Assembly (NCBI RefSeq): GCF_023016005.1
Contig: NZ_JALKAZ010000001.1
Location: 1,922,001-1,986,000 of the forward strand
Reading direction: 5' to 3'
Length of the DNA stretch: 64,000 nucleotides
Source: Erythrobacter sp. F6033
GTDB taxonomy: Bacteria; Pseudomonadota; Alphaproteobacteria; Sphingomonadales; Sphingomonadaceae
Shown: piece by piece, positions 1 to 64,000 of the stretch
How positions within the stretch are numbered: position 1 is the stretch's first letter
Layout of the letters: each line of letters starts with the position of its first letter
Made by a program: the position numbers and the translations under genes
Notes under the pieces: model-generated
The model's input: the letters and a program-made list of their open reading frames with translations, nothing else
The model's database searches: none
Told to the model about the DNA's origin: nothing

Positions 1-1872
1 CTCGGCGCGGTGCTTTCGGGCGTTGCGGGCTATATCGGCATGAACATCTCTGTTCAGTCGAACGTGCGCACCGCACAGGCGGCTAGTACCGGCCTGCAAG
101 AGGGCCTTACGCTCGCATTCCGCGCTGGCGCGATCACCGGCATGCTGGTGGCTGGCCTCGCACTGCTCGCAATCGCCGTGTTCTTTTACGTTCTTGTCGG
201 TCCGATGGAACTCGAAGCAAACAGCCGCGAAGTCATCGACGGTCTTGTTGGCCTCGCATTTGGCGCATCGCTGATTTCGATCTTTGCGCGTTTGGGCGGC
301 GGTATCTTTACCAAGGCCGCTGACGTGGGCGCCGACCTTGTCGGTAAAGTCGAAGCAGGCATCCCGGAAGATGACCCCCGTAACCCGGCTGTTATCGCGG
401 ATAACGTAGGCGACAATGTCGGTGATTGTGCCGGTATGGCGGCCGATTTGTTCGAAACCTATGTCGTCACCGTTGGCGCGACGATGGTTCTGACCGCGCT
501 TCTGCTGACCCAGCTTGGTGAGCTTCTCCTGCCAATGATGGCGCTTCCGCTGCTTATCGGCGGGGCTTGCATCGTAACTTCGATCATCGGCACATATTTC
601 GTGCGTCTTGGCGGCGGCACGAATGTGATGGGCGCGATGTACAAGGGCTTCCTTGTCACCGCTGTCCTGTCCGTCCCGCTGATCTATGTCGTTATGCAAT
701 ACGCGCTGGGTTCTGTCGGCACTGACATGAACACCGTTCTGAACGCGGGCACCGGTATGGTTGAGTTTACAGGAATGGATCTGTTCCTGTGCGCGATCAT
801 CGGTCTTGCTTTGACGGGCATCATCATCTGGATCACAGAGTATTACACGGGCACGAATTTCCGTCCGGTCCGCTCGATCGCCAAAGCCTCTGAAACGGGC
901 CACGGCACCAACGTGATCCAAGGTCTCGCCATCAGCCTGGAATCGACTGCGCTTCCGACCATCGCGATCATCGCGGCGATCATCGGTGCATACCAGCTCG
1001 CTGGCCTGATCGGTCTGGCATACGGCGCAACTGCGATGCTGGCGCTAGCCGGTATGGTTGTCGCGCTCGACGCTTACGGTCCTGTCACCGATAACGCTGG
1101 TGGTATCGCTGAAATGGCGGGCCTTGATGACAGCGTGCGTGAAAAAACCGACCTGCTCGATGCGGTTGGCAACACCACGAAAGCTGTGACCAAAGGCTAT
1201 GCCATCGGTTCTGCCGGTCTCGCAGCACTCGTGCTGTTTGCCGCTTACACCGCTGACCTTCGCGCATACTTCCCGAACGCTGACGTCAATTTCAGCCTTG
1301 AGAACCCGTATGTGATCGTCGGTCTGCTGCTCGGCGCACTGCTCCCGTACCTGTTCGGTGCGATGGGCATGACCGCCGTGGGCCGCGCTGCTGGTGACGT
1401 TGTGAAGGACGTTCGCGAGCAGTTCAAAGAGAAGCCGGGCATCATGGATTACTCCGAGAAGCCTGACTACGCCCGTACGGTGGATCTGGTAACGAAGGCT
1501 GCGATCAAAGAGATGATCATTCCTTCGCTTCTGCCGGTTCTCGCTCCTGTCGTTGTATACTTCGTGATCCTTGGCCTTGCTGGGCAGGAAAATGCCTTTG
1601 CTGCGCTGGGCGCTTTGCTGCTTGGTGTGATCGTCGGCGGCCTGTTCGTCGCGCTTTCCATGACCGCTGGTGGCGGTGCATGGGACAATGCGAAGAAATA
1701 CATCGAAGACGGCAATCACGGCGGTAAGGGCTCCGAAGCCCACAAAGCTGCCGTGACAGGCGACACTGTTGGCGATCCTTACAAGGATACCGCAGGTCCG
1801 GCTGTGAACCCGATGATCAAGATCACCAACATTGTCGCGCTGCTTCTGCTCGCGGCTCTTGCTGGGCATTGA
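1..1872 (+). CDS. hppA: K+-insensitive proton-translocating pyrophosphatase (5' truncated by window)
   Basis: Membrane pump that couples hydrolysis of pyrophosphate to proton export across the inner membrane. The reading frame is open from the first base, so the real start lies upstream; 623 residues are visible of a family usually near 700. The acidic pyrophosphate-binding signature [19 protein letters not shown] is encoded from about base 400, and a second acidic site [17 protein letters not shown] lies near the C-terminus. The segment [16 protein letters not shown], with Lys after GNTT, is the form known from K+-independent enzymes; K+-dependent ones carry Ala there. Many hydrophobic helices fit a polytopic protein. 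A strong terminator follows, so it is the last gene of its transcript. Confidence 0.96.
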
Positions 1873-1902
1873 TCTGATCTCAGTTCAATACTGAACAATC
1901 TG

Positions 1903-1937
1903 ACCCCGCCGGGAGCAATTCCGGCGGGGTTATTCTT
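1903..1937 (+). terminator. Rho-independent terminator of hppA
   Basis: A perfect 10-bp stem, ACCCCGCCGG (1903-1912) pairing with CCGGCGGGGT (1921-1930), with an 8-nt loop, followed by TATTCTTT. It begins 31 bases after the hppA stop. Confidence 0.9.
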
Positions 1938-2053
1938 TGCCTGAAGTCCGTCCAAGTCTTGGACACTCCCCTCGGCGGATAAGCTTTCTTTACCCCTTAG
2001 TGGCATAGAAAATGCGGGCGTGCAGTGCCGCGCTCCAAGGCGAGAGTACCGAT

Positions 2054-3229
2054 ATGGATTTGGCCAATGCGCCTTACCTTAAGAAGCAAGCAAGAACCGC
2101 CGATCTAGCGATTGAGCGACGCGCGCGGCTTCGCGTGGTAAGCGTGGAACAATTGCGAACCCCGCAGTTCCTTTCCGCATGGAAAAATCTTGCTGCGCGG
2201 GCAAGCGAGCCTAATCCGTTCTTCGAACCGTGGTTCCTCATCCCCTCGCTCGCTGCCTATGCGGGCGCGAACGCCAAAGCTGGCGCGCGCGTTTCGGTAC
2301 TGGTTTTCTACGAAGAAGGTGAATTGGCTGGAATCCTGCCAGTCGAGCGATCGCACAACTACTACGGATATCCAGTGCCACATTGCCGAGGTTGGCTGCA
2401 TGACAACGCGTTTTACGGCGCGCCGCTGGTCGCAACAGGATTTGAAGAAGCGTTTTGGAACGCTGTGCTTGACCATTCAGATCAAACCGCTGGTCTCGCG
2501 CTGTTCCTTCATATGCCGTTGCTGCAAGAAGGCGGACCTCTTGATCGTGCTCTACGAGCCGTTCTGGCATCCTCTTCTCGGGCAAACGAGATCGTGCTTC
2601 GGCGAGAGCGCGCCATGCTGAAATCTGAACTTTCGTCCGAGGATTACCTATCACAAGCGCTTAGCAAGAAACACCGCAAGGAATTGCGGCGCCAAAGACG
2701 CCGCTTGGCGGACGGAGGCAGTCTGACAGTCCATCGCCGTACTGATGATTTCGCCACTGGCGAATGGATCGCTGAATTTCTCGCGCTCGAATCCGCAGGC
2801 TGGAAAGGTGACGCGGGATCCGCCCTTGCCGGAAATGCAGCTACCCGCAACTTCTTCACCAGCATCATTCAGGGCGCGGCGCGCGCGGGCAAGCTGGAAC
2901 GATTGGCGTTGCGCCTCGATGGGAAGCCTGTCGCAATGCTCGCAAGTTTTCTCTCCGCATCGGGCAGCTACAGTTTCAAAACTGCCTTTGATGAACGCTA
3001 CGCTGCAAATTCTCCGGGATTGCAGTTGCAAATCGAAAACCTCGATGCGCTTGATCGCTCGGAAACCGAATGGATCGATAGCTGCGCCGCAGAAGGCCAC
3101 CCGATGATCGACCGGCTTTGGACAGAACGGCGCCAACTCGTCAGTCGCAATATCGCAATTGGTGGGTCGGTGCGCAGAGCGGCTTTCCGCCAGATGATGG
3201 CGTTTGAAACCCGCAGAAAGGCTTCGTGA
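2054..3229 (+). CDS. GNAT/FemAB-like acyltransferase (CelD/BcsL-type Acetyltransf_6 fold)
   Basis: Predicted 391-residue cytoplasmic acyltransferase. The C-terminal half (LSKKHRKELRRQRRRL, then ESAGWKGDAGSAL, then a core ending FKTAFDERYAANSPG) matches the double-GNAT layout of FemAB/CelD-like proteins, which transfer acyl or aminoacyl groups. The substrate is not visible. An in-frame ATG at 2012 exists, but the ATG at 2054 has a weak purine-rich CGAGAG upstream and a more usual N-terminus. The stop TGA overlaps the start of the next gene (GTGATGA), which implies translational coupling with the JmjC/cupin protein. Family call is good; function is unknown. Confidence 0.8.
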   Translation: MDLANAPYLKKQARTADLAIERRARLRVVSVEQLRTPQFLSAWKNLAARASEPNPFFEPWFLIPSLAAYAGANAKAGARVSVLVFYEEGELAGILPVERSHNYYGYPVPHCRGWLHDNAFYGAPLVATGFEEAFWNAVLDHSDQTAGLALFLHMPLLQEGGPLDRALRAVLASSSRANEIVLRRERAMLKSELSSEDYLSQALSKKHRKELRRQRRRLADGGSLTVHRRTDDFATGEWIAEFLALESAGWKGDAGSALAGNAATRNFFTSIIQGAARAGKLERLALRLDGKPVAMLASFLSASGSYSFKTAFDERYAANSPGLQLQIENLDALDRSETEWIDSCAAEGHPMIDRLWTERRQLVSRNIAIGGSVRRAAFRQMMAFETRRKAS

Positions 3230-4128
3230 TGAACTCTCCGGCAACTTTCGATTGCGATGGGAATGAGGCACCGCACGCATCGCTGGGCATGTTCGATCAG
3301 GATGCGCGCGCGACCTTCGCAAAGAACTATCCCGAAACGCCGCATTTGCTGCGCCATAAGCTCAATTATCATCCGCTGCTCGAAATCGAAGCGCTCGCCG
3401 ATCTGGCAGAGCTCCTTTCCGAAAAGAGCGTTGAATATAATCGCGGCGATTTGCCCATCGGCATCGATGGCAAGCCCGACGCGACTGGCTTGTCGATTGG
3501 CGAGACGATCCGGCGCGTGCATGAAACGAACAGCTGGGCCGTACTAAAGAACGTAGAGCAAGTCCCGTCCTATCACGGCCTGTTGGTCGATCTGCTGGGT
3601 GATATCCAATGCGAGATTGAGGCAGCCACCGGCGAAATGCTCACCCCACAGGCCTATATTTTCATCTCCAGCCCCAATGCCGTCACACCGTATCATTTCG
3701 ATCCGGAGCACAACATCTTGCTACAGGTCAGCGGTATCAAGGTGATGAACCAGTTCCCGGCCGGCAATGCCCGTTTTGCGCCCGACACCACCCATGAAAG
3801 TTATCATACAGGCGGCCCGCGCGAACTGACATGGGATGATGCGTTTGACGACTGCAAAACGCCCTACGCGCTTGGTCCGGGTGATGCAGTCTATGTTCCG
3901 GTTATGGCACCGCACTATGTGCAAAACGGGCAGGACAGCTCAATCTCGCTGTCGATCACTTGGCGGTCGGAGTGGAGCTACCGCGAAAGCGACGCGCGCG
4001 CATTCAACCATCTGCTACGCCAGCGCGGGATGGCCCCCAAAGCGACCGCCCGTTGGCCAGAACAAAATCGCACAAAGGCATATGCTTACCGCGCGCTGCG
4101 TAAACTTGGATTGATCACCCAATCTTGA
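3229..4128 (+). CDS. Cupin-8/JmjC-like Fe(II), 2-oxoglutarate-type oxygenase
   Basis: 299-residue protein with a JmjC/cupin core. TPYHFDPEHNILLQVSG supplies the HxD iron motif (His156, Asp158), and VPVMAPHYVQNG supplies the distal His229, so the metal triad looks complete. Family members hydroxylate proteins, peptides or small molecules; the target here is unknown. The start is ATG 3229, overlapping the stop of the acyltransferase gene by one base (GTG 3226 is an alternative). The tight overlap suggests the two act in one pathway. tesB follows 32 bases later on the same strand. Confidence 0.82.
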   Translation: MNSPATFDCDGNEAPHASLGMFDQDARATFAKNYPETPHLLRHKLNYHPLLEIEALADLAELLSEKSVEYNRGDLPIGIDGKPDATGLSIGETIRRVHETNSWAVLKNVEQVPSYHGLLVDLLGDIQCEIEAATGEMLTPQAYIFISSPNAVTPYHFDPEHNILLQVSGIKVMNQFPAGNARFAPDTTHESYHTGGPRELTWDDAFDDCKTPYALGPGDAVYVPVMAPHYVQNGQDSSISLSITWRSEWSYRESDARAFNHLLRQRGMAPKATARWPEQNRTKAYAYRALRKLGLITQS

Positions 4129-4160
4129 CCTAATCCCGCCCGCGCCGCATGGGCGAAGGC

Positions 4161-5078
4161 ATGAGCAAAACCCCTTCTCCAGAAGAGCTGGTCGACGATC
4201 TTGTTCGGCTGTTGACTGTCGACAAACGCGCATCAGACATCTTTGCAGGTAGCCCGCAAAAAGGCGGAATGGGTCGGGTATTCGGCGGCCAAGTTTTGGC
4301 TCAAGCGCTTCAAGCCGCGCAGGCGAGCGTCAGCGACGGAAAGTCGGCCCACTCGCTCCATGCCTATTTCCTACGCGGCGGCAAAGAAGGCATTCCGATC
4401 GAATACCGGATCGAGCGCGATTTTGATGGGCGCAGTTTTTCCAATCGCCGCGTCGTTGCCTCTCAGGAAAATGACGAAGGCGTCAGCACGCCGATCCTCA
4501 ACCTCACCGCAAGCTTTCAGACACCGGAGAACGGGCTCGAGCATCTCGATTCGCCAATGCCCGATGTTGCGCCGCCTGAAGATCTTAAATCGGACATGGA
4601 AATGCGCCATCAAATGGTGGACGCGATGGGTGATAAGATCACCGATGCCCAGCGCGCACTTATGCTGCGTCCGCGCCCGATAGAGATGCGCACTATTGAT
4701 CGGCTGCATTGGATGAATTCAGAGCCGCGAGAGCCGAGCGCGCATACATGGTTCAAGACCGCAGCCCCCCTGCCCGATGATGCCGATTTGCACCGCGCAG
4801 TAATCACATATGCCAGCGATTACACTCTGCTAGGCACCAGCGCATTGCCGCACGGTCTATCGTGGATGCGCGGCGAACTCGTCGGAGCCAGCCTCGACCA
4901 TACGATCTGGTTTCACAAGGAAGCGCGGGCCGACGAATGGCTGCTCTACGCGACCGACGCGCCTTGGTCCGGCAGCGGTCGCGGGTTCAATCGTGGCCGT
5001 ATTTTCAACCAGTCAGGGGAACTGGTCGCGAGCGTCGCCCAGGAAGGCATGATGCGCAAGCGCAAGAAGAAAGCCTAG
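4161..5078 (+). CDS. tesB: Acyl-CoA thioesterase II
   Basis: About 305 residues, close to E. coli TesB (286). It hydrolyses medium- and long-chain acyl-CoA to free acid and CoA in the cytoplasm. Signature segments of the double hot-dog fold are visible: GGMGRVFGGQVLAQALQAA in the first half, and YASDYTLLGTSALPHG, DHTIWFHKEARADEWLLY and GRGFNRGRIFNQSGELVASVAQEG in the second. Start is ambiguous between ATG 4149 (MGEGMSK) and ATG 4161 (MSKTPSP); neither has a well-spaced ribosome site, and 4161 fits family length better. It converges on the DUF1190 gene with 8 bases between stops; an AT-rich AAGAAG/CTTCTT dyad spans the gap. Confidence 0.93.
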   Translation: MSKTPSPEELVDDLVRLLTVDKRASDIFAGSPQKGGMGRVFGGQVLAQALQAAQASVSDGKSAHSLHAYFLRGGKEGIPIEYRIERDFDGRSFSNRRVVASQENDEGVSTPILNLTASFQTPENGLEHLDSPMPDVAPPEDLKSDMEMRHQMVDAMGDKITDAQRALMLRPRPIEMRTIDRLHWMNSEPREPSAHTWFKTAAPLPDDADLHRAVITYASDYTLLGTSALPHGLSWMRGELVGASLDHTIWFHKEARADEWLLYATDAPWSGSGRGFNRGRIFNQSGELVASVAQEGMMRKRKKKA

Positions 5079-5086
5079 CCTTCTTC

Positions 5087-5770
5087 TTAGCCGCCTTTAC
5101 TACGCGTCGATCCACCTGCGCTTGCAGTCCGTTTCGATTTGCCGCCATCACGGTCAGACAAGTTCCAACCCGTGCTGCGTCCGCCGAAGCCGCCCTTTTT
5201 CGCGAGACGCGAAGCGGGTTTTACCTTCGGCACTGACTTTGGACGTTCAAACGCGCGGTTGGATGTGGTGTATTTGCCGGGCTGGCCGGCAAAGCTGACG
5301 CGTGAGCCATTGGCAGATTGGTATCCGCCCGCCTTGCTGTTGAACAAAGGTGCGCTGGCGTTCCGGTTACTTGAGAACCATGCGACTACGAAAGGCGAGT
5401 AGTGCCGCCGACCGCTTTGGGCTTCTTCGGTACCTACACCGGCTTCCACACATTGGCCTGCGCCATATTGTGCTTCGCAATCCTGAAGCGCCGCGAAGCG
5501 CGGAGCTTCTTCATCAGCCTTTGCCAACGCTTCCTGACGCATGTCGTCGCATTCTTGGCGAGTCTTACCGGTCTCTTTTGCGCAAGCAAAGATGTTCTCA
5601 AAGACCTGAACCTCTGTTTGGTTCGTGTCTTCGGTGATCGCATTGGCCATCGGCGCTGCGGGCTCACTACCGCATGCGGAGAGCATTGCGCCGCCACCAA
5701 TCGCGGCCATTGTCGTCAATGCGACTTTTGAAGAACGCTTGGAGCGCTTTGAAACTACTGGCATTTCCAT
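5087..5770 (-). CDS. DUF1190 (YgiB/YjfM-like) lipoprotein
   Basis: 227-residue predicted lipoprotein. Basic N-terminus, hydrophobic stretch, then lipobox LSAC near residue 33. It resembles E. coli YgiB: a Cys-containing region (FACAKETGKTRQECDDMRQEA, split by family gaps), an aromatic middle (SPFVVAWFSS) and a Gly/Ser/Lys-rich tail with GGFGGRSTGWN. Function unknown in all members. ATG 5770 is preferred because GGGGGA lies 6 bases upstream; TTG 5773 and ATG 5764 are alternatives. In E. coli ygiB precedes ygiC on the same strand; here the ygiC-like gene is the divergent neighbour, so the functional pairing is kept but the orientation changed. Confidence 0.85.
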   Translation of the reverse strand: MEMPVVSKRSKRSSKVALTTMAAIGGGAMLSACGSEPAAPMANAITEDTNQTEVQVFENIFACAKETGKTRQECDDMRQEALAKADEEAPRFAALQDCEAQYGAGQCVEAGVGTEEAQSGRRHYSPFVVAWFSSNRNASAPLFNSKAGGYQSANGSRVSFAGQPGKYTTSNRAFERPKSVPKVKPASRLAKKGGFGGRSTGWNLSDRDGGKSKRTASAGGSTRSKGG

Positions 5771-5868
5771 CAAATATCCCCCGTCTACGCGGCTATCAGT
5801 GTTGGCTTAGCGCGAAATGGTTATCACAAGGTGCACAAGCGCCTTTTAAGCTGCAGAATGAGGGACCT

Positions 5869-7035
5869 ATGCTGCGCAAAACCATGGATGAACGGCCAGA
5901 TTGGCAAGCCATTGCCGAGGCAAACGGGTTTGTGTTCCACCATGTTGATGGCGAAATTTATTGGGACGAACGCGCCTGTTGGCAGTTCACGTTGCAAGAA
6001 GTCGAAGACGAGATCGAAGATCCCACGACCGAGCTTTACGCAATGTGTCTATCGCTGGTGGATGATGCCTGCGCGTCACAAGAATTGATGGAGAAACTCG
6101 CGATCCCGCGCTCAATGTGGGATCTGATTGCCAATTCATGGCGCAGCGGAGAGGCGTCTCTCTATGGCCGCTTCGATTTCGCCTATAACGGCAGCGGCCC
6201 GGCCAAAATGCTGGAATTCAACGCTGACACTCCGACCAGCGTCTATGAAACGGCATTCTTCCAATGGCGCTGGCTCGAAGACAAGATCGCGGCAGGCGAA
6301 CTGCCCGCAGAAACCGACCAATTCAATCGACTGCATGAGGCGTTGGTTGAACGTTTCGGTCAGATGTTCACCGCTGGCAGCCTTGTCCACTTCTCGGCCG
6401 TGGCAGACCATATCGAAGACCGCGCAACGGTTGCGTATTTTGAGGATGTCGCGGGCCAAGCAGGGTTGGAGCCTCGCTTTGTCGGGATCGATCAAGTCGG
6501 CATTGATGAAAGCGGCCAGTTTGTTGACCCCGAAGGCTATCAGATCGGTGCGATCTTCAAACTGTATCCGTGGGAAGACATGATGCGCGAGGAGTTTGCG
6601 CAGCAGGTCGCAATGTCAAACACCAGCTTTGTTGAACCTGCCTGGAAAGCGATCCTTTCAAACAAAGCTATGCTGCCCCTGCTGTGGGAACGGCACACAG
6701 GCCACCGTAACCTGCTCCCCGCAGCGGTCGCAGGTTCAGACGCAGCCAAAGAGCTGGCAGCGCAGCCTCACGTCACCAAACCGTTTTTCAGTCGCGAAGG
6801 CGCGGATATAGAACTGTTTGACGGCGCTCAGCACCACAAAGGGCCAGAGCAAGGGTATGGCGAAGAGGGCGCAATCATTCAGGCCTACGCTCCGATCGCC
6901 CGCCACAGTGACAATCATGCCGTTATCGGCAGCTGGGTCGTTGGCGATGATCCGGCTGGCATGTCCATCCGCGAAGATGCCAGCCCGATCACACGGGATC
7001 TCGCCCGATTCCTACCGCATATTATCCTAGGCTAG
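5869..7035 (+). CDS. Glutathionylspermidine synthase-like ATP-grasp protein (YgiC/YjfC family)
   Basis: 388 residues. Closely follows YgiC: ERPDWQAIAEANGF at the N-terminus, LEFNADTPTSVYETAFFQW, FKLYPWEDMMREEF, SNKAMLPLLWERH, KPFFSREGADIELF and GSWVVGDDPAGMSIRED. The fold is the C-terminal ATP-grasp synthetase domain of glutathionylspermidine synthase without its amidase domain; the physiological peptide or amine substrate is not established. The start is ATG 5869 because GAGGGA sits 5 bases upstream; the frame stays open further upstream without family similarity. Its stop TAG shares CTAG (7032-7035) with the stop of the convergent stress-protein gene. Confidence 0.93.
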   Translation: MLRKTMDERPDWQAIAEANGFVFHHVDGEIYWDERACWQFTLQEVEDEIEDPTTELYAMCLSLVDDACASQELMEKLAIPRSMWDLIANSWRSGEASLYGRFDFAYNGSGPAKMLEFNADTPTSVYETAFFQWRWLEDKIAAGELPAETDQFNRLHEALVERFGQMFTAGSLVHFSAVADHIEDRATVAYFEDVAGQAGLEPRFVGIDQVGIDESGQFVDPEGYQIGAIFKLYPWEDMMREEFAQQVAMSNTSFVEPAWKAILSNKAMLPLLWERHTGHRNLLPAAVAGSDAAKELAAQPHVTKPFFSREGADIELFDGAQHHKGPEQGYGEEGAIIQAYAPIARHSDNHAVIGSWVVGDDPAGMSIREDASPITRDLARFLPHIILG

Positions 7036-7847
7036 TGCGCCAAGAATATCGGCATCTGCGGGTCGGTTAATGAGCGACGTGTGACGCCCCCAAAGAGCAT
7101 TTCCGCAAACCGTGAATGGCCATATGCGCCCATCACCATCATTGAGCATCCTCGCTTCTCGGCAGCAGAGAAAAGCACATCCGAGACTTTCAGCTTTCCG
7201 CTAGGCAGCTCTACAATCTCCGCATCGACACCGTGGCGACTGAGATATTTCGCACCCTCATCCAGCCGGAAATCATGCCGCTCCCGTGATTTGTCTTCTG
7301 CAACGCAGGCGAGGAACACGTTGCTTGCATATTTGAGCATGGGAACTGCTGCGCGAAGGGCAACGGCGGCCTCGGACGAGCCATTCCAAGCCACAAGCAC
7401 TGGTGCGCTCAGATTGAAACGTTTCGCTTCGTCCGGCACTACCAAGACGGGAACCGGTGCTTTCAAAGCAAGCTCGCCAGCCATGCGGGAGGGACGCTTC
7501 CCGTTTTCGCCAACGTCATGCGGACCGACAAGAATCACATCATGCAACGCGGACTGTTCCAGCAGGCGATCTTCTGCCATGCCGTAGAGAAATTTCCACT
7601 CCCATACGGCGTCTTCATTGGCGAGATCGGCTTCGGTCTTGGCGCGAAAGTCCTCCGCTGCCTGTTTGATCTGAGGAAGCGCGGCGGCCATCGCAGAGCC
7701 ATAGAAGTCGCCCGGTGCGAAGACTTCATAGCTCACTGACTGAAGGAAGGTGATGTGCGCACCAGTGGCGCGGGCTATGTCGAGCGCGACTTGCATGCGC
7801 GATTCCATTGCACTGTCATCAGCGGCGTGAACGAGGATCGATTTCAT
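7032..7847 (-). CDS. Universal stress protein with two Usp domains
   Basis: 271-residue cytoplasmic protein with two tandem Usp folds. The first begins MKSILVHAADDSAMESRMQVALDIA; the second ends with an ATP-binding-type loop, MGAYGHSRFAEMLFGGVTRRS, following the G-x2-G-x9-G(S/T) pattern. Start fixed by AAGGAG 5 bases before ATG 7847. A perfect FNR/Anr-type box, TTGAT-N4-ATCAA, is centred 60 bases upstream of the ATG. If it is used as a class II activator site, the transcript would start near 7866, just before the ribosome site. This suggests induction at low oxygen, as for Usp genes in other proteobacteria. Confidence 0.93.
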   Translation of the reverse strand: MKSILVHAADDSAMESRMQVALDIARATGAHITFLQSVSYEVFAPGDFYGSAMAAALPQIKQAAEDFRAKTEADLANEDAVWEWKFLYGMAEDRLLEQSALHDVILVGPHDVGENGKRPSRMAGELALKAPVPVLVVPDEAKRFNLSAPVLVAWNGSSEAAVALRAAVPMLKYASNVFLACVAEDKSRERHDFRLDEGAKYLSRHGVDAEIVELPSGKLKVSDVLFSAAEKRGCSMMVMGAYGHSRFAEMLFGGVTRRSLTDPQMPIFLAH

Positions 7848-7900
7848 GGGGCTTCTCCTTGTTGTGTGGAGGAGAATGCGCCCGCCGAAAGCCGCGTGCA

Positions 7901-7914
7901 TTGATCCAGATCAA
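7901..7914. promoter_or_regulatory. FNR/Anr/FixK-type box
   Basis: TTGATCCAGATCAA is an exact match to TTGAT-N4-ATCAA. It lies between the divergent usp and carotenoid oxygenase genes, 54 bases before the usp start and 67 bases before the oxygenase start. Position and 5'-UTR geometry fit usp better. Confidence 0.75.
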
Positions 7915-7981
7915 ATTCGGCTGAAACATCGCGGGTTTGCTCTGCTCATGTTGCGCGCTAGAGTTGGCTTGGGAGACAACC

Positions 7982-9475
7982 ATGCAGATCACACGTCAGC
8001 CGCCGGTCAAAACGACCCTTGAGCCATCGAACCACCCCTACCTCTCCGGACCATGGACGCCGGTGCATGAAGAGTTGGACGTAGACGAGCTCGAAGTGAT
8101 CGAAGGCGAAATACCCGCCGACATTGATGGCGTTTATCTGCGCAATACGGAAAATCCGGTGCATCAGCCGTTAGGTCGGCACCACCCGTTTGATGGGGAT
8201 GCGATGATCCATCAGGTTAGCATCAGCGGCGGCAAGGCGAGCTATCGCAACCGATTTGTGCGGACCAATTGCTTCACGCAGGAACAGATCGCGGGCGGCG
8301 CGTTGTGGGGCGGATTGATGGATCCGCCTGCCCTTTCGAAACGTCCGGGCTTTGGCGCGCATGGCAGCCTGAAGGACACTGCCAGCACCGACATCATCGT
8401 GCATGCCGGCACCGCCATAGCGACGCTCTATCAATGCGGCGAAGCGTGGCAGATGGACCCGATCACGCTGGAAAGTCTCGGAAAGGCATCTTGGGGACCG
8501 ATTGACGGCATCTCAGCGCATCCAAAGGTGGATGAAGCGACTGGCGAGATGATGTTTTTCAACTATTCCAAACACGCGCCCTACATGCATTACGGGGTCG
8601 TCGATCGCGCCGGTAAGCTCGCGCATTACGTCCCGATTCCACTGCCCGGCCCGCGCCTGCCGCATGATATGGCGATCACAAAGAACTGGTCGATCCTCAA
8701 CGATATGCCGCTGTTTTGGGATGAAGAGCTGCTCAAGCGGGATATCCATGCGGCGCGCATTCACGAAGGCATACCAACGCGCTTCGCATTGATCCCGCGA
8801 CACGGTCAGCCAGAAGATATTCGCTGGTTCGAGGCGTCTCCAACATATGTGCTGCATTGGACGAACGCTTGGGAAGACGGCGACGAGGTTGTGCTCGAAG
8901 GGTATTATCAGGACAAGCCAATGCCCGATCCGATCGAGGAAGCGGGCGAATACAGCCACATGATGGCCTATGTTGACGAGCATTCTTTCCAAAGCCGCCT
9001 GCACCGCTGGCGTTTCAATCTGAAAACGGGCGAAACCACCGAAGAGCGGTTGTGCGACAAGATCGTCGAATTCGGCATGATCAACCCGGATTATCTGATG
9101 AAGAAAAGCCGCTACATCTGGTCGACCACCACGCGGCCCGGATGGTTCCTGTTCAACGGCTATGTCCGCCACGACACCGAAACTGGCGCGGACCAAGTCT
9201 TCCAACTCCCCGACGGTGTCTATGCGAGCGAAAGCCCGATGGTGCCTCGAAAGGATGCGCAATCAGAGGATGACGGATACCTCGTCACCTTCCTAATTGA
9301 CGAGAATAGCGGCGCGTCCGAACTCGCCATCTTGGATGCCAGCGATGTGACGAAAGGCCCGATCTGCCGCGCTCGATTGCCGCATAAAATTTCAAGCGGA
9401 GTGCATTCCACTTGGGTCGAGCATTCCCAGCTTCGTAGCGACAGAGAATTCAAACGCGCCAGCCTCGCCGCCTGA
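7982..9475 (+). CDS. Carotenoid cleavage oxygenase (RPE65/lignostilbene dioxygenase family)
   Basis: 497 residues, typical family length. A seven-bladed-propeller non-haem iron oxygenase that cleaves C=C bonds in carotenoids, apocarotenoids or stilbenes. The four iron histidines are recognisable in their usual contexts: His180 (AHPKVD), His228 (LPHDMAIT), His292 (VLHWTNAWED) and His475 (SGVHSTWVE); RHHPFDGDAMIH is the conserved early signature. No signal peptide. Start is ATG 7982, preceded by GGGAG at a suitable distance; the frame is open 45 bases further upstream. Substrate cannot be told from sequence; a pigmented host would supply carotenoids. Confidence 0.94.
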   Translation: MQITRQPPVKTTLEPSNHPYLSGPWTPVHEELDVDELEVIEGEIPADIDGVYLRNTENPVHQPLGRHHPFDGDAMIHQVSISGGKASYRNRFVRTNCFTQEQIAGGALWGGLMDPPALSKRPGFGAHGSLKDTASTDIIVHAGTAIATLYQCGEAWQMDPITLESLGKASWGPIDGISAHPKVDEATGEMMFFNYSKHAPYMHYGVVDRAGKLAHYVPIPLPGPRLPHDMAITKNWSILNDMPLFWDEELLKRDIHAARIHEGIPTRFALIPRHGQPEDIRWFEASPTYVLHWTNAWEDGDEVVLEGYYQDKPMPDPIEEAGEYSHMMAYVDEHSFQSRLHRWRFNLKTGETTEERLCDKIVEFGMINPDYLMKKSRYIWSTTTRPGWFLFNGYVRHDTETGADQVFQLPDGVYASESPMVPRKDAQSEDDGYLVTFLIDENSGASELAILDASDVTKGPICRARLPHKISSGVHSTWVEHSQLRSDREFKRASLAA

Positions 9476-9564
9476 TGCAAAGGATTGTCAGACGGATTTG
9501 AAACTTTTAGCGCGTCTGCGCGTTCAAACACCAAACCTATCACTCCAATAAGAGAGGCCCCAAA

Positions 9565-10176
9565 ATGGCATTCGCACTGATTGATCTTCCTTACCCCGAC
9601 ACCGCGCTGGAACCAGCCGTTTCGGCAAACACCCTTTCGTTCCACTACGGAAAGCATCATCAGGCCTACATCGACAAGATGAACGCTGCGATCGAGGGCA
9701 CCGATCACGCGGATAAATCGATGGAAGACATCGTTGCCGCTGCTCGTGGCAGCAACCAAGGGCTGTTCAACAACGCCGCGCAAAGCTGGAACCACGCGTT
9801 TTACTGGCACTCAATGGCCGCCGAAGAAACCGCGCCTTCGGATGAATTGAAGGCCAAGATCGACGCCGCATTCGGCTCGGTCGAAGAGCTCAAGACACAG
9901 CTTAAAGATCGCGGTGCTGGCCACTTCGCCAGCGGCTGGGTCTGGCTCGCCGAAAAGAATGGCGAGCTCAGCATCGAAGAAACACATGACGGCGACACGC
10001 TGGCCGACAGCGGCTTCAACCCGCTGTTGACCGTCGACGTGTGGGAGCACGCCTACTACCTCGATCACCAGAACAAGCGCCCGGCCTATCTGGATGCGGT
10101 TGTCGGATCGAAGCTCAACTGGGCATTCGCTAGCGAAAACCTCGCTCGGGGATCTGCTTGGACTTATCCTGCATAA
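9565..10176 (+). CDS. sodB: Iron superoxide dismutase
   Basis: 203 residues, standard length. Converts superoxide to hydrogen peroxide and oxygen. Metal ligands are in place: His27 (FHYGKHHQAY), His77 (WNHAFYW), Asp158 and His162 (DVWEHAYY). The Gln preceding the WNHAFYW region (NNAAQSWNHAFYW) and the overall pattern favour Fe over Mn, and there is no signal peptide. AGAGAGG precedes the ATG. A strong terminator follows. Likely monocistronic. Confidence 0.96.
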   Translation: MAFALIDLPYPDTALEPAVSANTLSFHYGKHHQAYIDKMNAAIEGTDHADKSMEDIVAAARGSNQGLFNNAAQSWNHAFYWHSMAAEETAPSDELKAKIDAAFGSVEELKTQLKDRGAGHFASGWVWLAEKNGELSIEETHDGDTLADSGFNPLLTVDVWEHAYYLDHQNKRPAYLDAVVGSKLNWAFASENLARGSAWTYPA

Positions 10177-10201
10177 GTACTCAGATAGTTTGTTGAATTT
10201 C

Positions 10202-10242
10202 AAACCCGGGTCGCAGCGATGCGATCCGGGTTTTCATTTTTG
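10202..10242 (+). terminator. Rho-independent terminator of sodB
   Basis: A 14-bp stem, 10202-10215 with 10220-10233 (one G-U pair), closed by a GCGA tetraloop and followed by a T-rich run (CATTTTT). Confidence 0.92.
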
Positions 10243-10257
10243 GACCGAACTCCAGAA

Positions 10258-10276
10258 TTGATTACCGACTAATCAA
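10258..10276. promoter_or_regulatory. Palindromic operator-like site
   Basis: TTGATTACCGACTAATCAA is a perfect inverted repeat of 7-bp arms with a 5-bp centre. It lies 16 bases after the sodB terminator and 66 bases before the beta-helix lipoprotein start, where an operator would be expected. The binding protein is unknown; the spacing does not fit an FNR box. Confidence 0.5.
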
Positions 10277-10341
10277 CTGAAAAATAGAACGGTTCCTAGA
10301 CCATCTCACACCATATCGACTAAACTGCGTATGGGTCGAAA

Positions 10342-12222
10342 ATGGAAATTGATGTGTTCGAAACTTCTCGAAGATCTGTCTTGCGCGGAGCAGCAGGCGC
10401 TGGTGCATTTGTGCTGACAGGGTGCGGAGGCTCTGGATCAAATTCCAACCCTACGCCGCCAACTTCTGGCCCTGGAGGGCCGCCTCCTGCTCAGCCCCCT
10501 TTTTCAACGGCGGCAATCCGACCTAGCCGGCCCCAATATACCGAACAGGTATCGGCTCCTCCGGCCGCGCCGTTTGAAGTCGGCATGGACATCAACTGGT
10601 TCGTGGATGCAAGCAATGGAGATGATAGTGCGGTGGGTAGTGAAGCAGCGCCGCTGCGCACACTCGATCGGGCGCGCGAATTAGCTGGATCAACGGATGT
10701 GATCGGTCTCCATCGGGGGCAAACGCACTTCCGGTCACCCAGCTCTACTCTCGGATCTTTGATCACCCAGAGCGTGGTGGGGTATGGCGACTCCGTTCTT
10801 CCGGCGACTTTATCCGGCGGCCAATCACTGCTTCGGTTAGGGTTTATCTCTCAAGGCAACGGCATTTACCGGACGACAATTTCACTTGCACGCGCGCATC
10901 AACCCGGCGGCTCGGGCATATCCGGCACTGCCACTACTTATCCATTCCTAAGGCTTGGCGACGAATATTTCGAATGGATTGTTGGGCAACCCACCATCGC
11001 AGACAATCTCAATGCTTTGGCGGTCCGTTCGGGGCCAGCGTTCTGCATGAATGTGTCGGGATCAAGCACCCCCGATTTGCGCCACGACATCTCGGCCAGC
11101 ACAGAGTTTGACCTGTTCGTTCGGCTTCAGGATGGCGGCGATCCGTCAGGTCTACCGCTCATCGCGATGTCACATCCCGCTGTCTATTCTTGGGAGCGGG
11201 GTCTCTTGCAGGATCTTTGCCTGAGAGATGCTTGGTCCAAAGACACCGCGGGAACCGACCCGATGAGCACAGCGATACCGACTTTGCGACGCGTCGAAAT
11301 TTTGGGCGCAGGGACACATGCCTGGGTCGGCCCCTGCAACGTCGACGGATACCGCGCGCGCGGTCTGCCAAGACCCGGAATGTTCGGCTTCGACGAAGGT
11401 CGATCCGCAGGCGCTGGGTTGAACCTGTTCAGCATATTGAATCGTCCTGACCAGGTCATCGATGTTCGCGGTCTGGATATCGAAGGGTTTGGTACGGCGC
11501 TTTACGGGCATTCCAGCTCTCAAAGTCAGACGATCGCGAAACGGGTCGATGTCACCGAAACCGAGCAAGAGGGTTTTGCACTTTTCCGAGTGCGCAATTG
11601 CGGCACCGCAATCCAATTTGATGCCAACAATGGCAACACCGTGGTCCCCGAAGGCATCAGCGTAACATGCGAAGTCGATATCACAGATGTCGAGGTCGCG
11701 ATGAGAACCGAAGGACCTGCATCTTTGGATAATGGCGGCACCGTTATTTACAGCTCGATCCAGAAGAACAAACATAACCTTTCAACGATGCGCAATGGCA
11801 ATGCCGATCACACTTATCGCGGCATCACGTTCTTTTCCCCGAACAACACCGTGCGTGACTTCACGCGGGACCTTTCGATTGTTCAGGGCGTGCCGTCTCG
11901 AACGCCCACCCTCACGCTGGAGAATTGCACGCTTCCGCTTCACCCGGATTTTGCGTTTAAGATCGGATCTGGCGGGGCCAGCGAAGGCTTCTTCAACCTG
12001 CGATTGGTCGGCTCCACCGTGATCGGAGACTCGTTTGATTCCTTGCGCAGGCGATATCCGGCCACCTTCAGCGCGACCAATGATGTCGCGTTCGCATTCG
12101 GCGACCTCAGATCGAAACGCGATGTGCGCGAGCGACTGAGCAGCAACGGCGTCGCGAACACAATCGCCGAAAGCACAACGCTGTTGCGGAATGACGGATC
12201 GGCCGCCGAACGGCCCGGTTAA
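10342..12222 (+). CDS. Tat-exported lipoprotein with right-handed beta-helix region
   Basis: 626 residues. The N-terminus carries a twin-arginine signal (SRRSVLRGAAGAGAFVL) ending in lipobox LTGC, followed by a Gly/Ser/Pro-rich linker, so export of a folded, lipid-anchored protein is predicted. WFVDASNGDDSAVGSEAAP and PLRTLDRARELAGSTDVIGLHRGQTHFR match the first rungs of pectate-lyase-like parallel beta-helix proteins; the middle has irregular helix-like repeats. No catalytic residues could be assigned. Possible roles are binding or cleaving a polysaccharide. The start ATG has only a weak ribosome site. It converges on the AbgT transporter gene with 11 bases between. Confidence 0.75.
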   Translation: MEIDVFETSRRSVLRGAAGAGAFVLTGCGGSGSNSNPTPPTSGPGGPPPAQPPFSTAAIRPSRPQYTEQVSAPPAAPFEVGMDINWFVDASNGDDSAVGSEAAPLRTLDRARELAGSTDVIGLHRGQTHFRSPSSTLGSLITQSVVGYGDSVLPATLSGGQSLLRLGFISQGNGIYRTTISLARAHQPGGSGISGTATTYPFLRLGDEYFEWIVGQPTIADNLNALAVRSGPAFCMNVSGSSTPDLRHDISASTEFDLFVRLQDGGDPSGLPLIAMSHPAVYSWERGLLQDLCLRDAWSKDTAGTDPMSTAIPTLRRVEILGAGTHAWVGPCNVDGYRARGLPRPGMFGFDEGRSAGAGLNLFSILNRPDQVIDVRGLDIEGFGTALYGHSSSQSQTIAKRVDVTETEQEGFALFRVRNCGTAIQFDANNGNTVVPEGISVTCEVDITDVEVAMRTEGPASLDNGGTVIYSSIQKNKHNLSTMRNGNADHTYRGITFFSPNNTVRDFTRDLSIVQGVPSRTPTLTLENCTLPLHPDFAFKIGSGGASEGFFNLRLVGSTVIGDSFDSLRRRYPATFSATNDVAFAFGDLRSKRDVRERLSSNGVANTIAESTTLLRNDGSAAERPG

Positions 12223-12233
12223 CCCCGCACCAG

Positions 12234-13850
12234 TCAGCCCGCGACCGTATAGTAAGTCGGCGATCCCGGCCCGACGGGGATGCCGAGCACGAACGTCCAC
12301 AGATAGAAGAAGATCGACCAGAAAAAGAGGAAGAACATCGTGTAGGGCAGCATCATCGCGATCAGCGTGCCCACGCCCAAATCTTTCTTATACCGCGTAG
12401 CCCAAGCCAGAATCAGCCCGAAATAGCTCATCATCGGCGTGATGATATTGGTCGTGCTGTCCCCGATCCGGTACGCCGCCTGAATAGTCTCTGGCGCATA
12501 TCCGATCAGCATCAGCATCGGCACGAAAATCGGCGCGGTCACCGCCCATTGCGCGCTCGCGGAACCCAATGACAGATTGATCACCGCGCATAGCAGGATG
12601 AACAGGAAGAAGATCATCGGACCAGTCATGCCGGTTTCGACGAGGAACGTTGCCCCCGTCACCGCCGTGATCGCGCCCAGATTGGTCCAGCCGAAAAACG
12701 CCACAAATTGCGCGGCGAAGAACACCAGCACGATGTAAAGGCCGAGCGACGACAAAGCCGCCGCCATGGCGTCAATCACATCGCGGTCGGTCTTCATCGT
12801 GCCCGTCGCGCGGCCATAGGCGTATCCAATCGCGACGAAGAAGATGAAAATCCATACCACAAACCCATCAAAGAACGGCGAGTCCATCCGGTCGCCATCC
12901 TCCGCATTGCGCAATATACCCCATTCCGGGATCAACGTAATCGCCATCAGGGCCAGCACCCCGATCAGAGCGATCCCAGCCCAGCGCAGCCCCTTGCGCT
13001 CGGTATCGGTCAGCGGCTGCATCATCCCGTCATCCAGGATCGTCGGATCCGCCTTGCTCGAATCGTATTCGCCCAGCTTTGGCTCGACGATATAGATGCT
13101 CACCAGCGAACCGATGATCGCCACGAGGAAGGTTGAGGCGAACATGAAATACCAGTTTGCCGTCGCCAGCACGGTGTAATCCGGGTCGATCAGCTGCGCG
13201 GCTTCTTGCGTGATACCGGCCAGCAGCGGGTCGATTGTCCCGATCAGCAGGTTCGCGCTGTATCCGCCTGAAACGCCCGCAAAGGCCGCCGCCATGCCGG
13301 CTAGTGGATGCCGCCCGAGCGCATAATAGATCGCCCCGCCCAGCGGGATAAGCACAACATAGCCCACCTCGCTCGCGGTGTTCGAAATGATGCCCGCAAA
13401 CACAATCGCGACCGTCACCAGCTTGGGCGGCGCGCCCATGACGAGGCTGCGCACAGCCGCGCTCAGCAAGCCCGATTTCTCCGCCACGCCCACGCCCAGC
13501 ATCGCGACCAGCACCACACCCAGCGGCGCAAAGCCGGTGAAGTTATCGACCAGCCCGGTGAATATCCGCCGCACCCCGTCGCCATCCATCAGGCTGACGG
13601 CGCGGATCATGCCGTCCTCGGCCACGCCCTTTGCGCCCAATGGCCGCGGATCGTCCACCGCCACACCGAGATATCCGAACAGGCCGGACAGCAGCACGAT
13701 GCCCACCGCCAGCAGGGCAAACAAAGTCACCGGATGCGGCAGCAAATTGCCCAGCCATTCCACCCCGTCGAGGAAGCGTGTGAAAGCGTTCTTCTTCGCT
13801 GGCTGCGCGGTCGCTGCGTTGTTCTCTGGGGTGGATTGCCCGGTGGCCAT
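12234..13850 (-). CDS. AbgT family transporter
   Basis: 538-residue polytopic inner-membrane protein of the AbgT family (p-aminobenzoyl-glutamate uptake in E. coli; sulfonamide efflux reported for MtrF-like members). Family features include FLDGVEWLGNLLPHPVTLFALLAVG at the N-terminus (split here by the family loop), GYSANLLIGTIDPLLAGITQEAA and a C-terminal segment GDSTTNIITPMMSYFGLILAWA. The start ATG 13850 has GGAG 9 bases upstream. Substrate cannot be assigned. Divergently placed relative to nothing close; the TetR gene upstream is on the same strand, 100 bases away. Confidence 0.9.
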   Translation of the reverse strand: MATGQSTPENNAATAQPAKKNAFTRFLDGVEWLGNLLPHPVTLFALLAVGIVLLSGLFGYLGVAVDDPRPLGAKGVAEDGMIRAVSLMDGDGVRRIFTGLVDNFTGFAPLGVVLVAMLGVGVAEKSGLLSAAVRSLVMGAPPKLVTVAIVFAGIISNTASEVGYVVLIPLGGAIYYALGRHPLAGMAAAFAGVSGGYSANLLIGTIDPLLAGITQEAAQLIDPDYTVLATANWYFMFASTFLVAIIGSLVSIYIVEPKLGEYDSSKADPTILDDGMMQPLTDTERKGLRWAGIALIGVLALMAITLIPEWGILRNAEDGDRMDSPFFDGFVVWIFIFFVAIGYAYGRATGTMKTDRDVIDAMAAALSSLGLYIVLVFFAAQFVAFFGWTNLGAITAVTGATFLVETGMTGPMIFFLFILLCAVINLSLGSASAQWAVTAPIFVPMLMLIGYAPETIQAAYRIGDSTTNIITPMMSYFGLILAWATRYKKDLGVGTLIAMMLPYTMFFLFFWSIFFYLWTFVLGIPVGPGSPTYYTVAG

Positions 13851-13950
13851 GTGATGCTGCTCCGATAGTCGTTCCCCTTGCGGGTAGCGCGCAGGCTAGT
13901 CGGGTCAAGCTGAATAGGACGATGGCGGAGACAATACCGGGCTGTGCACC

Positions 13951-14556
13951 TCACTCCAGAATCATACGACACCTCTGATTAAGTTCGGCCTTCATCGTGG
14001 CCGCATCCAATCCAGCGCGAGCCCGAAACACAAAACCCTGGCGCAAATCGAACAGCAACCGTGCGCGCGCCAAAACTGGGAAGTCGCTAGCAAGATTTCC
14101 CAGCTCGACTTCTTGCGCGAACCGAGCGGCCAGTCTTTCGTCGGTGTCTTTGATCGCATCTGCAAGCAGCTGATCAACTCCTTCAACCTCGCCGGCGGTG
14201 GTCGCCACGCATGAACTGAGGAAGCACCCCTTCGCACCGCTTTCGTGCGCTGTGGCATAATCAATTGCGGCAATCATAAATGCACGAACGGCTTTGCCGA
14301 TGTCAGGCTCAGCCTCAAACGCGACCAGTGGGGCGCAGGCGTCGTTGCTAGCATAAGCATCGATTGCCTTGAGGTAGAGCTGACGTTTGTCCCCGAATGC
14401 AGCGTAGAGGCTGGGGCCGCTTATCCCCATAGCATCGGTCAAATCCTTCATAGAAGCGCCGTCATAACCCTTGGTCCAAAAGGTGCTGACCGCCGCCATC
14501 ATCGCCTCGTCCGCGTCGAATTTCCGAGGTCTTCCGATCTTTTTTGTATCGTTCAT
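13951..14556 (-). CDS. TetR/AcrR family transcriptional regulator
   Basis: 201 residues. N-terminal helix-turn-helix domain (GRPRKFDADEAMMAAVSTFW, then GYDGASMKDLTDAMG and SGPSLYAAFGDKRQLYLKA) and a ligand-binding C-terminal half. The effector domain contains GCFLSSC, a CxxxC pair at a position where many relatives have a single Cys; a redox role is possible but unproven. It is divergent from the peroxiredoxin-like operon with 66 bases between starts, the standard arrangement for a repressor of that operon. Confidence 0.92.
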   Translation of the reverse strand: MNDTKKIGRPRKFDADEAMMAAVSTFWTKGYDGASMKDLTDAMGISGPSLYAAFGDKRQLYLKAIDAYASNDACAPLVAFEAEPDIGKAVRAFMIAAIDYATAHESGAKGCFLSSCVATTAGEVEGVDQLLADAIKDTDERLAARFAQEVELGNLASDFPVLARARLLFDLRQGFVFRARAGLDAATMKAELNQRCRMILE

Positions 14557-14566
14557 TACATTTCTC

Positions 14567-14594
14567 TTGACTAGTTCATTTCTTATTTTATATG
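14567..14594 (+). promoter_or_regulatory. Putative promoter of the peroxiredoxin-like operon with TetR operator candidate
   Basis: TTGACT (14567-14572), 16-bp spacer, TATATG (14589-14594). The imperfect dyad TTGACTAGTTCA (centre ACTAGT) overlaps the -35 element, so a bound TetR protein would block it. AAGGAG lies 6 bases before the ATG at 14623. Confidence 0.5.
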
Positions 14595-14622
14595 GATCGT
14601 TACATAAATCAAGGAGCTTGCT

Positions 14623-15156
14623 ATGAAATCCGTTAAACCCCAGCCTGAATCACCCTTCCCTGACATCATTGTACCGCTGCTTAGCGGTGGTGAGATTGCA
14701 TTGGGCAAAGCAGCCAAGCCAGAAAACTGGCAGATGGTCGTCGTCTATCGCGGCAAGCATTGCCCCCTGTGCACGCGTTACCTCAACGAATTGGAGGCGG
14801 TCGTTCCGCAACTGGCCGAGTTGGGCGTCGAAGTGGTGGCGGTGTCTGCCGACCCGCAGGAGCGGGCGATGACGCATCTGGCCGAAATCCCGCACAGCTT
14901 CCCGGTCGGATTTGATCTTTCAATCGAGCAAATGCAGCAGCTTGGGCTGTATATTTCCCATCCTCGCTCCCCAGAGGAATCCGATAGGCCGTTCGCTGAA
15001 CCGGGTCTGTTCGTCGTAAATGAGGAAGGCCATCTCCAGATCGTCGACCTCTCAAACATTCCCTTCGCGCGGCCTGACCTAAACGCAATGGTTCAAGGCA
15101 TCGGCTTCGTCCGTAATCCTGCAAACAATTACCCGATCCGCGGCACATTTGCCTGA
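14623..15156 (+). CDS. Peroxiredoxin-like AhpC/TSA-fold protein
   Basis: 177 residues with a thioredoxin-fold redoxin core. MVVVYRGKHCPLCTRYL contains the active-site pair Cys47-Pro-Leu-Cys50; EVVAVSADPQERAM and GLFVVNEEGHLQIVD are the usual beta strands. Because it has CxxC rather than the TxxC of classical peroxiredoxins, it may act as a peroxidase or as a thiol-disulfide reductase. First gene of an operon with the DoxX-like and SnoaL-like genes, behind a divergent TetR gene and a strong ribosome site. Confidence 0.87.
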   Translation: MKSVKPQPESPFPDIIVPLLSGGEIALGKAAKPENWQMVVVYRGKHCPLCTRYLNELEAVVPQLAELGVEVVAVSADPQERAMTHLAEIPHSFPVGFDLSIEQMQQLGLYISHPRSPEESDRPFAEPGLFVVNEEGHLQIVDLSNIPFARPDLNAMVQGIGFVRNPANNYPIRGTFA

Positions 15157-15199
15157 TCAAGCGGACCAACTCTCTTCCTAATCAACAGAAAGTTTTGTC

Positions 15200-15616
15200 A
15201 TGTCCCTACCGACTAAAGCGGCCTACTGGCTCTCCACTGGCATCCTGATCTTCCTGCTCAGCTGGGCAGCCGGATCCTATCATATTATCCACGAAACGCA
15301 GGCCGGCTTCTTCGAGGCGTTCGGCTACCCAACATATCTCGTCTACCCGCTCGCATATTTGAAAATTATAGCGGTGCTGGTGATCGTGAGCCACCGCTAC
15401 AATGACCTGCGCGATATGGTCTACGCCGCCTACTTCCTCAACATGATCTTGGCGCTGGTTGGCCACATCGTATATGGCGATTTTTACGGACATGCTGTGG
15501 TCGGATTGATCGCCATTCCGATCTCCTATCTTTTGGGCAATTCCGTGCGCGGCCGCCCGCAACGCAATTTCTTTGGTCGGTGGACAGGCCAGCCCGGTGA
15601 AGGAGAAAGCAAGTGA
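15200..15616 (+). CDS. DoxX-like small membrane protein
   Basis: 138 residues with four hydrophobic helices (ILIFLLSWAAGSY; YPLAYLKIIAVLVIVS; YAAYFLNMILALVGHIV; VVGLIAIPISYLLG). The layout and the tyrosine-rich first loop fit the DoxX_2 family, often found with redox genes. Function not known. The stop overlaps the start of the next gene (GTGA), so it is coupled to the SnoaL-like gene. Confidence 0.82.
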   Translation: MSLPTKAAYWLSTGILIFLLSWAAGSYHIIHETQAGFFEAFGYPTYLVYPLAYLKIIAVLVIVSHRYNDLRDMVYAAYFLNMILALVGHIVYGDFYGHAVVGLIAIPISYLLGNSVRGRPQRNFFGRWTGQPGEGESK

Positions 15617-16008
15617 GCCATTCTGACAATTCTGCGACGCAAGTTCGCCAAGCAATTGAATCGCTGATTCAGGCCGGCACGACATTCGATGTCGACCAGC
15701 TCGACCGTATCTATCACCCCTCCTTGCAGGTCGTTATGACGAATGCGGAGGGGGAGACCAACATCGCTGACAAGCAAGCGTTCAAATCGTTGTTTCAATC
15801 GAAACGCGAAGCGGGTGAGGCCCCGCTCAACACATGGGCTGCTTTTGACCATATCGAGGCAGATGGTGACACCGCCCATGTGTTGATACGCCGACGGGTG
15901 AAGCTGCTCGACGATGAGCAGGATATCACCCTGAGTATCGACCTGATCCACGAGAACGCGCGCTGGCAAGTAACCCGCGAGGTCATTTTCACTCACCCAC
16001 CTGCGTGA
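15613..16008 (+). CDS. NTF2/SnoaL-like protein
   Basis: 131 residues. The opening helix, TFDVDQLDRIYHPSLQVVM, and the closing sheet (HVLIRRRVKLLDDEQDITLSIDLIHENARWQVTREVIF, read as consecutive strands) fit the cone-shaped NTF2-like fold used by isomerases, hydrolases and ligand-binding proteins. Starts at GTG 15613 inside the upstream stop; AAGGAGAAAGC supplies the ribosome site. Its end overlaps uvrC by 16 bases in the convergent direction. No catalytic residues assigned. Confidence 0.78.
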   Translation: MSHSDNSATQVRQAIESLIQAGTTFDVDQLDRIYHPSLQVVMTNAEGETNIADKQAFKSLFQSKREAGEAPLNTWAAFDHIEADGDTAHVLIRRRVKLLDDEQDITLSIDLIHENARWQVTREVIFTHPPA

Positions 16009-17936
16009 TAAAAATCGTAGACCTGCTGCGCCACTTTCTCACTCACGCCCGGCGCGCGTTGCAAGTCTTCTAGCGCCGCTGCGCGCACTTTGCTGGCTGT
16101 GCCGAAATGCAGCAGCAGTGCGCGCTTGCGGGCCGGGCCGATGCCGGGGATTTCGTCCAGCGGGCTGGCGGTGATCGCTTTGCTGCGTTTTGCGCGGTGC
16201 GCGCCGATGACATAGCGGTGCACTTCATCGCGCAGATTTTGCAGGTGGAACAATAACGGCGAATTGGTCGGCAGCATCTTCTCCCGCCCATCGGGGAAGT
16301 GGAACACTTCGCGCCCCTCGCGCCCGTGATGCGGCCCCTTGGCGATGCCGATCACCGGCACGTCATCAATGCCCAGTTCGCCCAGCACAGATTGCACGCT
16401 CGACATCTGGCCCTTGCCGCCATCGATCAGGACAAGATCGGGCCACACGCCGTCGCGCTCACGGTCGGGATCGTCCTTCATCGCGCGGGTAAAGCGGCGT
16501 TCCATCACTTCGCGCATCATGCCGAAATCGTCATTGGTCTGCGCGGTTTTGATGTTGAATTTGCGGTATTGCGATTTCTCGAAGCCCTCCGGCCCCGCAA
16601 CCACCATCGCACCCACGGCCTTCGCGCCCTGGATATGCGAGTTGTCATAGACCTCGACCCGCTCCGGCGGCGCGTCGAGTTCAAGGAATTCTGCCATTTC
16701 GCGGCCAATCTTGGCGCGGGTACCCTTTTCCGCCAGCCGCCGTTCCAGCGCCTCAACAGCGTTGCGGCTCGCCTGCTCCATCAGCCTGCGCCGGTCGCCG
16801 CGCTGAGGCACGGAAAGCTGCACTTTCTTCTCGGCCACTTCCGACAAGGCCGCTTCGATCAGCTCGCTTTCGGGCAAGTCGCGGTCGACCAGCACGGTCG
16901 ATGGCGGCGGCACTTCCTCGTAGAATTGCAGCATGACGTTGGAGAGGACCTGCGCCTCCTCCACGTCTTTCGTGTGGCTAGGGAAGAAGGCGCGGTGGCC
17001 CCAGTTTTGCCCACCGCGAATGAAGAACGCCTGCACCGCGATATGCCCGCCCTTGGCCGCGAGCGCGAAGACATCCGCGTCCCCCACACCGCTGGCATTG
17101 ATCGCCTGCGACCCTTGAATAAAGGTTGCCGCGCGCAGGCGGTCTCTCAGGATTGCAGCGGTTTCAAAGTCCAGCTCCTCTGCAGCCTTCGCCATCTGTT
17201 TTTCAAGGTCGGCTTGAACCTGCCCAGATTTGCCCGCGAGGAAGTCCTTCGCCTGTTTGACCAGCCCCTCGTAATCATCCTCGCTGATGCGGCCCACGCA
17301 CGGCGCGGAGCACCGCTTGATCTGGTACAGCAGGCATGGCCGATCGCGGTTGTTGAAGAAGCTGTCGGTGCAATTCCTCAGCAGGAACAGCTTTTGCAGG
17401 GCATTGAGCGTGGTGTTGACGCTGCCCGCGCTGGCAAATGGGCCGTAATAATTCCCCTTCGCCTTGCGTGCGCCGCGATGTTTGTGGATGCGCGGGAAGG
17501 CGTGATCGGACCGCAGCAGGATAAACGGGAAGCTCTTGTCATCGCGCAGCAGCACGTTGAACGGCGGGCGAAACCGCTTGATCAGCTGCGCTTCGAGCAG
17601 CAGCGCCTCAGCCTCGGAATTGGTGGTGATAATCTCCATGCTGCGGCATTGGCTCACCATCCGCTGCAGCCGGCCTGTCAGTCCGTTGATTTGCGTGTAG
17701 TTCGCGACCCTCGCCTTGAGCGAGCGGGCCTTCCCCACATACAGAACATCGCCGCGCGTATCGAGCATGCGGTACACGCCGGGCACGGGTTTCAGCGTCT
17801 TCACCGTATCCCGGATCGCCTCGACACCCGCTTCAAGGTTCGGCTGAGCAGACGCGACGGTATAGGCCGCGCGCTCCTCATTGAAACGCTCGGCCCCGTG
17901 CGGATTGGAAGGTTTGCCTGCCGGGGTTTTAGCCAT
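15993..17936 (-). CDS. uvrC: UvrABC excinuclease subunit C
   Basis: 647 residues, full length. Makes both incisions around bulky DNA lesions in nucleotide excision repair. Domains in order: GIY-YIG nuclease (PGVYRMLDTRGDVLYVGKA, about residues 52-70), a Cys-rich segment (CTDSFFNNRDRPCLLYQIKRCSAPCVG region), a UVR helix pair (DLEKQMAKAAEELDFETAA), an RNase H-like endonuclease domain with DNSHIQG and LVLIDGGKGQ, and a C-terminal helix-hairpin-helix (IPGIGPARKRALLLHFG). Confidence 0.97.
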   Translation of the reverse strand: MAKTPAGKPSNPHGAERFNEERAAYTVASAQPNLEAGVEAIRDTVKTLKPVPGVYRMLDTRGDVLYVGKARSLKARVANYTQINGLTGRLQRMVSQCRSMEIITTNSEAEALLLEAQLIKRFRPPFNVLLRDDKSFPFILLRSDHAFPRIHKHRGARKAKGNYYGPFASAGSVNTTLNALQKLFLLRNCTDSFFNNRDRPCLLYQIKRCSAPCVGRISEDDYEGLVKQAKDFLAGKSGQVQADLEKQMAKAAEELDFETAAILRDRLRAATFIQGSQAINASGVGDADVFALAAKGGHIAVQAFFIRGGQNWGHRAFFPSHTKDVEEAQVLSNVMLQFYEEVPPPSTVLVDRDLPESELIEAALSEVAEKKVQLSVPQRGDRRRLMEQASRNAVEALERRLAEKGTRAKIGREMAEFLELDAPPERVEVYDNSHIQGAKAVGAMVVAGPEGFEKSQYRKFNIKTAQTNDDFGMMREVMERRFTRAMKDDPDRERDGVWPDLVLIDGGKGQMSSVQSVLGELGIDDVPVIGIAKGPHHGREGREVFHFPDGREKMLPTNSPLLFHLQNLRDEVHRYVIGAHRAKRSKAITASPLDEIPGIGPARKRALLLHFGTASKVRAAALEDLQRAPGVSEKVAQQVYDFYHAGG

Positions 17937-18024
17937 GGGCCACAGATAGGGCGCATGGCGCCGCGATGGAAGCGCCGCAGCACATCATCCCACAGGCGCT
18001 CGATAGAGCCCTATCGCGACGCAA

Positions 18025-18052
18025 TTGAATAGAAACGACCAAAAAATACAAT
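18025..18052 (+). promoter_or_regulatory. Putative promoter of the haem peroxidase gene
   Basis: TTGAAT (18025-18030), 16-bp spacer, TACAAT (18047-18052) in an AT-rich intergenic stretch. It would leave a leader of about 90 bases before the peroxidase start. A short dyad CGATAG-AGCC-CTATCG (18001-18016) lies just upstream. Confidence 0.45.
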
Positions 18053-18151
18053 ACGGATGATTGAAATAGGTATTTACTGCAAAAATCAGCGAATCTGATC
18101 ACGATAAAAATAATAATGGGTTGCCTAACGACACTAACTGGAGGCAATCGC

Positions 18152-19576
18152 ATGAGTAATAGTGAACATCATGGCATGAAGCCATTAGAAGGTCTTTCAC
18201 CTTACTGCCGTATGAGCAACTATGGTCAAGAACAACGGGATGATCGTTTTGGACGGTTATTCGGTGACTTGGCACCAAACTACACAAATCCTGCCATTCT
18301 AATCGAAGCCGGTAAAGCTGGCGGAAATATGGAAGACCCGAACGACAAGGGCCGTACCGACAACGTGCCCGTCGGTATGATCTTCTTCGGACAGTTCGTC
18401 GATCACGACATTACACTGGATGCATCGACCACATTTGACAGCGTCATCGACAATCCGGGCGAAGTGGCGAATGTCCGCACGCCCACGCTCGATCTGGACT
18501 GCATCTACGGCCTCGGCCCGGAGGCTCAGCCCTATCTGTTCAGTCAGGACGGCGCGTTTGCGGGCGTCAAATTGCTGACTGGTGCGGACAATCCCGGCCA
18601 AGCGGGCATCCCGGCGAGCGACCTGCTGCGCAGCCCGAATGGCCGCGCGATCATCGGCGACCCGCGCAACGATGAAAACCGGATCATCAGCCAGATCCAA
18701 CTGGCCATCATCCGCTTCCACAACCGCGTTGCACAAACATTGCACGACGAAGAAGGGTTGGAAGGGCATGACCTTTACGAAGAGGCCCGCCGGACAACCA
18801 CCTGGCACTATCAGTGGGCAGTCGTGAATGACTTCCTGACCGATATTTGCGGCAAGCCGGTCGTCGAACGCATCCTTGGCTGCGGACGCGAATTTTATTG
18901 CAGCGATGTGCCGTTCATCCCGATCGAATTTTCCGTCGCGGCCTATCGCTTCGGACATTCAATGATCCCGATGAAGGTTCAGGTGCAAAAAGGCGGCAAC
19001 CGGTTCGAGCTGTTCGGCACAAAACTGGGACGCGGGTTTGATGCGCTCAGCGATGCCGATGCGGTAGTTGATTGGCATGAGCTGCTGTTCACACCGGAAA
19101 ACCGCATCGTCGAACGCGCGCAGAAAATGGACACACTGCTCGCAGGCGATCTGCTCGATCTGCCATTCGTCAATGGCAGCGCTGCGGAGAAATCGCTTGC
19201 CACACGCAATATGCTGCGCGGCAACACCTTCCTGCTGCCAGCGGGTGAGAAAGTGGCCGAAGCGATGGGCTGCGAGCAGAAGGACATCGACAAAGTCATC
19301 AAGAAAGCCAACGATATCAACAGCGATTTCGGCGATGAGGGTATCCCGCTCTGGCTCTACATCCTGGCGGAAGCCGAAGTGATTGGCCGTGCAGAACCGA
19401 ATGGCAGCACCAATGAAGGCGAAGGCCTTGGCCCCGTCGGCGCGACTATCGTTGCCGAGGTCATCATCGGCCTGCTTGAGCTGGACGATCACGCCTATCT
19501 CGGCGCAAACCGCAATTGGTCTCCGCGTGAGGAGTGGAACACACTTGGCAAGCTTGTAACAGTGGCCCAGCCCTAA
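18152..19576 (+). CDS. Animal-type haem peroxidase
   Basis: 474 residues of the myeloperoxidase/peroxinectin superfamily. FFGQFVDHDITLD holds the distal haem His85 and the calcium-site Asp; GDPRNDEN and IIRFHNRVA are family signatures; YRFGHSMIP holds the proximal haem His269. Members oxidise halides or organic substrates with hydrogen peroxide. No Sec or Tat signal is visible, so it is either cytoplasmic or secreted by an unclassified route. The start ATG 18152 is set by GGAGG 7 bases upstream. A strong terminator follows, so it is probably monocistronic. Such genes are patchy in bacteria. Confidence 0.92.
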   Translation: MSNSEHHGMKPLEGLSPYCRMSNYGQEQRDDRFGRLFGDLAPNYTNPAILIEAGKAGGNMEDPNDKGRTDNVPVGMIFFGQFVDHDITLDASTTFDSVIDNPGEVANVRTPTLDLDCIYGLGPEAQPYLFSQDGAFAGVKLLTGADNPGQAGIPASDLLRSPNGRAIIGDPRNDENRIISQIQLAIIRFHNRVAQTLHDEEGLEGHDLYEEARRTTTWHYQWAVVNDFLTDICGKPVVERILGCGREFYCSDVPFIPIEFSVAAYRFGHSMIPMKVQVQKGGNRFELFGTKLGRGFDALSDADAVVDWHELLFTPENRIVERAQKMDTLLAGDLLDLPFVNGSAAEKSLATRNMLRGNTFLLPAGEKVAEAMGCEQKDIDKVIKKANDINSDFGDEGIPLWLYILAEAEVIGRAEPNGSTNEGEGLGPVGATIVAEVIIGLLELDDHAYLGANRNWSPREEWNTLGKLVTVAQP

Positions 19577-19595
19577 ACCGGTCACTGTTTCACAG

Positions 19596-19643
19596 AGCGG
19601 AGCAGAACACCGTCGGCCCCGGCGGATTCTGTTCCGCTTTTTT
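19596..19643 (+). terminator. Rho-independent terminator of the haem peroxidase gene
   Basis: 12-bp stem AGCGGAGCAGAA (19596-19607) with TTCTGTTCCGCT (19627-19638, one G-U pair), a 19-nt loop, then a run of T residues. Confidence 0.88.
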
Positions 19644-19648
19644 GTGGT

Positions 19649-20266
19649 TCAATCAAATTCGTAGAGCACTTCGCAGTATTCGCGCTCTTTTTCGCCATAG
19701 ATGCGCGGGCGCAAATGCTCGCCAAAGACACCGCCAATTCTTTCGGCCTGCTCATCGGGAATGAACAATCGGAACCCACCGTATTCCCAAAGCCGCTGGT
19801 TGCGCATCAGGTGGATGCAGGATTGCAACGTGTACCGGAAAATTTGTTCAGCACTGAACGGCCCATCAATTGGGTCATAAAAAACATCGCGTGGGTGTTG
19901 GCCGCGCTCCTGAATGGCGTTTCCCTTGATAAACAGCCAAAGGTTGTCGTCAGGATAGCGCTCACTGCACGACAGTCTCAACAGATGGGTTGCGCCACCT
20001 ATTCCATAGAGCGCTTTGATATTCTTGTATGGGCCGGTTTCCTGAAGCGGGATCTCATTCAGGGCATTCTCTTCGGTGAGCGTGGCCTTGTAATAAGCAT
20101 CCACTTTCCAACTAACATGGAAGCCATCTCCCCCATACGGCGAGCTGGTCATCCGAACAGTCAATCCGCAGTTCGGGTTTGTCAGATTGCCATAAATGCA
20201 CGTCCCATCGCGCGGATCGAGGTCCGGCGCATTCGAATCTATCCCGGTCGGCAACTGCTTTTCCAT
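19649..20266 (-). CDS. Conserved hypothetical protein, 205 aa
   Basis: Not recognised. Soluble, no signal peptide or membrane helix. The sequence has aromatic and charged segments (SSPYGGDGFHVSWKVDAYY, GGATHLLRLSCSERYPDDN, RLWEYGGFRLFIPDEQ) and looks like a folded globular protein rather than a shadow frame; no convincing longer frame lies opposite. It converges on the haem peroxidase and is divergent from the flavoprotein gene, 44 bases away. No good ribosome site precedes the ATG at 20266, so the exact start is uncertain. Confidence 0.65.
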   Translation of the reverse strand: MEKQLPTGIDSNAPDLDPRDGTCIYGNLTNPNCGLTVRMTSSPYGGDGFHVSWKVDAYYKATLTEENALNEIPLQETGPYKNIKALYGIGGATHLLRLSCSERYPDDNLWLFIKGNAIQERGQHPRDVFYDPIDGPFSAEQIFRYTLQSCIHLMRNQRLWEYGGFRLFIPDEQAERIGGVFGEHLRPRIYGEKEREYCEVLYEFD

Positions 20267-20310
20267 TCAGTTTGTTCGCTTTGTTGAAATTGATCTGTAA
20301 AGGCGTCTGG

Positions 20311-21516
20311 GTGCAAAACCAATATGATGTCATAATCCTCGGCGCAGGAGCCGCTGGCCTGATGTGCGCAGCGCGTGCGGGGCAAAAGGGCCTGCGCGTC
20401 GCGGTGCTCGAAAAGGCAGAAAAGCCCGGCAAGAAGATCCTGATCTCGGGCGGAGGGCGTTGCAATTTCACCAATGTGAATACCGGCCCCGGAAACTTCC
20501 TTTCCGATAACCCTCACTTCGCGAAATCCGCATTGGCCCGCTACACCGCGCAGGATTTTATCGACCTCGTAAAGCGGCACGAAATCACCTTTCATGAGAA
20601 GACATTGGGTCAACTGTTCTGCGACGGTTCCGCGAAACAGATCGTGCAAATGCTTCTGGATGAATGCCCGGACGAAAACGTCGATGTTATCTGCGATGCC
20701 GAAGTTACTGCTGTTGAGCACGACAATGATCGCTTTGCTGTGATGGCGAGCGGGCAGATATTCTCCGCTCCCAAACTTGTCATCGCAACCGGCGGTCCGT
20801 CCATTCCCAAAATGGGGGCGACCGGCTTCGCCTATGATCTCGCAAGGCAATTTGGATTGAAAGTGGTTGAGCCGCGCCCTGCGCTGGTCCCCCTCACTCT
20901 TGGCGGAGATGATGTGCTGTTCCGGGAGCTTTCCGGCGTATCCGCTCCGGTCACCGCACGTACTGGCGCGGGAAAGACAAAAGCCGAATTTGCCGAAGCC
21001 GCTTTGTTCACACATCGAGGGCTTTCCGGCCCTGCCATCCTCCAGATCTCGTCTTACTGGCGCAGCGGCGAAGAGATCGGGATCAAATTCCTACCCGAAG
21101 CCGAAGCAGAATGGCTGATCGGCCTCAAGAAAGATTACCCCCGCGCCAACTTGCGCACCGTGCTGCGTCACCATCTGCCGGATCGGCTCGCAAACGCATT
21201 GGCAGACCGGATCGGCATCGAAACCGAGTTTAGCAATGTGCCTGATAAAGCTTTGCGAAGCGCAGGCGCGCAGCTTGCCGATTGGCGCTTCTCCCCGAAC
21301 GGCACAGAGGGCTTTGCCAAGGCGGAGGTGACCATAGGCGGAATCTCTACCGCCGAGCTTTCATCTCAAACGATGGAAGCCAAGAAGGTGCCCGGTCTTT
21401 ACGCGATCGGCGAGGCGGTGGATGTCACTGGCTGGTTGGGCGGTTACAATTTCCAATGGGCATGGGCCAGCGGGGTCGCCGCAGCGGAAGCCTTGGCGCA
21501 AGCAAAACACTCTTAA
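20311..21516 (+). CDS. HI0933/BaiN-family FAD-dependent oxidoreductase
   Basis: 401 residues. The N-terminal FAD dinucleotide fold, YDVIILGAGAAGLMCAARAG, is followed by the family signature KPGKKILISGGGRCNFTN, and the C-terminus closes the FAD site with YAIGEAVDVTGWLGGYNFQW. HI0933-type proteins are flavoproteins of largely unknown substrate. The likely start is GTG 20311, with AAGG 8 bases before it; the frame is open another 132 bases upstream, but that part reads over the neighbouring divergent gene and has no similarity. Confidence 0.92.
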   Translation: MQNQYDVIILGAGAAGLMCAARAGQKGLRVAVLEKAEKPGKKILISGGGRCNFTNVNTGPGNFLSDNPHFAKSALARYTAQDFIDLVKRHEITFHEKTLGQLFCDGSAKQIVQMLLDECPDENVDVICDAEVTAVEHDNDRFAVMASGQIFSAPKLVIATGGPSIPKMGATGFAYDLARQFGLKVVEPRPALVPLTLGGDDVLFRELSGVSAPVTARTGAGKTKAEFAEAALFTHRGLSGPAILQISSYWRSGEEIGIKFLPEAEAEWLIGLKKDYPRANLRTVLRHHLPDRLANALADRIGIETEFSNVPDKALRSAGAQLADWRFSPNGTEGFAKAEVTIGGISTAELSSQTMEAKKVPGLYAIGEAVDVTGWLGGYNFQWAWASGVAAAEALAQAKHS

Positions 21517-21526
21517 AGGGGATCAC

Positions 21527-21946
21527 ATGTCACAAGTGAGCATCACCGCCGGGCGCATTCTGCTGGGTCTATATTTTCTGCTGCCCGGCCTGATGAAAGT
21601 CGCGGCGCCAGCGCAAACCATCGCCTACATGGAAAGCCACAACATCGCCTTTGCCGAGCCGCTGATGTGGTTCGCCGCTGCGGCGAACATTATCGGCGGG
21701 TTGCTGCTGATTGCCGGGAGGCATGTGAAGCTCGTCGCCTATGGCTGTGTGGTCTACATTCTGCTGGTCAACGTGTTGTTGCATGGCTTTTGGGGCGTGA
21801 CCGAAAATGTGGTCGAGCGCGAAACGCAGAACTTTATCAAAAACCTTGGCATTTTGGCCGGGCTGCTGGTTCTCGCAGGCTTCTCGCCCGCACGCAGTCT
21901 GTCTAGCGCAGGTTGGTGGCGCAGCGACAAAGCTGTCACCGGATAA
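21527..21946 (+). CDS. DoxX family membrane protein
   Basis: 139 residues with four predicted helices: GRILLGLYFLLPGLMKV, PLMWFAAAANIIGGLLLIAG, VKLVAYGCVVYILLVNVL and NLGILAGLLVLAGF. This is the DoxX/terminal-oxidase-subunit-like fold, role unclear. Start at ATG 21527 with AAGGGG upstream, 10 bases after the flavoprotein stop, so the two are probably co-transcribed. Confidence 0.85.
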   Translation: MSQVSITAGRILLGLYFLLPGLMKVAAPAQTIAYMESHNIAFAEPLMWFAAAANIIGGLLLIAGRHVKLVAYGCVVYILLVNVLLHGFWGVTENVVERETQNFIKNLGILAGLLVLAGFSPARSLSSAGWWRSDKAVTG

Positions 21947-22105
21947 CCGAAAGCGCACGCACGAAAGTTTCAAAGCAGCTGTTGAAACGGCAACACTTCC
22001 GCGCGCGTGAGGTTGTCACGGGACTGAAACGCACCTACCCATTACTCCAGAGCTCGAAAACGGGCCGAAACGGGCCAGTTCTTGGTTCGCTTGCGGGAGA
22101 AACCC

Positions 22106-23761
22106 TTGCGGCAATTGCAGGGCATGGATTCATCGTTTGTAGCGATGGAATCGCCAAACTCGCCGATGCATATCGGCAGTGTACTGATTTACAATCCGGC
22201 GACCGCCCCGGGCGGCTTCGTTCGGTTTAAAGACATTCTTGGCTTCATCGAAAGCCGGATGCAGCTTTCCAAGACGATGCGACAGCGTCTTGTGCGCGTC
22301 CCGTTTGACCTCGATTATCCCTATTGGATCGAAGACCCCGATTTCGATCTGGAATACCACGTCCGCCACGTGGCTCTGCCCAAGCCGGGCGATTGGCGTC
22401 AGCTGTGCATTCAGGCCGCGCGCATTCACGCCCGTCCGCTCGATCTGAACCGTCCGCCGTGGGAATTTACCGTGGTCGAGGGTCTCGACAATGTGCGCGA
22501 CTATCCGCCGGGCTGCTTCGCGTTCGTTACCAAGGTTCACCACGCGGCGATTGATGGTATGAGCGGGATTGACCTGATGGAGGCGCTCCACACGGTCACA
22601 CCCAACGCAGCGCCGCCCAATAAACCCGATGATTGGAAACCTGAGAAGGTCCCCGGTCCGGTCGAATTGCTCGGCAAATCCTACTTCAACGCGATCCTCA
22701 ACCCGCTGAAACAAGCGCAGGTCGCCGCCCAGGCCGTCCCCGGTGTTGCGAGCGCGATCAAAGGGCTGGTGACGCGCGATTTCAAGCTCAGCACTGATAT
22801 GGTGCCGCCGCGCACCCGCTTTAACCGGACAATCTCACCGCATCGCGTGGTCGAAGGAGCGAGCTTCCCGCTGGCCGATATGAAGGCGATCCGCGCACTC
22901 TTGCCCGATGCCAAGGTCAACGACGTTGCCATTGCCATCATTGGCGGCGCGCTTAACAAATATCTCACATCGAAAGGCGACCTGCCCAAAACGACGATGA
23001 CAGCCATGGCGCCAATCTCTGTCCGATCTAAGGATGAGAAGGGCGATATGGGCAATCAGGTCGCGGCCATGGTCGCGCCGCTTGGCACGCATCTTTCCGA
23101 TCCTAAGGAACGGCTTGAATATGTGTTCGGCCAGACCAGCAATTCCAAAGCGATGACAAACGCTCTGGGCGCGCGCACCATGACCGAGGTGAGCAAGGTC
23201 AATCCGCTGCTCTACATGGCGCTGGGCGCGCAGCTCTTTAGCCGGGTTAGCATCGCGCACAAGCTGGCGATGCCGTTCAACACTGTTGTTACCAACGTAC
23301 CCGGCCCGCCGGTTCATATCTATTCGTCGGGCGCACGGATGGAGAGCATGGCGCTCTCGCTGATCTGCCTGACCGATGGATTGGGCCTCGCCCATGTCGT
23401 GCAATCCTATGTCGATGAAGCCTATATCAGCTTCACCGCATGCCGCGACATCATGCCGGACCCCGAATTCTACGCGGAATGCCTGCAGGAAAGCTTCGAA
23501 GACCTGCTCGCTGCGGCCAAGGCCGTGGATGCCCAATCCGCAACAAAGAAGCCCGCAGCAAAAGCGCCCGCAAAAAAGGCAGCGCCCAAAAAAGCGCCTG
23601 CTCGTAAGCCCGCGGCGCGTAAAGCGCCCGCTAAGAAAGCCGCACCTACAAAAACGACGACCGCCCCTAAAACGGGAGCACGCAAAACACCTGCGCGCAA
23701 AACGGTCGCAAAACGCAAACCAACAACAACAATCGGTCGCAAGCCCAAGGAGACGAAATAA
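22106..23761 (+). CDS. Wax ester synthase/diacylglycerol acyltransferase with a Lys/Ala/Pro-rich tail
   Basis: 551 residues. Acyl-CoA-dependent synthesis of wax esters or triacylglycerol at the inner membrane. Active-site motif HHAAIDG (His145, His146, Asp150); PLDLNRPPWEF and NVPGPPVHIY are further signatures of the family. The start is taken as TTG 22106: it gives MRQLQGMDSSF, as in relatives, and GGGAGA sits 5 bases upstream; ATG 22124 would drop the conserved RQLQG. The last 73 residues (from about 479) are nearly all Lys, Ala, Pro, Arg and Thr, like the tails of histone H1-like and PhaF-type proteins. Stop overlaps the next start (TAATG). Confidence 0.92.
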   Translation: MRQLQGMDSSFVAMESPNSPMHIGSVLIYNPATAPGGFVRFKDILGFIESRMQLSKTMRQRLVRVPFDLDYPYWIEDPDFDLEYHVRHVALPKPGDWRQLCIQAARIHARPLDLNRPPWEFTVVEGLDNVRDYPPGCFAFVTKVHHAAIDGMSGIDLMEALHTVTPNAAPPNKPDDWKPEKVPGPVELLGKSYFNAILNPLKQAQVAAQAVPGVASAIKGLVTRDFKLSTDMVPPRTRFNRTISPHRVVEGASFPLADMKAIRALLPDAKVNDVAIAIIGGALNKYLTSKGDLPKTTMTAMAPISVRSKDEKGDMGNQVAAMVAPLGTHLSDPKERLEYVFGQTSNSKAMTNALGARTMTEVSKVNPLLYMALGAQLFSRVSIAHKLAMPFNTVVTNVPGPPVHIYSSGARMESMALSLICLTDGLGLAHVVQSYVDEAYISFTACRDIMPDPEFYAECLQESFEDLLAAAKAVDAQSATKKPAAKAPAKKAAPKKAPARKPAARKAPAKKAAPTKTTTAPKTGARKTPARKTVAKRKPTTTIGRKPKETK

Positions 23762-24579
23762 TGGCAAGCATGGCACCCAGCCCGCACGCCGGTGGATTAG
23801 AATTGCCCGCAGCAGTTCCGCCCAACCGGTTCTGGACTCTCGCCGAAGGCCGCGCCTTTTTCGAACTGGGCGCGTTTTACGCGAGCAGCCCGTTTTTGAT
23901 GAACCTCGCCAAGGGAGACGGTCACTCCGTTTTGACCCTCCCCGGCTTTATGGCGACGAACAGCTCGACCATTCCGATGCGGCGCCTGCTCAAGCGGCTG
24001 AACTACGATGCGCATGGCTGGGAAGCCGGACGCAATGTCCGTGTGAATGAAGAATTGCTCTCCAGTCTCGAACATCAATTGACCCGTCAGCACAAGGAAA
24101 GCGGGCGCAAGGTCTCGCTTGTCGGTTGGAGCCTTGGCGGCGTGCTTGCGCGCGAACTCGCAAAACTTCATCCGGAAAAAGTGCGTCAGGTGATCAGCCT
24201 AGGCAGTCCGATCTCGGATGATCGCAATCACACCAGCGCCGCGCGTCTGTTCAAACTGTTCAACGGCGATGAGCCAGAGAAACTTCGCGGTGGCCAGTTC
24301 GAAGGCCTTGATATCGCTCCGCCGGTTCCCACAACATCAATCTGGACCAAGACGGACGGTGTGGTTCACTGGCGCGGAAGCGTTCAGCACCCTCACAAAG
24401 GGCATGAAAACCAGCCATTCGAGAATATCGAGGTTTACGCCAGCCATTGCGGCCTTGGCGTCAATCCGAGCGTGATGGTGGCACTCGCTGACAGGCTGGC
24501 GCAGAAAGAGGGTGAGTGGTCACCATTCCTGCCCAAGCCGCATCAGCGCATCCTGTTTCCAAAAACCAGTATGAATTAA
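23761..24579 (+). CDS. Alpha/beta hydrolase, lipase/esterase-like
   Basis: 272 residues. LTLPGFMATNSST lies at the oxyanion-side loop, and the nucleophile elbow is GWSLGG with Ser124 (SLVGWSLGGVLARELAKLHP). A His near the end (VYASHCGLGVNPSV) could complete the triad. No signal peptide. Starts one base inside the acyltransferase stop, with AAGGAG upstream, so the two proteins are made together; a role in turning over or editing neutral lipid is inferred. The stop overlaps that of the TonB receptor gene at TTAA (24576-24579). Confidence 0.86.
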   Translation: MASMAPSPHAGGLELPAAVPPNRFWTLAEGRAFFELGAFYASSPFLMNLAKGDGHSVLTLPGFMATNSSTIPMRRLLKRLNYDAHGWEAGRNVRVNEELLSSLEHQLTRQHKESGRKVSLVGWSLGGVLARELAKLHPEKVRQVISLGSPISDDRNHTSAARLFKLFNGDEPEKLRGGQFEGLDIAPPVPTTSIWTKTDGVVHWRGSVQHPHKGHENQPFENIEVYASHCGLGVNPSVMVALADRLAQKEGEWSPFLPKPHQRILFPKTSMN

Positions 24580-27500
24580 AATAACTTCCGAATATCGATC
24601 CCGATGAAACGGCCAGTCGGATCGATCAGAAATGGTTGGTAATTGATCGGCGTATCACCGTTGTCATCGGTGACGTCGCGCCGCGCATCGAAGATGTTAT
24701 CAGCACGCAAGCTGATACGAAGGTTTTTGAGCGCTCCTTCGTTCTTGCCGACGAGTTCGCCGACATTGGAGAATAGGCGCAGGTCAAAGCGGAGCAGATC
24801 TTCGAAGAACAAGTCGCTGCTGCCCGCAAAACCAGAGCCATTGAGGCGCGTCTCCCCCGTGTACCGCCCTGAAACCCGCATGCCGACGCCCGCGCCGAAT
24901 ATGCCGCCTTCAAGCCGCGTGCTGTGACGCGGGAAACCGAATGCACTGGTCCCATCACCGTTTAGCTGATCAAGCGGTGCAAGACCGGGCGCGATGATGA
25001 TCTCATTTTCGAGCTCGATCGTATGGTTGAGCGAAAGGAAATAACGGAAACCCGAAAAAGATCGGCGCGCGAGCGGGTTGAACCCTCCGGGAGGTCCACC
25101 GCCACCGCGCGCCTGCTGGCCGCCTTGGCCGCCCTGTTGGGAGCCGCTTTGCTCATTCGAACAGAAACGCTCGCGCAGGCCAGCGATCCGCTCATCCGTG
25201 ATATTACCGTTTTCGTCACGCAAACGCCCGAGCATCATCTCCGCCATGCTCGGATCAAAGCCGGGAAGCTCGTCGGAGACGTCTTCTCCCGCTTCGATAC
25301 GCGTGATGAGAGCGCGGATGCGCGCGGGGCCATCCTCGGCGCATGCGATAGCGCGGAATGCCGCGAATCCTTGCGGACGTTCGCCTTCTGGCGCGTCTGC
25401 GGGAGCACCTGAAGGTGGCTCCTCGCCGCGTCGGTCACCGCGCGGGCCGCCGGGACGTCCGCCCATGCTTTCCGGATCGAAACTGCAGATGCGCTCGCGC
25501 ACAGCCGCCAGCCGCTCGGGATCGACATCGCCATTCTCGTCGCGAACGCGCGACAACAGCCGCTCAAAGCGCTGGGCGTCAAAACCGGGAATAGTCGCGG
25601 ACAAATCTTCGCCATTCTCGACCGCTTCGACCAGTCGGGTCAAAACATCGAGACCATCATCGGCGCAAATGCGCGTGCGAAATTCCATAAAGGCCGCGCG
25701 TTGTTCGGCGGTAGGTGGGCCGCCGCGGCGCCCTTCTGGCGGGCCGCCTTGGGGACGCCCTTCGGCTTGCTGCGGCGCCGGACTGCTGCTCTGGCCGCCG
25801 CCCGGAGCATTGCCTTGCGGTCTGCCTCTACCGGGGCGTCCGCCGCCTGGTCTGCCGCCGCTTTGCCCACCGCCAATGCTTCCGCGTGTGAACAACCCGA
25901 ATTGCAACCGATCCGCGCGCGTCTCAGAAAATGTCACAAATCGCGTATCAAGCGCCACCAACTGGCCGGCGGTATCGCGGGTAATCCGATCCGGGAATGC
26001 AGCCTCGATCTCAGGCGTGATAATCGGAAGACCGCGCGTCACATCGCTTGAACGGTTACGGATATACTCAACTGTAAAGCGGGTATTTTCCCAAAACGGC
26101 AGCTGCCAGTTTGCTGCAAACTTCCAATCACTTTGTGTTTCGGCCAGCAGATCGGGGTTGCCGCCTGTGGTCACCGTGGCCAGCACAGTCTCGCCTTTGG
26201 TGAAATCGAACACCGGCGTGTTGAAGAAGATGACCTCAGGATTGCCGAGAGCGGACAAAGACGGCGCGACTTCCCGTTCGATATATGTCGCGGACAAATT
26301 GAGCTTATCAGTCGGCGCCCATGTCAGGCCGATCGTATAATCGCCCAGCGTGCCGAAATCGGAAAGGTTATCGAGACCGGCTTGCGCATTCAGCGTGAAA
26401 CTGCCCAAGGCATCCGCAAAGCCGGTCCGGCGGCTGGTAATCGGGATTGTCAGGTTTGCGCCCGTGGAAAGATTGCCGCGTGTGAGCGACACATCTTGGA
26501 AAGAACGGGAATCTGATGTTTGCAAATTGGTCCATGAGTACCCGACATCAAATGTCGCCAACACTTCGCCTGCCGGTAAATTGGCAATCGGGCCGCGCAG
26601 CGTGTTGAACGTACTGCCAAAAATGTTACGCGTATCGGCTGTGTCAAAGCGTGTCGTGACGCCCGATGGCAACAGGCCATCGATGGCCAAATCGCCAGCC
26701 AATGCAGACGCTTCAAAGCCGCTGGTATCGAACAGCTGGTCAATCTGCTGCGCCGTTGCGGAATAACTCACATTATAGGTGCTGGTCAGGCGAAAGGCAT
26801 TGATGCGTTTCGTCAATGAGCCTGAGCTGGAAAGCGTATCGGTGGAGCTGATCTGTTGCAGCGGCGTGTCCGCTCCGAACACGCGGAATGCGCTGTTGCC
26901 GCCTGCATCTGTCAAAGTGACGGAGTTTAATCCACGCAGAGAGCGGCTATCATTGCGGGCATAGTTCAGATTTGCGCTCACAGAAGTGCCGCTGTCGATA
27001 TAGGCTTTGGCCCAGCTTAAATTGCCCTCTAGCGAACGGCTGTCAGAGATCAGGCTGCGGAACGGTGCTTGGTCGGGATCTCCGGCGAGATCGGACACAG
27101 ACGTCGCAGTCTGAATGATGTCACGCTCGCTTTCGGTCATCAGCGAGGTATCGCTGGCTTCGAAATTGACGTTTATCCGCCCGCCATTGGCGATCTGTAG
27201 AAAGCCCAATTCCTGTTCGCGCCGATGATACCCGCCGCGCGAAGGCCCTTCGAATTCGAATTCAACTTCCGCGTTGTTATAGTTTTCCTTCAGGATCAGA
27301 TTGATCACGCGCCGATCAGGCGGAAAGCCGAAACGCTGCGCAGTTTCCTCTGGAAAAACTTCAACCCGCGCCAATGCTTCGGGTGGGTAATTGGCGAATT
27401 CGCGGAATGATCCGACGCGGATGCCATTGATCAAGATAACGGGACGACCGCCATCACCACGACCACGCGCCGAGCCTGTTTGGTTGGTTATCTGCGTTAC

Positions 27501-27791
27501 TAGGTCAGCAATCGACGTCACGCCCTCGGCTGCGATGTCCTCCTCACCCAGCTCCAGCAACGGAGCCTGCTCAACATCCAACTGTCCGCGAATCCGTTCG
27601 GCACGCACGACAATTTCACCGGTGCCAGTTCCGCGTTCGTTGCGTGGTTCCTCGCTTTGCGCCTGCGTAGACTGTGCTTCTGACGATTGTTGTTCTTGGG
27701 CAGAGACGGATGTCGTCGCAAGACATGTCCAGATCGAAGCAGCACAGACACCCGATCTAAGCGTCGCTGAGGGGGACAGAGAGAAGATCAT
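24576..27791 (-). CDS. TonB-dependent outer-membrane receptor with repeat-bearing insertion
   Basis: 1071 residues. Signal sequence MIFSLSPSATLRSGVCAASI continuing to SVSAQ; TonB-box-like GEIVVRAERI; plug domain with GRPVILINGIRVGSFREF; then a beta barrel ending in RKLF, with the usual terminal Phe. The substrate cannot be assigned. Start is ATG 27791, with AAGGG 7 bases upstream. Residues about 639-906 form an insertion in the barrel: Gly/Pro/Arg/Gln-rich linkers flanking two tandem 67-residue repeats, each with a Cys pair 60 positions apart. Without it the protein would be about 800 residues, normal for the family. Converges on the hydrolase gene. Confidence 0.93.
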   Translation of the reverse strand: MIFSLSPSATLRSGVCAASIWTCLATTSVSAQEQQSSEAQSTQAQSEEPRNERGTGTGEIVVRAERIRGQLDVEQAPLLELGEEDIAAEGVTSIADLVTQITNQTGSARGRGDGGRPVILINGIRVGSFREFANYPPEALARVEVFPEETAQRFGFPPDRRVINLILKENYNNAEVEFEFEGPSRGGYHRREQELGFLQIANGGRINVNFEASDTSLMTESERDIIQTATSVSDLAGDPDQAPFRSLISDSRSLEGNLSWAKAYIDSGTSVSANLNYARNDSRSLRGLNSVTLTDAGGNSAFRVFGADTPLQQISSTDTLSSSGSLTKRINAFRLTSTYNVSYSATAQQIDQLFDTSGFEASALAGDLAIDGLLPSGVTTRFDTADTRNIFGSTFNTLRGPIANLPAGEVLATFDVGYSWTNLQTSDSRSFQDVSLTRGNLSTGANLTIPITSRRTGFADALGSFTLNAQAGLDNLSDFGTLGDYTIGLTWAPTDKLNLSATYIEREVAPSLSALGNPEVIFFNTPVFDFTKGETVLATVTTGGNPDLLAETQSDWKFAANWQLPFWENTRFTVEYIRNRSSDVTRGLPIITPEIEAAFPDRITRDTAGQLVALDTRFVTFSETRADRLQFGLFTRGSIGGGQSGGRPGGGRPGRGRPQGNAPGGGQSSSPAPQQAEGRPQGGPPEGRRGGPPTAEQRAAFMEFRTRICADDGLDVLTRLVEAVENGEDLSATIPGFDAQRFERLLSRVRDENGDVDPERLAAVRERICSFDPESMGGRPGGPRGDRRGEEPPSGAPADAPEGERPQGFAAFRAIACAEDGPARIRALITRIEAGEDVSDELPGFDPSMAEMMLGRLRDENGNITDERIAGLRERFCSNEQSGSQQGGQGGQQARGGGGPPGGFNPLARRSFSGFRYFLSLNHTIELENEIIIAPGLAPLDQLNGDGTSAFGFPRHSTRLEGGIFGAGVGMRVSGRYTGETRLNGSGFAGSSDLFFEDLLRFDLRLFSNVGELVGKNEGALKNLRISLRADNIFDARRDVTDDNGDTPINYQPFLIDPTGRFIGIDIRKLF
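25158..25358 (-). repeat. Protein-level repeat unit B inside the TonB receptor insertion
   Basis: Encodes residues 812-878, FRAIACAEDG to RERFCS, with Cys817 and Cys877. It has the same 67-residue length and Cys spacing as unit A, 108 residues further on, joined by a Gly/Pro/Arg/Glu-rich linker. Confidence 0.85.
25482..25682 (-). repeat. Protein-level repeat unit A inside the TonB receptor insertion
   Basis: Encodes residues 704-770 (mature start numbering), FRTRICADDG to RERICS, with Cys709 and Cys769. It aligns without gaps to unit B at about 32 of 67 identical positions, including RDENG, PGFD and RER-x-CS. Confidence 0.85.
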
Positions 27792-28013
27792 GGTTGCCCT
27801 TTTGAGGAAACGCTTGCCAGACACAAGCACCTGAATTGTATCGAATTGCACCGCTTGTTACGGCTTGGATTATGAACCCTTGGCATCGCGTCCGGTTCCG
27901 CTTCTCTCAAGCTATTAGCGCTGGAGGCTTCCCTTTTGCTCATCTCATCGCTAAATGCCGCGCCAGTATCGATCAGCGCATTCTGTTTTGCGCTCAAAAT
28001 CTGAAGGGATTAC

Positions 28014-28274
28014 ATGGCCAAAGAAGAACTCCTCGAAATGCGCGGGCGCGTCGTTGAGCTGCTGCCCAATGCGATGTTCCGGGTAGAGCTTGAAAACGGC
28101 CATGAAGTGCTCGGCCACACCGCGGGAAAAATGCGCAAGAATCGCATCCGTGTGTTGGTGGGCGACGAAGTGCTGTGCGAGCTCACCCCATATGATCTGA
28201 CCAAAGCTCGGATCACCTATCGCTTTATGCCCGGTCGCGGCGGCCCCGGTCAGGGCCCTGGCCCAACACCTTAA
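28014..28274 (+). CDS. infA: Translation initiation factor IF-1
   Basis: 86 residues. An OB-fold protein that occupies the ribosomal A site during initiation. Canonical [19 protein letters not shown] start, [23 protein letters not shown] core (as consecutive strands) and [11 protein letters not shown] end, followed by a 13-residue Gly/Pro extension ([13 protein letters not shown]) seen in some alphaproteobacterial members. GAAGGG precedes the ATG. First gene of the infA-maf-RNase-yacG block. Confidence 0.97.
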
Positions 28275-28289
28275 GACGCAGGTGCGCTG

Positions 28290-28862
28290 ATGAGCGCCCT
28301 TCACCTGACTTTGGCTTCGGCAAGCCCGCGGCGGCGCGATCTTCTCGCGCGGCTCGGGTTGTCGCCTGACGCCATCTCGCCCGCTGATATTGACGAGAAC
28401 CCGCACGGTGCCGAGAGGCCCCGCGACTACGCTTTGCGTATGGGCGAGGAAAAGGCTGCAGCCATCGACGCGCCCGGTTTCGTGCTTGCTGGCGACACGG
28501 TTGTCGCGGCTGGACGCCGAATACTGCCGAAGACCGAGGAAGCAGATGAAGCACGAGTTTGCCTCGAGTTGCTATCCGGCAGGCGGCACACAGTGCTGTC
28601 CAGCGTCGTTCTGCGCTCGCCTGACGGATCGGTGAAATCGCGTTTGAGCGAAAACACCGTCCGCTTCAAATCGCTCAGCCACGAAGAAATTGACGCTTAT
28701 CTGGCGGGCGACGAATGGCGCGGCAAAGCGGGTGGTTACGCTATCCAGGGCGCCGCCGAGGGCTTGATCCAGTGGATAAGGGGCAGCCATTCCAGCGTTA
28801 TGGGTTTGCCGCTTTACGAAACCCGCGCCCTATTGAAATCGGCGGGCTTTCCAATTGGCTGA
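28290..28862 (+). CDS. maf: Maf-type nucleoside triphosphate pyrophosphatase
   Basis: 190 residues. Hydrolyses non-canonical or methylated nucleotides, or dTTP/UTP, to the monophosphate. SASPRRRDLLARLGL is the Maf N-terminal signature, VLAGDTVVAAGRRILPK holds the catalytic acidic loop, and GYAIQGAAEGLIQWIRGSHSSVMGLP closes the site (conserved segments read piecewise). Sits 15 bases after infA; its last 8 bases overlap the RNase reading frame. Confidence 0.94.
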   Translation: MSALHLTLASASPRRRDLLARLGLSPDAISPADIDENPHGAERPRDYALRMGEEKAAAIDAPGFVLAGDTVVAAGRRILPKTEEADEARVCLELLSGRRHTVLSSVVLRSPDGSVKSRLSENTVRFKSLSHEEIDAYLAGDEWRGKAGGYAIQGAAEGLIQWIRGSHSSVMGLPLYETRALLKSAGFPIG

Positions 28863-29817
28863 GTGGCTGATCGAAGAGGGCATCGGCGAAAGCCGCGCCT
28901 TGTTTATCGAGAACGATCACGTAATCGGCGCCAAACTGTTTTGGCTGAGCAAAGAGTGCGCCCGGACGATCCTGATGGCGAAGATCGTTTCTCGCAAAGC
29001 AGGATCATCCCGCGCTTTGTGCGTCAGCCCGCGCGGAACCGAAATCAACGCCAGCGGCCTTCCTCGCGATGCGACCGAGGGCAGCGAAGTGCGCCTTATC
29101 ATCACGCGCGAGGCAATCGCTGAACGTGGCCGGTTGAAACGGGCACAGGCGCGCTATTTTGGCGACGACAATCCCCATATTCCGCCCGCTTCGGTATTCG
29201 CGACGGGCACCATCATTAGGCGGTTTCCATCCGGCCTCTGGGAAGAAGTATGGGATGCGGCTTCTTCGGGTCAGATCGACTTCGCCAAGGGGTCACTACT
29301 GATCAGCACTACGCCTGCCATGACCCTTATCGATATTGACGGCGAAGGAAGCCCCCGCGAACTTGCCTTGGCAGCGGTGCCAGCCATCGCGCAGGCGCTG
29401 CAATGGTTCGACATTGGCGGTTCTATCGGCATCGATTTCCCGACAATTCAGGACAAACTTGGCCGTAAGGAAGTTGACGCTGCACTCGAAGCGGCTTTGG
29501 CCAACTGGCCGCATGAACGCACTGCAATGAACGGCTTTGGCTTTGTGCAATTGGTTGCCCGGCTCGAAGGGCCATCCTTGCTTCACCGGTTCGCGACTTC
29601 ACGCGTCGGCGCGTGCGCGCGGATGGCTCTGCGCCGTGGTGAAATGGCAGAGGGAAGCGGGCGAGTGCTTCTACTGACTGTTCATTCCGCGCTGAAAGCC
29701 AAGCTTAAAGAGGAATGGCTGGTCGAATTATCGGAGCGGACCGGCAAAGAAGTGCGGATTGAAACGAGCCCCTCTCTTGCGCTCGAAGCGGCTCAGGCCC
29801 AGATAATCGCGCAATGA
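28855..29817 (+). CDS. Ribonuclease E/G-like protein (short form)
   Basis: 320 residues. Similar to the catalytic part of RNase E/G: both catalytic-type aspartates are kept, in AMTLIDIDGEG (equivalent to Asp303 of E. coli RNase E) and GGSIGIDFP (equivalent to Asp346). The zinc-link CPxC motif and the C-terminal scaffold are missing, and the S1 region is degenerate. The start is probably TTG 28855, overlapping the maf stop by 8 bases; it yields MAEWLIEEGIGESRAL, which resembles sphingomonad relatives. Probably an auxiliary rRNA or mRNA processing nuclease; the essential RNase E should be elsewhere. Confidence 0.85.
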   Translation: MAEWLIEEGIGESRALFIENDHVIGAKLFWLSKECARTILMAKIVSRKAGSSRALCVSPRGTEINASGLPRDATEGSEVRLIITREAIAERGRLKRAQARYFGDDNPHIPPASVFATGTIIRRFPSGLWEEVWDAASSGQIDFAKGSLLISTTPAMTLIDIDGEGSPRELALAAVPAIAQALQWFDIGGSIGIDFPTIQDKLGRKEVDAALEAALANWPHERTAMNGFGFVQLVARLEGPSLLHRFATSRVGACARMALRRGEMAEGSGRVLLLTVHSALKAKLKEEWLVELSERTGKEVRIETSPSLALEAAQAQIIAQ

Positions 29818-30002
29818 CAACCAAGCCGCAAAAACCCTGCCCGATCTGCAAAAAGCCGCGCAGTGAAGAACACTCCCCCTTCTGCTCTACGCGGTGCAAA
29901 GACCGCGATCTCGCCAAGTGGTTTGGCGATGGCTATGCTGTCCCCGGACGGCCAGCCTCACCTGAAGAGGTTGCCACTACCGATTGGGACAAGCAGGACT
30001 GA
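29814..30002 (+). CDS. yacG: DNA gyrase inhibitor YacG, zinc-binding
   Basis: 62 residues. A small zinc protein that binds GyrB in E. coli. Zinc ligands are Cys9, Cys12, Cys24 and Cys28 (CPIC and CSTRC), followed by the conserved DRDLAKWFGDGYAVPG. Starts in an ATGA overlap with the RNase gene, completing the operon. Confidence 0.94.
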   Translation: MTTKPQKPCPICKKPRSEEHSPFCSTRCKDRDLAKWFGDGYAVPGRPASPEEVATTDWDKQD

Positions 30003-30122
30003 GGAAACAACCGCAGGTTTATGGCCATTTCCTCTTGCCAAGCGCGCGAGGGTTCGCCATAGGCCCGCTCTCATTTGCTCGCCGGTCTGGCCGATTCAGG
30101 AAAGACCGCCGCCGCAGCGAAT

Positions 30123-30197
30123 GCCCGGGTAGCTCAGGGGTAGAGCAGCGGATTGAAAATCCGCGTGTCGGTGGTTCGATTCCGCCCCCGGGCACCA
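30123..30197 (+). tRNA. tRNA-Phe (anticodon GAA)
   Basis: 75-nt cloverleaf with encoded CCA. Acceptor GCCCGGG/CCCGGGC, D arm GCTC...GAGC, anticodon arm GCGGA-TTGAAAA-TCCGC with anticodon GAA, T arm GGTGG/CCGCC with loop TTCGATT. A TTGCCA-N17-CATAGG promoter-like pair lies about 60 bases upstream. purC starts 24 bases after the CCA with no terminator between. Confidence 0.98.
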
Positions 30198-30220
30198 TTC
30201 GCTGAACAGGGGGTTCCCAC

Positions 30221-31027
30221 ATGTCCCGTCGTCGCCAAATTTACGAAGGCAAAGCCAAGATCCTTTATGAGGGTCCTGAGCCCGGCACGATCATCCAGTA
30301 TTTCAAGGATGATGCGACCGCTTTCAATGCCGAGAAAAAGGGCACGATCAACGGCAAAGGTGTGATCAACAATCGCATCAGCGAGCATGTGTTCAGCCGC
30401 CTGTCTCATATCGGCATTCCGACCCATTTCATCCGCCGCCTCAATATGCGCGAGCAATTGGTGCGTCAGGTCGAAATCATCCCGATCGAAGTCGTGCTGC
30501 GCAATGTCGCGGCTGGCTCGATCTGCAAACGGCTTGGCCTCGAAGAAGGCGAGCCGCTGCCCCACACGCTGATTGAATATTATTACAAAGACGATGCGCT
30601 GGGCGATCCGCTGATTTCTGAAGAGCACATTGCGTGCTTCCAATGGGCCACCAATGAGGAAATGCACGACATCTCTTCGATGGCGATCCGCATCAACGAT
30701 TTCATGTGCGGTATGTTTGCCGCCATCGACATCCGCTTGGTCGATTTCAAACTTGAATTCGGACGCCTCTACGATGGCGATTTCAGCCGTGTGATCCTCG
30801 CTGACGAGATCAGCCCAGATGGCTGCCGTCTGTGGGACATGAAAACGGGCGAAAAGCTGGATAAAGACCGTTTCCGCCGCGATTTGGGCGGCGAAGAAGA
30901 CGCGTACCGCGAAGTCGCGCGTCGCCTGGGCCTGTTGCAAGACGAAGACAGCAATCCGGGCGAAGTGCTAGATCTGTCGAGCCACCGCACCCGCCTGCGC
31001 GGCACCCCTGCAACGCCTAAGAAGTAG
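30221..31027 (+). CDS. purC: Phosphoribosylaminoimidazole-succinocarboxamide synthase
   Basis: 268 residues. Joins aspartate to CAIR, making SAICAR, in de novo purine synthesis. Recognisable segments are [38 protein letters not shown] and [22 protein letters not shown] is the substrate-binding signature. Preceded by tRNA-Phe. Downstream an imperfect dyad (AGGCGCCAAACC near 31026 with GGTTTGCGCCT near 31068) may act as a weak transcript end; it has no T run. purS and purQ lie 5 kb further on the same strand. Confidence 0.97.
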
Positions 31028-31127
31028 GCGCCAAACCTAACGCCCCAATAAACCGTTGCAAACAAGTGGTTTGCGCCTGGCTGCCATGCATGTAGATGTT
31101 GGCTTCTAGGTTTGCGTTGGGGGTTTC

Positions 31128-33170
31128 ATGCGTTTCGGATTGGTTTTTGCTGCCATGCTTATGGCGTCCACTGCGCAGGCTCAGACGGCTGAAGCGCCGG
31201 ACATTGAAATCACACCGACGCCCGACTGGATCACCCTCAGCGAACCGTTAGCAGTTCCCGATAATGCCCAAGGCGGAGTTTTCGTTCGGGCACAAGATAC
31301 AGTCGTACGGCTAACGAATGATGGCGAGCGCACGTTTCAAGCTCAAATCATGCGCATTCTCCAACCGCAGGCGCTTAGCGCAGGTAACATTGGGATCACA
31401 TGGAACCCCGCCGCAGGCAGTGCGCACGTACACTCCCTAAAAATCCGCCGGGGCAGCCGAGTTATCGACGTGCTCGAAACCAGCACATTCGAGATACTTC
31501 GCCGCGAAGACCAGCTGGAAACGGCGATGCTTGATGGATTGCTGACAGCGGTCTTGCAGGTGCCCGATTTACGCGTCGGCGATGATCTTGAATTGTCATA
31601 TTCGATTCCGTCTCACGATCCCACTTTGCAGTCGGCCAATAGCGGCATCCTGTTCTTGGCACATTCTCCTCCCGGCGGCCGGTTTCATCTCGAATTGCAA
31701 TGGGAAGATGAACAAGAGCCGGCGTTGCAGCTGACACCGACGTTTGAAGAAGCGGCACGTCGCGGCGACAATTCGATCTCAGTGACATTCGACAATCCCG
31801 AAGTGTTAAGCCCGCCCCGCGCAGCACCGCCGCGCTATTCGTTGATCAGAATGCTGCAATATTCCGATTTTCAGGATTGGGCTTCCGTGTCCACACGGTT
31901 TCACACTTTGTTTGACGAAGCGCGCAAGATCGCACCGGGTTCACCTCTGCAGGACGAAGCCGCGCTAATCGCCGAAACACACTCGGAGAAATTGGCCCAG
32001 GCGCAGGCCGCTCTAACGCTCGTCCAACAGCAGGTGCGCTACATCTATGTTGGCCTGAATGGCGGCAATTTCACGCCTGCGAGCGCGGATGAGACGTGGG
32101 AACGGCGGTATGGCGATTGCAAGGGTAAGACCGCCATGCTTCTCGCATTGCTCGACCAGCTGGGTATCGAGGCCGAGGCGGTGCTCGTGAACAACAACTT
32201 TTCAACCGATGGCTTGGACAAACGTCTGGCAAGCCCCGGAGCGTTTGATCACGTTCTGGTGCGCGCCACTATCGATGGAGAGGCATATTGGCTGGATGGG
32301 ACAATGCCACCTGTCATTGAAGGGCGGACCAAACCGTTCTTCAAGTATGATTGGGTTCTTCCTCTCAAGAAAGCCGGCGGGGAGCTTGAGCAACTGGCTT
32401 TCGAACCGTTTGATATACCACAGGAAATGGGCATTGAGGAGATCGATGCAACCGCAGGTTTTGACGTACCTTCCAAGAAAATCCTCAAATCCGTCATACG
32501 CGGGTCAGCCGGCCTTCAAGAATACTACACGTTTTCGTCCGTTTCCCCGAACCAACTGGAAAGCGCTCTGCGCAACCAGCTCGAAGGCACACAGATGTGG
32601 AATTCCGTCGACTCGGTTGAGTGGCGATTTGATAAGGCGACGCAAGCAAGCATTCTGACAATAACCGGAACTGGCCCTGTCGAATGGGAAAGTGACAGCC
32701 TTGATGGTCGATACATGTTCCTCCCGAGAGGCGGCTTCACCCCACCTCCGCGGCGCCAACGTAACGGTCAGGAATCTGGCAAAATTCCTTTCTATCAGGC
32801 CCCGAGTTATACCTGTCACGCCACTACTGTTCGGCTACCAGAAGGGACCGAGCTCAAGAACTGGGGGTTCAATTCGGTCTTCGATACGATGCTCTATGGC
32901 GAGGTCTATTATCGGATGATGGAAAAACGGGATGATCGCACATTGCGCATGGTGCGCGGCAGGCGGGTCGAAACCCCTGAAATCACAGCAGCACGGGCCA
33001 AGCGCGACAATGAACGGCTCGAGAATTTCGATAATTCGAAGGCGATCCTGAGTTACGATCCCAGTCAGGAAATCGAAGCGTGGGGGAATTTGCGCTCAGT
33101 CCCTGCCACTTACGAGATTGATTGGGCGGGTCGAGATACGCCGTGCCTGCCACCAGACATGCTCGAATAA
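31128..33170 (+). CDS. Exported DUF3857/transglutaminase-like protein
   Basis: 680 residues. Signal peptide MRFGLVFAAMLMASTAQAQ. N-terminal DUF3857 beta-sandwich (about residues 50-230), then a transglutaminase-like core with a plausible triad: Cys331 (YGDCKGKTAMLL), His375 (AFDHVLVRA) and Asp390 (YWLDGTMPP). The C-terminal part resembles DUF2569/DUF3858-like strands. Members are periplasmic or surface proteins, with cysteine protease or acyltransfer activity suspected. The next gene encodes an exported M16 protease. Confidence 0.86.
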   Translation: MRFGLVFAAMLMASTAQAQTAEAPDIEITPTPDWITLSEPLAVPDNAQGGVFVRAQDTVVRLTNDGERTFQAQIMRILQPQALSAGNIGITWNPAAGSAHVHSLKIRRGSRVIDVLETSTFEILRREDQLETAMLDGLLTAVLQVPDLRVGDDLELSYSIPSHDPTLQSANSGILFLAHSPPGGRFHLELQWEDEQEPALQLTPTFEEAARRGDNSISVTFDNPEVLSPPRAAPPRYSLIRMLQYSDFQDWASVSTRFHTLFDEARKIAPGSPLQDEAALIAETHSEKLAQAQAALTLVQQQVRYIYVGLNGGNFTPASADETWERRYGDCKGKTAMLLALLDQLGIEAEAVLVNNNFSTDGLDKRLASPGAFDHVLVRATIDGEAYWLDGTMPPVIEGRTKPFFKYDWVLPLKKAGGELEQLAFEPFDIPQEMGIEEIDATAGFDVPSKKILKSVIRGSAGLQEYYTFSSVSPNQLESALRNQLEGTQMWNSVDSVEWRFDKATQASILTITGTGPVEWESDSLDGRYMFLPRGGFTPPPRRQRNGQESGKIPFYQAPSYTCHATTVRLPEGTELKNWGFNSVFDTMLYGEVYYRMMEKRDDRTLRMVRGRRVETPEITAARAKRDNERLENFDNSKAILSYDPSQEIEAWGNLRSVPATYEIDWAGRDTPCLPPDMLE

Positions 33171-33266
33171 GCAGCTATACGGGACAATTACATTCTATGG
33201 CTGACAGCGTAGATTAAGACGCTAAGCTGCATACCTTACGGGGATGAGAAGGTACTGCCAAACAAC

Positions 33267-36155
33267 ATGAAATCGAACGCACGCGTATTCGCTGCCGGGC
33301 TTTTGCTCGCATTGCCCAATTTTGCGCTCACTTCCGCGCTGGCTGGGCAAGAAACCGAAGCTTCAGAGCCCGCTAGGGAGCCAGTCTGGGCATTCGAAGA
33401 CAGCGATGTTGAAGTCGACCCAGGATACACTTTTGGTCAGCTTGACAACGGCATGCGCTACATCGTCCGGCAGAATGGTACGCCGGAAGGCACAGCCGTC
33501 GTTCGCATGCGGATCGATTCTGGTTCGCTTGACGAAACCGAAAGCGAGCGGGGGCTGTCGCACTTCCTTGAACATATGGCTTTCAATGGATCGAAGGGTA
33601 TCCCCGAAGGCGAGATGATCAAACTGCTGGAACGCGAGGGATTGGCATTTGGCGCCGATACCAACGCGACAACCGGTCTGAACGCGATAACCTACATCCT
33701 CAATCTGCCCCGCAATGATGAGGATCTGCTGGACACGGCACTCATGTTGATGCGGGAAACCGCAAGCGAATTGACCATCGCGCCCGACGCAGTCGACCGG
33801 GAGCGCGGTGTGGTCCTTTCCGAGCGGCGTGACCGCGCTGGATTTGCGCAGCGCAACCGCGAAGACAGTTATGAATTTTCGAGCCCCGGCGCGCGCTTTA
33901 TAGACCGGCTTCCAATCGGAACAATCGAACGCCTCGAAACCGCGACGGCAGAGCAAATGCGCGGGCTCTATGAACGCACCTACACACCTTCCAATACCGT
34001 TCTTGTGATCGTTGGCGACTATCCCGTGGAGGTTATGGAGGCGGCGATCCGTGCAAAGTTCTCCGACTGGAAAGCAGCCCCTGCCCCCGAAGAACCCGAA
34101 GCGGGCCCGATTGATATCACCCGCAAAGGCCTGACCGATATTTACCTCGACCCTGCTCTATCGGAGAGCGTGCAAATCTCTCGGCTGGGCCCGTGGTCCG
34201 ATGAACCCGACACTTTGGCGAACCGCAAGAAGCAGTTCGTGCGAGGAATCGGCTATGCGATTATCAACCGGCGTCTGGCGCGACTCGCTCGCGAAGCAGA
34301 CGCCCCCTATCGCGGGGCCAGCTATGGCACCGGCAGCATTTTCGAAGACGCTTTAAGCACGGGTATCGGCATCAGCAGTGTCGATGGCGAATGGCGCAAA
34401 GGCATGCTCGCGGCGGTCCAGATCGTAAATGAGGCTCTGACCTACGGTTTCACCGCAGCCGAAGTCGATGAGCAATTGAAGCGCAGCCGGACCGCAGCCG
34501 AAAATGCAGTCTCTGGCTACAACACTTTCTCGAATGGGTATTTTATGGGGCAGGCGCTGGGCCTTGTCGCGAATGAGCGCGTTCCCGCCACCCCGGCCTA
34601 CACCCTTGAGCAATTTGAGGCATTCGCGCCTTCGGTAACTGCCGAGGCTGTTCACAAAGCGGTGATGGAGCACGCGGTCCCGCTGGATGACCCGCTGATC
34701 CGTTTCACTGGCCGGACCGCTCCTGAAGGCGCTGAAGAGGGTCTGCGCAGCGCATTTGCCGAAGGGATGGCATTGCCAATCGACGCACCGAAAGACACTG
34801 GCATCGTCGAATTTGCATATAGCGAGTTTGGCGAGCCCGGTTCCGTCGTTTCTGATGAGACCAACGAAGAGCTCGGCATCCGCAAGCTTGTTTTTGCCAA
34901 TGGCGTGCGGCTCAATCTGAAAAAGACCGATATTCGCGAAGACCGTATTCGCGTCTCTGTGCGCGTCGACGGCGGCAATTTGATGCGGACCAAAGAGGAT
35001 CCGCTGCGCGTTTATCTTGCGGATTCGCTGATGTCGGGCGGGCTTGGCGCGCACAGTATCGACGAATTGCAAACCGTGCTCGCCGGCAGAAGCGTCTCCA
35101 CCGGTTTCGGCAGTTCTGCGGACGGCTTTAGCCTTGGCAGCACGACCACCGCGCGCGATCTCGATCTGCAGATGAAGGTGTTTGCCGCGATCTTGACCGA
35201 TCCGGGATATCGCAGTGAAGGCGTCGAACGTTTCCGCAAGGGCATCGATAACTTCTTTGAGACGCTCTATTCCACTCCCGGCAGAGCATACAGCACCGCG
35301 ATTGGTGCGCAGCTATCCGATGGTGATCCACGGTTCTCTCTCCAGCCGAAAGAAGCCTATCTCGCGCTTGATTATGACAAGTTGAAAAGCGCGATTGCCG
35401 ACCGCCTCGAAAATGGAGCGATCGAAGTCGCTATGGTCGGCGATCTTGATGAGGACACAGCAATTGCGTCTGTAGCCTCCACGCTCGCAGCTTTGCCTGC
35501 GCGAGAGCCCGATTTCGTTCCTCGCGATGAAGCGCGCAAACGTACATTCACTGCCAACCGCGGCCTGACAAAGCTCGAACACGAAGGCGAAGCGGATCAG
35601 GCATTGCTGCGGATGATCTGGCCCACAACCGATGACGAGGATTTTGCGGAAGCACTGCGTCTTTCGATGCTCGGCCGCGTTGTCCGCTTGGAACTGACAG
35701 ACCGTCTACGCGAAGAGCTGGGTCAAACATACTCCCCGTCTGCCGGCAGTTCGACCAGCAGGATTTACGACGATTACGGCACGTTTTCGATTTCTGCTTC
35801 CGTCGACGTAAAGGAAATTGAGGCGACCCGTGCGGCGGTACGCGGCCTGATTGCCGATCTCCGTGAAGCGCCTGTGGATCAGGATTTGATCGAACGGGCT
35901 CGTAAACCAATCCTCGAATCCTATGCCAACGCCCTCAAGAATCTGGGTGGCTGGATGGGCTTAACAGCGCGTGCACAGAGCGAGCCGGAGCGATTGGAGC
36001 GGTGGTTCGCGGCGCCGGATTTGCTAAAAGCCATTACCCCCGACGATATTCAGGCCGAAGCGATCCAATATCTTGATCCGGATGCGGCGATCGAAGTTCA
36101 TGTTCTGCCCGGAGAAAACGCCCGCGCGGACGCAGACACCGTTCAAGCAGGCTGA
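33267..36155 (+). CDS. Exported M16 family zinc metallopeptidase
   Basis: 962 residues. Signal peptide MKSNARVFAAGLLLALPNFA ending near ALAG. Inverted zinc motif HFLEH (His99, Glu102, His103) with the third ligand region DAVDRERGVVLSERRD downstream. Two further M16 domains follow: an inactive pair, and a C-terminal domain ending in QTYSPSAGSSTSR, typical of pitrilysin/PqqL-like proteins. Degrades peptides in the periplasm. The ribosome site is poor (AAGG 16 bases away). A separate promoter is possible in the 96-base gap after the DUF3857 gene. Confidence 0.92.
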   Translation: MKSNARVFAAGLLLALPNFALTSALAGQETEASEPAREPVWAFEDSDVEVDPGYTFGQLDNGMRYIVRQNGTPEGTAVVRMRIDSGSLDETESERGLSHFLEHMAFNGSKGIPEGEMIKLLEREGLAFGADTNATTGLNAITYILNLPRNDEDLLDTALMLMRETASELTIAPDAVDRERGVVLSERRDRAGFAQRNREDSYEFSSPGARFIDRLPIGTIERLETATAEQMRGLYERTYTPSNTVLVIVGDYPVEVMEAAIRAKFSDWKAAPAPEEPEAGPIDITRKGLTDIYLDPALSESVQISRLGPWSDEPDTLANRKKQFVRGIGYAIINRRLARLAREADAPYRGASYGTGSIFEDALSTGIGISSVDGEWRKGMLAAVQIVNEALTYGFTAAEVDEQLKRSRTAAENAVSGYNTFSNGYFMGQALGLVANERVPATPAYTLEQFEAFAPSVTAEAVHKAVMEHAVPLDDPLIRFTGRTAPEGAEEGLRSAFAEGMALPIDAPKDTGIVEFAYSEFGEPGSVVSDETNEELGIRKLVFANGVRLNLKKTDIREDRIRVSVRVDGGNLMRTKEDPLRVYLADSLMSGGLGAHSIDELQTVLAGRSVSTGFGSSADGFSLGSTTTARDLDLQMKVFAAILTDPGYRSEGVERFRKGIDNFFETLYSTPGRAYSTAIGAQLSDGDPRFSLQPKEAYLALDYDKLKSAIADRLENGAIEVAMVGDLDEDTAIASVASTLAALPAREPDFVPRDEARKRTFTANRGLTKLEHEGEADQALLRMIWPTTDDEDFAEALRLSMLGRVVRLELTDRLREELGQTYSPSAGSSTSRIYDDYGTFSISASVDVKEIEATRAAVRGLIADLREAPVDQDLIERARKPILESYANALKNLGGWMGLTARAQSEPERLERWFAAPDLLKAITPDDIQAEAIQYLDPDAAIEVHVLPGENARADADTVQAG

Positions 36156-36201
36156 AACAGCGCGAACGTAGCCGCTATAGTGGGCAAGCTGCGGCGCATG
36201 A

Positions 36202-36229
36202 TTGCGCTCGGCAATGGTCGCGCTATAGG
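36202..36229 (+). promoter_or_regulatory. Putative promoter of purS-purQ
   Basis: TTGCGC (36202-36207), 16-bp spacer, TATAGG (36224-36229), 40 bases before the purS start. Confidence 0.4.
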
Positions 36230-36268
36230 GTCGCACAAAGTTACCGCACCACTCATCAGGAAACGCCC

Positions 36269-36535
36269 ATGAAAGTTCGCATCCTCGTTCGGCTCAAGCC
36301 AGGTGTTCTCGATCCACAGGGTCGCGCAGTGCATCACTCGCTCGAAGGGCTCGGCTTTGACGGTGTAGAGGACGTTCGCATTGGCCGAATGATCGAAATG
36401 GATGTGGCAGATGGCACCAGCGACGAAGCGCTAAACACCATGTGTGAGAAGCTGCTTGCGAATATGGTGATCGAAGACTTCGCGATTGAAAAACTTGCCC
36501 CTTCCGAATCGCAGGGCGAGAAGGAAACAGCCTGA
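36269..36535 (+). CDS. purS: Phosphoribosylformylglycinamidine synthase subunit PurS
   Basis: 88 residues. Small scaffolding subunit of the PurSQL complex that converts FGAR to FGAM. Clear family features: [20 protein letters not shown] and [19 protein letters not shown], with a longer acidic C-terminal tail than usual. AGGAAA precedes the ATG. The stop overlaps the purQ start (TGATG). purL is not in the window. Confidence 0.96.
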
Positions 36536-37224
36536 TGGCCTTTAAAGCTGGCGTCATCACCTTCCCTGGCTCCAACTGCGACCGCGACATGGCTGTTGCT
36601 CTCGAAGAGGTCACTGGAGAGCCCGCCCTCCGCATCTGGCACGGCGATGCCGATCTTCCTGATCGTCTGGATTTCATCGCGCTACCCGGCGGATTTTCTT
36701 ACGGCGACTATCTGCGCTCGGGCGCGATGGCGGCGAAAAGCCCGATCATGCGGGCTGTCGTGGCCGCAGCAGAGCGCGGCGTTCCGGTTCTTGGCGTGTG
36801 TAACGGTTTTCAAGTTCTCACAGAAAGCGGCTTGTTGCCCGGTGCGTTAATGCGGAATGCCGGACAGACTTTTGTCTGCCGGACTGTTCCTCTGAAGGTC
36901 GAGAATACTTCCTCGCTGTTCACTGGCGCCTATGCTGAAGGCGAAACGATCCGCGTTCCTGTTGCCCATCACGATGGGAATTACTTCGCTGACGAAGCCA
37001 CACTGGATGCGCTTGAGGCCGAAGGCCGTGTGGCCTTTCGTTACGAAGAGGCAGTAAACGGTTCGCGCCGTAACATCGCAGGCATCCTGAGCGAGAATGG
37101 CCGCGTCCTCGGCATGATGCCTCACCCTGAGCGTGCAATTTCACCAGCTGCGCACCCAACCATGGGCGGGGAAGACGGGAAACGCCTTTTCGAAAGTGTG
37201 ATCGCAGCTCTGGTTGATGCTTGA
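36535..37224 (+). CDS. purQ: Phosphoribosylformylglycinamidine synthase subunit PurQ
   Basis: 229 residues. Glutamine amidotransferase subunit supplying ammonia to PurL. Class I triad visible: nucleophile Cys in [19 protein letters not shown], and His-x-Glu in [25 protein letters not shown] and [19 protein letters not shown] are PurQ signatures. Coupled to purS. It converges on the GGDEF-EAL gene with 21 bases between stops. Confidence 0.97.
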
Positions 37225-37245
37225 TAGAGCCGGGGTCGAAGGCCC

Positions 37246-39609
37246 CTAACCGGCCTTCAACTCGTACGGGCTTTTCGTAAACAACCGTTTCGCGTCGTCT
37301 CTCGACATCGGCCTGCCGAAATAGAAGCCCTGTATCTTGTCGCAGCCGAGATTCCGGATCATCTCGGCTTCTTCGGGTGTCTCTACACCCTCTGCCGTGG
37401 TCGTCATCTTGAGGCTTTTCGCCATTGCGACCACAGCGTTAATGATCGCAAGACTTTCATCACTCTTCTGAGCAGCGCCCTGAACAAAGCTGCGATCGAC
37501 TTTGATAGTCGAGAATCTCAGCGTCCGCAGATAGCCAAGCGACGAATAGCCTGTTCCGAAATCGTCGAGTGCAACAGAACAGCCGAGCGCCATGATCTGC
37601 TCAAGCGAATTTCGCGCGGTGGCCGCATCGCGAACAAAAATGCTCTCCGTAACTTCAACTTCAAGACGTTCGGGACGCAGACCACTGGCCGCGAGAGCGT
37701 TGATTACGTCCTGATGGAAACCGGGTTCGAGCAATTGCTCCGGTGAAACGTTGACGTTCACCTTTACGTGGTCAGGCCAATTGCGTGCTTCGAGGCAGGC
37801 CTGCTCCAAAATCCATTTGCCGATCGGAACAATCAGACGGGTGTCTTCCGCAAGCGGGATGAATTTTCCGGGACTGACAAAGCCGTGTTCCGGGCTGCTC
37901 CAGCGAACCAGCGCCTCAAAGCTGACAATATTCTCGCTCCGCGCATCGACGACCGGTTGGTAGTGGAGCACAAACTCCTCACCGTTGATCGCTTTCCGCA
38001 AAGAGACTTCTAGCGTGCGGCGTTCCTCAGCCGAAGCATGTAAAGACGGTTCAAAACGGCAATAGGTGCCTCCTCCAGCGTCCTTTGCACGGTACAGGCC
38101 AAGGTCGGCATTCCGCATGAGCTCCTCAACGGTGTTGCCATCGCGCGGACCGAATGCCGAACCGACACTGGCGCCTACATAAAGCGTCTGCAGATCAACT
38201 TCGTATGGCTCCGATAGAGCCGCGATTATCTCAGCAGAAATCTGTTCGATTTTGTTGCCATCCGATGCATCGCGAATGACCACTGCGAATTCGTCTCCGC
38301 CAAGCCGTCCGCACATCTGGCCTTCGCCAAGCTTGGCTTTGAGCCTCGCCGAAACCTGCGCAAGCAACTTGTCGCCAGTCAAATGGCCAAGGGAATCGTT
38401 GACCGCTTTGAACCGATCGAGATCAATCATCAGCAATGCGCAGCGCGTACGCCATTTTTCAGCATACCTGATGGCCTCGCCCAATGCTTCGTGCACTTGC
38501 AGGCGGTTGGGCAAGGATGTCAGCGTATCGTAGCGGGCCAAATAGGCGATTTTTTCGCTCGACTCCCGCTGTTCTGTCACATCGGATCCGACGCCGCGGA
38601 AGCCGATAAATCGCCCTCTCTCATCGCGCAACGGCGTTCCCGAAAGCTCCCACCAACGTTCTCTGCCTCTAATCATCACATTGACGATCAAGTTTGAGAA
38701 ATTTTCGCGGCCCTTGAGTTCTGACGCCAACGCGCGGAGGCTTGGTGCGTAGTCGCTCGGATCGCAATCCTTCTGCGAGATAAGCTGCATGAGCGACTGT
38801 CCCTCAGCCTCGGCCTGAGGTCTGCCGAGTGCAAACGCGAAACGCGGGCTGACTGAGCGGACGCGCCGCTGAGTATCAACTTCCCAAAGCCAATCAGCTT
38901 CGTTTTCCTCAAACTCGCGCAGCAAAAGCGAAACGACTTCTTCTTTTTCCGCAAGATCGCTTTCCGTTAGACGTGCCAACAGGAACGTCCGCCCAACCGA
39001 AATGGTGCCTGCCAATGCCGTGAGCGTGAAAAGCGTGCTAGCGGCCGCGAGGACCCACAATTCAGCCGTCACGAGGTGGGTCACGGTCGCACTGCCGAGA
39101 ATGACCGTCGACAAGGCCACACTCGCTGGAGCAGCGGGATAGAATACGATAGCCCCAGTCACCAACATTCCTGTGATGACCAGCAAAGCAGCCAAGTCTG
39201 CAATCGAACCGTGTTGTGCAAAGAATAGAACCGGGACAGACCACAGCATCCCTGACACAACCGATGTTATTGTTTGCCGGGTGTGTTCAGCCGCGCGAAC
39301 AGACCTGCGATCTGTGTCGACCAGGGATCTGTCAAACAACGTGCCGCGTAGGTTAATAAGAACCAATGCAACCAGCCAGCCGGCTAACCATAAGAGAGGA
39401 ATCTGACCGAAATACAGATACGTAACGAGGGCCGCCATGATCGCATGTGCGTAAACGCGGCGATTAGTCTGGTTCTTTAGCGCCGAGAATTGCAGTCCGC
39501 GCAGCCGCGACCATTCTGCATCGCCTCGGTTCCAAAAACCGAGAACGGCAGATACAGACAGGTTCGATGGTGTCACCCGGGAAGAGGAATCCTGATCGCT
39601 CACAGGCAC
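37246..39609 (-). CDS. Membrane PAS-GGDEF-EAL cyclic-di-GMP protein
   Basis: 787 residues. Four to six membrane helices (about residues 53-210), a PAS domain (about 235-345, WLWEVDTQRRVRSVSPRF to FRGVGSDVTEQ), a GGDEF domain with intact GGDEF at 437-441, and an EAL domain with FEALVRW at 564-570. Both catalytic motifs look intact, so it may be bifunctional. No RxxD inhibitory site is seen before GGDEF. The start is a GTG (39609 or 39603) without a good ribosome site. Likely tunes biofilm or motility in response to a membrane or PAS signal. Confidence 0.93.
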   Translation of the reverse strand: MPVSDQDSSSRVTPSNLSVSAVLGFWNRGDAEWSRLRGLQFSALKNQTNRRVYAHAIMAALVTYLYFGQIPLLWLAGWLVALVLINLRGTLFDRSLVDTDRRSVRAAEHTRQTITSVVSGMLWSVPVLFFAQHGSIADLAALLVITGMLVTGAIVFYPAAPASVALSTVILGSATVTHLVTAELWVLAAASTLFTLTALAGTISVGRTFLLARLTESDLAEKEEVVSLLLREFEENEADWLWEVDTQRRVRSVSPRFAFALGRPQAEAEGQSLMQLISQKDCDPSDYAPSLRALASELKGRENFSNLIVNVMIRGRERWWELSGTPLRDERGRFIGFRGVGSDVTEQRESSEKIAYLARYDTLTSLPNRLQVHEALGEAIRYAEKWRTRCALLMIDLDRFKAVNDSLGHLTGDKLLAQVSARLKAKLGEGQMCGRLGGDEFAVVIRDASDGNKIEQISAEIIAALSEPYEVDLQTLYVGASVGSAFGPRDGNTVEELMRNADLGLYRAKDAGGGTYCRFEPSLHASAEERRTLEVSLRKAINGEEFVLHYQPVVDARSENIVSFEALVRWSSPEHGFVSPGKFIPLAEDTRLIVPIGKWILEQACLEARNWPDHVKVNVNVSPEQLLEPGFHQDVINALAASGLRPERLEVEVTESIFVRDAATARNSLEQIMALGCSVALDDFGTGYSSLGYLRTLRFSTIKVDRSFVQGAAQKSDESLAIINAVVAMAKSLKMTTTAEGVETPEEAEMIRNLGCDKIQGFYFGRPMSRDDAKRLFTKSPYELKAG

Positions 39610-39684
39610 GCGGGTTAAATGGAAAAGGTTATTGCCCCGTAAAGTAATGGCGGCAAGCAGCCGCGTTTTTACAACTTTTCCTGA

Positions 39685-41508
39685 TCACTCGACGGTGACT
39701 GATTTCGCGAGATTTCTCGGCTGATCAACGTCTGTGCCTTTCACGACAGCAACGTGATAGGCGAGCAGCTGCACAGGGATCGCATAAACGAGGGGCGCAA
39801 TGAGCGGATGAACCACCGGCATTTCGATCGTAGCGATGCACCCTTCGCCAGCCTGCTCAATACCTTCAGCATCGGAAATCAGCACGACTTGACCGCCGCG
39901 TGCGCGAACCTCTTCCATGTTGGAAACTGTCTTCTCAAATAGCGGGCCTGATGGCGCGATCACGACCACAGGAACGTCATCATCGATGAGAGCAATCGGT
40001 CCGTGCTTCATCTCACCGCTCGCATAACCTTCTGCGTGGATATAGCTGATTTCTTTGAGTTTTAACGCCCCTTCAAGAGCAAGCGGATAGTCCTGTCCGC
40101 GTCCAAGATACAGCACGTCGCGCGCTGGCGCGATCAATGGTGCCATCTCGGCAATATCATCATCGTGATTGAGCGCGGCGTTGAGCGCAGCAGGTGCTTC
40201 GAGCAAGTGGCGCACAATCTCCGCCTCTTCATCCCGCGAAACCAGTCCCTTCACGACCGCCATATTGGCAGCGAGCGCCGCGAGAACCGCCAGTTGGCAG
40301 GTGAACGCTTTGGTCGAGGCGACACCGATTTCCGGCCCGGCATGGGTCGGCAGCAACAAGTCTGCCTCGCGCGCCATTGAACTGGTCGGTACGTTAACGA
40401 CCACGCCAATAGTCTGCCCTTCGGCCTTGCAATGGCGCAATGCCGCCAGAGTATCCGCAGTTTCACCGCTCTGGGAGATAAACAGCGCAAGGCCGCCATC
40501 TTCCAGCACAGGATCGCGATAGCGAAACTCGGAGGCCACATCTATATCGACGGGTACGCGAGCAAACTGCTCGAACCAGTATTTCGCAACCATTCCGGCG
40601 TAGTACGACGTTCCGCACGCCACAATTGTCAAACGCTTCACCGCTGAAAGGTCAAAATCAAACTGCGGCAGTGCAACCGAGTTGTTGTCACGGCGCAGAT
40701 ACGATCCGAGTGTTTGCGCGACCACGGTCGGCTGCTCAAAAATCTCTTTCTGCATGAAGTGGCGGTAATTGCCCTTTTCAACCACCGCGGCAGAAGCTCC
40801 CGAAGCCTGTATCTCGCGAGTTACAGGTTCATTCGCAGCATCGAATATCTGGGCACCATCTTTTGAGATGATTACCCAGTCGCCTTCTTCAAGATACGCG
40901 ATTTTCTGCGTCAGAGGCGCGAGCGCCAATGCGTCAGAGCCAAGATACATCTCGCCGTCGCCATATCCGACAACCAAAGGCGAGCCGAGCCGCGCGCCAA
41001 CCAAAAGGTCAGGATGGCTTTTGAAAGCAATGGCCAGTGAGAAAGCACCGCGCAGTTTTGGCAGGACATTGCCGACCGCTTCTTGCGGCTCCATGCCCTT
41101 TTCGATCCCGGAAGAGATCAAATGCGCGACCACTTCGGTGTCAGTTTCACTCTCGTAAACCCTGTTTTCGCCCGCCAGGTCTTCGCGCAGTGCTTTGTAA
41201 TTCTCGATTATGCCATTGTGCACAATGGCGACTTCGCCGGTGGCGTGCGGGTGGGCATTGGCAGCGGTGGGCGCGCCGTGTGTGGCCCAGCGTGTATGTG
41301 CGATCCCTACGGTGCCGGGGGCGTCATCTTGGCGCAAGACGTTGACCAAGTTGGCCAGTTTGCCTTCAGCGCGGCGGCGGATCAGTTGCCCATCATGCAA
41401 AGTGCAAATACCGGAGCTGTCATAGCCGCGATATTCCATCCGTTTCAGGCCGTCGACAAGACGGTCCGATACCGCTTCACTGCCTACAATTCCGATAATG
41501 CCGCACAT
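39685..41508 (-). CDS. glmS: Glutamine--fructose-6-phosphate aminotransferase
   Basis: 607 residues, full length. Makes glucosamine-6-phosphate for peptidoglycan and LPS. Catalytic Cys2 in MCGIIGIVG, glutaminase signature TRWATHGAPTAANAHPH, then two SIS domains (VACGTSYYAGMVAKYW; GRGQDYPLALEGALKLKE) and the C-terminal QLLAYHVAVVKGTDVDQPRNLAKSVTVE end, read in two parts. No glmS ribozyme is visible upstream, as expected outside Gram-positive bacteria. Confidence 0.98.
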   Translation of the reverse strand: MCGIIGIVGSEAVSDRLVDGLKRMEYRGYDSSGICTLHDGQLIRRRAEGKLANLVNVLRQDDAPGTVGIAHTRWATHGAPTAANAHPHATGEVAIVHNGIIENYKALREDLAGENRVYESETDTEVVAHLISSGIEKGMEPQEAVGNVLPKLRGAFSLAIAFKSHPDLLVGARLGSPLVVGYGDGEMYLGSDALALAPLTQKIAYLEEGDWVIISKDGAQIFDAANEPVTREIQASGASAAVVEKGNYRHFMQKEIFEQPTVVAQTLGSYLRRDNNSVALPQFDFDLSAVKRLTIVACGTSYYAGMVAKYWFEQFARVPVDIDVASEFRYRDPVLEDGGLALFISQSGETADTLAALRHCKAEGQTIGVVVNVPTSSMAREADLLLPTHAGPEIGVASTKAFTCQLAVLAALAANMAVVKGLVSRDEEAEIVRHLLEAPAALNAALNHDDDIAEMAPLIAPARDVLYLGRGQDYPLALEGALKLKEISYIHAEGYASGEMKHGPIALIDDDVPVVVIAPSGPLFEKTVSNMEEVRARGGQVVLISDAEGIEQAGEGCIATIEMPVVHPLIAPLVYAIPVQLLAYHVAVVKGTDVDQPRNLAKSVTVE

Positions 41509-41606
41509 GCTCGAACGAATCCCCTATTGGTGCCTGACCGGTATGATTGCCGCCCCTTTAAGCATGTCTGGTGAACAGAGGCTTGAAGCAAGTGCAAATT
41601 TTTGGA

Positions 41607-42521
41607 TCAACGCGTTTTTGGTCCTGAACTGATAGGCGCGGCGGCTTTCAGCCCGTCACGCCATAGGTAAAGACCCGCTGCAATTATTAAACCTGCACCG
41701 CCCAAGGTCAGCAGATCGGGGCGATCACCAAACCACCACCAACCCAGCACAATCGCGATCAGAATCTGCACATAAATAGCAGGCGCAACCTGCGCAGCGC
41801 CCGCTTTCGATGTGCCGATATAGGCGAGCCAGTGCGCCGTGCTCGCCGTAAATGCGACGATTGCGCAGCGCCCGACGACGTCCCAGCTTGGCCAGCCGAA
41901 ATCCAGTTCTGACACGCCTGTCGCTTTGATCCCGAGGCATAGAATGATCAGGAGCGGCGCACATACAGCGGCAATGAATACCTGCATCGATAGCGCACTC
42001 CCCTGCCCCGCGCTCGCGCGGTTTGCGATCATCATCAAAGCAAAGAAACATGCCGAGATCAGCGGCAGGAACGCAGCCCAGCCAAGCTCCGCCAAATTCG
42101 GGCGGAGAATGATTCCCACTCCGGTCAGCGCGACCAGTGACACGGCCCAAACAGCGGGCCGCACTTTCTCACCCAGCAGTGGCCCGGCGAGAAGCTGCGT
42201 CAGCACAGGCGCAAGAAACCCGATGGCCATCGCCTCTGCCAGTGGCATCAAATAGATCGCGGAGAAAAAGCATGTGGATGCCGCAGCAAGACAAAAGCCG
42301 CGCGCCACTTGCAGCCACGGATTGGTGGGCTTGAACGCCTTCACGCCTTCATTCTTCAGCAGCAAGGCCGACAGCGCAATCGCGCCAATTGCAAAGCGCA
42401 GCGCCGCAACAGCATAAGGCGGCCAATCGCCCGCCATGCTTTTCACCACGGCATCGCCAACAGACAGCGTCGCAAAGCCAGCAACGGCATAGGCCAAACC
42501 TGTGCGTTCTTCTCCCGTCAC
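41607..42521 (-). CDS. DMT family (EamA) transporter
   Basis: 304 residues with about ten hydrophobic helices in two EamA repeats (LAYAVAGFATLSVGDAVVKS...; AAFLPLISACFFALMMIANR...). Drug/metabolite exporter superfamily; substrate unknown. Start is taken as GTG 42521 with AGGA 8 bases upstream; the frame is open 60 bases further, but the added residues are not hydrophobic or conserved. Divergent from the GT2 gene. Confidence 0.87.
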   Translation of the reverse strand: MTGEERTGLAYAVAGFATLSVGDAVVKSMAGDWPPYAVAALRFAIGAIALSALLLKNEGVKAFKPTNPWLQVARGFCLAAASTCFFSAIYLMPLAEAMAIGFLAPVLTQLLAGPLLGEKVRPAVWAVSLVALTGVGIILRPNLAELGWAAFLPLISACFFALMMIANRASAGQGSALSMQVFIAAVCAPLLIILCLGIKATGVSELDFGWPSWDVVGRCAIVAFTASTAHWLAYIGTSKAGAAQVAPAIYVQILIAIVLGWWWFGDRPDLLTLGGAGLIIAAGLYLWRDGLKAAAPISSGPKTR

Positions 42522-42703
42522 TGCGAAATCCTGTTCTGCAATCCCATGCCGCCCCGTGGACCGCGCGTGCACCAAACGCAAGCCCAGCCCTCAATTCCAA
42601 AAGTTCATGGTTTACGTTTGATTAAACCCCTCACGGTATCGAGGCTGAATAGATACGCAATTTGGGCGCATTTTCCGCGCAAATCGGGGGCAAACCGACC
42701 GCA

Positions 42704-43729
42704 ATGACGAAGCTGATCATCCAGATCCCGTGCCTTAACGAAGCAGAAGTGCTGCCCGAAACGCTTGCCAAGCTGCCGCGCAGCCTGCCCGGTGTCGATG
42801 TGATCGAATACCTGATCATCGACGATGGCTCTTCGGATGACACGTCTGGCGTTGCCCGGCGTTGGGGCGTGCATCATGTTGTGCGCCACCGCCGCAATCG
42901 CGGCCTTGCAGAGGCATTCCGCAACGGCATCGACAAATGCCTTGCCGAGGGCGCAGACATCATCGTCAACACCGATGCCGACGGACAATATGCCGGGGAA
43001 GACATCGCAAAGATCGTTGCCCCGGTCGTCGCATTGGAAGCCGACATTGTAATCGGGGACCGCTCTGTTGCCGACAATGCGCATTTCTCCTTCTTCAAAC
43101 GCCTGTTGCAGCGTCTGGGCAGCACCGTTGTTCGAACCCTTTCCAACACCGACATCACCGATGCGGTTAGCGGATTTCGCGCGATCAGCCGCGATGCCGC
43201 CCAGCGCATCAATATCACCACCGAGTTCAGCTACACCACCGATATGCTGATCCAGGCGGGCCGCAAACGGCTCGCGATCAAATCCGTGCCGATCCGCACC
43301 AACAGCGCCACGCGCCCATCCCGGCTGTTCAAATCGATCCCGCGCTTCATCATGTCGCAGGGCATGACGATTACCCGCGCTTACACGACGTTTAACGCGC
43401 TTCGGGTCTTCACACTGTTGGGCGCGGCTTTGACCTTGGTCGGTCTGTTGCCGATGGCGCGCTTCGTGTGGTTCTTTGCGAATGGTCAGGGCGATGGCCA
43501 CATCCAATCGCTTGTCATTGGCGGTGCACTGCTGACGGTTGGCGTGCTGGTTGCAACGCTCGGCATCCTCGCCGACCTAATCGCGACGAACCGCAAATTG
43601 ATGGAAGCCAGCATCCTGAAACTGCGCCGCATGGACGAGAAACTGGATCGGCTTGAGAAGGCACAGAAAGGCACAGAAGCGCCTTTTGGCGATGTTGACA
43701 CTGCGCCAGCCCGTCGCAAAGCCTCCTGA
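42704..43729 (+). CDS. GT2 polyprenyl-phosphate sugar transferase-like (GtrB/DPM1-like)
   Basis: 341 residues. GT-A fold with IPCLNEAEVLPETL, LIIDDGSSDDT and the metal site NTDADGQY; RTNSATRPSRLF is typical of dolichyl- or undecaprenyl-phosphate mannose/glucose synthases. Two C-terminal membrane helices (about residues 225-290) and a charged coiled tail (LRRMDEKLDRLEKAQK). Predicted to load a sugar on a polyprenyl phosphate at the inner face. Start at ATG 42704 by homology; its ribosome site is weak. Two bases separate it from the next gene. Confidence 0.88.
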   Translation: MTKLIIQIPCLNEAEVLPETLAKLPRSLPGVDVIEYLIIDDGSSDDTSGVARRWGVHHVVRHRRNRGLAEAFRNGIDKCLAEGADIIVNTDADGQYAGEDIAKIVAPVVALEADIVIGDRSVADNAHFSFFKRLLQRLGSTVVRTLSNTDITDAVSGFRAISRDAAQRINITTEFSYTTDMLIQAGRKRLAIKSVPIRTNSATRPSRLFKSIPRFIMSQGMTITRAYTTFNALRVFTLLGAALTLVGLLPMARFVWFFANGQGDGHIQSLVIGGALLTVGVLVATLGILADLIATNRKLMEASILKLRRMDEKLDRLEKAQKGTEAPFGDVDTAPARRKAS

Positions 43730-43731
43730 CA

Positions 43732-45402
43732 ATGACCACCGCCGCAAACACGGCCGAAACATCGCAGCGTCCGGGCTTTTCGCTTCCGGCGGCGAGTTCG
43801 GCTGCGTGGCTTTATGCCTTGATCGGGGTGATGGCCGCGATGCATGTGTCGATGGTCTTTGGCCGTTCGGTCAATTGGGACGAGTTTTGGTTTTATAGCC
43901 AGGTCGAAGTGGTGGCGCGGGGCGAGTTCATCCAACCGCTTCAGACCATACACACCCGTTTCTTCGCGTGGTGGCTGCCAAACATGCCCGGCAATGAGAT
44001 TGACCATATCATCATCGCGCGGATGTTCATGTTTGCATGCCTAGCGATTACGGCCACAGGCATCTTCCTGACTGCGCAGAAATTTTCTGATCGCCGCGTC
44101 GCTCTTATTGCGACTGCCGCCTATCTGGGCGCTGGCTTTGTGCTGCAACATGGCACGGCTTTTCGCGTTGATCCGATAGTTGCTGCGCTCCTGACCAGCG
44201 GTTTCGCGGTTGCGGCCCTGACACGGCTTCGGCTGATGTCGATCATCGCGCTTGGCGCTCTGATTGGTCTCGCTGGTATGGTCACGATCAAGTTTGTCCT
44301 GTGGGCTCCGGCCTTTGCCGGAATCGCGCTGTATTGCTGGGAAGAGGAAGGGTTTGACTGGCGCTATCCCTTGCGCTGGATCGCCGCGGGCTTAGTCGCG
44401 CTGGGCGTTTTCGCCCTGCTCTACACTCTGCATGCCAGCGGATTTGAAGAGCAAGCACGTGAGGCCGCCGCAGGCACTCTTGGTAGGTCATCAAGCGGGA
44501 TGCTAGGCATCGCATCGAGCCCCCATCTTGGCGCGGCAGCAAAAGCGCTTTTCACCGCGCTGCCGCTCGCCATTGCTATCGTCATTGCGCCATGGGTGAT
44601 CGCGAAAGACACGATGACATGGCAACGCAAATTGGCTTTGGCCGCGATGTGGCTACCAGTGCTGACGCCGCTCTTTTACCGAAATTCGCTGCCCTATTTC
44701 TATCCGTTCATTCTGCCGCCTGTCGTAGTTGTAACGGTCTGGGCGTTTCGAATGATCGTGCAGCGTTACAGCGGAGCGCTCATCGCCGCAGTCATTGCAG
44801 GCAGTGCGTTAATGATCTGGGCCGTGGATGCCCGCGGAGTGACCGACCGCCAGCAAGTGCTCGTAAACGCCGTGCACCAGACCTTTGACAAGCCAGTGAA
44901 CTATTTCGACTGCTGCGGAATGATCGCGACATTTCCAAAGCAGAACACTTTCCGAACCGGCTTTGGCGTAGAGCGTTATCTGGCGGCTGGCGAACCCACG
45001 CTCTTGCAGACGATGCGGGAAACGCCCGTGCCCTTCCTACTCGATAACAACCGCGAATTTTCCAAGGCTATCCTGGGCACTGACAACAGCACATTCCATC
45101 CTGACGATGCCGACGCGCTCGCAAACACATATGTCCGCTTTTGGGGAGATATCTTTCTGGCCGGCAAAGAAGTGGCCGCTGGCACGTCCGAAACATGGGA
45201 CGTTCTCGTTCCCGGCCCATACACGGTTTCCGGCACACTGATCATCGATGGCCGCGAATGGTCTGATGGTTCAATCGTCACACTTGATCGCGGCAGTCAC
45301 GTTCTCGAAAACGCTAAAGGCGATGATGCAGGCCTGATCTGGGGTGAAGGCCTAGTTCGCCCAACTGCGACGGCGCCAGACGCGTATTGGACAGCGTTCT
45401 AA
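43732..45402 (+). CDS. GT-C fold membrane glycosyltransferase-like protein
   Basis: 556 residues. Ten or more membrane helices; the first periplasmic loop has SVNWDEFWFYSQVEV, an Asp-Glu pair placed as in ArnT/PMT-type enzymes that use polyprenyl-phosphate sugars. The C-terminal 150 residues form a soluble, probably periplasmic domain (VLVPGPYTVSGTLIIDGREW). It lies directly between the GT2 and flippase-like genes, which supports a role in transferring the lipid-linked sugar to an acceptor outside. Acceptor unknown. Confidence 0.8.
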   Translation: MTTAANTAETSQRPGFSLPAASSAAWLYALIGVMAAMHVSMVFGRSVNWDEFWFYSQVEVVARGEFIQPLQTIHTRFFAWWLPNMPGNEIDHIIIARMFMFACLAITATGIFLTAQKFSDRRVALIATAAYLGAGFVLQHGTAFRVDPIVAALLTSGFAVAALTRLRLMSIIALGALIGLAGMVTIKFVLWAPAFAGIALYCWEEEGFDWRYPLRWIAAGLVALGVFALLYTLHASGFEEQAREAAAGTLGRSSSGMLGIASSPHLGAAAKALFTALPLAIAIVIAPWVIAKDTMTWQRKLALAAMWLPVLTPLFYRNSLPYFYPFILPPVVVVTVWAFRMIVQRYSGALIAAVIAGSALMIWAVDARGVTDRQQVLVNAVHQTFDKPVNYFDCCGMIATFPKQNTFRTGFGVERYLAAGEPTLLQTMRETPVPFLLDNNREFSKAILGTDNSTFHPDDADALANTYVRFWGDIFLAGKEVAAGTSETWDVLVPGPYTVSGTLIIDGREWSDGSIVTLDRGSHVLENAKGDDAGLIWGEGLVRPTATAPDAYWTAF

Positions 45403-45409
45403 GTCCGCC

Positions 45410-46342
45410 ATGAGCACCGAGCCTGTTCTTCCCATTTCCTCCTCTGATGCCAAAGGCTCAGGTGGCAGCGCCGTGGATCGCCTTACGGCTGCGATGAAAC
45501 GCTTGCAGGCATTCGCCAGCAAATACCGCACGGTGATTATAGCGGTTGCAGTGGTGATTTTCGTCGGCGGACTCGCTTATTCGGCATCGAGCCTCGATCT
45601 GAAATTCAGCGATTTGTCGTTGCCCTACATCCTGCTTTCCGCAGGTCTGATCATTCCCATCGCGTTTCTGTATGGCGCGCTCAACTTTATGGTGATGGCG
45701 CGCGGTGCCGGTCAGAACATTGCTTTCTGGCCCGCTTTCAAAGTGTCATGCGTCGCGCAGTTTGCCGAATTTCTGCCCATTCCCGGCGGCGCCATTGTGC
45801 GTGGAGGCGCTCTTGTGCGCGACGGCTCAGGCGCAGCGAATGCCGCCGCTCATGTGATGGTCAATGCCGTGCTTTGGGTCGCATGCGCTGCGCTCACGGC
45901 CGGTTTAGCGCTGGGTCTGAACAATCTAATCGCAATTCTCATCGCGTGCAGCGGGATCGCTGGAATAGTCATCTGCACCGGATGGCTCTGGTCGAAGGCC
46001 GGGCCGACCCTTGCAATGGCAGCCCTCGCCATGCGTATCGTCGGCCTTGGCATTGCGGGTCTGCGCATCCTCGCCGGATTTCTCGTGATCGGCGTCTCAA
46101 TCGCGTTTTTCGATCTTTACCCGTTCGTTTTTGCAGCGATCCTTGGGTCGGCTGCTTCCATCGCTCCCGGTGGTCTTGGCATAAGTGAAGCGATAGCCGC
46201 TGCCATAGCTACGCTTTCAACGATACCGCCAGAGGCCGCGTTTCTGGCGGTCGCAATCAACCGCCTGATCGGGTTCGCCGTTAGCGGTGTCGCAACAGCG
46301 ATCATCACCGTATTGCCGAAGAGGGCAAAGGCATCCGCCTAA
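45410..46342 (+). CDS. Flippase-like membrane protein (YbhN/LPG synthase TM-domain family)
   Basis: 310 residues, about eight helices. VARGAGQNIAFWPAFKVSCVAQFAEFLPIPGG (motif read around the PIPGG element) and ASIAPGGLGISEAIAAAIA match the lysylphosphatidylglycerol synthase transmembrane (UPF0104) family, without the catalytic domain. Such proteins accompany glycosyltransferases and may move lipid-linked sugars. Seven bases after the GT-C gene; same operon. Confidence 0.83.
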   Translation: MSTEPVLPISSSDAKGSGGSAVDRLTAAMKRLQAFASKYRTVIIAVAVVIFVGGLAYSASSLDLKFSDLSLPYILLSAGLIIPIAFLYGALNFMVMARGAGQNIAFWPAFKVSCVAQFAEFLPIPGGAIVRGGALVRDGSGAANAAAHVMVNAVLWVACAALTAGLALGLNNLIAILIACSGIAGIVICTGWLWSKAGPTLAMAALAMRIVGLGIAGLRILAGFLVIGVSIAFFDLYPFVFAAILGSAASIAPGGLGISEAIAAAIATLSTIPPEAAFLAVAINRLIGFAVSGVATAIITVLPKRAKASA

Positions 46343-46473
46343 GCCGCACACACATTCGACCGAACTGAATTTCACAAGTTCAAATTCTGTTTCCTTTTTG
46401 GCAACGTTTTATGGTTAACAGACACTATACACGCGCCCCCGTCGGGCCGAAATTGAACAGGATTGATTGATCG

Positions 46474-47355
46474 ATGAAATACGCCAACGAAATTCGCGCC
46501 GCAGTCGAAATGGTGCAGTCGCGCGGAATTCAGCCCACTCTGGAGCGAACAGTCAACTTCACCCGCGCCCGTTGGGAAGATCGATCACGCCGTAAAGACT
46601 TTGCTCGCATGGGCTTAAAAGGCCCGCAGGTCCGCACAATCCTCGGTTCAAAAATGGAGCTGATGCCGGAGAAAGAAGGTCTCGACCGCGATCTCCTGCT
46701 CGATAGCATCCGCGAACCGGTCGCGACTGGCCACATCATGTCGATCCTGCGCGAAGACGATGTCGTTCTCGAAGTGGGTGCGAACATCGGATATTATGCC
46801 CTGATGGAGGCAAGCCGCTGCAAAAAAATCTACGCGATCGAGCCGCACCCGGAGAATGTTGAACGCCTGAAGCGCAATATCGAGCTCAACGGCTACGACA
46901 ATATCGAAGTCCAGCATGCCGGTTTTGGCGAGGAAGACGGCAAGCTGAAACTCTACACATCCGAGCTTTCGAACTGGCACACAGCCAAGGAAAACCCTGG
47001 TTCGCCAACCGACTTTATCGAAGTTGACTGCCACCGGATCGATACTTTTGCTGAGGCAAACGAGACACCGACTTTCATCAAGATGGACGTCGAGGGCTTC
47101 GAACTCGAAGTGCTTCGCGGAGCGAAGGAAACGCTCAAGAAAATCCGCCATCTCTTTATCGAGCTTCACGGCAGCCTTTTGAACGAAGACGAAATCCGCG
47201 AAGTTCTGAACAATATTGAGGAAAGCGGGCTGAAACCGTCACTGGTCATCCAATACGACCGTCCGGGCATGTCCCTGATCCGCGAAGGATCGTTCCTTGA
47301 ACAGATCAAAGAAGGCGATCGTGGCACGTTCGAGCTGTTCTTCGAACGCCCGTGA
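46474..47355 (+). CDS. FkbM family methyltransferase
   Basis: 293 residues. SAM-binding motif I VLEVGANIGYYALMEA, motif II IYAIEPHPENVERLKRNI, and the FkbM signature FIKMDVEGFELEVLRGA. These enzymes methylate sugar hydroxyls or other small molecules and are common in glycan clusters. 131 bases after the flippase-like gene, so it may have its own promoter. It converges on the GT4 gene with 5 bases between. The basic N-terminal 60 residues are unusual for the family. Confidence 0.9.
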   Translation: MKYANEIRAAVEMVQSRGIQPTLERTVNFTRARWEDRSRRKDFARMGLKGPQVRTILGSKMELMPEKEGLDRDLLLDSIREPVATGHIMSILREDDVVLEVGANIGYYALMEASRCKKIYAIEPHPENVERLKRNIELNGYDNIEVQHAGFGEEDGKLKLYTSELSNWHTAKENPGSPTDFIEVDCHRIDTFAEANETPTFIKMDVEGFELEVLRGAKETLKKIRHLFIELHGSLLNEDEIREVLNNIEESGLKPSLVIQYDRPGMSLIREGSFLEQIKEGDRGTFELFFERP

Positions 47356-47360
47356 TCGGT

Positions 47361-48497
47361 TCAGTCTTCGGCTCTACAGAGCCGGCTGATCAAAGCATCG
47401 ACACCGGCCGCAGGGCTTAGCTCTCGCAGCGATTGCTGCGGTAGGGGCGCAAGCGCGCTTTTGCCGCTCAGTGCTGCCGCAACCGCATCTGCCAAGGCTT
47501 TCGGATCATCGGCAGGCACCGTGCGCAACGTTGCGGGGAATTCCTGTGCAAGCGTCTCGACCGCCGGGCTTGCCCGGGTGATCACCGGCTTACCTACCGC
47601 CAATTGCTGAAACAGCTTGTTCGGGATGACCCGCGCGGCCTTATCCGACGAGCTGAACACACCAAGACAGATGTCCGCACGCGCGATCACCGAAGGCAGT
47701 CGCTCATAATCTACCCATTCGATCCATTCGAGTGCCGCTCCATCCTCGCTGGTCATGGTCTCGCGCATTAAAGGCTCCAACTGACCGCGCCCGATAATTA
47801 CCCAGCGCGTGCCCTTTCCCTGTGACTGTTTCGCCGCCTCAATGATGGTCGGCACGCCGTGGAGCGGGATCAGCTGACCATAAAACAGCACGATTGGGCG
47901 TTCGTCGATCGGTCCCAACAAATCTTCAACCCGGTCTTGTTTTGCGTCAGGCACAAAGTGGCTTTCCGCCCCGACAAGAACAGTATGGAACCGACCCCGC
48001 TTCAACCCGAATTCGCTGGAAAAATAGTCCCCATGGCTATCGGTATCGACCAAGATCACATCCGCGAGCCGAAGACCGGTGCGTTCGAACATCCAGATCG
48101 CTTTTGCAATCAAACCAGTCGGCTTCACCAAAGCTCTGTCGACAACAATTGTATCGTAAATCGGCAAGAATGCATCGAGCACCACCTGGCGTCCCAGCAA
48201 TCGGGCGAGCGGTGCGATCAGGAATATCTCCATGATCCCTGGATAGGGCAACAAAACGGCAGCCCGCTTTTCGCTGCGGAGCAATCGCCACAGCGCGCGG
48301 GGATAACCCAGCATCAATTTCGCGAGCACTTTCAGAAACGCGCCGCGCGAGGGGATATTGGTCTGCGCCACATCTTCCCAGCCCGCTACGTGAATCTCCT
48401 CGGCAAGCGCGCCTTGACGGCGGATTGCCTCCACCAAGAGCCGCACACGCGGCTTGCGGGTGTCATATCCCCCAAATGCGATGATTTTTGCTGTCAT
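47361..48497 (-). CDS. GT4-like glycosyltransferase (group 1)
   Basis: 378 residues. GT-B fold; the C-terminal half has PIVLFYGQLIPLHGVPTIIEAAK, RWVIIGRGQLEP and the nucleotide-sugar site ADICLGVFSSSDKAARVIPNK. Sugar and acceptor unknown; likely surface polysaccharide. ATG 48497 (MTAKIIAFGGYD) is preferred over the upstream frame extension, although its ribosome site is weak. A GGCTC-TACA-GAGCC hairpin lies at its 3' end. Confidence 0.87.
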   Translation of the reverse strand: MTAKIIAFGGYDTRKPRVRLLVEAIRRQGALAEEIHVAGWEDVAQTNIPSRGAFLKVLAKLMLGYPRALWRLLRSEKRAAVLLPYPGIMEIFLIAPLARLLGRQVVLDAFLPIYDTIVVDRALVKPTGLIAKAIWMFERTGLRLADVILVDTDSHGDYFSSEFGLKRGRFHTVLVGAESHFVPDAKQDRVEDLLGPIDERPIVLFYGQLIPLHGVPTIIEAAKQSQGKGTRWVIIGRGQLEPLMRETMTSEDGAALEWIEWVDYERLPSVIARADICLGVFSSSDKAARVIPNKLFQQLAVGKPVITRASPAVETLAQEFPATLRTVPADDPKALADAVAAALSGKSALAPLPQQSLRELSPAAGVDALISRLCRAED

Positions 48498-48766
48498 GCG
48501 GCGGTGAAATTCCAAAAAAGAAGGCGCAGATCGAACTCTAATGCCTAACGTGACGGGCAAGCAAATTCAGTCAGCCATCGGACCGTGGGCAACCCAATAA
48601 GACGGGGCCAAGCCCGCAATTTCGGATCACATAAAAGCCACTGACGTTTGCCTCCCGAATTTAGGGAAAAAATAAGGTTTCCGGTTTATTCACCAAACAT
48701 CGAGAGGCACTGTTCGTTCTAATCGAGCAGTGCACACACTAAGAATTTTGTCCTTGGGGGCTTGGA

Positions 48767-50314
48767 ATGAGCGCATTCGGTAAAAAAGGCGGCGCAGGCG
48801 GCATGAAGGGCGGCGGACGCCCTGCATTTGGCGTAGCGCGCCCGATGAAGGGTGGCGGCAGTTCCAGCGAAGAGCCCAAGGGCGGCGAACAATTCCCGCC
48901 CCTACCCGGCGAAGATGGCGCGCCCAGCGCGGAGCCTGCTCCCGCAGCGGAAAAGCCATCTGGTAACGGCAAACCGAAAACCACCGCCGAGGCGATGGAT
49001 CGTCTGACCGAGCGGATGAACGCGACCCACGTTCAGGAAGAACAGGGCGGCTTCGAAGCCAGCGTTCACAAAATTAAAGAACAGGTGCTCCCGCGCCTGC
49101 TCGAACGTGTTGACCCAGAAGCCGCAGCGACGCTTTCCAAAGAAGAGCTGTCGGAAGAATTCCGTCCGATCATCATGGAAGTGCTGGCCGAACTGAAGGT
49201 CACACTGAACCGCCGCGAGCAATTCGCGCTTGAAAAAGTTCTTATCGATGAACTTCTGGGTTTCGGTCCGCTCGAAGAGCTGCTGAACGATCCGGACGTT
49301 TCCGATATCATGGTCAACGGCCCGGATCAGACTTACATCGAGAAAAAGGGTAAACTGACCATCGCGCCGATCAAATTCCGCGATGAACAGCACCTTTTCC
49401 AGATTGCCCAGCGCATCGTGAACCAAGTCGGCCGCCGTGTTGACCAGACCACACCGCTGGCCGATGCCCGTTTGAAAGACGGCTCGCGTGTGAACGTCAT
49501 CGTTCCGCCGCTGTCGCTGCGCGGCACCGCGATCTCGATTCGTAAATTCTCCGAGAAACCGATCACGCTCGATATGCTCAAAGACTTCGGTTCGATGAGT
49601 GAAAAGATGTGTACGGCCCTGAAAATCGCTGGCGCATCACGGATGAATATCGTGATTTCCGGCGGTACGGGTTCGGGTAAAACGACTATGCTCAACGCCC
49701 TGTCGAAAATGATCGACCCGGGTGAGCGCGTTCTCACGATTGAGGATGCCGCCGAACTTCGTTTGCAACAGCCACACTGGCTGCCGCTTGAAACACGTCC
49801 GCCTAACCTTGAAGGGCAAGGCGCGATTACGATTGGCGACCTGGTTAAAAACGCCCTGCGTATGCGTCCTGACCGGATTATTCTGGGTGAGATTCGTGGC
49901 GCGGAATGTTTCGACCTTCTCGCCGCCATGAACACGGGCCACGATGGTTCGATGTGTACGCTTCACGCCAACAGCCCGCGCGAATGCCTTGGCCGTATGG
50001 AAAACATGATTTTGATGGGCGACATCAAGATCCCGAAACAGGCGATTTCGACTCAGATCGCTGAATCTGTCGACATCATCGTTCAGGTAAAACGTCTGCG
50101 CGATGGTTCGCGTCGTACCACCGACATTACCGAGGTGATCGGGATGGAAGGTGACGTGATCGTGACGCAGAACCTATTCAAGTTCGAATATCTGGACGAG
50201 AGCGAAGACGGCAAGATTATCGGTGAATTCCGTGCCTCTGGCCTGCGCCCTTACACGTTAGAAAAAGCGCGCCAGTACGGCTTCGATCAGGCGTATTTGG
50301 AGGCGTGTTTGTAA
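48767..50314 (+). CDS. cpaF: CpaF/TadA-type secretion ATPase
   Basis: 515 residues. Hexameric ATPase that powers tight-adherence (Flp) pilus assembly. Gly-rich N-terminal extension (about 45 residues), linker with PRLLERVDPEAAATLSKEEL, then GFGPLEELLNDPDVSDIMVNG, Walker A GGTGSGKT (residues 299-306), Walker B RIILGEIRG and His box GSMCTLHANSPRE. GGGGG lies 6 bases before the ATG. No other cpa/tad gene is near and a terminator follows, so it is transcribed alone. Confidence 0.93.
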   Translation: MSAFGKKGGAGGMKGGGRPAFGVARPMKGGGSSSEEPKGGEQFPPLPGEDGAPSAEPAPAAEKPSGNGKPKTTAEAMDRLTERMNATHVQEEQGGFEASVHKIKEQVLPRLLERVDPEAAATLSKEELSEEFRPIIMEVLAELKVTLNRREQFALEKVLIDELLGFGPLEELLNDPDVSDIMVNGPDQTYIEKKGKLTIAPIKFRDEQHLFQIAQRIVNQVGRRVDQTTPLADARLKDGSRVNVIVPPLSLRGTAISIRKFSEKPITLDMLKDFGSMSEKMCTALKIAGASRMNIVISGGTGSGKTTMLNALSKMIDPGERVLTIEDAAELRLQQPHWLPLETRPPNLEGQGAITIGDLVKNALRMRPDRIILGEIRGAECFDLLAAMNTGHDGSMCTLHANSPRECLGRMENMILMGDIKIPKQAISTQIAESVDIIVQVKRLRDGSRRTTDITEVIGMEGDVIVTQNLFKFEYLDESEDGKIIGEFRASGLRPYTLEKARQYGFDQAYLEACL

Positions 50315-50319
50315 CACGC

Positions 50320-50346
50320 AAAATGGGGCCATCCGGCCCCATTTTT
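50320..50346. terminator. Terminator after cpaF, probably bidirectional
   Basis: 11-bp stem AAAATGGGGCC (50320-50330) with GGCCCCATTTT (50335-50345), loop ATCC, T run on the + strand and A run before the stem. It separates cpaF from the convergent small membrane gene. Confidence 0.88.
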
Positions 50347-50404
50347 GCGGCCTAACCGGCCGACGCGCGGTCGCGCTTGCGACGCTGCGCGCCGTTCTCG
50401 TTCT

Positions 50405-50653
50405 CTACAACAAACTTCCCAGCACAACCGGCAGGCTCATAGCCAGGCACCCGCCTCCGATAATCGCGCCCAGCACGAACAGGGTCGTCCACGGCATAAA
50501 GCCGACGCGCTCGAGCCGTGCGAGATTGCGCGCTTTGTTCCGGCGACGCTCCATCAGCGCGCAGAACGCTGCGAATACCCAAAAGGCCCCGCCGGTTATG
50601 GCAAGCTGCGCCGCATCGCTCAGCAATTCAAACTGGACCCACAGGTTCGTCAT
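50405..50653 (-). CDS. Small two-helix membrane protein
   Basis: 82 residues, not recognised. Two hydrophobic helices (LAITGGAFWVFAAFCALM; TLFVLGAIIGGGCLAMSLPVVL) separated by a basic loop ERRRNKARNLARLER. Start is put at ATG 50653 (MTNLWVQFELL); the frame is open to 50734. No clear ribosome site. Convergent to cpaF and divergent to the DMT gene. Confidence 0.6.
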   Translation of the reverse strand: MTNLWVQFELLSDAAQLAITGGAFWVFAAFCALMERRRNKARNLARLERVGFMPWTTLFVLGAIIGGGCLAMSLPVVLGSLL

Positions 50654-50736
50654 AACTGCGCATGTAGCCACGCATTGCGCTTGCGCAATACTAACGTGCT
50701 TGCGCAATCCCCACCGCGGCTTAAAGCCCGCCATTC

Positions 50737-51648
50737 ATGGATGGATCCGTCGCCCGCCCCCGCCCTATGCTCGCTATCGGTTTGCGGCTCCTCACCGCTG
50801 TGGTCTTTGCGACAATGGGCATGCTGGTAAAACTGGGCGGTGAACGCGGCGTCCACCTCGTCGAGATGCTTTTCTGGCGGCAAATCATAACCTTCGCGCT
50901 GATCACAGCAGGCTTGGTGCTGTTCGGAAAGCTCGCGACTGTGCGTACAAAGCGGATAAAGAGCCACGCGAGCCGCGCCGCTCTTGGCGGGTTTTGCATG
51001 TTCTTTGTCTATGGTGCGGTTCTTCTTCTGCCTTTGGCTGAGGCGACCACGCTTTCTTACACCGCACCATTCTTTGCAGTCGTTATCGCCGTGACGATGT
51101 TCGGCGAGAAAGTTGGCCTCTACCGCTCAGCGGCGGTTCTTGTCGGGTTTTGCGGGGTGGTGATCATCATGCAGCCGGGAAATATGGGCGAAGACATAAC
51201 CCTGTTCGGCGTCTGCGTGGCTTTGGCCGCTGCCGCTATGGTCGCAATGATCAGTTTCCAGATTCAGGACCTCAACAAGACCGAAAGCCCTTGGAGCATC
51301 ATCTTCTGGTTTACCGCGCTGTCTTCTCCCGTCTTTCTGATCGCGATGCCATTCTTTGCCAGCGCCCATGATACGGAAACATGGGGCATCATCGTGGCCA
51401 TGGCGCTATCCGGAGCGCTCGCGCAGGTTCTGCTGACCAGCTCGCTTCGATTTGGTTCCGCAGGCGTCATCCTGTTGATCGATTACACGTCCTTACTTTG
51501 GGCCACATGGTACGGATATTCGATTTTTGATCGTGCTCCGTCGACGACTTTGTGGCTAGGAGCGCCGCTTATCATCGGTGCAGGGCTGCTTATCGCGTGG
51601 CGGGAACGGCAATTGGCCCGCGCCAAAGCACAGCCCATCGCAGAATAG
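50737..51648 (+). CDS. DMT family (EamA) transporter
   Basis: 303 residues, ten predicted helices, two EamA halves (RLLTAVVFATMGMLVKLGG...; ITLFGVCVALAAAAMVAMIS...). PLAEATTLSYTAPFFAVVIA is the typical first-repeat end. Substrate unknown. It is a distinct sequence from the other DMT gene of the window. The entericidin gene follows 56 bases later. Confidence 0.88.
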   Translation: MDGSVARPRPMLAIGLRLLTAVVFATMGMLVKLGGERGVHLVEMLFWRQIITFALITAGLVLFGKLATVRTKRIKSHASRAALGGFCMFFVYGAVLLLPLAEATTLSYTAPFFAVVIAVTMFGEKVGLYRSAAVLVGFCGVVIIMQPGNMGEDITLFGVCVALAAAAMVAMISFQIQDLNKTESPWSIIFWFTALSSPVFLIAMPFFASAHDTETWGIIVAMALSGALAQVLLTSSLRFGSAGVILLIDYTSLLWATWYGYSIFDRAPSTTLWLGAPLIIGAGLLIAWRERQLARAKAQPIAE

Positions 51649-51704
51649 GAACATGGGCGCCCTGCGGGCATACAAGGGTCATAGGCAATTTTGGAAAGAC
51701 AGAT

Positions 51705-51836
51705 ATGACCCGCAAGACACTCCTCGCCGTCACGCTCGCCGCTCTCACAATGACGGCCACCGCCTGCAACACCGTCAAAGGTCTGGGCGAAGACATCAAA
51801 TCGGTCGGTGAGGCTGGCGAAAAAGCCATCGACTAA
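51705..51836 (+). CDS. Entericidin A/B-like lipoprotein
   Basis: 43 residues. Lys/Arg start, hydrophobic stretch and lipobox TATAC at residues 17-21, followed by NTVKGLGEDIKSVGEAGEKA, the entericidin hallmark. Small cell-envelope lipoproteins, linked to programmed lysis and stress in E. coli. GGAAAG precedes the ATG. Convergent with the DUF938 gene. Confidence 0.88.
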   Translation: MTRKTLLAVTLAALTMTATACNTVKGLGEDIKSVGEAGEKAID

Positions 51837-51844
51837 GCTGACCG

Positions 51845-52447
51845 TCAGATCCGGCGATAGACCAGTATCAGATTGTTCGCCGGCATTTCATGCCGCGCAC
51901 TCCGCTCGAATCCATGGCTTCGGGCCAATGTGTCCAATTTTTCAGCATCGCGAATACCCCAGTTCGGATTCCGTTCGCGAAGACCTGCGTCGAATTGCAG
52001 GTTTGACGGCGCAGCCTCGATACCCTGCTCAAAATATGGGCCGTAAAGGATGATCGGCAAATCTTTGCCGCTCAAAATTCGGGCAGCACCGGCAAACAAC
52101 CCCTCAGTCGCCTCCCACGGGCTGATATGGACCATGTTGCTGCACAAAATTGCGTCAGCCTGTTTGACCTCCCAGCTATCAGGAACGGCCGCGTCAATCA
52201 CAGCTGGAGCTCGCAGATTGGTTGTGCCCATCTCCTCTCTCCACGCGATAATGGAAGCGAGGGCATCCTGCTCAAAATCGCTCGGCTGCCAATCAAGCTG
52301 CGGAAAACGCTGTGCAAAATAAACCGCATGCTCACCAGAGCCGCTGGCCACTTCGAGCACCACGCCCGAATCCGGCAATTCCTCGGCTAGAACCGCAGCG
52401 ATATGCTCGCGGTTCCGCTCAGTCGCCGGAGCGTGCTTTTTCGCCAT
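51845..52447 (-). CDS. DUF938 SAM-dependent methyltransferase
   Basis: 200 residues. Opens APATERNREHIAAVL and has SAM motif VVLEVASGSGEHAVYFA followed by PQLDWQPSDF. ILCSNMVHISPWEATEGLFAGAARIL (read as the motif IV-V region) fits DUF938. Substrate unknown. Lies 9 bases after the acyl-CoA ligase gene, so probably in its operon. Confidence 0.9.
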   Translation of the reverse strand: MAKKHAPATERNREHIAAVLAEELPDSGVVLEVASGSGEHAVYFAQRFPQLDWQPSDFEQDALASIIAWREEMGTTNLRAPAVIDAAVPDSWEVKQADAILCSNMVHISPWEATEGLFAGAARILSGKDLPIILYGPYFEQGIEAAPSNLQFDAGLRERNPNWGIRDAEKLDTLARSHGFERSARHEMPANNLILVYRRI

Positions 52448-52456
52448 TGATACGAC

Positions 52457-54022
52457 CTAGCTGACCTGCCTGTCTTGCCCTTCCCAATATGGTGCACGCA
52501 ATTGCCGGCGCAGGATTTTGCCTGATGGATTGCGAGGCATTTCCGGGATCACATCAATGCTCTTTGGCGTTTTGAACGGTGCGACGCGTTCGCGAGTGTA
52601 GGCGATGACATCATTCACATCGAGATCATGGCCCGGCTTGCACACAACGCAGGCCTTCACTTCTTCGCCCCATTTTTCGCTGGGGATGCCAATAACAGCC
52701 ACTTCGGCAATTGCCGGGTGCCCATAAATCGCGCTTTCGACTTCCGCGGGATAAACATTCTCACCGCCAGTGATGATCATGTCCTTGATCCGATCCTGAA
52801 TGTAGACATAGCCATCGGCATCCATGATCGCAGCATCGCCGGTATGGACCCAGCCCTCGGCGTCTATCGTGCTCGCAGTGGCCTCTGGCAGGTTGTGATA
52901 CCCTGCCATGTTGGAAGGCGAACGGACGCAGATTTCGCCAATCTCACCCACGGGCACCGGCTTGTTATCCGGCCCGCGCACTTCCAGCTCGACACCGGGT
53001 ACAGCTTTGCCGGCGGACCGCATCCGCTCATTGCCTTCAATCGTGTGATCATCAGGCGGCAGATGGGTCACTGTGCCAGTCGTCTCGGTCATGCCGTATA
53101 CCTGCATCACGCCGGTATCAGGCATGGTGCGCACGACCTCTTTGAGCAGCTCAAGCGGCATCGGTGCCGCGCCGTAGAGCATATAGCGCAGATTGGAGAA
53201 ATCGGTTTCCGCTGCGCGCGGATGCTGCACCACCATCTGCAGGGCAGCGGGCACGATAAACATGTGCGTCGCGCCCTCTTCAATCGCCTGAAGCACGCCG
53301 ACAGGATTAAACTCGGCTTCCACGCGGCAGCGAATACCGTTGGCAATTGCAATGTTGATCAGACCCGTCCCGCCAATATGCGCGCAAGGCATTGCCGCCA
53401 GCATGCAATCATCATTGTTGTAATAATTCCACGGCAGGTCCGCCGCATTGCCCGGGTTGCGCAGCGCAAACAGGTTCCCGTTCGAAAGCATCACGCCTTT
53501 GGGATTGCCGGTAGTGCCCGATGTGTAGAGTTGCAGCACGGGATCGTCGTCATCTGATTTTGCGAAACCTTCTGCCGGTTCCTGCGCTGCGATTGCGGCT
53601 CTTGCTTCCAATTCGCCAAGAACGATCGGCTTTGTTTCCAAACCATGCGCGACCGTCTTTGCCGTTTCGAGGAACTCTTCCCCGGCAACAACAAGCTTCG
53701 AACCTGTATCAGTCAGGATGTACGCGATCTCTGGCGGGGCCAGCCGCCAGCCGACCGGGACCACAACCGCGCCAATGCGAGCGCAGGCCATATAGAGCTG
53801 ACAATACAGATCGCTGTTCTTACCGAGCCAGGCGACTCTGTCGCCTTTGCCGATACCGTGAGCCGCGAATACAGCGATAATCCGGCGGGTGTTCTCCTCC
53901 AGCTCTCGGTAGCTCGTCTTACGGCCTTCCTGATCGAGCGCAGTGGCGTCCGGTCGCTCTTTCACCCAATATCGCAAGACATCATCGAAATGCGTGAAAT
54001 CGTGATGGAACGGGTTGCTCAT
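52457..54022 (-). CDS. Acyl-CoA synthetase (AMP-binding ligase)
   Basis: 521 residues. Activates a carboxylic acid with ATP and CoA. Motifs in order: P-loop YTSGTTGNPKGVMLSN, YGMTETTG, TGDAAIMDADGYVYIQDRIK with DMIITGGENVYPAEVE, and C-terminal catalytic Lys in PRNPSGKILRRQLR. Chain length not predictable; the layout is that of FadD-like/FACS long-chain or aromatic-acid ligases. ATG 54022 has GGAGAGAG 7 bases before it; a GTG lies 15 bases further up. Confidence 0.93.
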   Translation of the reverse strand: MSNPFHHDFTHFDDVLRYWVKERPDATALDQEGRKTSYRELEENTRRIIAVFAAHGIGKGDRVAWLGKNSDLYCQLYMACARIGAVVVPVGWRLAPPEIAYILTDTGSKLVVAGEEFLETAKTVAHGLETKPIVLGELEARAAIAAQEPAEGFAKSDDDDPVLQLYTSGTTGNPKGVMLSNGNLFALRNPGNAADLPWNYYNNDDCMLAAMPCAHIGGTGLINIAIANGIRCRVEAEFNPVGVLQAIEEGATHMFIVPAALQMVVQHPRAAETDFSNLRYMLYGAAPMPLELLKEVVRTMPDTGVMQVYGMTETTGTVTHLPPDDHTIEGNERMRSAGKAVPGVELEVRGPDNKPVPVGEIGEICVRSPSNMAGYHNLPEATASTIDAEGWVHTGDAAIMDADGYVYIQDRIKDMIITGGENVYPAEVESAIYGHPAIAEVAVIGIPSEKWGEEVKACVVCKPGHDLDVNDVIAYTRERVAPFKTPKSIDVIPEMPRNPSGKILRRQLRAPYWEGQDRQVS

Positions 54023-54126
54023 GCTGTCTCTCTCCACAAACTGTATTTGGGTGGGAGGATACGGGTTTTGAGCCGCCAGTCTAGCGAGTCTATAAAGTTA
54101 GCAAACCAGCCCGCGAACGGGGTGTT

Positions 54127-54573
54127 TCAAGACCAGCGACCCGATGCGCGTGAGCGGGGCTCTCTTACGATCAACCAGATGATTAATCCCAGCGGCCCGG
54201 CCATGAATGTTGCCAGCAGGATCGGGGCCTGTAGCCAGCGCGAAAAGAACTTCGCATCGGCATCGCGCGCGATCCAGATACCGACAAACAAATCGAATGC
54301 GAGGTAATGCGTCCATCCGATTGTCACACCGACATCGCTGACAAAAATGGATCGAACGCCTTCGATTGTGGTGAAGTCCGCCCCGCCCTCGCCTGCGGGG
54401 ATAAAGCCGCCCAGCACGCTGATCAGAAGCACGGAATAGATCAGACAAAGCAGCCCGACACCAAGATAAAGGATAGCCGAGAGCAAAGCAGGCCAGCGCG
54501 GCAACGCAATCAATCCGACCCACGCGATGAGCGCCATGATGTTCACCGCGCTAAAGACAAAGCTCCAATCCAT
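54127..54573 (-). CDS. ABA4-like (DUF4281) membrane protein
   Basis: 148 residues, four helices. SVLGGFIPAGEGGADFTTIEG (read around GADF) and GWTHYLAFDLFVGIWIARDA match ABA4-like proteins. In plants ABA4 is needed for neoxanthin formation; the bacterial role is unknown, with carotenoid or quinone chemistry as possibilities. Start overlaps the stop of the NAD(P)-binding gene (TAATG), so it is the last gene of the dgt operon. Confidence 0.85.
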   Translation of the reverse strand: MDWSFVFSAVNIMALIAWVGLIALPRWPALLSAILYLGVGLLCLIYSVLLISVLGGFIPAGEGGADFTTIEGVRSIFVSDVGVTIGWTHYLAFDLFVGIWIARDADAKFFSRWLQAPILLATFMAGPLGLIIWLIVREPRSRASGRWS

Positions 54574-55325
54574 TATTCTGTCTCGTCTTTCTCGGCTTTC
54601 GCGCGCCACTCTCTCGCAGCGCGTTTCATCGCATCATTGTCATGAGTGAAGCGCCCGGCTGCGCGCCGCATCGCCAGACCCAACGCCGCCTGAGCAACGA
54701 TATCGGCGTCGATCGAGTGGTACATTTCATAACTGGAAGGCAGCAATGGCTCGATAAGAGGTGCGACCGTCATCGCTACCTTCTCAGCAAAGCGGAAATC
54801 GCCTTCGCGCGCACCTCGCAGCAGGCCGGGGCGCAGGATATCAAGCCGCTTGAAACCGACTTTGGAAACGAGGTCCTCGGTCTCCGCTTTCACTTGCATG
54901 TAAAAGGATTTTGACTGGCGGCTGGCGCCGGCCGCGCTGACCAAAACCATATTGACCACACCCGCCGCCTTGGCCGCTTCGGCTGTCTGCAGGATCAGGT
55001 CCTGATCGACGGCCCGAAACGCTTCTTCGTCGCGGCCCGCTTTCTTCCAGGTGGTGCCAAGCGCACAGATGAGCGAGCGCGGTTTAAGGTCCTCAAAAAC
55101 GTCGCCCCACTTGTCTGGATCAGCCACGAACATTTCCATCCGCGCGCCTTCCGGCAGTGTGGACTCGCGTCGCGCAATTCCGACGATGCGGGCGTGATCC
55201 CCCGCGCTCGAAATCTGGATAACGCGGCGACCGATCAATCCGGTCGCGCCGACCATGGCAATACGTTCGGGGCCCTTCTGGCCCATCGTGCGCCGCTGCG
55301 GGCTTCTGGTGCGCTGGTTAGACAT
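54573..55325 (-). CDS. NAD(P)H-binding protein (atypical SDR, HTATIP2-like)
   Basis: 250 residues. Rossmann site IAMVGATGLIGRRVIQ near the N-terminus, ALGTTWKKAG, then VLVSAAGASRQSKSFYMQVKAETE containing YxxxK-like residues (split between strands), and ILRPGLLRG. Atypical short-chain dehydrogenase; may be an enzyme or a redox sensor. Start has GAGGGG upstream and overlaps the end of dgt by 8 bases. Confidence 0.85.
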   Translation of the reverse strand: MSNQRTRSPQRRTMGQKGPERIAMVGATGLIGRRVIQISSAGDHARIVGIARRESTLPEGARMEMFVADPDKWGDVFEDLKPRSLICALGTTWKKAGRDEEAFRAVDQDLILQTAEAAKAAGVVNMVLVSAAGASRQSKSFYMQVKAETEDLVSKVGFKRLDILRPGLLRGAREGDFRFAEKVAMTVAPLIEPLLPSSYEMYHSIDADIVAQAALGLAMRRAAGRFTHDNDAMKRAAREWRAKAEKDETE

Positions 55326-56502
55326 TGCTCAGCCCCTCGGGACGCTCACCGTAAATGCGCTCGCACGCCTGAATCGCGAAACGGTCGCTCATTCCAGCGA
55401 TGAAATCCGCAATAACCCGCGAACGCTGCGGGTCATGCTGGGGCAGACGATCATGCCAGTCTTCCGGCATCAGCTTCGCATCTTGGGAATAAGCGGCAAA
55501 CAGGCGCGCGATCACGTCGCGAGCCCGCTCTGCCGCGCTAACCTGCTCAGGATGGTAATACAGCTTCTTATACATAAACGCTTTCAGCGTCCGCTCATGC
55601 TGCGCCATTTCGGGTGAGAACCCGGCAAGCTGGCGACCAGCGGCGCGCACTTCGGCGACCGACGCAAAGCCCTTCACTTGCGCCGATGTATGCTCGATAA
55701 CATCATTGACCATCAGCCCGATCTGGTCCCGCACCAGCTCGCGAAGCAGCCGGTCTCTTGGTGCATTCGGAAAACGTTTTTCAACCGCCCGCCATTGCTG
55801 TTCGAGGAACGGCAGCTCCATCAGATCATCAAGGTCGAGAAAGCCCGCGCGCAGGCCATCATCAATATCATGATTGTCATAGGCGATATCGTCAGACACC
55901 GCCGCGATTTGCGCCTCGAGTGATGCATAGCTGCCGAGATCAAGCGGGAAGTCGGCGTCGAGCTCTGCCAAAGCCCAGTTTGGCGCGTTCACCGGACCAT
56001 TATGCTTGGCGAGGCCCTCGAGCAGGTCCCAAGTCAGATTGAGCCCATCATTTTCAGGATACGGATTGTCGATCCGCATCACTGTACGGAGCGCCTGAGC
56101 GTTGTGGCAGAAACCGCCATGGCGCTGCATCGCATCCGATAGTGCGGCCTCTCCCGCATGGCCGAAGGGCGGGTGACCAAGGTCATGAGCAAGGCACAGC
56201 GCCTCGGTCAGATCTTCATCCAGCCCCAGCGTCCGCGCGAGAACCCGCCCGATCTGAGCCACTTCGAGGCTGTGTGTAAGGCGGGTGCGGTAATGGTCGC
56301 CATCAGGCGCGATAAACACCTGCGTCTTCGACTTCAGTCGGCGAAAGCTCATCGAATGAATGATGCGGTCACGATCGCGTTGAAACTCGCTACGCGGCCC
56401 GCGGGTCTCACCGCCGTTTTCTATCTCACCAGCACGGCGCTGCGGCCTGAATTCACGCCCGCCATGGCTCGTCGGGTCTGCTGCATAAGGCGCACGGTTC
56501 AT
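55318..56502 (-). CDS. dgt: Deoxyguanosinetriphosphate triphosphohydrolase-like protein
   Basis: 394 residues. HD-domain hydrolase that releases tripolyphosphate from dNTPs. Metal motifs TRLTHSLEVAQ, CLAHDLGHPPFGHAGE and ISDDIAYDNHDIDDG (as AVSDDIAYDNHD) are intact; N-terminus FQRDRDRIIHSMSFRRLKSKTQVF is diagnostic, read in two parts. Start ATG 56502 (GTG 56505 adjacent). A purine-rich GGAGGAGGA lies 24 bases upstream, too far for this start. Heads the operon with the NAD(P)-binding and ABA4-like genes. Confidence 0.94.
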   Translation of the reverse strand: MNRAPYAADPTSHGGREFRPQRRAGEIENGGETRGPRSEFQRDRDRIIHSMSFRRLKSKTQVFIAPDGDHYRTRLTHSLEVAQIGRVLARTLGLDEDLTEALCLAHDLGHPPFGHAGEAALSDAMQRHGGFCHNAQALRTVMRIDNPYPENDGLNLTWDLLEGLAKHNGPVNAPNWALAELDADFPLDLGSYASLEAQIAAVSDDIAYDNHDIDDGLRAGFLDLDDLMELPFLEQQWRAVEKRFPNAPRDRLLRELVRDQIGLMVNDVIEHTSAQVKGFASVAEVRAAGRQLAGFSPEMAQHERTLKAFMYKKLYYHPEQVSAAERARDVIARLFAAYSQDAKLMPEDWHDRLPQHDPQRSRVIADFIAGMSDRFAIQACERIYGERPEGLSNV

Positions 56503-56844
56503 CACCCAACCCGATTAGGTGACGATCCTCCTCCGCTCAACGGGAACAGATCGGCAACGTCGTGGGATTGCCGTGGACAGCGCCCGCTCTATCGAGATCG
56601 CGCCGAGTTCAAATTCTAGCGGGTAAGAGAAGTGGGGCTGTTTTCCGGGTGCATTGGGGGGGTGGAAAACAGCCCCAGGACCTCTGTCATAGCGACCCGA
56701 GGACCCGGATTTTGTACATAAAATGCCAAATCCTTGCCCGAGCCTCTAAATGAGGTGACCAATACAGCAAAGTAAAATGTTGCAACGCGGTGCGGGATTA
56801 CGACGGGCGGAGTTTTGAGCGGACGGGTCAGACTTTCGGTCAGA
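56503..56844. other. Longest non-coding stretch, with three hairpins
   Basis: 342 bases between the racemase stop and the dgt start, both on the minus strand. It contains a perfect 13-bp dyad (56634-56646 with 56664-56676, 17-nt loop with a run of seven G), a dyad GGATTT/AAATCC (56707-56733) around TTTTGTACATAAAA, and a small CCTC-TAAAT-GAGG hairpin (56743-56755). None is followed by a T run on either strand. No convincing reading frame is present. It could be the dgt leader, a small RNA or a degraded repeat. Confidence 0.55.
56634..56676. repeat. Perfect 13-bp inverted repeat
   Basis: GGGGCTGTTTTCC (56634-56646) and its exact complement GGAAAACAGCCCC (56664-56676). It lies 132 bases upstream of dgt. 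Confidence 0.85.
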
Positions 56845-57540
56845 TTACTCTGACTGCAAAATCCAATCCGCTGCGGCTTCGCAGTGCGTGCGCGTGGAAT
56901 CGAACACCGGCAGGACATTGGCATTCACATCGACAACCAGATTGAGCTCGGTGCAAGCCAGCACGATCGCCTCTGCGCCTTCCTGCTCTTTGTTGGTGAT
57001 GATCGTCTTGAGCTTGCGCTCTGCATCGCGGCTCGCCTTGCCGATCATGAGCTCATCATAAATGATCCCATGCAGCGTTTCGACATTGGCCATGTCTGGC
57101 GGCGACAAATCAATACCATGGGCGATCAGCCGCTTACGATAGAAACTCTCCGTCATGACGTTGCGAGTGCCGATGAGTGCGGCCTTCTTGTGCCCCGCTC
57201 GTTTAATCGCGAGCGCGACAGGGTCCGCGATGTGAAGGATTGGAATATCAACCGCTGCAGCGACATCATCATACACTTTGTGCATTGAATTCGCGGCGAT
57301 AATCAGTGCGCCTGCTCCGGCATCTTCGAGCCGCTTTGCACTTTCCGAAAGCACCTCTGAGGCGCGTTTCCAATCTTGCTCTTCGCGCAGGCCATAGAGC
57401 TGACAGAAATCAACGCTTTCGATGAGCAAAGGGGCGCTGGCCATAGGAGACGAACGTTTCTGAATGATCCGGTTGATCCGGTCATAATAAATACCGGTCG
57501 ACACCCAGCTCATGCCGCCGATCATTCCCAGTTTGCGCAA
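56845..57540 (-). CDS. Aspartate/glutamate racemase family protein with altered active site
   Basis: 231 residues. MIGGMSWVSTGIYYDRIN is the family start. Racemases use two acid/base residues: one precedes N-T/S-x-H in the first half, the other is Cys in (G/A)CTE. Here the second is present (Cys196, LACTELNLV), but the first position is Ala83 (IIAANSMHKV), where Cys or Thr is expected. It may racemise poorly or catalyse another reaction. The start is TTG 57540, with AAGGA 7 bases upstream; ATG at codon 6 would cut the first strand. Confidence 0.88.
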   Translation of the reverse strand: MRKLGMIGGMSWVSTGIYYDRINRIIQKRSSPMASAPLLIESVDFCQLYGLREEQDWKRASEVLSESAKRLEDAGAGALIIAANSMHKVYDDVAAAVDIPILHIADPVALAIKRAGHKKAALIGTRNVMTESFYRKRLIAHGIDLSPPDMANVETLHGIIYDELMIGKASRDAERKLKTIITNKEQEGAEAIVLACTELNLVVDVNANVLPVFDSTRTHCEAAADWILQSE

Positions 57541-57624
57541 AAGCTGTTCCTTAAGTCCCGAGTTTCAAACGGAGCCTTAGCGGGGAAGTTGATGAAGCGT
57601 CTAGCCTAGGTCTGTGTCCAGCCT

Positions 57625-58593
57625 TTATTCTGCTGATCCCAACTCGGCCAGCCAAGCCCGCACATCTGCAATGGTTTCAGCGGGCACTTCTTTTTGCGGA
57701 AGGTGACCGATCCCGTTGTAAACGACCAGCTTGCTGTTGGGCATCGTCGCATCCAGCCATTCGCCAGCAGCAAGCGGGATAAGCCTGTCTTCGTCGCCCC
57801 ATTGGATCAGTGTTGGCAAAGTGATCGCCGCGACCTGTTCATTCGACAACGGCTCACGTTCGACCGAAAAACGCGCCATGGTCGCGCCCCGGTTGCCCGG
57901 ATAGCGAAGCAATTCCCAATACCGATCGATCATCGCATCATCGACGACGGACTGCACCGAAACCGATTGCTCAAGGCTCTGCGCGATCAGGCTGCGCGGT
58001 GTGATCTGTCCAGCGATCTTGTTGATCCCGGGTGTCATGGCGATGGTGAAACCGATATTGCCGCTATCGTCATCATCTTTGTGATCCTGCGGGATCGCCC
58101 CGCCGCTTGCGTCGACAAGCACCAGACCGGTCAACCGCTCAGGGTAGGTCGAGGCAAAGGCGAGTGCATGCTTTCCGCCCATCGAATTGCCGCCGAGCAC
58201 GAATTGTTCGGCACCGACGGCATCGGCCACTTCGCGAATATCCTCGACATAGTTTGCGCGGGTGTAGTCTCCGTCTGCATCAGGGCCGGTAAGACCATGC
58301 CCTACCTGGTCAAACCGGATCACACGGTATGTGTCTGACAGACCGGCCGCCCATTCATCCCAAGTGTGCAAGTCAGAATTGGACCCGTGAAGCAGGATGA
58401 TCGTAGGCGCATCGCGCGGCCCTTCATCACGCAAATGGACCGTCACGCCATCGCCGATTTCAACGAATTGCGAAGGCTCGCTGCCGTATTTGGCGCGCAT
58501 CTCACCCGCATCCGTATCCGGTGTGCGGAACACTAGGAATAGAATGACAAGCAGCGCGACGAGCACTGCCAGAATTCGAATAAACCACTTCAT
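57625..58593 (-). CDS. Membrane-anchored alpha/beta hydrolase
   Basis: 322 residues. One N-terminal signal-anchor helix (residues 3-22), then a hydrolase domain facing the periplasm: oxyanion HG in ILLHGSNSD, nucleophile elbow GGNSMGG with Ser137, and catalytic His in GIGHLPQKEV. Substrate unknown. ATGA overlap with the dihaem cytochrome gene makes it the last gene of that operon. Confidence 0.9.
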   Translation of the reverse strand: MKWFIRILAVLVALLVILFLVFRTPDTDAGEMRAKYGSEPSQFVEIGDGVTVHLRDEGPRDAPTIILLHGSNSDLHTWDEWAAGLSDTYRVIRFDQVGHGLTGPDADGDYTRANYVEDIREVADAVGAEQFVLGGNSMGGKHALAFASTYPERLTGLVLVDASGGAIPQDHKDDDDSGNIGFTIAMTPGINKIAGQITPRSLIAQSLEQSVSVQSVVDDAMIDRYWELLRYPGNRGATMARFSVEREPLSNEQVAAITLPTLIQWGDEDRLIPLAAGEWLDATMPNSKLVVYNGIGHLPQKEVPAETIADVRAWLAELGSAE

Positions 58594-59609
58594 GATGCAG
58601 GCATTTCCTCAATCCACTTGCGAACCACCGCGATTCCATCTGGATCGTTAGTGGATCGGCCCAATTCCGGCATTGCGATACCCGCCTCGGTCGAACTCAT
58701 TCGATAAACGAGAATAGACGCATCTGGATCGCCAGGAGCGATCGATACCGCATGGCCGCCCGCCCCGCGACCCGCCGCAACGGGCGGCTTGCGAATTCCG
58801 ATCTGGCTCGGGTCATCCTGTTCCCAACGCAGATCGAGGCCCGAATTGGATGCTCCGCCACCGGGCTGATGACAATGTGCGCAATTCACATCGAGATAGG
58901 CTCTCGCCAGCGCATCGGTTTCGAAATCATCGGCACGCGTCCAGACTGGCAGAGCATCGGCGCCCGTAGGAACAGACTGCAATTGCCCGTCATTTGCCAT
59001 CATCGTCAGCCAGCCATGATCCAGATTTCGCGCCTTCGGGCCGATCGGAATGACTTCACCGTCCTTACTATGACAAGTCTTGCACTGGTTCTTGTTCGGG
59101 ATCCTGTAGCTAATCTCTTCGCCATCAGGCCGCGTCATCGGGATGCGCGCACCAGCAAGAGCGAGCTTCGCATCGGTCTGGTCTTCGTTCCAGCGGTAGG
59201 GCAGCGCGATCCAACCGTCCGCGCGGTGAAGCAACACCCGCGTTTCGATCAGCTTGCGATCATCGCCATCTCCGAATGCAAACGTCTTGATGATCGCGCT
59301 TCCGACCGGAAAATCGAGTAGGCCTTCGTCCTCACCCGAGAGCGAAGTGCCTTCCGGTAGATAGACAAACCGCAGCTTATCCGCGCCGTCCGAATAAAGC
59401 GGCGTGTTCAGTTCATAGCTGGTGACGTGGTAGTTTGGCTGCTGATCTGCGGCATCAAGGAAGAAGCCATATTGCGACAATGCGCGCGGCATTCCCTCCA
59501 TGACCGCTTCATCATTGACCGCAGGCTCGTCGATCACTGTCGCATTTACAGTGATCGACCCAGCCAGTGCCGCCGCCGCGGTTGAAAAGATCAGCAGCGC
59601 TTTCTTCAC
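58590..59609 (-). CDS. Exported dihaem c-type cytochrome, SO2930/HNE_0200-like
   Basis: 339 residues. Signal peptide MKKALLIFSTAAAALAG to about VNA. Two haem c motifs: CKTCH (176-180) and CAHCH (243-247). The N-terminal half (SQYGFFLDAADQQPN, YELNTPLYSDGADKLRFVYLP) is the conserved domain of the SO2930/HNE_0200 family, members of which are typically encoded beside a beta-helix protein, as here. Likely periplasmic electron carrier or oxidoreductase. Start is GTG 59609, overlapping the upstream stop (GTGA). Confidence 0.88.
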   Translation of the reverse strand: MKKALLIFSTAAAALAGSITVNATVIDEPAVNDEAVMEGMPRALSQYGFFLDAADQQPNYHVTSYELNTPLYSDGADKLRFVYLPEGTSLSGEDEGLLDFPVGSAIIKTFAFGDGDDRKLIETRVLLHRADGWIALPYRWNEDQTDAKLALAGARIPMTRPDGEEISYRIPNKNQCKTCHSKDGEVIPIGPKARNLDHGWLTMMANDGQLQSVPTGADALPVWTRADDFETDALARAYLDVNCAHCHQPGGGASNSGLDLRWEQDDPSQIGIRKPPVAAGRGAGGHAVSIAPGDPDASILVYRMSSTEAGIAMPELGRSTNDPDGIAVVRKWIEEMPAS

Positions 59610-60796
59610 TGGATGCGCGCTTCCATTTCAGCCGGCAGTTCAACCGGAGTGAAGGTCACTTTCGTGACCATCGGAGACGGCGGAAGCAGTTGCGGCTGAG
59701 CCTCTGCGAAAGGCTGGCCCACTTTTGTGAGGCCAAGCGATACAACCGGGACAGCATCCATCTTGTTGAGGTTGCGATGCAATCCATCGGTCAATACCGG
59801 CGGCAATGCGCCACCCATTGCGGCTGCCATCATGTCGCCGCCCGCGAAATCAGGTGCGCTTCCGCCTGAGCCATAGACATTGCCGCTTAGGACAACGTCG
59901 ACTGGGCGCGGCTCATAGCGATCATCGTCAAAAGCTTGAGTGTAGGCGACCATCATCACGTGCGATGTAGAATTGTTGATCAACGCGTTGTCGCGCACAT
60001 GCACGCCCTTATTCGCCATGATCATCACTCCGGTCCCTGCAGGAACGCTCGCGACGATATTGCCTTCGGGTGCGAAGTTGTCGGTGTTGTTGTCGATCAC
60101 AGCATTGCGCGCGACCAGAACGTCGCCGCCGCCGACTTTGGGTAGGCCGGGCAGGTCAAAGACAAGGATACCGCCTGTGTTCTTAGTCGTCAGGTTTTCG
60201 GTGACTTCGGCGCGGTTGCTGTTCTCAATCTCGATCCCGGCGACGTTTTCAACCACGCGGTTGCGGCGCACGATGATGTTCTCTGATTGGCCAACATAGA
60301 TGCCAGCGTCGGACGCACCACGCACATAGCTATCCTGCACGAGGATGTTCGACGCCTCGACCGGATAGATACCATAGGCACCGTTGCTTGCATCAGGGCC
60401 GTTGGTCCATTCAACCCGCAGCGCGTGATAAACGATCTGGTCCGCGCCCTTGGATTTGATCCCGTCACCCTTGGCGTTCTCAACCGCGAAATCGCGCAGC
60501 GTCACATTGTCCGATGTGACCAGCAGCCCCTCGCCCGATCCGGCCTGATTTGTGAAATCGAGGATTGAGGCGTTCATGCCTGCGCCTCGCAAGGTAACGC
60601 CATCTACGTCGAGGCTCAGTCCGTCAGTAAGCGTGTATCGACCCGCTTCTAGAACAACCTCGTCCCCGGGTTCGGCGAGGATCAGAGCTTCTTGCAACCG
60701 CTCCTGAGCGCCTTCACCCGGCGAAATCGTGTGCGTTTCGGCAAGAATTGGCGCGGCGCTGCACAGCGCGAGCGCGGCTACTGTCATTCTGATCAT
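59606..60796 (-). CDS. Exported parallel beta-helix protein (SO2931-like)
   Basis: 396 residues. Signal peptide MIRMTVAALALCSAAPILA. Rungs of a right-handed beta helix are easy to see: GDEVVLEAGRYTLTDGLSLD, then VTLRDFAVENAKGDGIKSKG, NILVQDSYVRGASDAGIYVG, NIIVRRNRVVENVAGIEIEN and AEVTENLTTKNTGGILVFD. Probably binds or acts on a polymer outside the inner membrane. Start ATG 60796 is chosen for GGGAGA 8 bases upstream; ATG 60811 is possible. First gene of a three-gene overlapping operon. Confidence 0.88.
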   Translation of the reverse strand: MIRMTVAALALCSAAPILAETHTISPGEGAQERLQEALILAEPGDEVVLEAGRYTLTDGLSLDVDGVTLRGAGMNASILDFTNQAGSGEGLLVTSDNVTLRDFAVENAKGDGIKSKGADQIVYHALRVEWTNGPDASNGAYGIYPVEASNILVQDSYVRGASDAGIYVGQSENIIVRRNRVVENVAGIEIENSNRAEVTENLTTKNTGGILVFDLPGLPKVGGGDVLVARNAVIDNNTDNFAPEGNIVASVPAGTGVMIMANKGVHVRDNALINNSTSHVMMVAYTQAFDDDRYEPRPVDVVLSGNVYGSGGSAPDFAGGDMMAAAMGGALPPVLTDGLHRNLNKMDAVPVVSLGLTKVGQPFAEAQPQLLPPSPMVTKVTFTPVELPAEMEARIQ

Positions 60797-60856
60797 ACTG
60801 GTATCTCCCATCCCGGCCAACACTTTGCCGCATAAGGGGGAGAATTGGCAAGCCCG

Positions 60857-61249
60857 CTAAAGCGGGAGCGCATTCAGCAGGCTTTCCGAGCCGCAACGTG
60901 CGCCAACAACAGCGAGTTGCTGCACAGCCTCGTCATCATCCACACGGCGCAGACGCTTGAGTGCTTCGGAGAAGTTTCGGGGCACACGCGCCTCGCCCTC
61001 TTCCGGAGCCAGCCGCTCAAGCTTGGTCAGCTGTGAAATCGAAAGACGTTCGGTCAGTTTGGGCGCCATGCATTCGGCCATCGGCAGGGGGACACCGTTG
61101 AGCAAGAGCGCGTCTTCAACGCGTTCTTCGGTCACCTGATTCAGCAGCCCTCCATCGCGGAAGACATACCAGCCGCCAACAGCCAAAAGCACGATTGCGA
61201 GGAGAATTGCTGTCAAACGCATAGGGTGTGTCTTCGTTGTTTCCGCCAT
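60857..61249 (-). CDS. Hypothetical membrane-anchored protein, 130 aa
   Basis: Not recognised. One hydrophobic helix (LTAILLAIVLLAVGGWYVF, residues 12-30), then a soluble periplasmic part with two Cys (Cys60 in MAECMAPKLTERL and Cys118 in GARCGSESLL) that could pair. It begins 6 bases after pntB with AAAGG upstream, so it is probably co-transcribed. A CCCGC-TTTA-GCGGG hairpin covers its stop. Confidence 0.7.
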   Translation of the reverse strand: MAETTKTHPMRLTAILLAIVLLAVGGWYVFRDGGLLNQVTEERVEDALLLNGVPLPMAECMAPKLTERLSISQLTKLERLAPEEGEARVPRNFSEALKRLRRVDDDEAVQQLAVVGARCGSESLLNALPL

Positions 61250-61255
61250 GGGCCT

Positions 61256-62872
61256 TTAATCGAGTGCTTTGTTGATCTCTTCAACCATCTTTTTGGCATC
61301 GGAGAGCAGCATCATGGTTTGGTCCATATAGAACACATCGTTGTCGACACCGGCGTAGCCGACGCCTCCCATTGAGCGTTTAATGAAGAACACCTGCTTG
61401 GCCTTGTCCACGTCAAACACGGGCATGCCGTAGATCGGCGAGGATTTGTCCGTTTTCGCCGCAGGGTTCACCACGTCATTCGCGCCGATGATGAAGGCAA
61501 CATCAGCCTGCGCGAATTCGGAGTTGATATCCTCCAGCTCGAAGACTTTGTCATATTCAACGCTGGCTTCGGCAAGCAGCACGTTCATGTGGCCCGGCAT
61601 CCGGCCCGCGACCGGGTGAATGGCGTATTTGACTTCGACACCTTTGGCTTCGAGCAAGTCGGCCATTTCACGCAATGCGTGCTGCGCCTGAGCCACGGCC
61701 ATGCCGTAGCCTGGGATGATGATAACCTTCTCGGCCTGTTCCAGCATAAAGGCTGCATCGTCTGCGCTGCCTTGCTTATATGGGCGCTGTTCGCGCGCTT
61801 CGCCGTCTCCAGCACCGCCCGCATCCGCGCCAAAGCCGCCAGCGATCACGCTAATGAAGCTGCGGTTCATGGCCTTACACATAATGTAAGACAGGATTGC
61901 GCCGGACGAGCCGACCAGTGCGCCGGTAATGATCATCGCGCTGTTGCCCAGCGTGAAGCCCATCGCCGCCGCGGCCCAGCCGGAATAGCTGTTCAACATC
62001 GACACAACCACCGGCATATCCGCCCCGCCGATCGGGATGATCAGGAGGAAGCCGATGATGAAGGCAAGCACGGTGATCCCGATGATCAGATAGCCTTCGC
62101 CCGCACCGCCGTCTGGCGACATTGCGTATATACCGATCATAGCCAAAATTGCGGTGAGCGTGCCCAGATTGATGACATGGCGCATCGGCAAAAGGATCGG
62201 TGACCCGCTCATTTTGCCCGAAAGTTTCAGGAAGGCGATGACCGAGCCAGAGAATGTGATCGCACCAATCGCGATACCAAGGCCAAGCTCAATCCGGCTG
62301 ACCAACAGGATCTGGTCATTCGCATCCGTGATCCCGAAACTTGCCGGATCAAGCCACGCAGCAAGGCCCACGACAACCGCCGCCAAACCGACGAGCGAGT
62401 GAAAGCCCGCGACCAGTTCCGGCATGGAGGTCATCGCGATCTTGCGAGCAACCGTTACGCCGATAATCGCGCCAATTGCGATTGCAACGAGAACGTAGAC
62501 TCCGCTTTCAAGCGCTTGGAACCCGGTCTCGTAATTGCCGGAATCCGAAGTAAAAACTGCATCCAGTGAAATCGCAAGTGTTGTGAACACCGCGATCAGC
62601 ATACCGATAATGCCGTTGCGGTTGCCCGCTCGGCTGGTCGCGGGGCTTGATAGCCCGCGCAATGCGAGGATGAAGAACACGCCCGCGACAAGATAGGCGA
62701 GCATCGCCCATGCCGGGGTGCCGGCTGCGCCTTCGCCTGCTGCGCGAGCGGGGGCTGCAAGCAGCATCGTCATTCCCGCGAAAGCGGGAATCCAGAGCGG
62801 TAAACGCCGCTCCGCAACGGCATGGATTCCCGCTTTCGCGGGAATGACGAAGTTAGAGAAGAGAGAAGCCAT
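61256..62872 (-). CDS. pntB: NAD(P) transhydrogenase subunit beta with palindromic repeat in the leader
   Basis: 538 residues. Membrane helices followed by the NADP(H)-binding domain III (VIIIPGYGMAVAQAQHALREM; AIHPVAGRMPGHMNVLLAE; IGANDVVNPAAKTDKSSPIYGMPV). Couples hydride transfer from NADH to NADP+ to proton entry. Start ATG 62872 with AAGGAG; two bases after the pntA2 stop. Residues 9-35 are encoded by an 82-bp perfect palindromic element; removing it would leave a short leader MASLFSNF joined to MLLAAPARAAGEG. The rest is colinear with the family, though the total is longer than E. coli PntB (462). Confidence 0.95.
   Translation of the reverse strand: MASLFSNFVIPAKAGIHAVAERRLPLWIPAFAGMTMLLAAPARAAGEGAAGTPAWAMLAYLVAGVFFILALRGLSSPATSRAGNRNGIIGMLIAVFTTLAISLDAVFTSDSGNYETGFQALESGVYVLVAIAIGAIIGVTVARKIAMTSMPELVAGFHSLVGLAAVVVGLAAWLDPASFGITDANDQILLVSRIELGLGIAIGAITFSGSVIAFLKLSGKMSGSPILLPMRHVINLGTLTAILAMIGIYAMSPDGGAGEGYLIIGITVLAFIIGFLLIIPIGGADMPVVVSMLNSYSGWAAAAMGFTLGNSAMIITGALVGSSGAILSYIMCKAMNRSFISVIAGGFGADAGGAGDGEAREQRPYKQGSADDAAFMLEQAEKVIIIPGYGMAVAQAQHALREMADLLEAKGVEVKYAIHPVAGRMPGHMNVLLAEASVEYDKVFELEDINSEFAQADVAFIIGANDVVNPAAKTDKSSPIYGMPVFDVDKAKQVFFIKRSMGGVGYAGVDNDVFYMDQTMMLLSDAKKMVEEINKALD
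62768..62849. repeat. 82-bp palindromic repeat element inside pntB
   Basis: Exact 27-bp inverted arms (62768-62794 and 62823-62849) around a 28-bp centre that holds its own GAGCGG/CCGCTC dyad. Each arm also folds alone as ATTCCCGC-GAAA-GCGGGAAT. The sequence belongs to the widespread proteobacterial palindrome type that, when translated, reads VIPAKAGI...WIPAFAGMT. Confidence 0.93.
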
Positions 62873-62874
62873 TA

Positions 62875-63156
62875 TTACTTCTCCTTTTTCTTGTACATAG
62901 CGAGCATCCGCTCTGTCACGGCAAAGCCGCCAAAGATGTTCACGCTCGCGAGAACAACCCCGAACAGGCCAAGATATTTGGCAGCCGGGCTGCCAGCCTC
63001 GGCCGCCGCAATCAGCGCGCCGACAATAATCACAGAGGAAATCGCGTTGGTCACAGCCATCAAAGGCGTGTGCAACGCAGGCGTAACCGACCAGACCACA
63101 TAATAGCCGACGAAACACGCCAGCACGAAAATCGATAGGATTGAGATAAAGTCCAT
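62875..63156 (-). CDS. pntA2: NAD(P) transhydrogenase subunit alpha part 2
   Basis: 93 residues, the membrane half of a split alpha subunit. Three helices: ISILSIFVLACFVGYYVVW, NAISSVIIVGALIAAA and LGLFGVVLASVNIFGGFAVT, then MLAMYKKKEK. Matches PntAB of Rhodospirillum-type enzymes. Start overlaps the stop of the preceding small gene (TAATG). Confidence 0.95.
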   Translation of the reverse strand: MDFISILSIFVLACFVGYYVVWSVTPALHTPLMAVTNAISSVIIVGALIAAAEAGSPAAKYLGLFGVVLASVNIFGGFAVTERMLAMYKKKEK

Positions 63157-63587
63157 TATTTTTCCTGTCCGGCTTGCCGCTCAACGAGCGCATCCATTCG
63201 ATCCAGCACACTGTTAGCAACAGAGATTTCGAGTTTCTCGCGCTCCAATGTCTCGGGGGCCTCGGGTTCGGGGCACGCGATATCTACGAGCGACATCTGA
63301 TAGTTATAATCCGCCAACGCGATATCCATATCAATCTTCTGGCGCGCCTCGGTCAGGCTTTCAACGAACGCTGCGTATCTCTCAAGCACCGGGTCCATAG
63401 CAGGCGAGGTGCCACACGGATTAAACACCATAGGGATCACGATGGACGCTTCAGCGCGCAGCTGTGCACCCTTGCGAATATCCTCAAGAGAATAGGGGTA
63501 GTCGAGATTGTTACCCAAATGCGCATTCGCCGAAACCGTGGTCGCAGCGGCGGTAGCAAGAACAAGGCTTGCGGTGAGCGCCCTCAC
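63156..63587 (-). CDS. Exported hypothetical protein between the transhydrogenase alpha genes
   Basis: 143 residues, not recognised. Signal peptide MRALTASLVLATAAATTVSANA; the mature part is acidic and helical (LEDIRKGAQLRAEASIVIP, FVESLTEARQKIDMDIALAD) with two Cys (NPCGTSP and DIACPEP) that could form a disulfide. Start is GTG 63587, overlapping the pntA1 stop (GTGA), and its stop overlaps the pntA2 start, so it is translated as part of the pnt operon. The usual alphaproteobacterial order has nothing here. Confidence 0.72.
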   Translation of the reverse strand: MRALTASLVLATAAATTVSANAHLGNNLDYPYSLEDIRKGAQLRAEASIVIPMVFNPCGTSPAMDPVLERYAAFVESLTEARQKIDMDIALADYNYQMSLVDIACPEPEAPETLEREKLEISVANSVLDRMDALVERQAGQEK

Positions 63588-64000
63588 CCCTTCAACCTCT
63601 CACTGACCACTTCGCCGCCCTTTGTCAGGCGGATGGCATCGCCGATCTCTTCATCGAGTTCGGGCTTGCCTGCTTCCATGTCCCAGAACGCGCTGAGGAA
63701 GTTGAAGTGGTTGCGCGCGAACAGGGCCGATGCGTCGGCGGCAAGATGCGCGGGTGTGTTGGCATAGCCGATGATCTTGACGCCGTGTTTCTCGACGACT
63801 TCGTCTGGCTTGGAGCCTTCGACATTGCCCCCTTGCGCCACTGCGAGATCGAAGATCACGCTGCCCGGCTTCATTGTCGCGATCTGCGCATCGGTAACCA
63901 GCACGGGCGCGGCGCGCCCGGGGATCAGAGCGGTAGTGATAACGATGTCTTGCTTGGCGATATGCTCGGAAACAAGCTTGGCCTGAGCGGCCTTGTATTC
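63584..64000 (-). CDS. pntA1: NAD(P) transhydrogenase subunit alpha part 1 (truncated by window)
   Basis: The C-terminal 138 residues are visible; the gene runs past the window end. NAD(H)-binding domain I: VITTALIPGRAAPVLVTDAQIATMK, GSVIFDLAVAQGGNVEGS and IIGYANTPAHLAADASALFARN are the known end of PntAA (segments quoted in parts). First gene of pntA1-X-pntA2-pntB. Confidence 0.95.
   Translation of the reverse strand, partial: EYKAAQAKLVSEHIAKQDIVITTALIPGRAAPVLVTDAQIATMKPGSVIFDLAVAQGGNVEGSKPDEVVEKHGVKIIGYANTPAHLAADASALFARNHFNFLSAFWDMEAGKPELDEEIGDAIRLTKGGEVVSERLKG

Follow-up and report, generated by a model that had tools for sequence, protein, structure and literature searches.

The window analysed here, a stretch of 64,000 nucleotides of the genome of Erythrobacter sp. 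F6033, contains the pntB gene, which is preceded by the gene for its partner subunit, pntA2 (Table 1). The N-terminal leader of PntB reads MASLFSNF / VIPAKAGIHAVAERRLPLWIPAFAGMT / MLLAAPARAAG, and the DNA encoding its central part is a palindrome. A search of the window for inverted repeats (arms of at least 20 nt, no more than 150 bases apart) revealed three such structures. The pntB palindrome was the only exact one, with arms of 28 nt each (62767-62794 and 62823-62850) that are 100% complementary and separated by a loop of 28 nt; the other two were 76% and 80% paired. The initial annotation had described exact inverted arms lying in frame within PntB, and both observations hold: each arm is 1 base longer than the 27 nt given there, and the frame is read through without a stop codon to yield a product of 538 aa. 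The core sequence ATTCCCGCGAAAGCGGGAAT, with up to three mismatches allowed, gave two matches in the window compared with 0.01 expected, and the RNA of the leader folds at -65.7 kcal/mol (z -11.3), a value reached by none of 200 shuffled sequences. The pairing of the arms is thus far beyond chance. Rfam miRNA families resembled the element in hairpin shape only (best score 32.7 bits, cut-off 105 bits).

Table 1. Features of the pntB locus (positions are those of the window).
Feature	Position	Strand	Basis
pntB, NAD(P) transhydrogenase subunit beta, 538 aa with leader	61256..62872	-	ORF; PF02233, E 5.8e-187, residues 58-535
Divergent tract relative to L123 (leader and first third of pntB), approximate, downstream end unsharp	62350..62950	-	windowed identity
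Putative site of signal peptidase cleavage (A-R-A; after residue 44)	62741..62749	-	motif alone; comparable position in relatives
REP unit 2, inverted relative to unit 1; tags face outwards (HH dimer)	62768..62794	+	sequence, repeat search
Spacer between the two REP units, 28 nt	62795..62822	.	repeat search
REP unit 1, 27 nt, with CGTC tag, stem of 8 bp, GAAA loop and CCA tail	62823..62849	-	sequence compared with CGTC-1 description
MASLFSNF, part of the leader preceding the element; its last codon overlaps the element edge	62849..62872	-	translation
pntA2, upstream partner subunit, 93 aa	62875..63156	-	PF12769
AAGGAG, ribosome-binding-site-like, 8 nt before ATG, within the end of pntA2	62881..62886	-	sequence

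Two further features of the locus were noted. An ORF of 143 aa (63156-63587, minus strand) with a signal-like start and no Pfam match lies between pntA1 and pntA2; it is also present in the sister locus L123 and could barely be aligned in L124. Within PntB, the loop SLDAVFTSDSGNYETGFQALESG (window 62500-62650, minus strand) has a core that was found in none of the other 119 homologues among the matches listed.

The assignment of the element to the protein depends on the position of the start codon. The ATG at 62872 is preceded by AAGGAG, and the ATGs that follow it, at codons 34, 36 and 57, show a ribosome-binding-site match of 3 nt at best; codons 34 and 36 lie inside or at the edge of the hairpin. 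A start downstream of the element had been named beforehand as an objection to its being part of PntB, and the AAGGAG sequence together with the comparison of start sites points to initiation upstream. The database copy of this protein (P0004) starts at Met57, which we take for a misplaced start. P0004 and the related entries P0007 and P0008 begin at the Met of MLAYL (window 62704), which hides the leader; automatic gene starts can therefore conceal leaders of this kind. In alignments, the first residue of the PNTB domain (residue 58) corresponds to residue 8 in the solved structure 9l76_C and to residue 6 in 4o9u_B, which places the leader outside the conserved fold. Judged from motifs and Kyte-Doolittle windows, the leader has the features of a Sec signal peptide: a basic n-region, a hydrophobic h-region and an A-x-A c-region.

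On its sequence, the element is classified as a head-to-head (HH) dimer of CGTC-1 REP repeats. Such repeats were defined in the 2013 survey of Di Nocera, De Gregorio and Rocco (PMC3733652) by a CGTC tag, an 8-bp stem with an AT start, a 4-nt loop and a CCA tail; they form HH dimers with spacers of 20-100 bp, and are mainly intergenic, at times being inserted in frame. The description of the element type as normally intergenic, given in the initial annotation, agrees with this survey, as does its comparison with the Rickettsia palindromic elements (RPEs), since the survey equates RPE-6 of R. conorii with CGTC-1 (PMC3733652). The pntB element has CGTC at each outer end, a unit of the form ATTCCCGC-GAAA-GCGGGAAT-CCA, that is, an 8-bp stem with an AT start, a 4-nt loop and a CCA tail, and a 28-nt spacer, which falls within the range of HH dimers. 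Many interspersed copies, also typical of the class, are absent from this genome: the genome-wide search proposed at the outset revealed, besides the pntB dimer, one single unit. These are too few for the element to be called a repeat family here. The single unit lies about 230 bases upstream of a gene that we take to be rpsL. Across the family, matches to the core with at most one mismatch are present in 95 of 199 genomes (up to 103 per genome), and a reversed control pattern gave no match in the 199 genomes. No Y1 transposase (PF01797) was found in this genome, in line with a class that has no dedicated transposase alongside; PF01797 was present in one of six genomes searched.

In order to determine the distribution of such elements, the stretch from pntA2 to the PAWAML motif was compared in 87 usable loci of the genus (this genome included) and 70 loci of other genera. 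The genus sample comprised 96 genomes with a PntB match, again including this one, from which 90 loci were taken (those of G212, G214, G236, G272, G277 and G293, which are cut or short, were not) and L195, L197 and L211 were dropped as partial or broken. The family sample comprised 112 genomes with a match, or 110 after subtraction of this genome and G041; 68 of these, namely those with the highest scores and a selection of the others, were taken, plus L012 and L013. The leaders of the genus fall mainly into two kinds. One is short, M-S/T-FSILAAAADG..., and the other is longer, resembles a signal peptide and ends in PA-x-A. Most relatives have the short leader without a signal, including the nearest one, L123 (PntB 92% identical), and L124, L125 and L127. 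The comparison with close relatives that the initial annotation had proposed thus shows pntB genes lacking the element.

The inserts are confined to one kind of leader. REP-like inserts, labelled by eye from their peptide and arms, were present in 9 of the 16 signal-like leaders of the genus and in none of the 71 others (Fisher 2e-8), and in the other genera in 9 of 25 signal-like leaders compared with 0 of 45 others (3e-5), although these p-values are too strong, because the loci are related. The doubtful leaders L207, L230, L245, L255 and L269, all without an insert, were counted as signal-like. Inserts of the IPAFAGMT type are found in L122, L126, L135, L222, L229, L234, L237, L254, L260 and L274. 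A second type, which starts with CGTCATTGCGAG, is found in L128, L129, L131, L132, L136 and L143, and a third in L256. The signal-like pntB leader of L228 contains, in frame, an unlike palindrome with arms TATCCTTCTCCCC. In L280, one of the 45 loci mentioned above, a REP is located just before the start codon of pntB, outside the frame. In L130, a close relative of L128, the leader is a different one that does not resemble a signal; it contains its own small palindrome (arms of 8 nt). Among PntB proteins in the database, at least 18 of the best 120 of 7999 carry such leaders or remnants of them, and some of the entries have cut starts.

Inspection of the inserts revealed a strong bias in reading frame and position. 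Of the 18 inserts, 14 have clean ends; in each of these, exactly two frames are open and the same kind of frame is used. The used frame ends in AFAGMT, AFAGVT, VFAGMT, AFAGMM, LAMT, FAMT or KPGVT, and the unused open frame ends in Asp. In a hydropathy window the used frame exceeded the unused one in 13 of the 14 inserts, the exception being the element of this genome (1.57 used, 1.67 unused). Five residues separate the end of the IPA-type insert from the PAxA motif in 20 of 23 carriers. The mean hydropathy of the h-region is 1.78 for the IPA type and 2.25 for the second type, overlapping with that of insert-free signal leaders (2.28). In 9 of 10 cases the h-region was more hydrophobic with the element than when the flanks were joined; the effect was strong in some and hardly present in the gene of this genome, where removal of the element leaves the value nearly the same (1.82 vs 1.86).

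The arms show various degrees of wear. In the 23 carriers the second arm is closer to the consensus in 8, the first in 3, and both are equal in 12; in L254, P0022, P0023, P0034 and P0038 the only recognizable arm adjoins the cleavage motif, although the count of retained arms is biased, as carriers were partly chosen by the arm on the cleavage side. The longest exact arms have shrunk to 7-8 nt in L128, L129, L135, L136, L222, L254 and L274, with the frame and the C-terminal arm peptide kept, and P0038-like leaders have one arm only. Leaders with shrunken exact pairing still fold at -51.6 to -89.6 kcal/mol. No purifying selection on the REP peptide was seen in the two insert lineages analysed: pN/pS was 1.01 and 0.91, values close to 1 and not clearly below those of the unused frames (0.71-1.05).

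The surroundings of the element bear on how it reached this gene. The identity between this genome and L123 is 91-95% at 63025-63324 and 93% at 61300-61674, and drops to 58-85% in the windows between 62350 and 63024. Across the same tract L123 and L124 share 79-93%. Some other relatives match this genome better within the tract than L123 does (e.g. L150, 91% at 62600-62800). This mosaic makes a simple insertion of the element in this lineage, as supposed in the initial annotation, unlikely; the element was probably acquired by recombination. Part of the drop may reflect fast local change, since L123 is also poorly matched beyond the tract (65-70% identity at 63325-63624, in the extra ORF) and the values recover slowly downstream (83-91% to about 61825). 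A donor was not found among 114 genomes of the genus (this one included), in which no outside match exceeded 84% identity at E 1e-12, at most 7 candidates per genome being considered.

Other loci point to exchange as well. L128 and L130 have different leaders, flanked by sequence that is 98% alike over approximately 200 bases on the upstream side and 89-98% on the downstream side. The insert of L136 is the same as that of L128 and L129, on another pntB background, and one insert, 78-90% identical, is common to four genera (L126, L234, L237 and L260). The 18 inserts form 12 clusters at 75% identity (L222, L228, L229 and L254 lack clean ends). In a quick tree (LG+G4, with long branches) of 174 PntB proteins, 34 of them carriers, 27 changes of state were counted, at least 15 of which are forced by supported branches; P0033, a near copy of P0024, was left out and L228 was counted as lacking an insert. 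From the tree, the different leaders of L128 and L130 and the inserts shared across genera, it seems that leaders have been exchanged and lost, besides being struck by REPs.

The interpretation that we favour, with a confidence somewhat above even, is that a CGTC-1 REP dimer is carried in frame amid a signal-like PntB leader, which would be cut off after export and would have been imported by recombination. Translation would start at 62872, upstream of the hairpin, which the ribosome would read through. The REP peptide would supply a basic stretch (AKAG..ERR) and part of a hydrophobic stretch (LWIPAFAGMT), ahead of the native c-region MLLAAPARA. PntB of Escherichia coli has an N-out topology, and the leader would be expected to carry the periplasmic N-terminus of the protein across the membrane. 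Cleavage after ARA would leave the mature enzyme free of the repeat, and we propose that this removal is the reason for its tolerance. The leader probably reached this genome as one unit, through recombination of a short tract that came from a different relative. The distribution of the inserts (9/16 vs 0/71, and 9/25 vs 0/45) supports the signal-leader reading, as do the frame bias, the spacing to PAxA, the charged frame used in the cytosolic enzymes and the retention of the arm beside the cleavage motif. The short leaders of most relatives, the REP ahead of the start codon in L280, the hydropathy values of the element in this genome, the three carriers with a better-kept first arm and the two proteins outside the frame rule (see below) count against it. 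The pN/pS ratios speak against a tuned peptide, so that the evidence favours tolerance by removal over a gain of function.

The first alternative, to which we give roughly one chance in four, concerns the origin of the inserts: all of them could go back to a single old insertion into a family leader of the signal type that has since diversified and been replaced, lost or exchanged, with no repeated arrivals. The nearly constant site and the insert common to four genera are consistent with this scenario. It is opposed by the three CGTC-type sequences with unlike spacers, the number of clusters, arms that range from perfect to decayed, and the changes of state forced in the tree, although losses and transfer also contribute to these. 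A marginally less probable alternative is neutral decoration, i.e. that REPs land at random in a leader that is unconstrained, at a junction of tightly packed operon genes, persist only if the frame remains open and play no role in export. The pN/pS values of about 1, the short leaders that suffice in most relatives, and the location of the other REP copies that we inspected, mostly outside recognizable genes, would all fit; the lack of in-frame inserts in 116 non-signal leaders at the same junction, the use of one frame in 14 of 14 cases in spite of two being open, and the nearly fixed spacing to PAxA speak against it. A hairpin effect on translation had been considered in the initial annotation. 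It is improbable that the element acts mainly as an RNA hairpin setting the output of PntB relative to PntA, as the frame and the C-terminal arm peptide outlast the exact arms in seven loci and P0038-like leaders keep a single arm, even though the fold is very stable, lies about 24 nt after the start and persists in leaders with shrunken arms, and N-terminal REPs have been proposed as post-transcriptional elements (PMC3733652).

The reading of a REP inside a removable export signal may be extended, more tentatively: it is conceivable, though we would not expect it, that REPs are a recurrent raw material for signal peptides and that the resulting cassettes move between species by short recombination tracts. 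The hydrophobic frame of a REP would provide the basic stretch, and WIPAFAGMT or xxLAMT would become the h-region. Wear might then lead from a two-arm dimer to one arm and finally to a compact, REP-free signal peptide (P0024, P0023, P0038 and P0022 would represent such forms), and some of the PntB signal peptides without an insert may be worn-down REPs. REPs are usually viewed as intergenic parasites or RNA elements. The occurrence of different repeats at nearly one site in related bacteria suggests that they may be tolerated in, and perhaps help to build, export signals. An orthologous site with different REPs, in one frame and beside a cleavage motif, constitutes a natural experiment on repeats becoming parts of proteins, and if the leader is indeed cut off, this provides a reason why a membrane enzyme bears a repeat unharmed.

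REP copies outside pntB were surveyed in 26 stretches of two genomes, G202 (11) and G088 (15). Sixteen REP-spanning ORFs were scanned with Pfam, and hits were obtained for valS, the L291 methylase and CorA; the REP of the last precedes the domain and probably also the true start. Most of the other copies thus appear to lie outside recognizable genes, although genes without a Pfam match would be missed, since REP-bearing ORFs with no hit (e.g. L310 and L311) were not counted as genes. In-frame REPs in cytosolic enzymes use the charged frame: ValS (G088), TruB (two congeners) and IleS (on a Sphingopyxis plasmid). These loci are L294, L312, L316 and L332 (valS, truB in two species and ileS). Such a frame rule is not general, because of two proteins. 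The L291 methylase has a REP in its last residues, with the first arm in the charged frame and the second reading IPASAGMT. In L335 (1970-2085), from Azospirillum lipoferum 4B, a protein annotated as di-heme has its N-terminus inside a REP (MQTLDPRLRGDDVPNWK..., charged frame), the arm of which immediately precedes an intact signal-like hydrophobic stretch; the annotated start may be misplaced.

Close matches to the leader elsewhere in named genomes numbered 13, of which 8 lie in frames shorter than 100 aa. Two proteins with the same leader, P0003 and P0002, were found, and a further search gave none that were new. P0003 is a metagenomic HEAT-repeat protein (residues 1-40: MVPHVIPAKAGIHRAFRRYFLWIPAFAGMTFLLLTPAFA), an unrelated protein whose signal-like leader contains a REP, and P0002 is an ORF full of REP peptides. 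In 4 of the 16 carrier genomes (G058, G086, G238 and G251) the pntB leader is the only clear match to their own REP type, with one further match in G251 containing three mismatches; the other 12 have more matches, the patterns used being able to detect close variants only.

The element class was already published, and what is new is the site, that is, REPs recurring in PntB leaders. We consider the site to be new as no report of REPs in pntB was found in the titles, abstracts and text passages of the open-access literature searched. The main text of the 2013 survey (PMC3733652) contains neither the word transhydrogenase nor pntB and does not discuss signal peptides. Among REP carriers it names the TruB and tRNA synthetase genes of E. 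litoralis and S. alaskensis (PMC3733652). In contrast to the CGTC-1 REPs of the survey, the pntB site has been hit in many species. The survey suspects that many N-terminal REPs are untranslated (PMC3733652), whereas the start-site and frame evidence for pntB points to translation. A comparable case described there is recB of Xanthomonas campestris and X. oryzae, with different REPs at approximately the same coding site; it differs from pntB in involving two species only, and a link to export is not mentioned in the main text (PMC3733652).

The RPEs RPE-4 and RPE-6 belong, according to the survey, to the same superfamily as CGTC-1 and are similarly inserted in frame; Rickettsia dimers and groups of RPEs encode 20 to 30 residues (PMC3733652). 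This likeness is drawn from the published descriptions, and in pntB the host is not Rickettsia and the peptide is a probable cleaved leader. The RU-2/YPAL element within YPO1552 of Yersinia pestis (Delihas 2007; PMC2759123, PMC2229807) is unrelated to the REPs described here. YPO1552 is a putative exported protein (PMC2759123, PMC2229807), whereas pntB encodes a conserved enzyme and has received many different inserts at one site.
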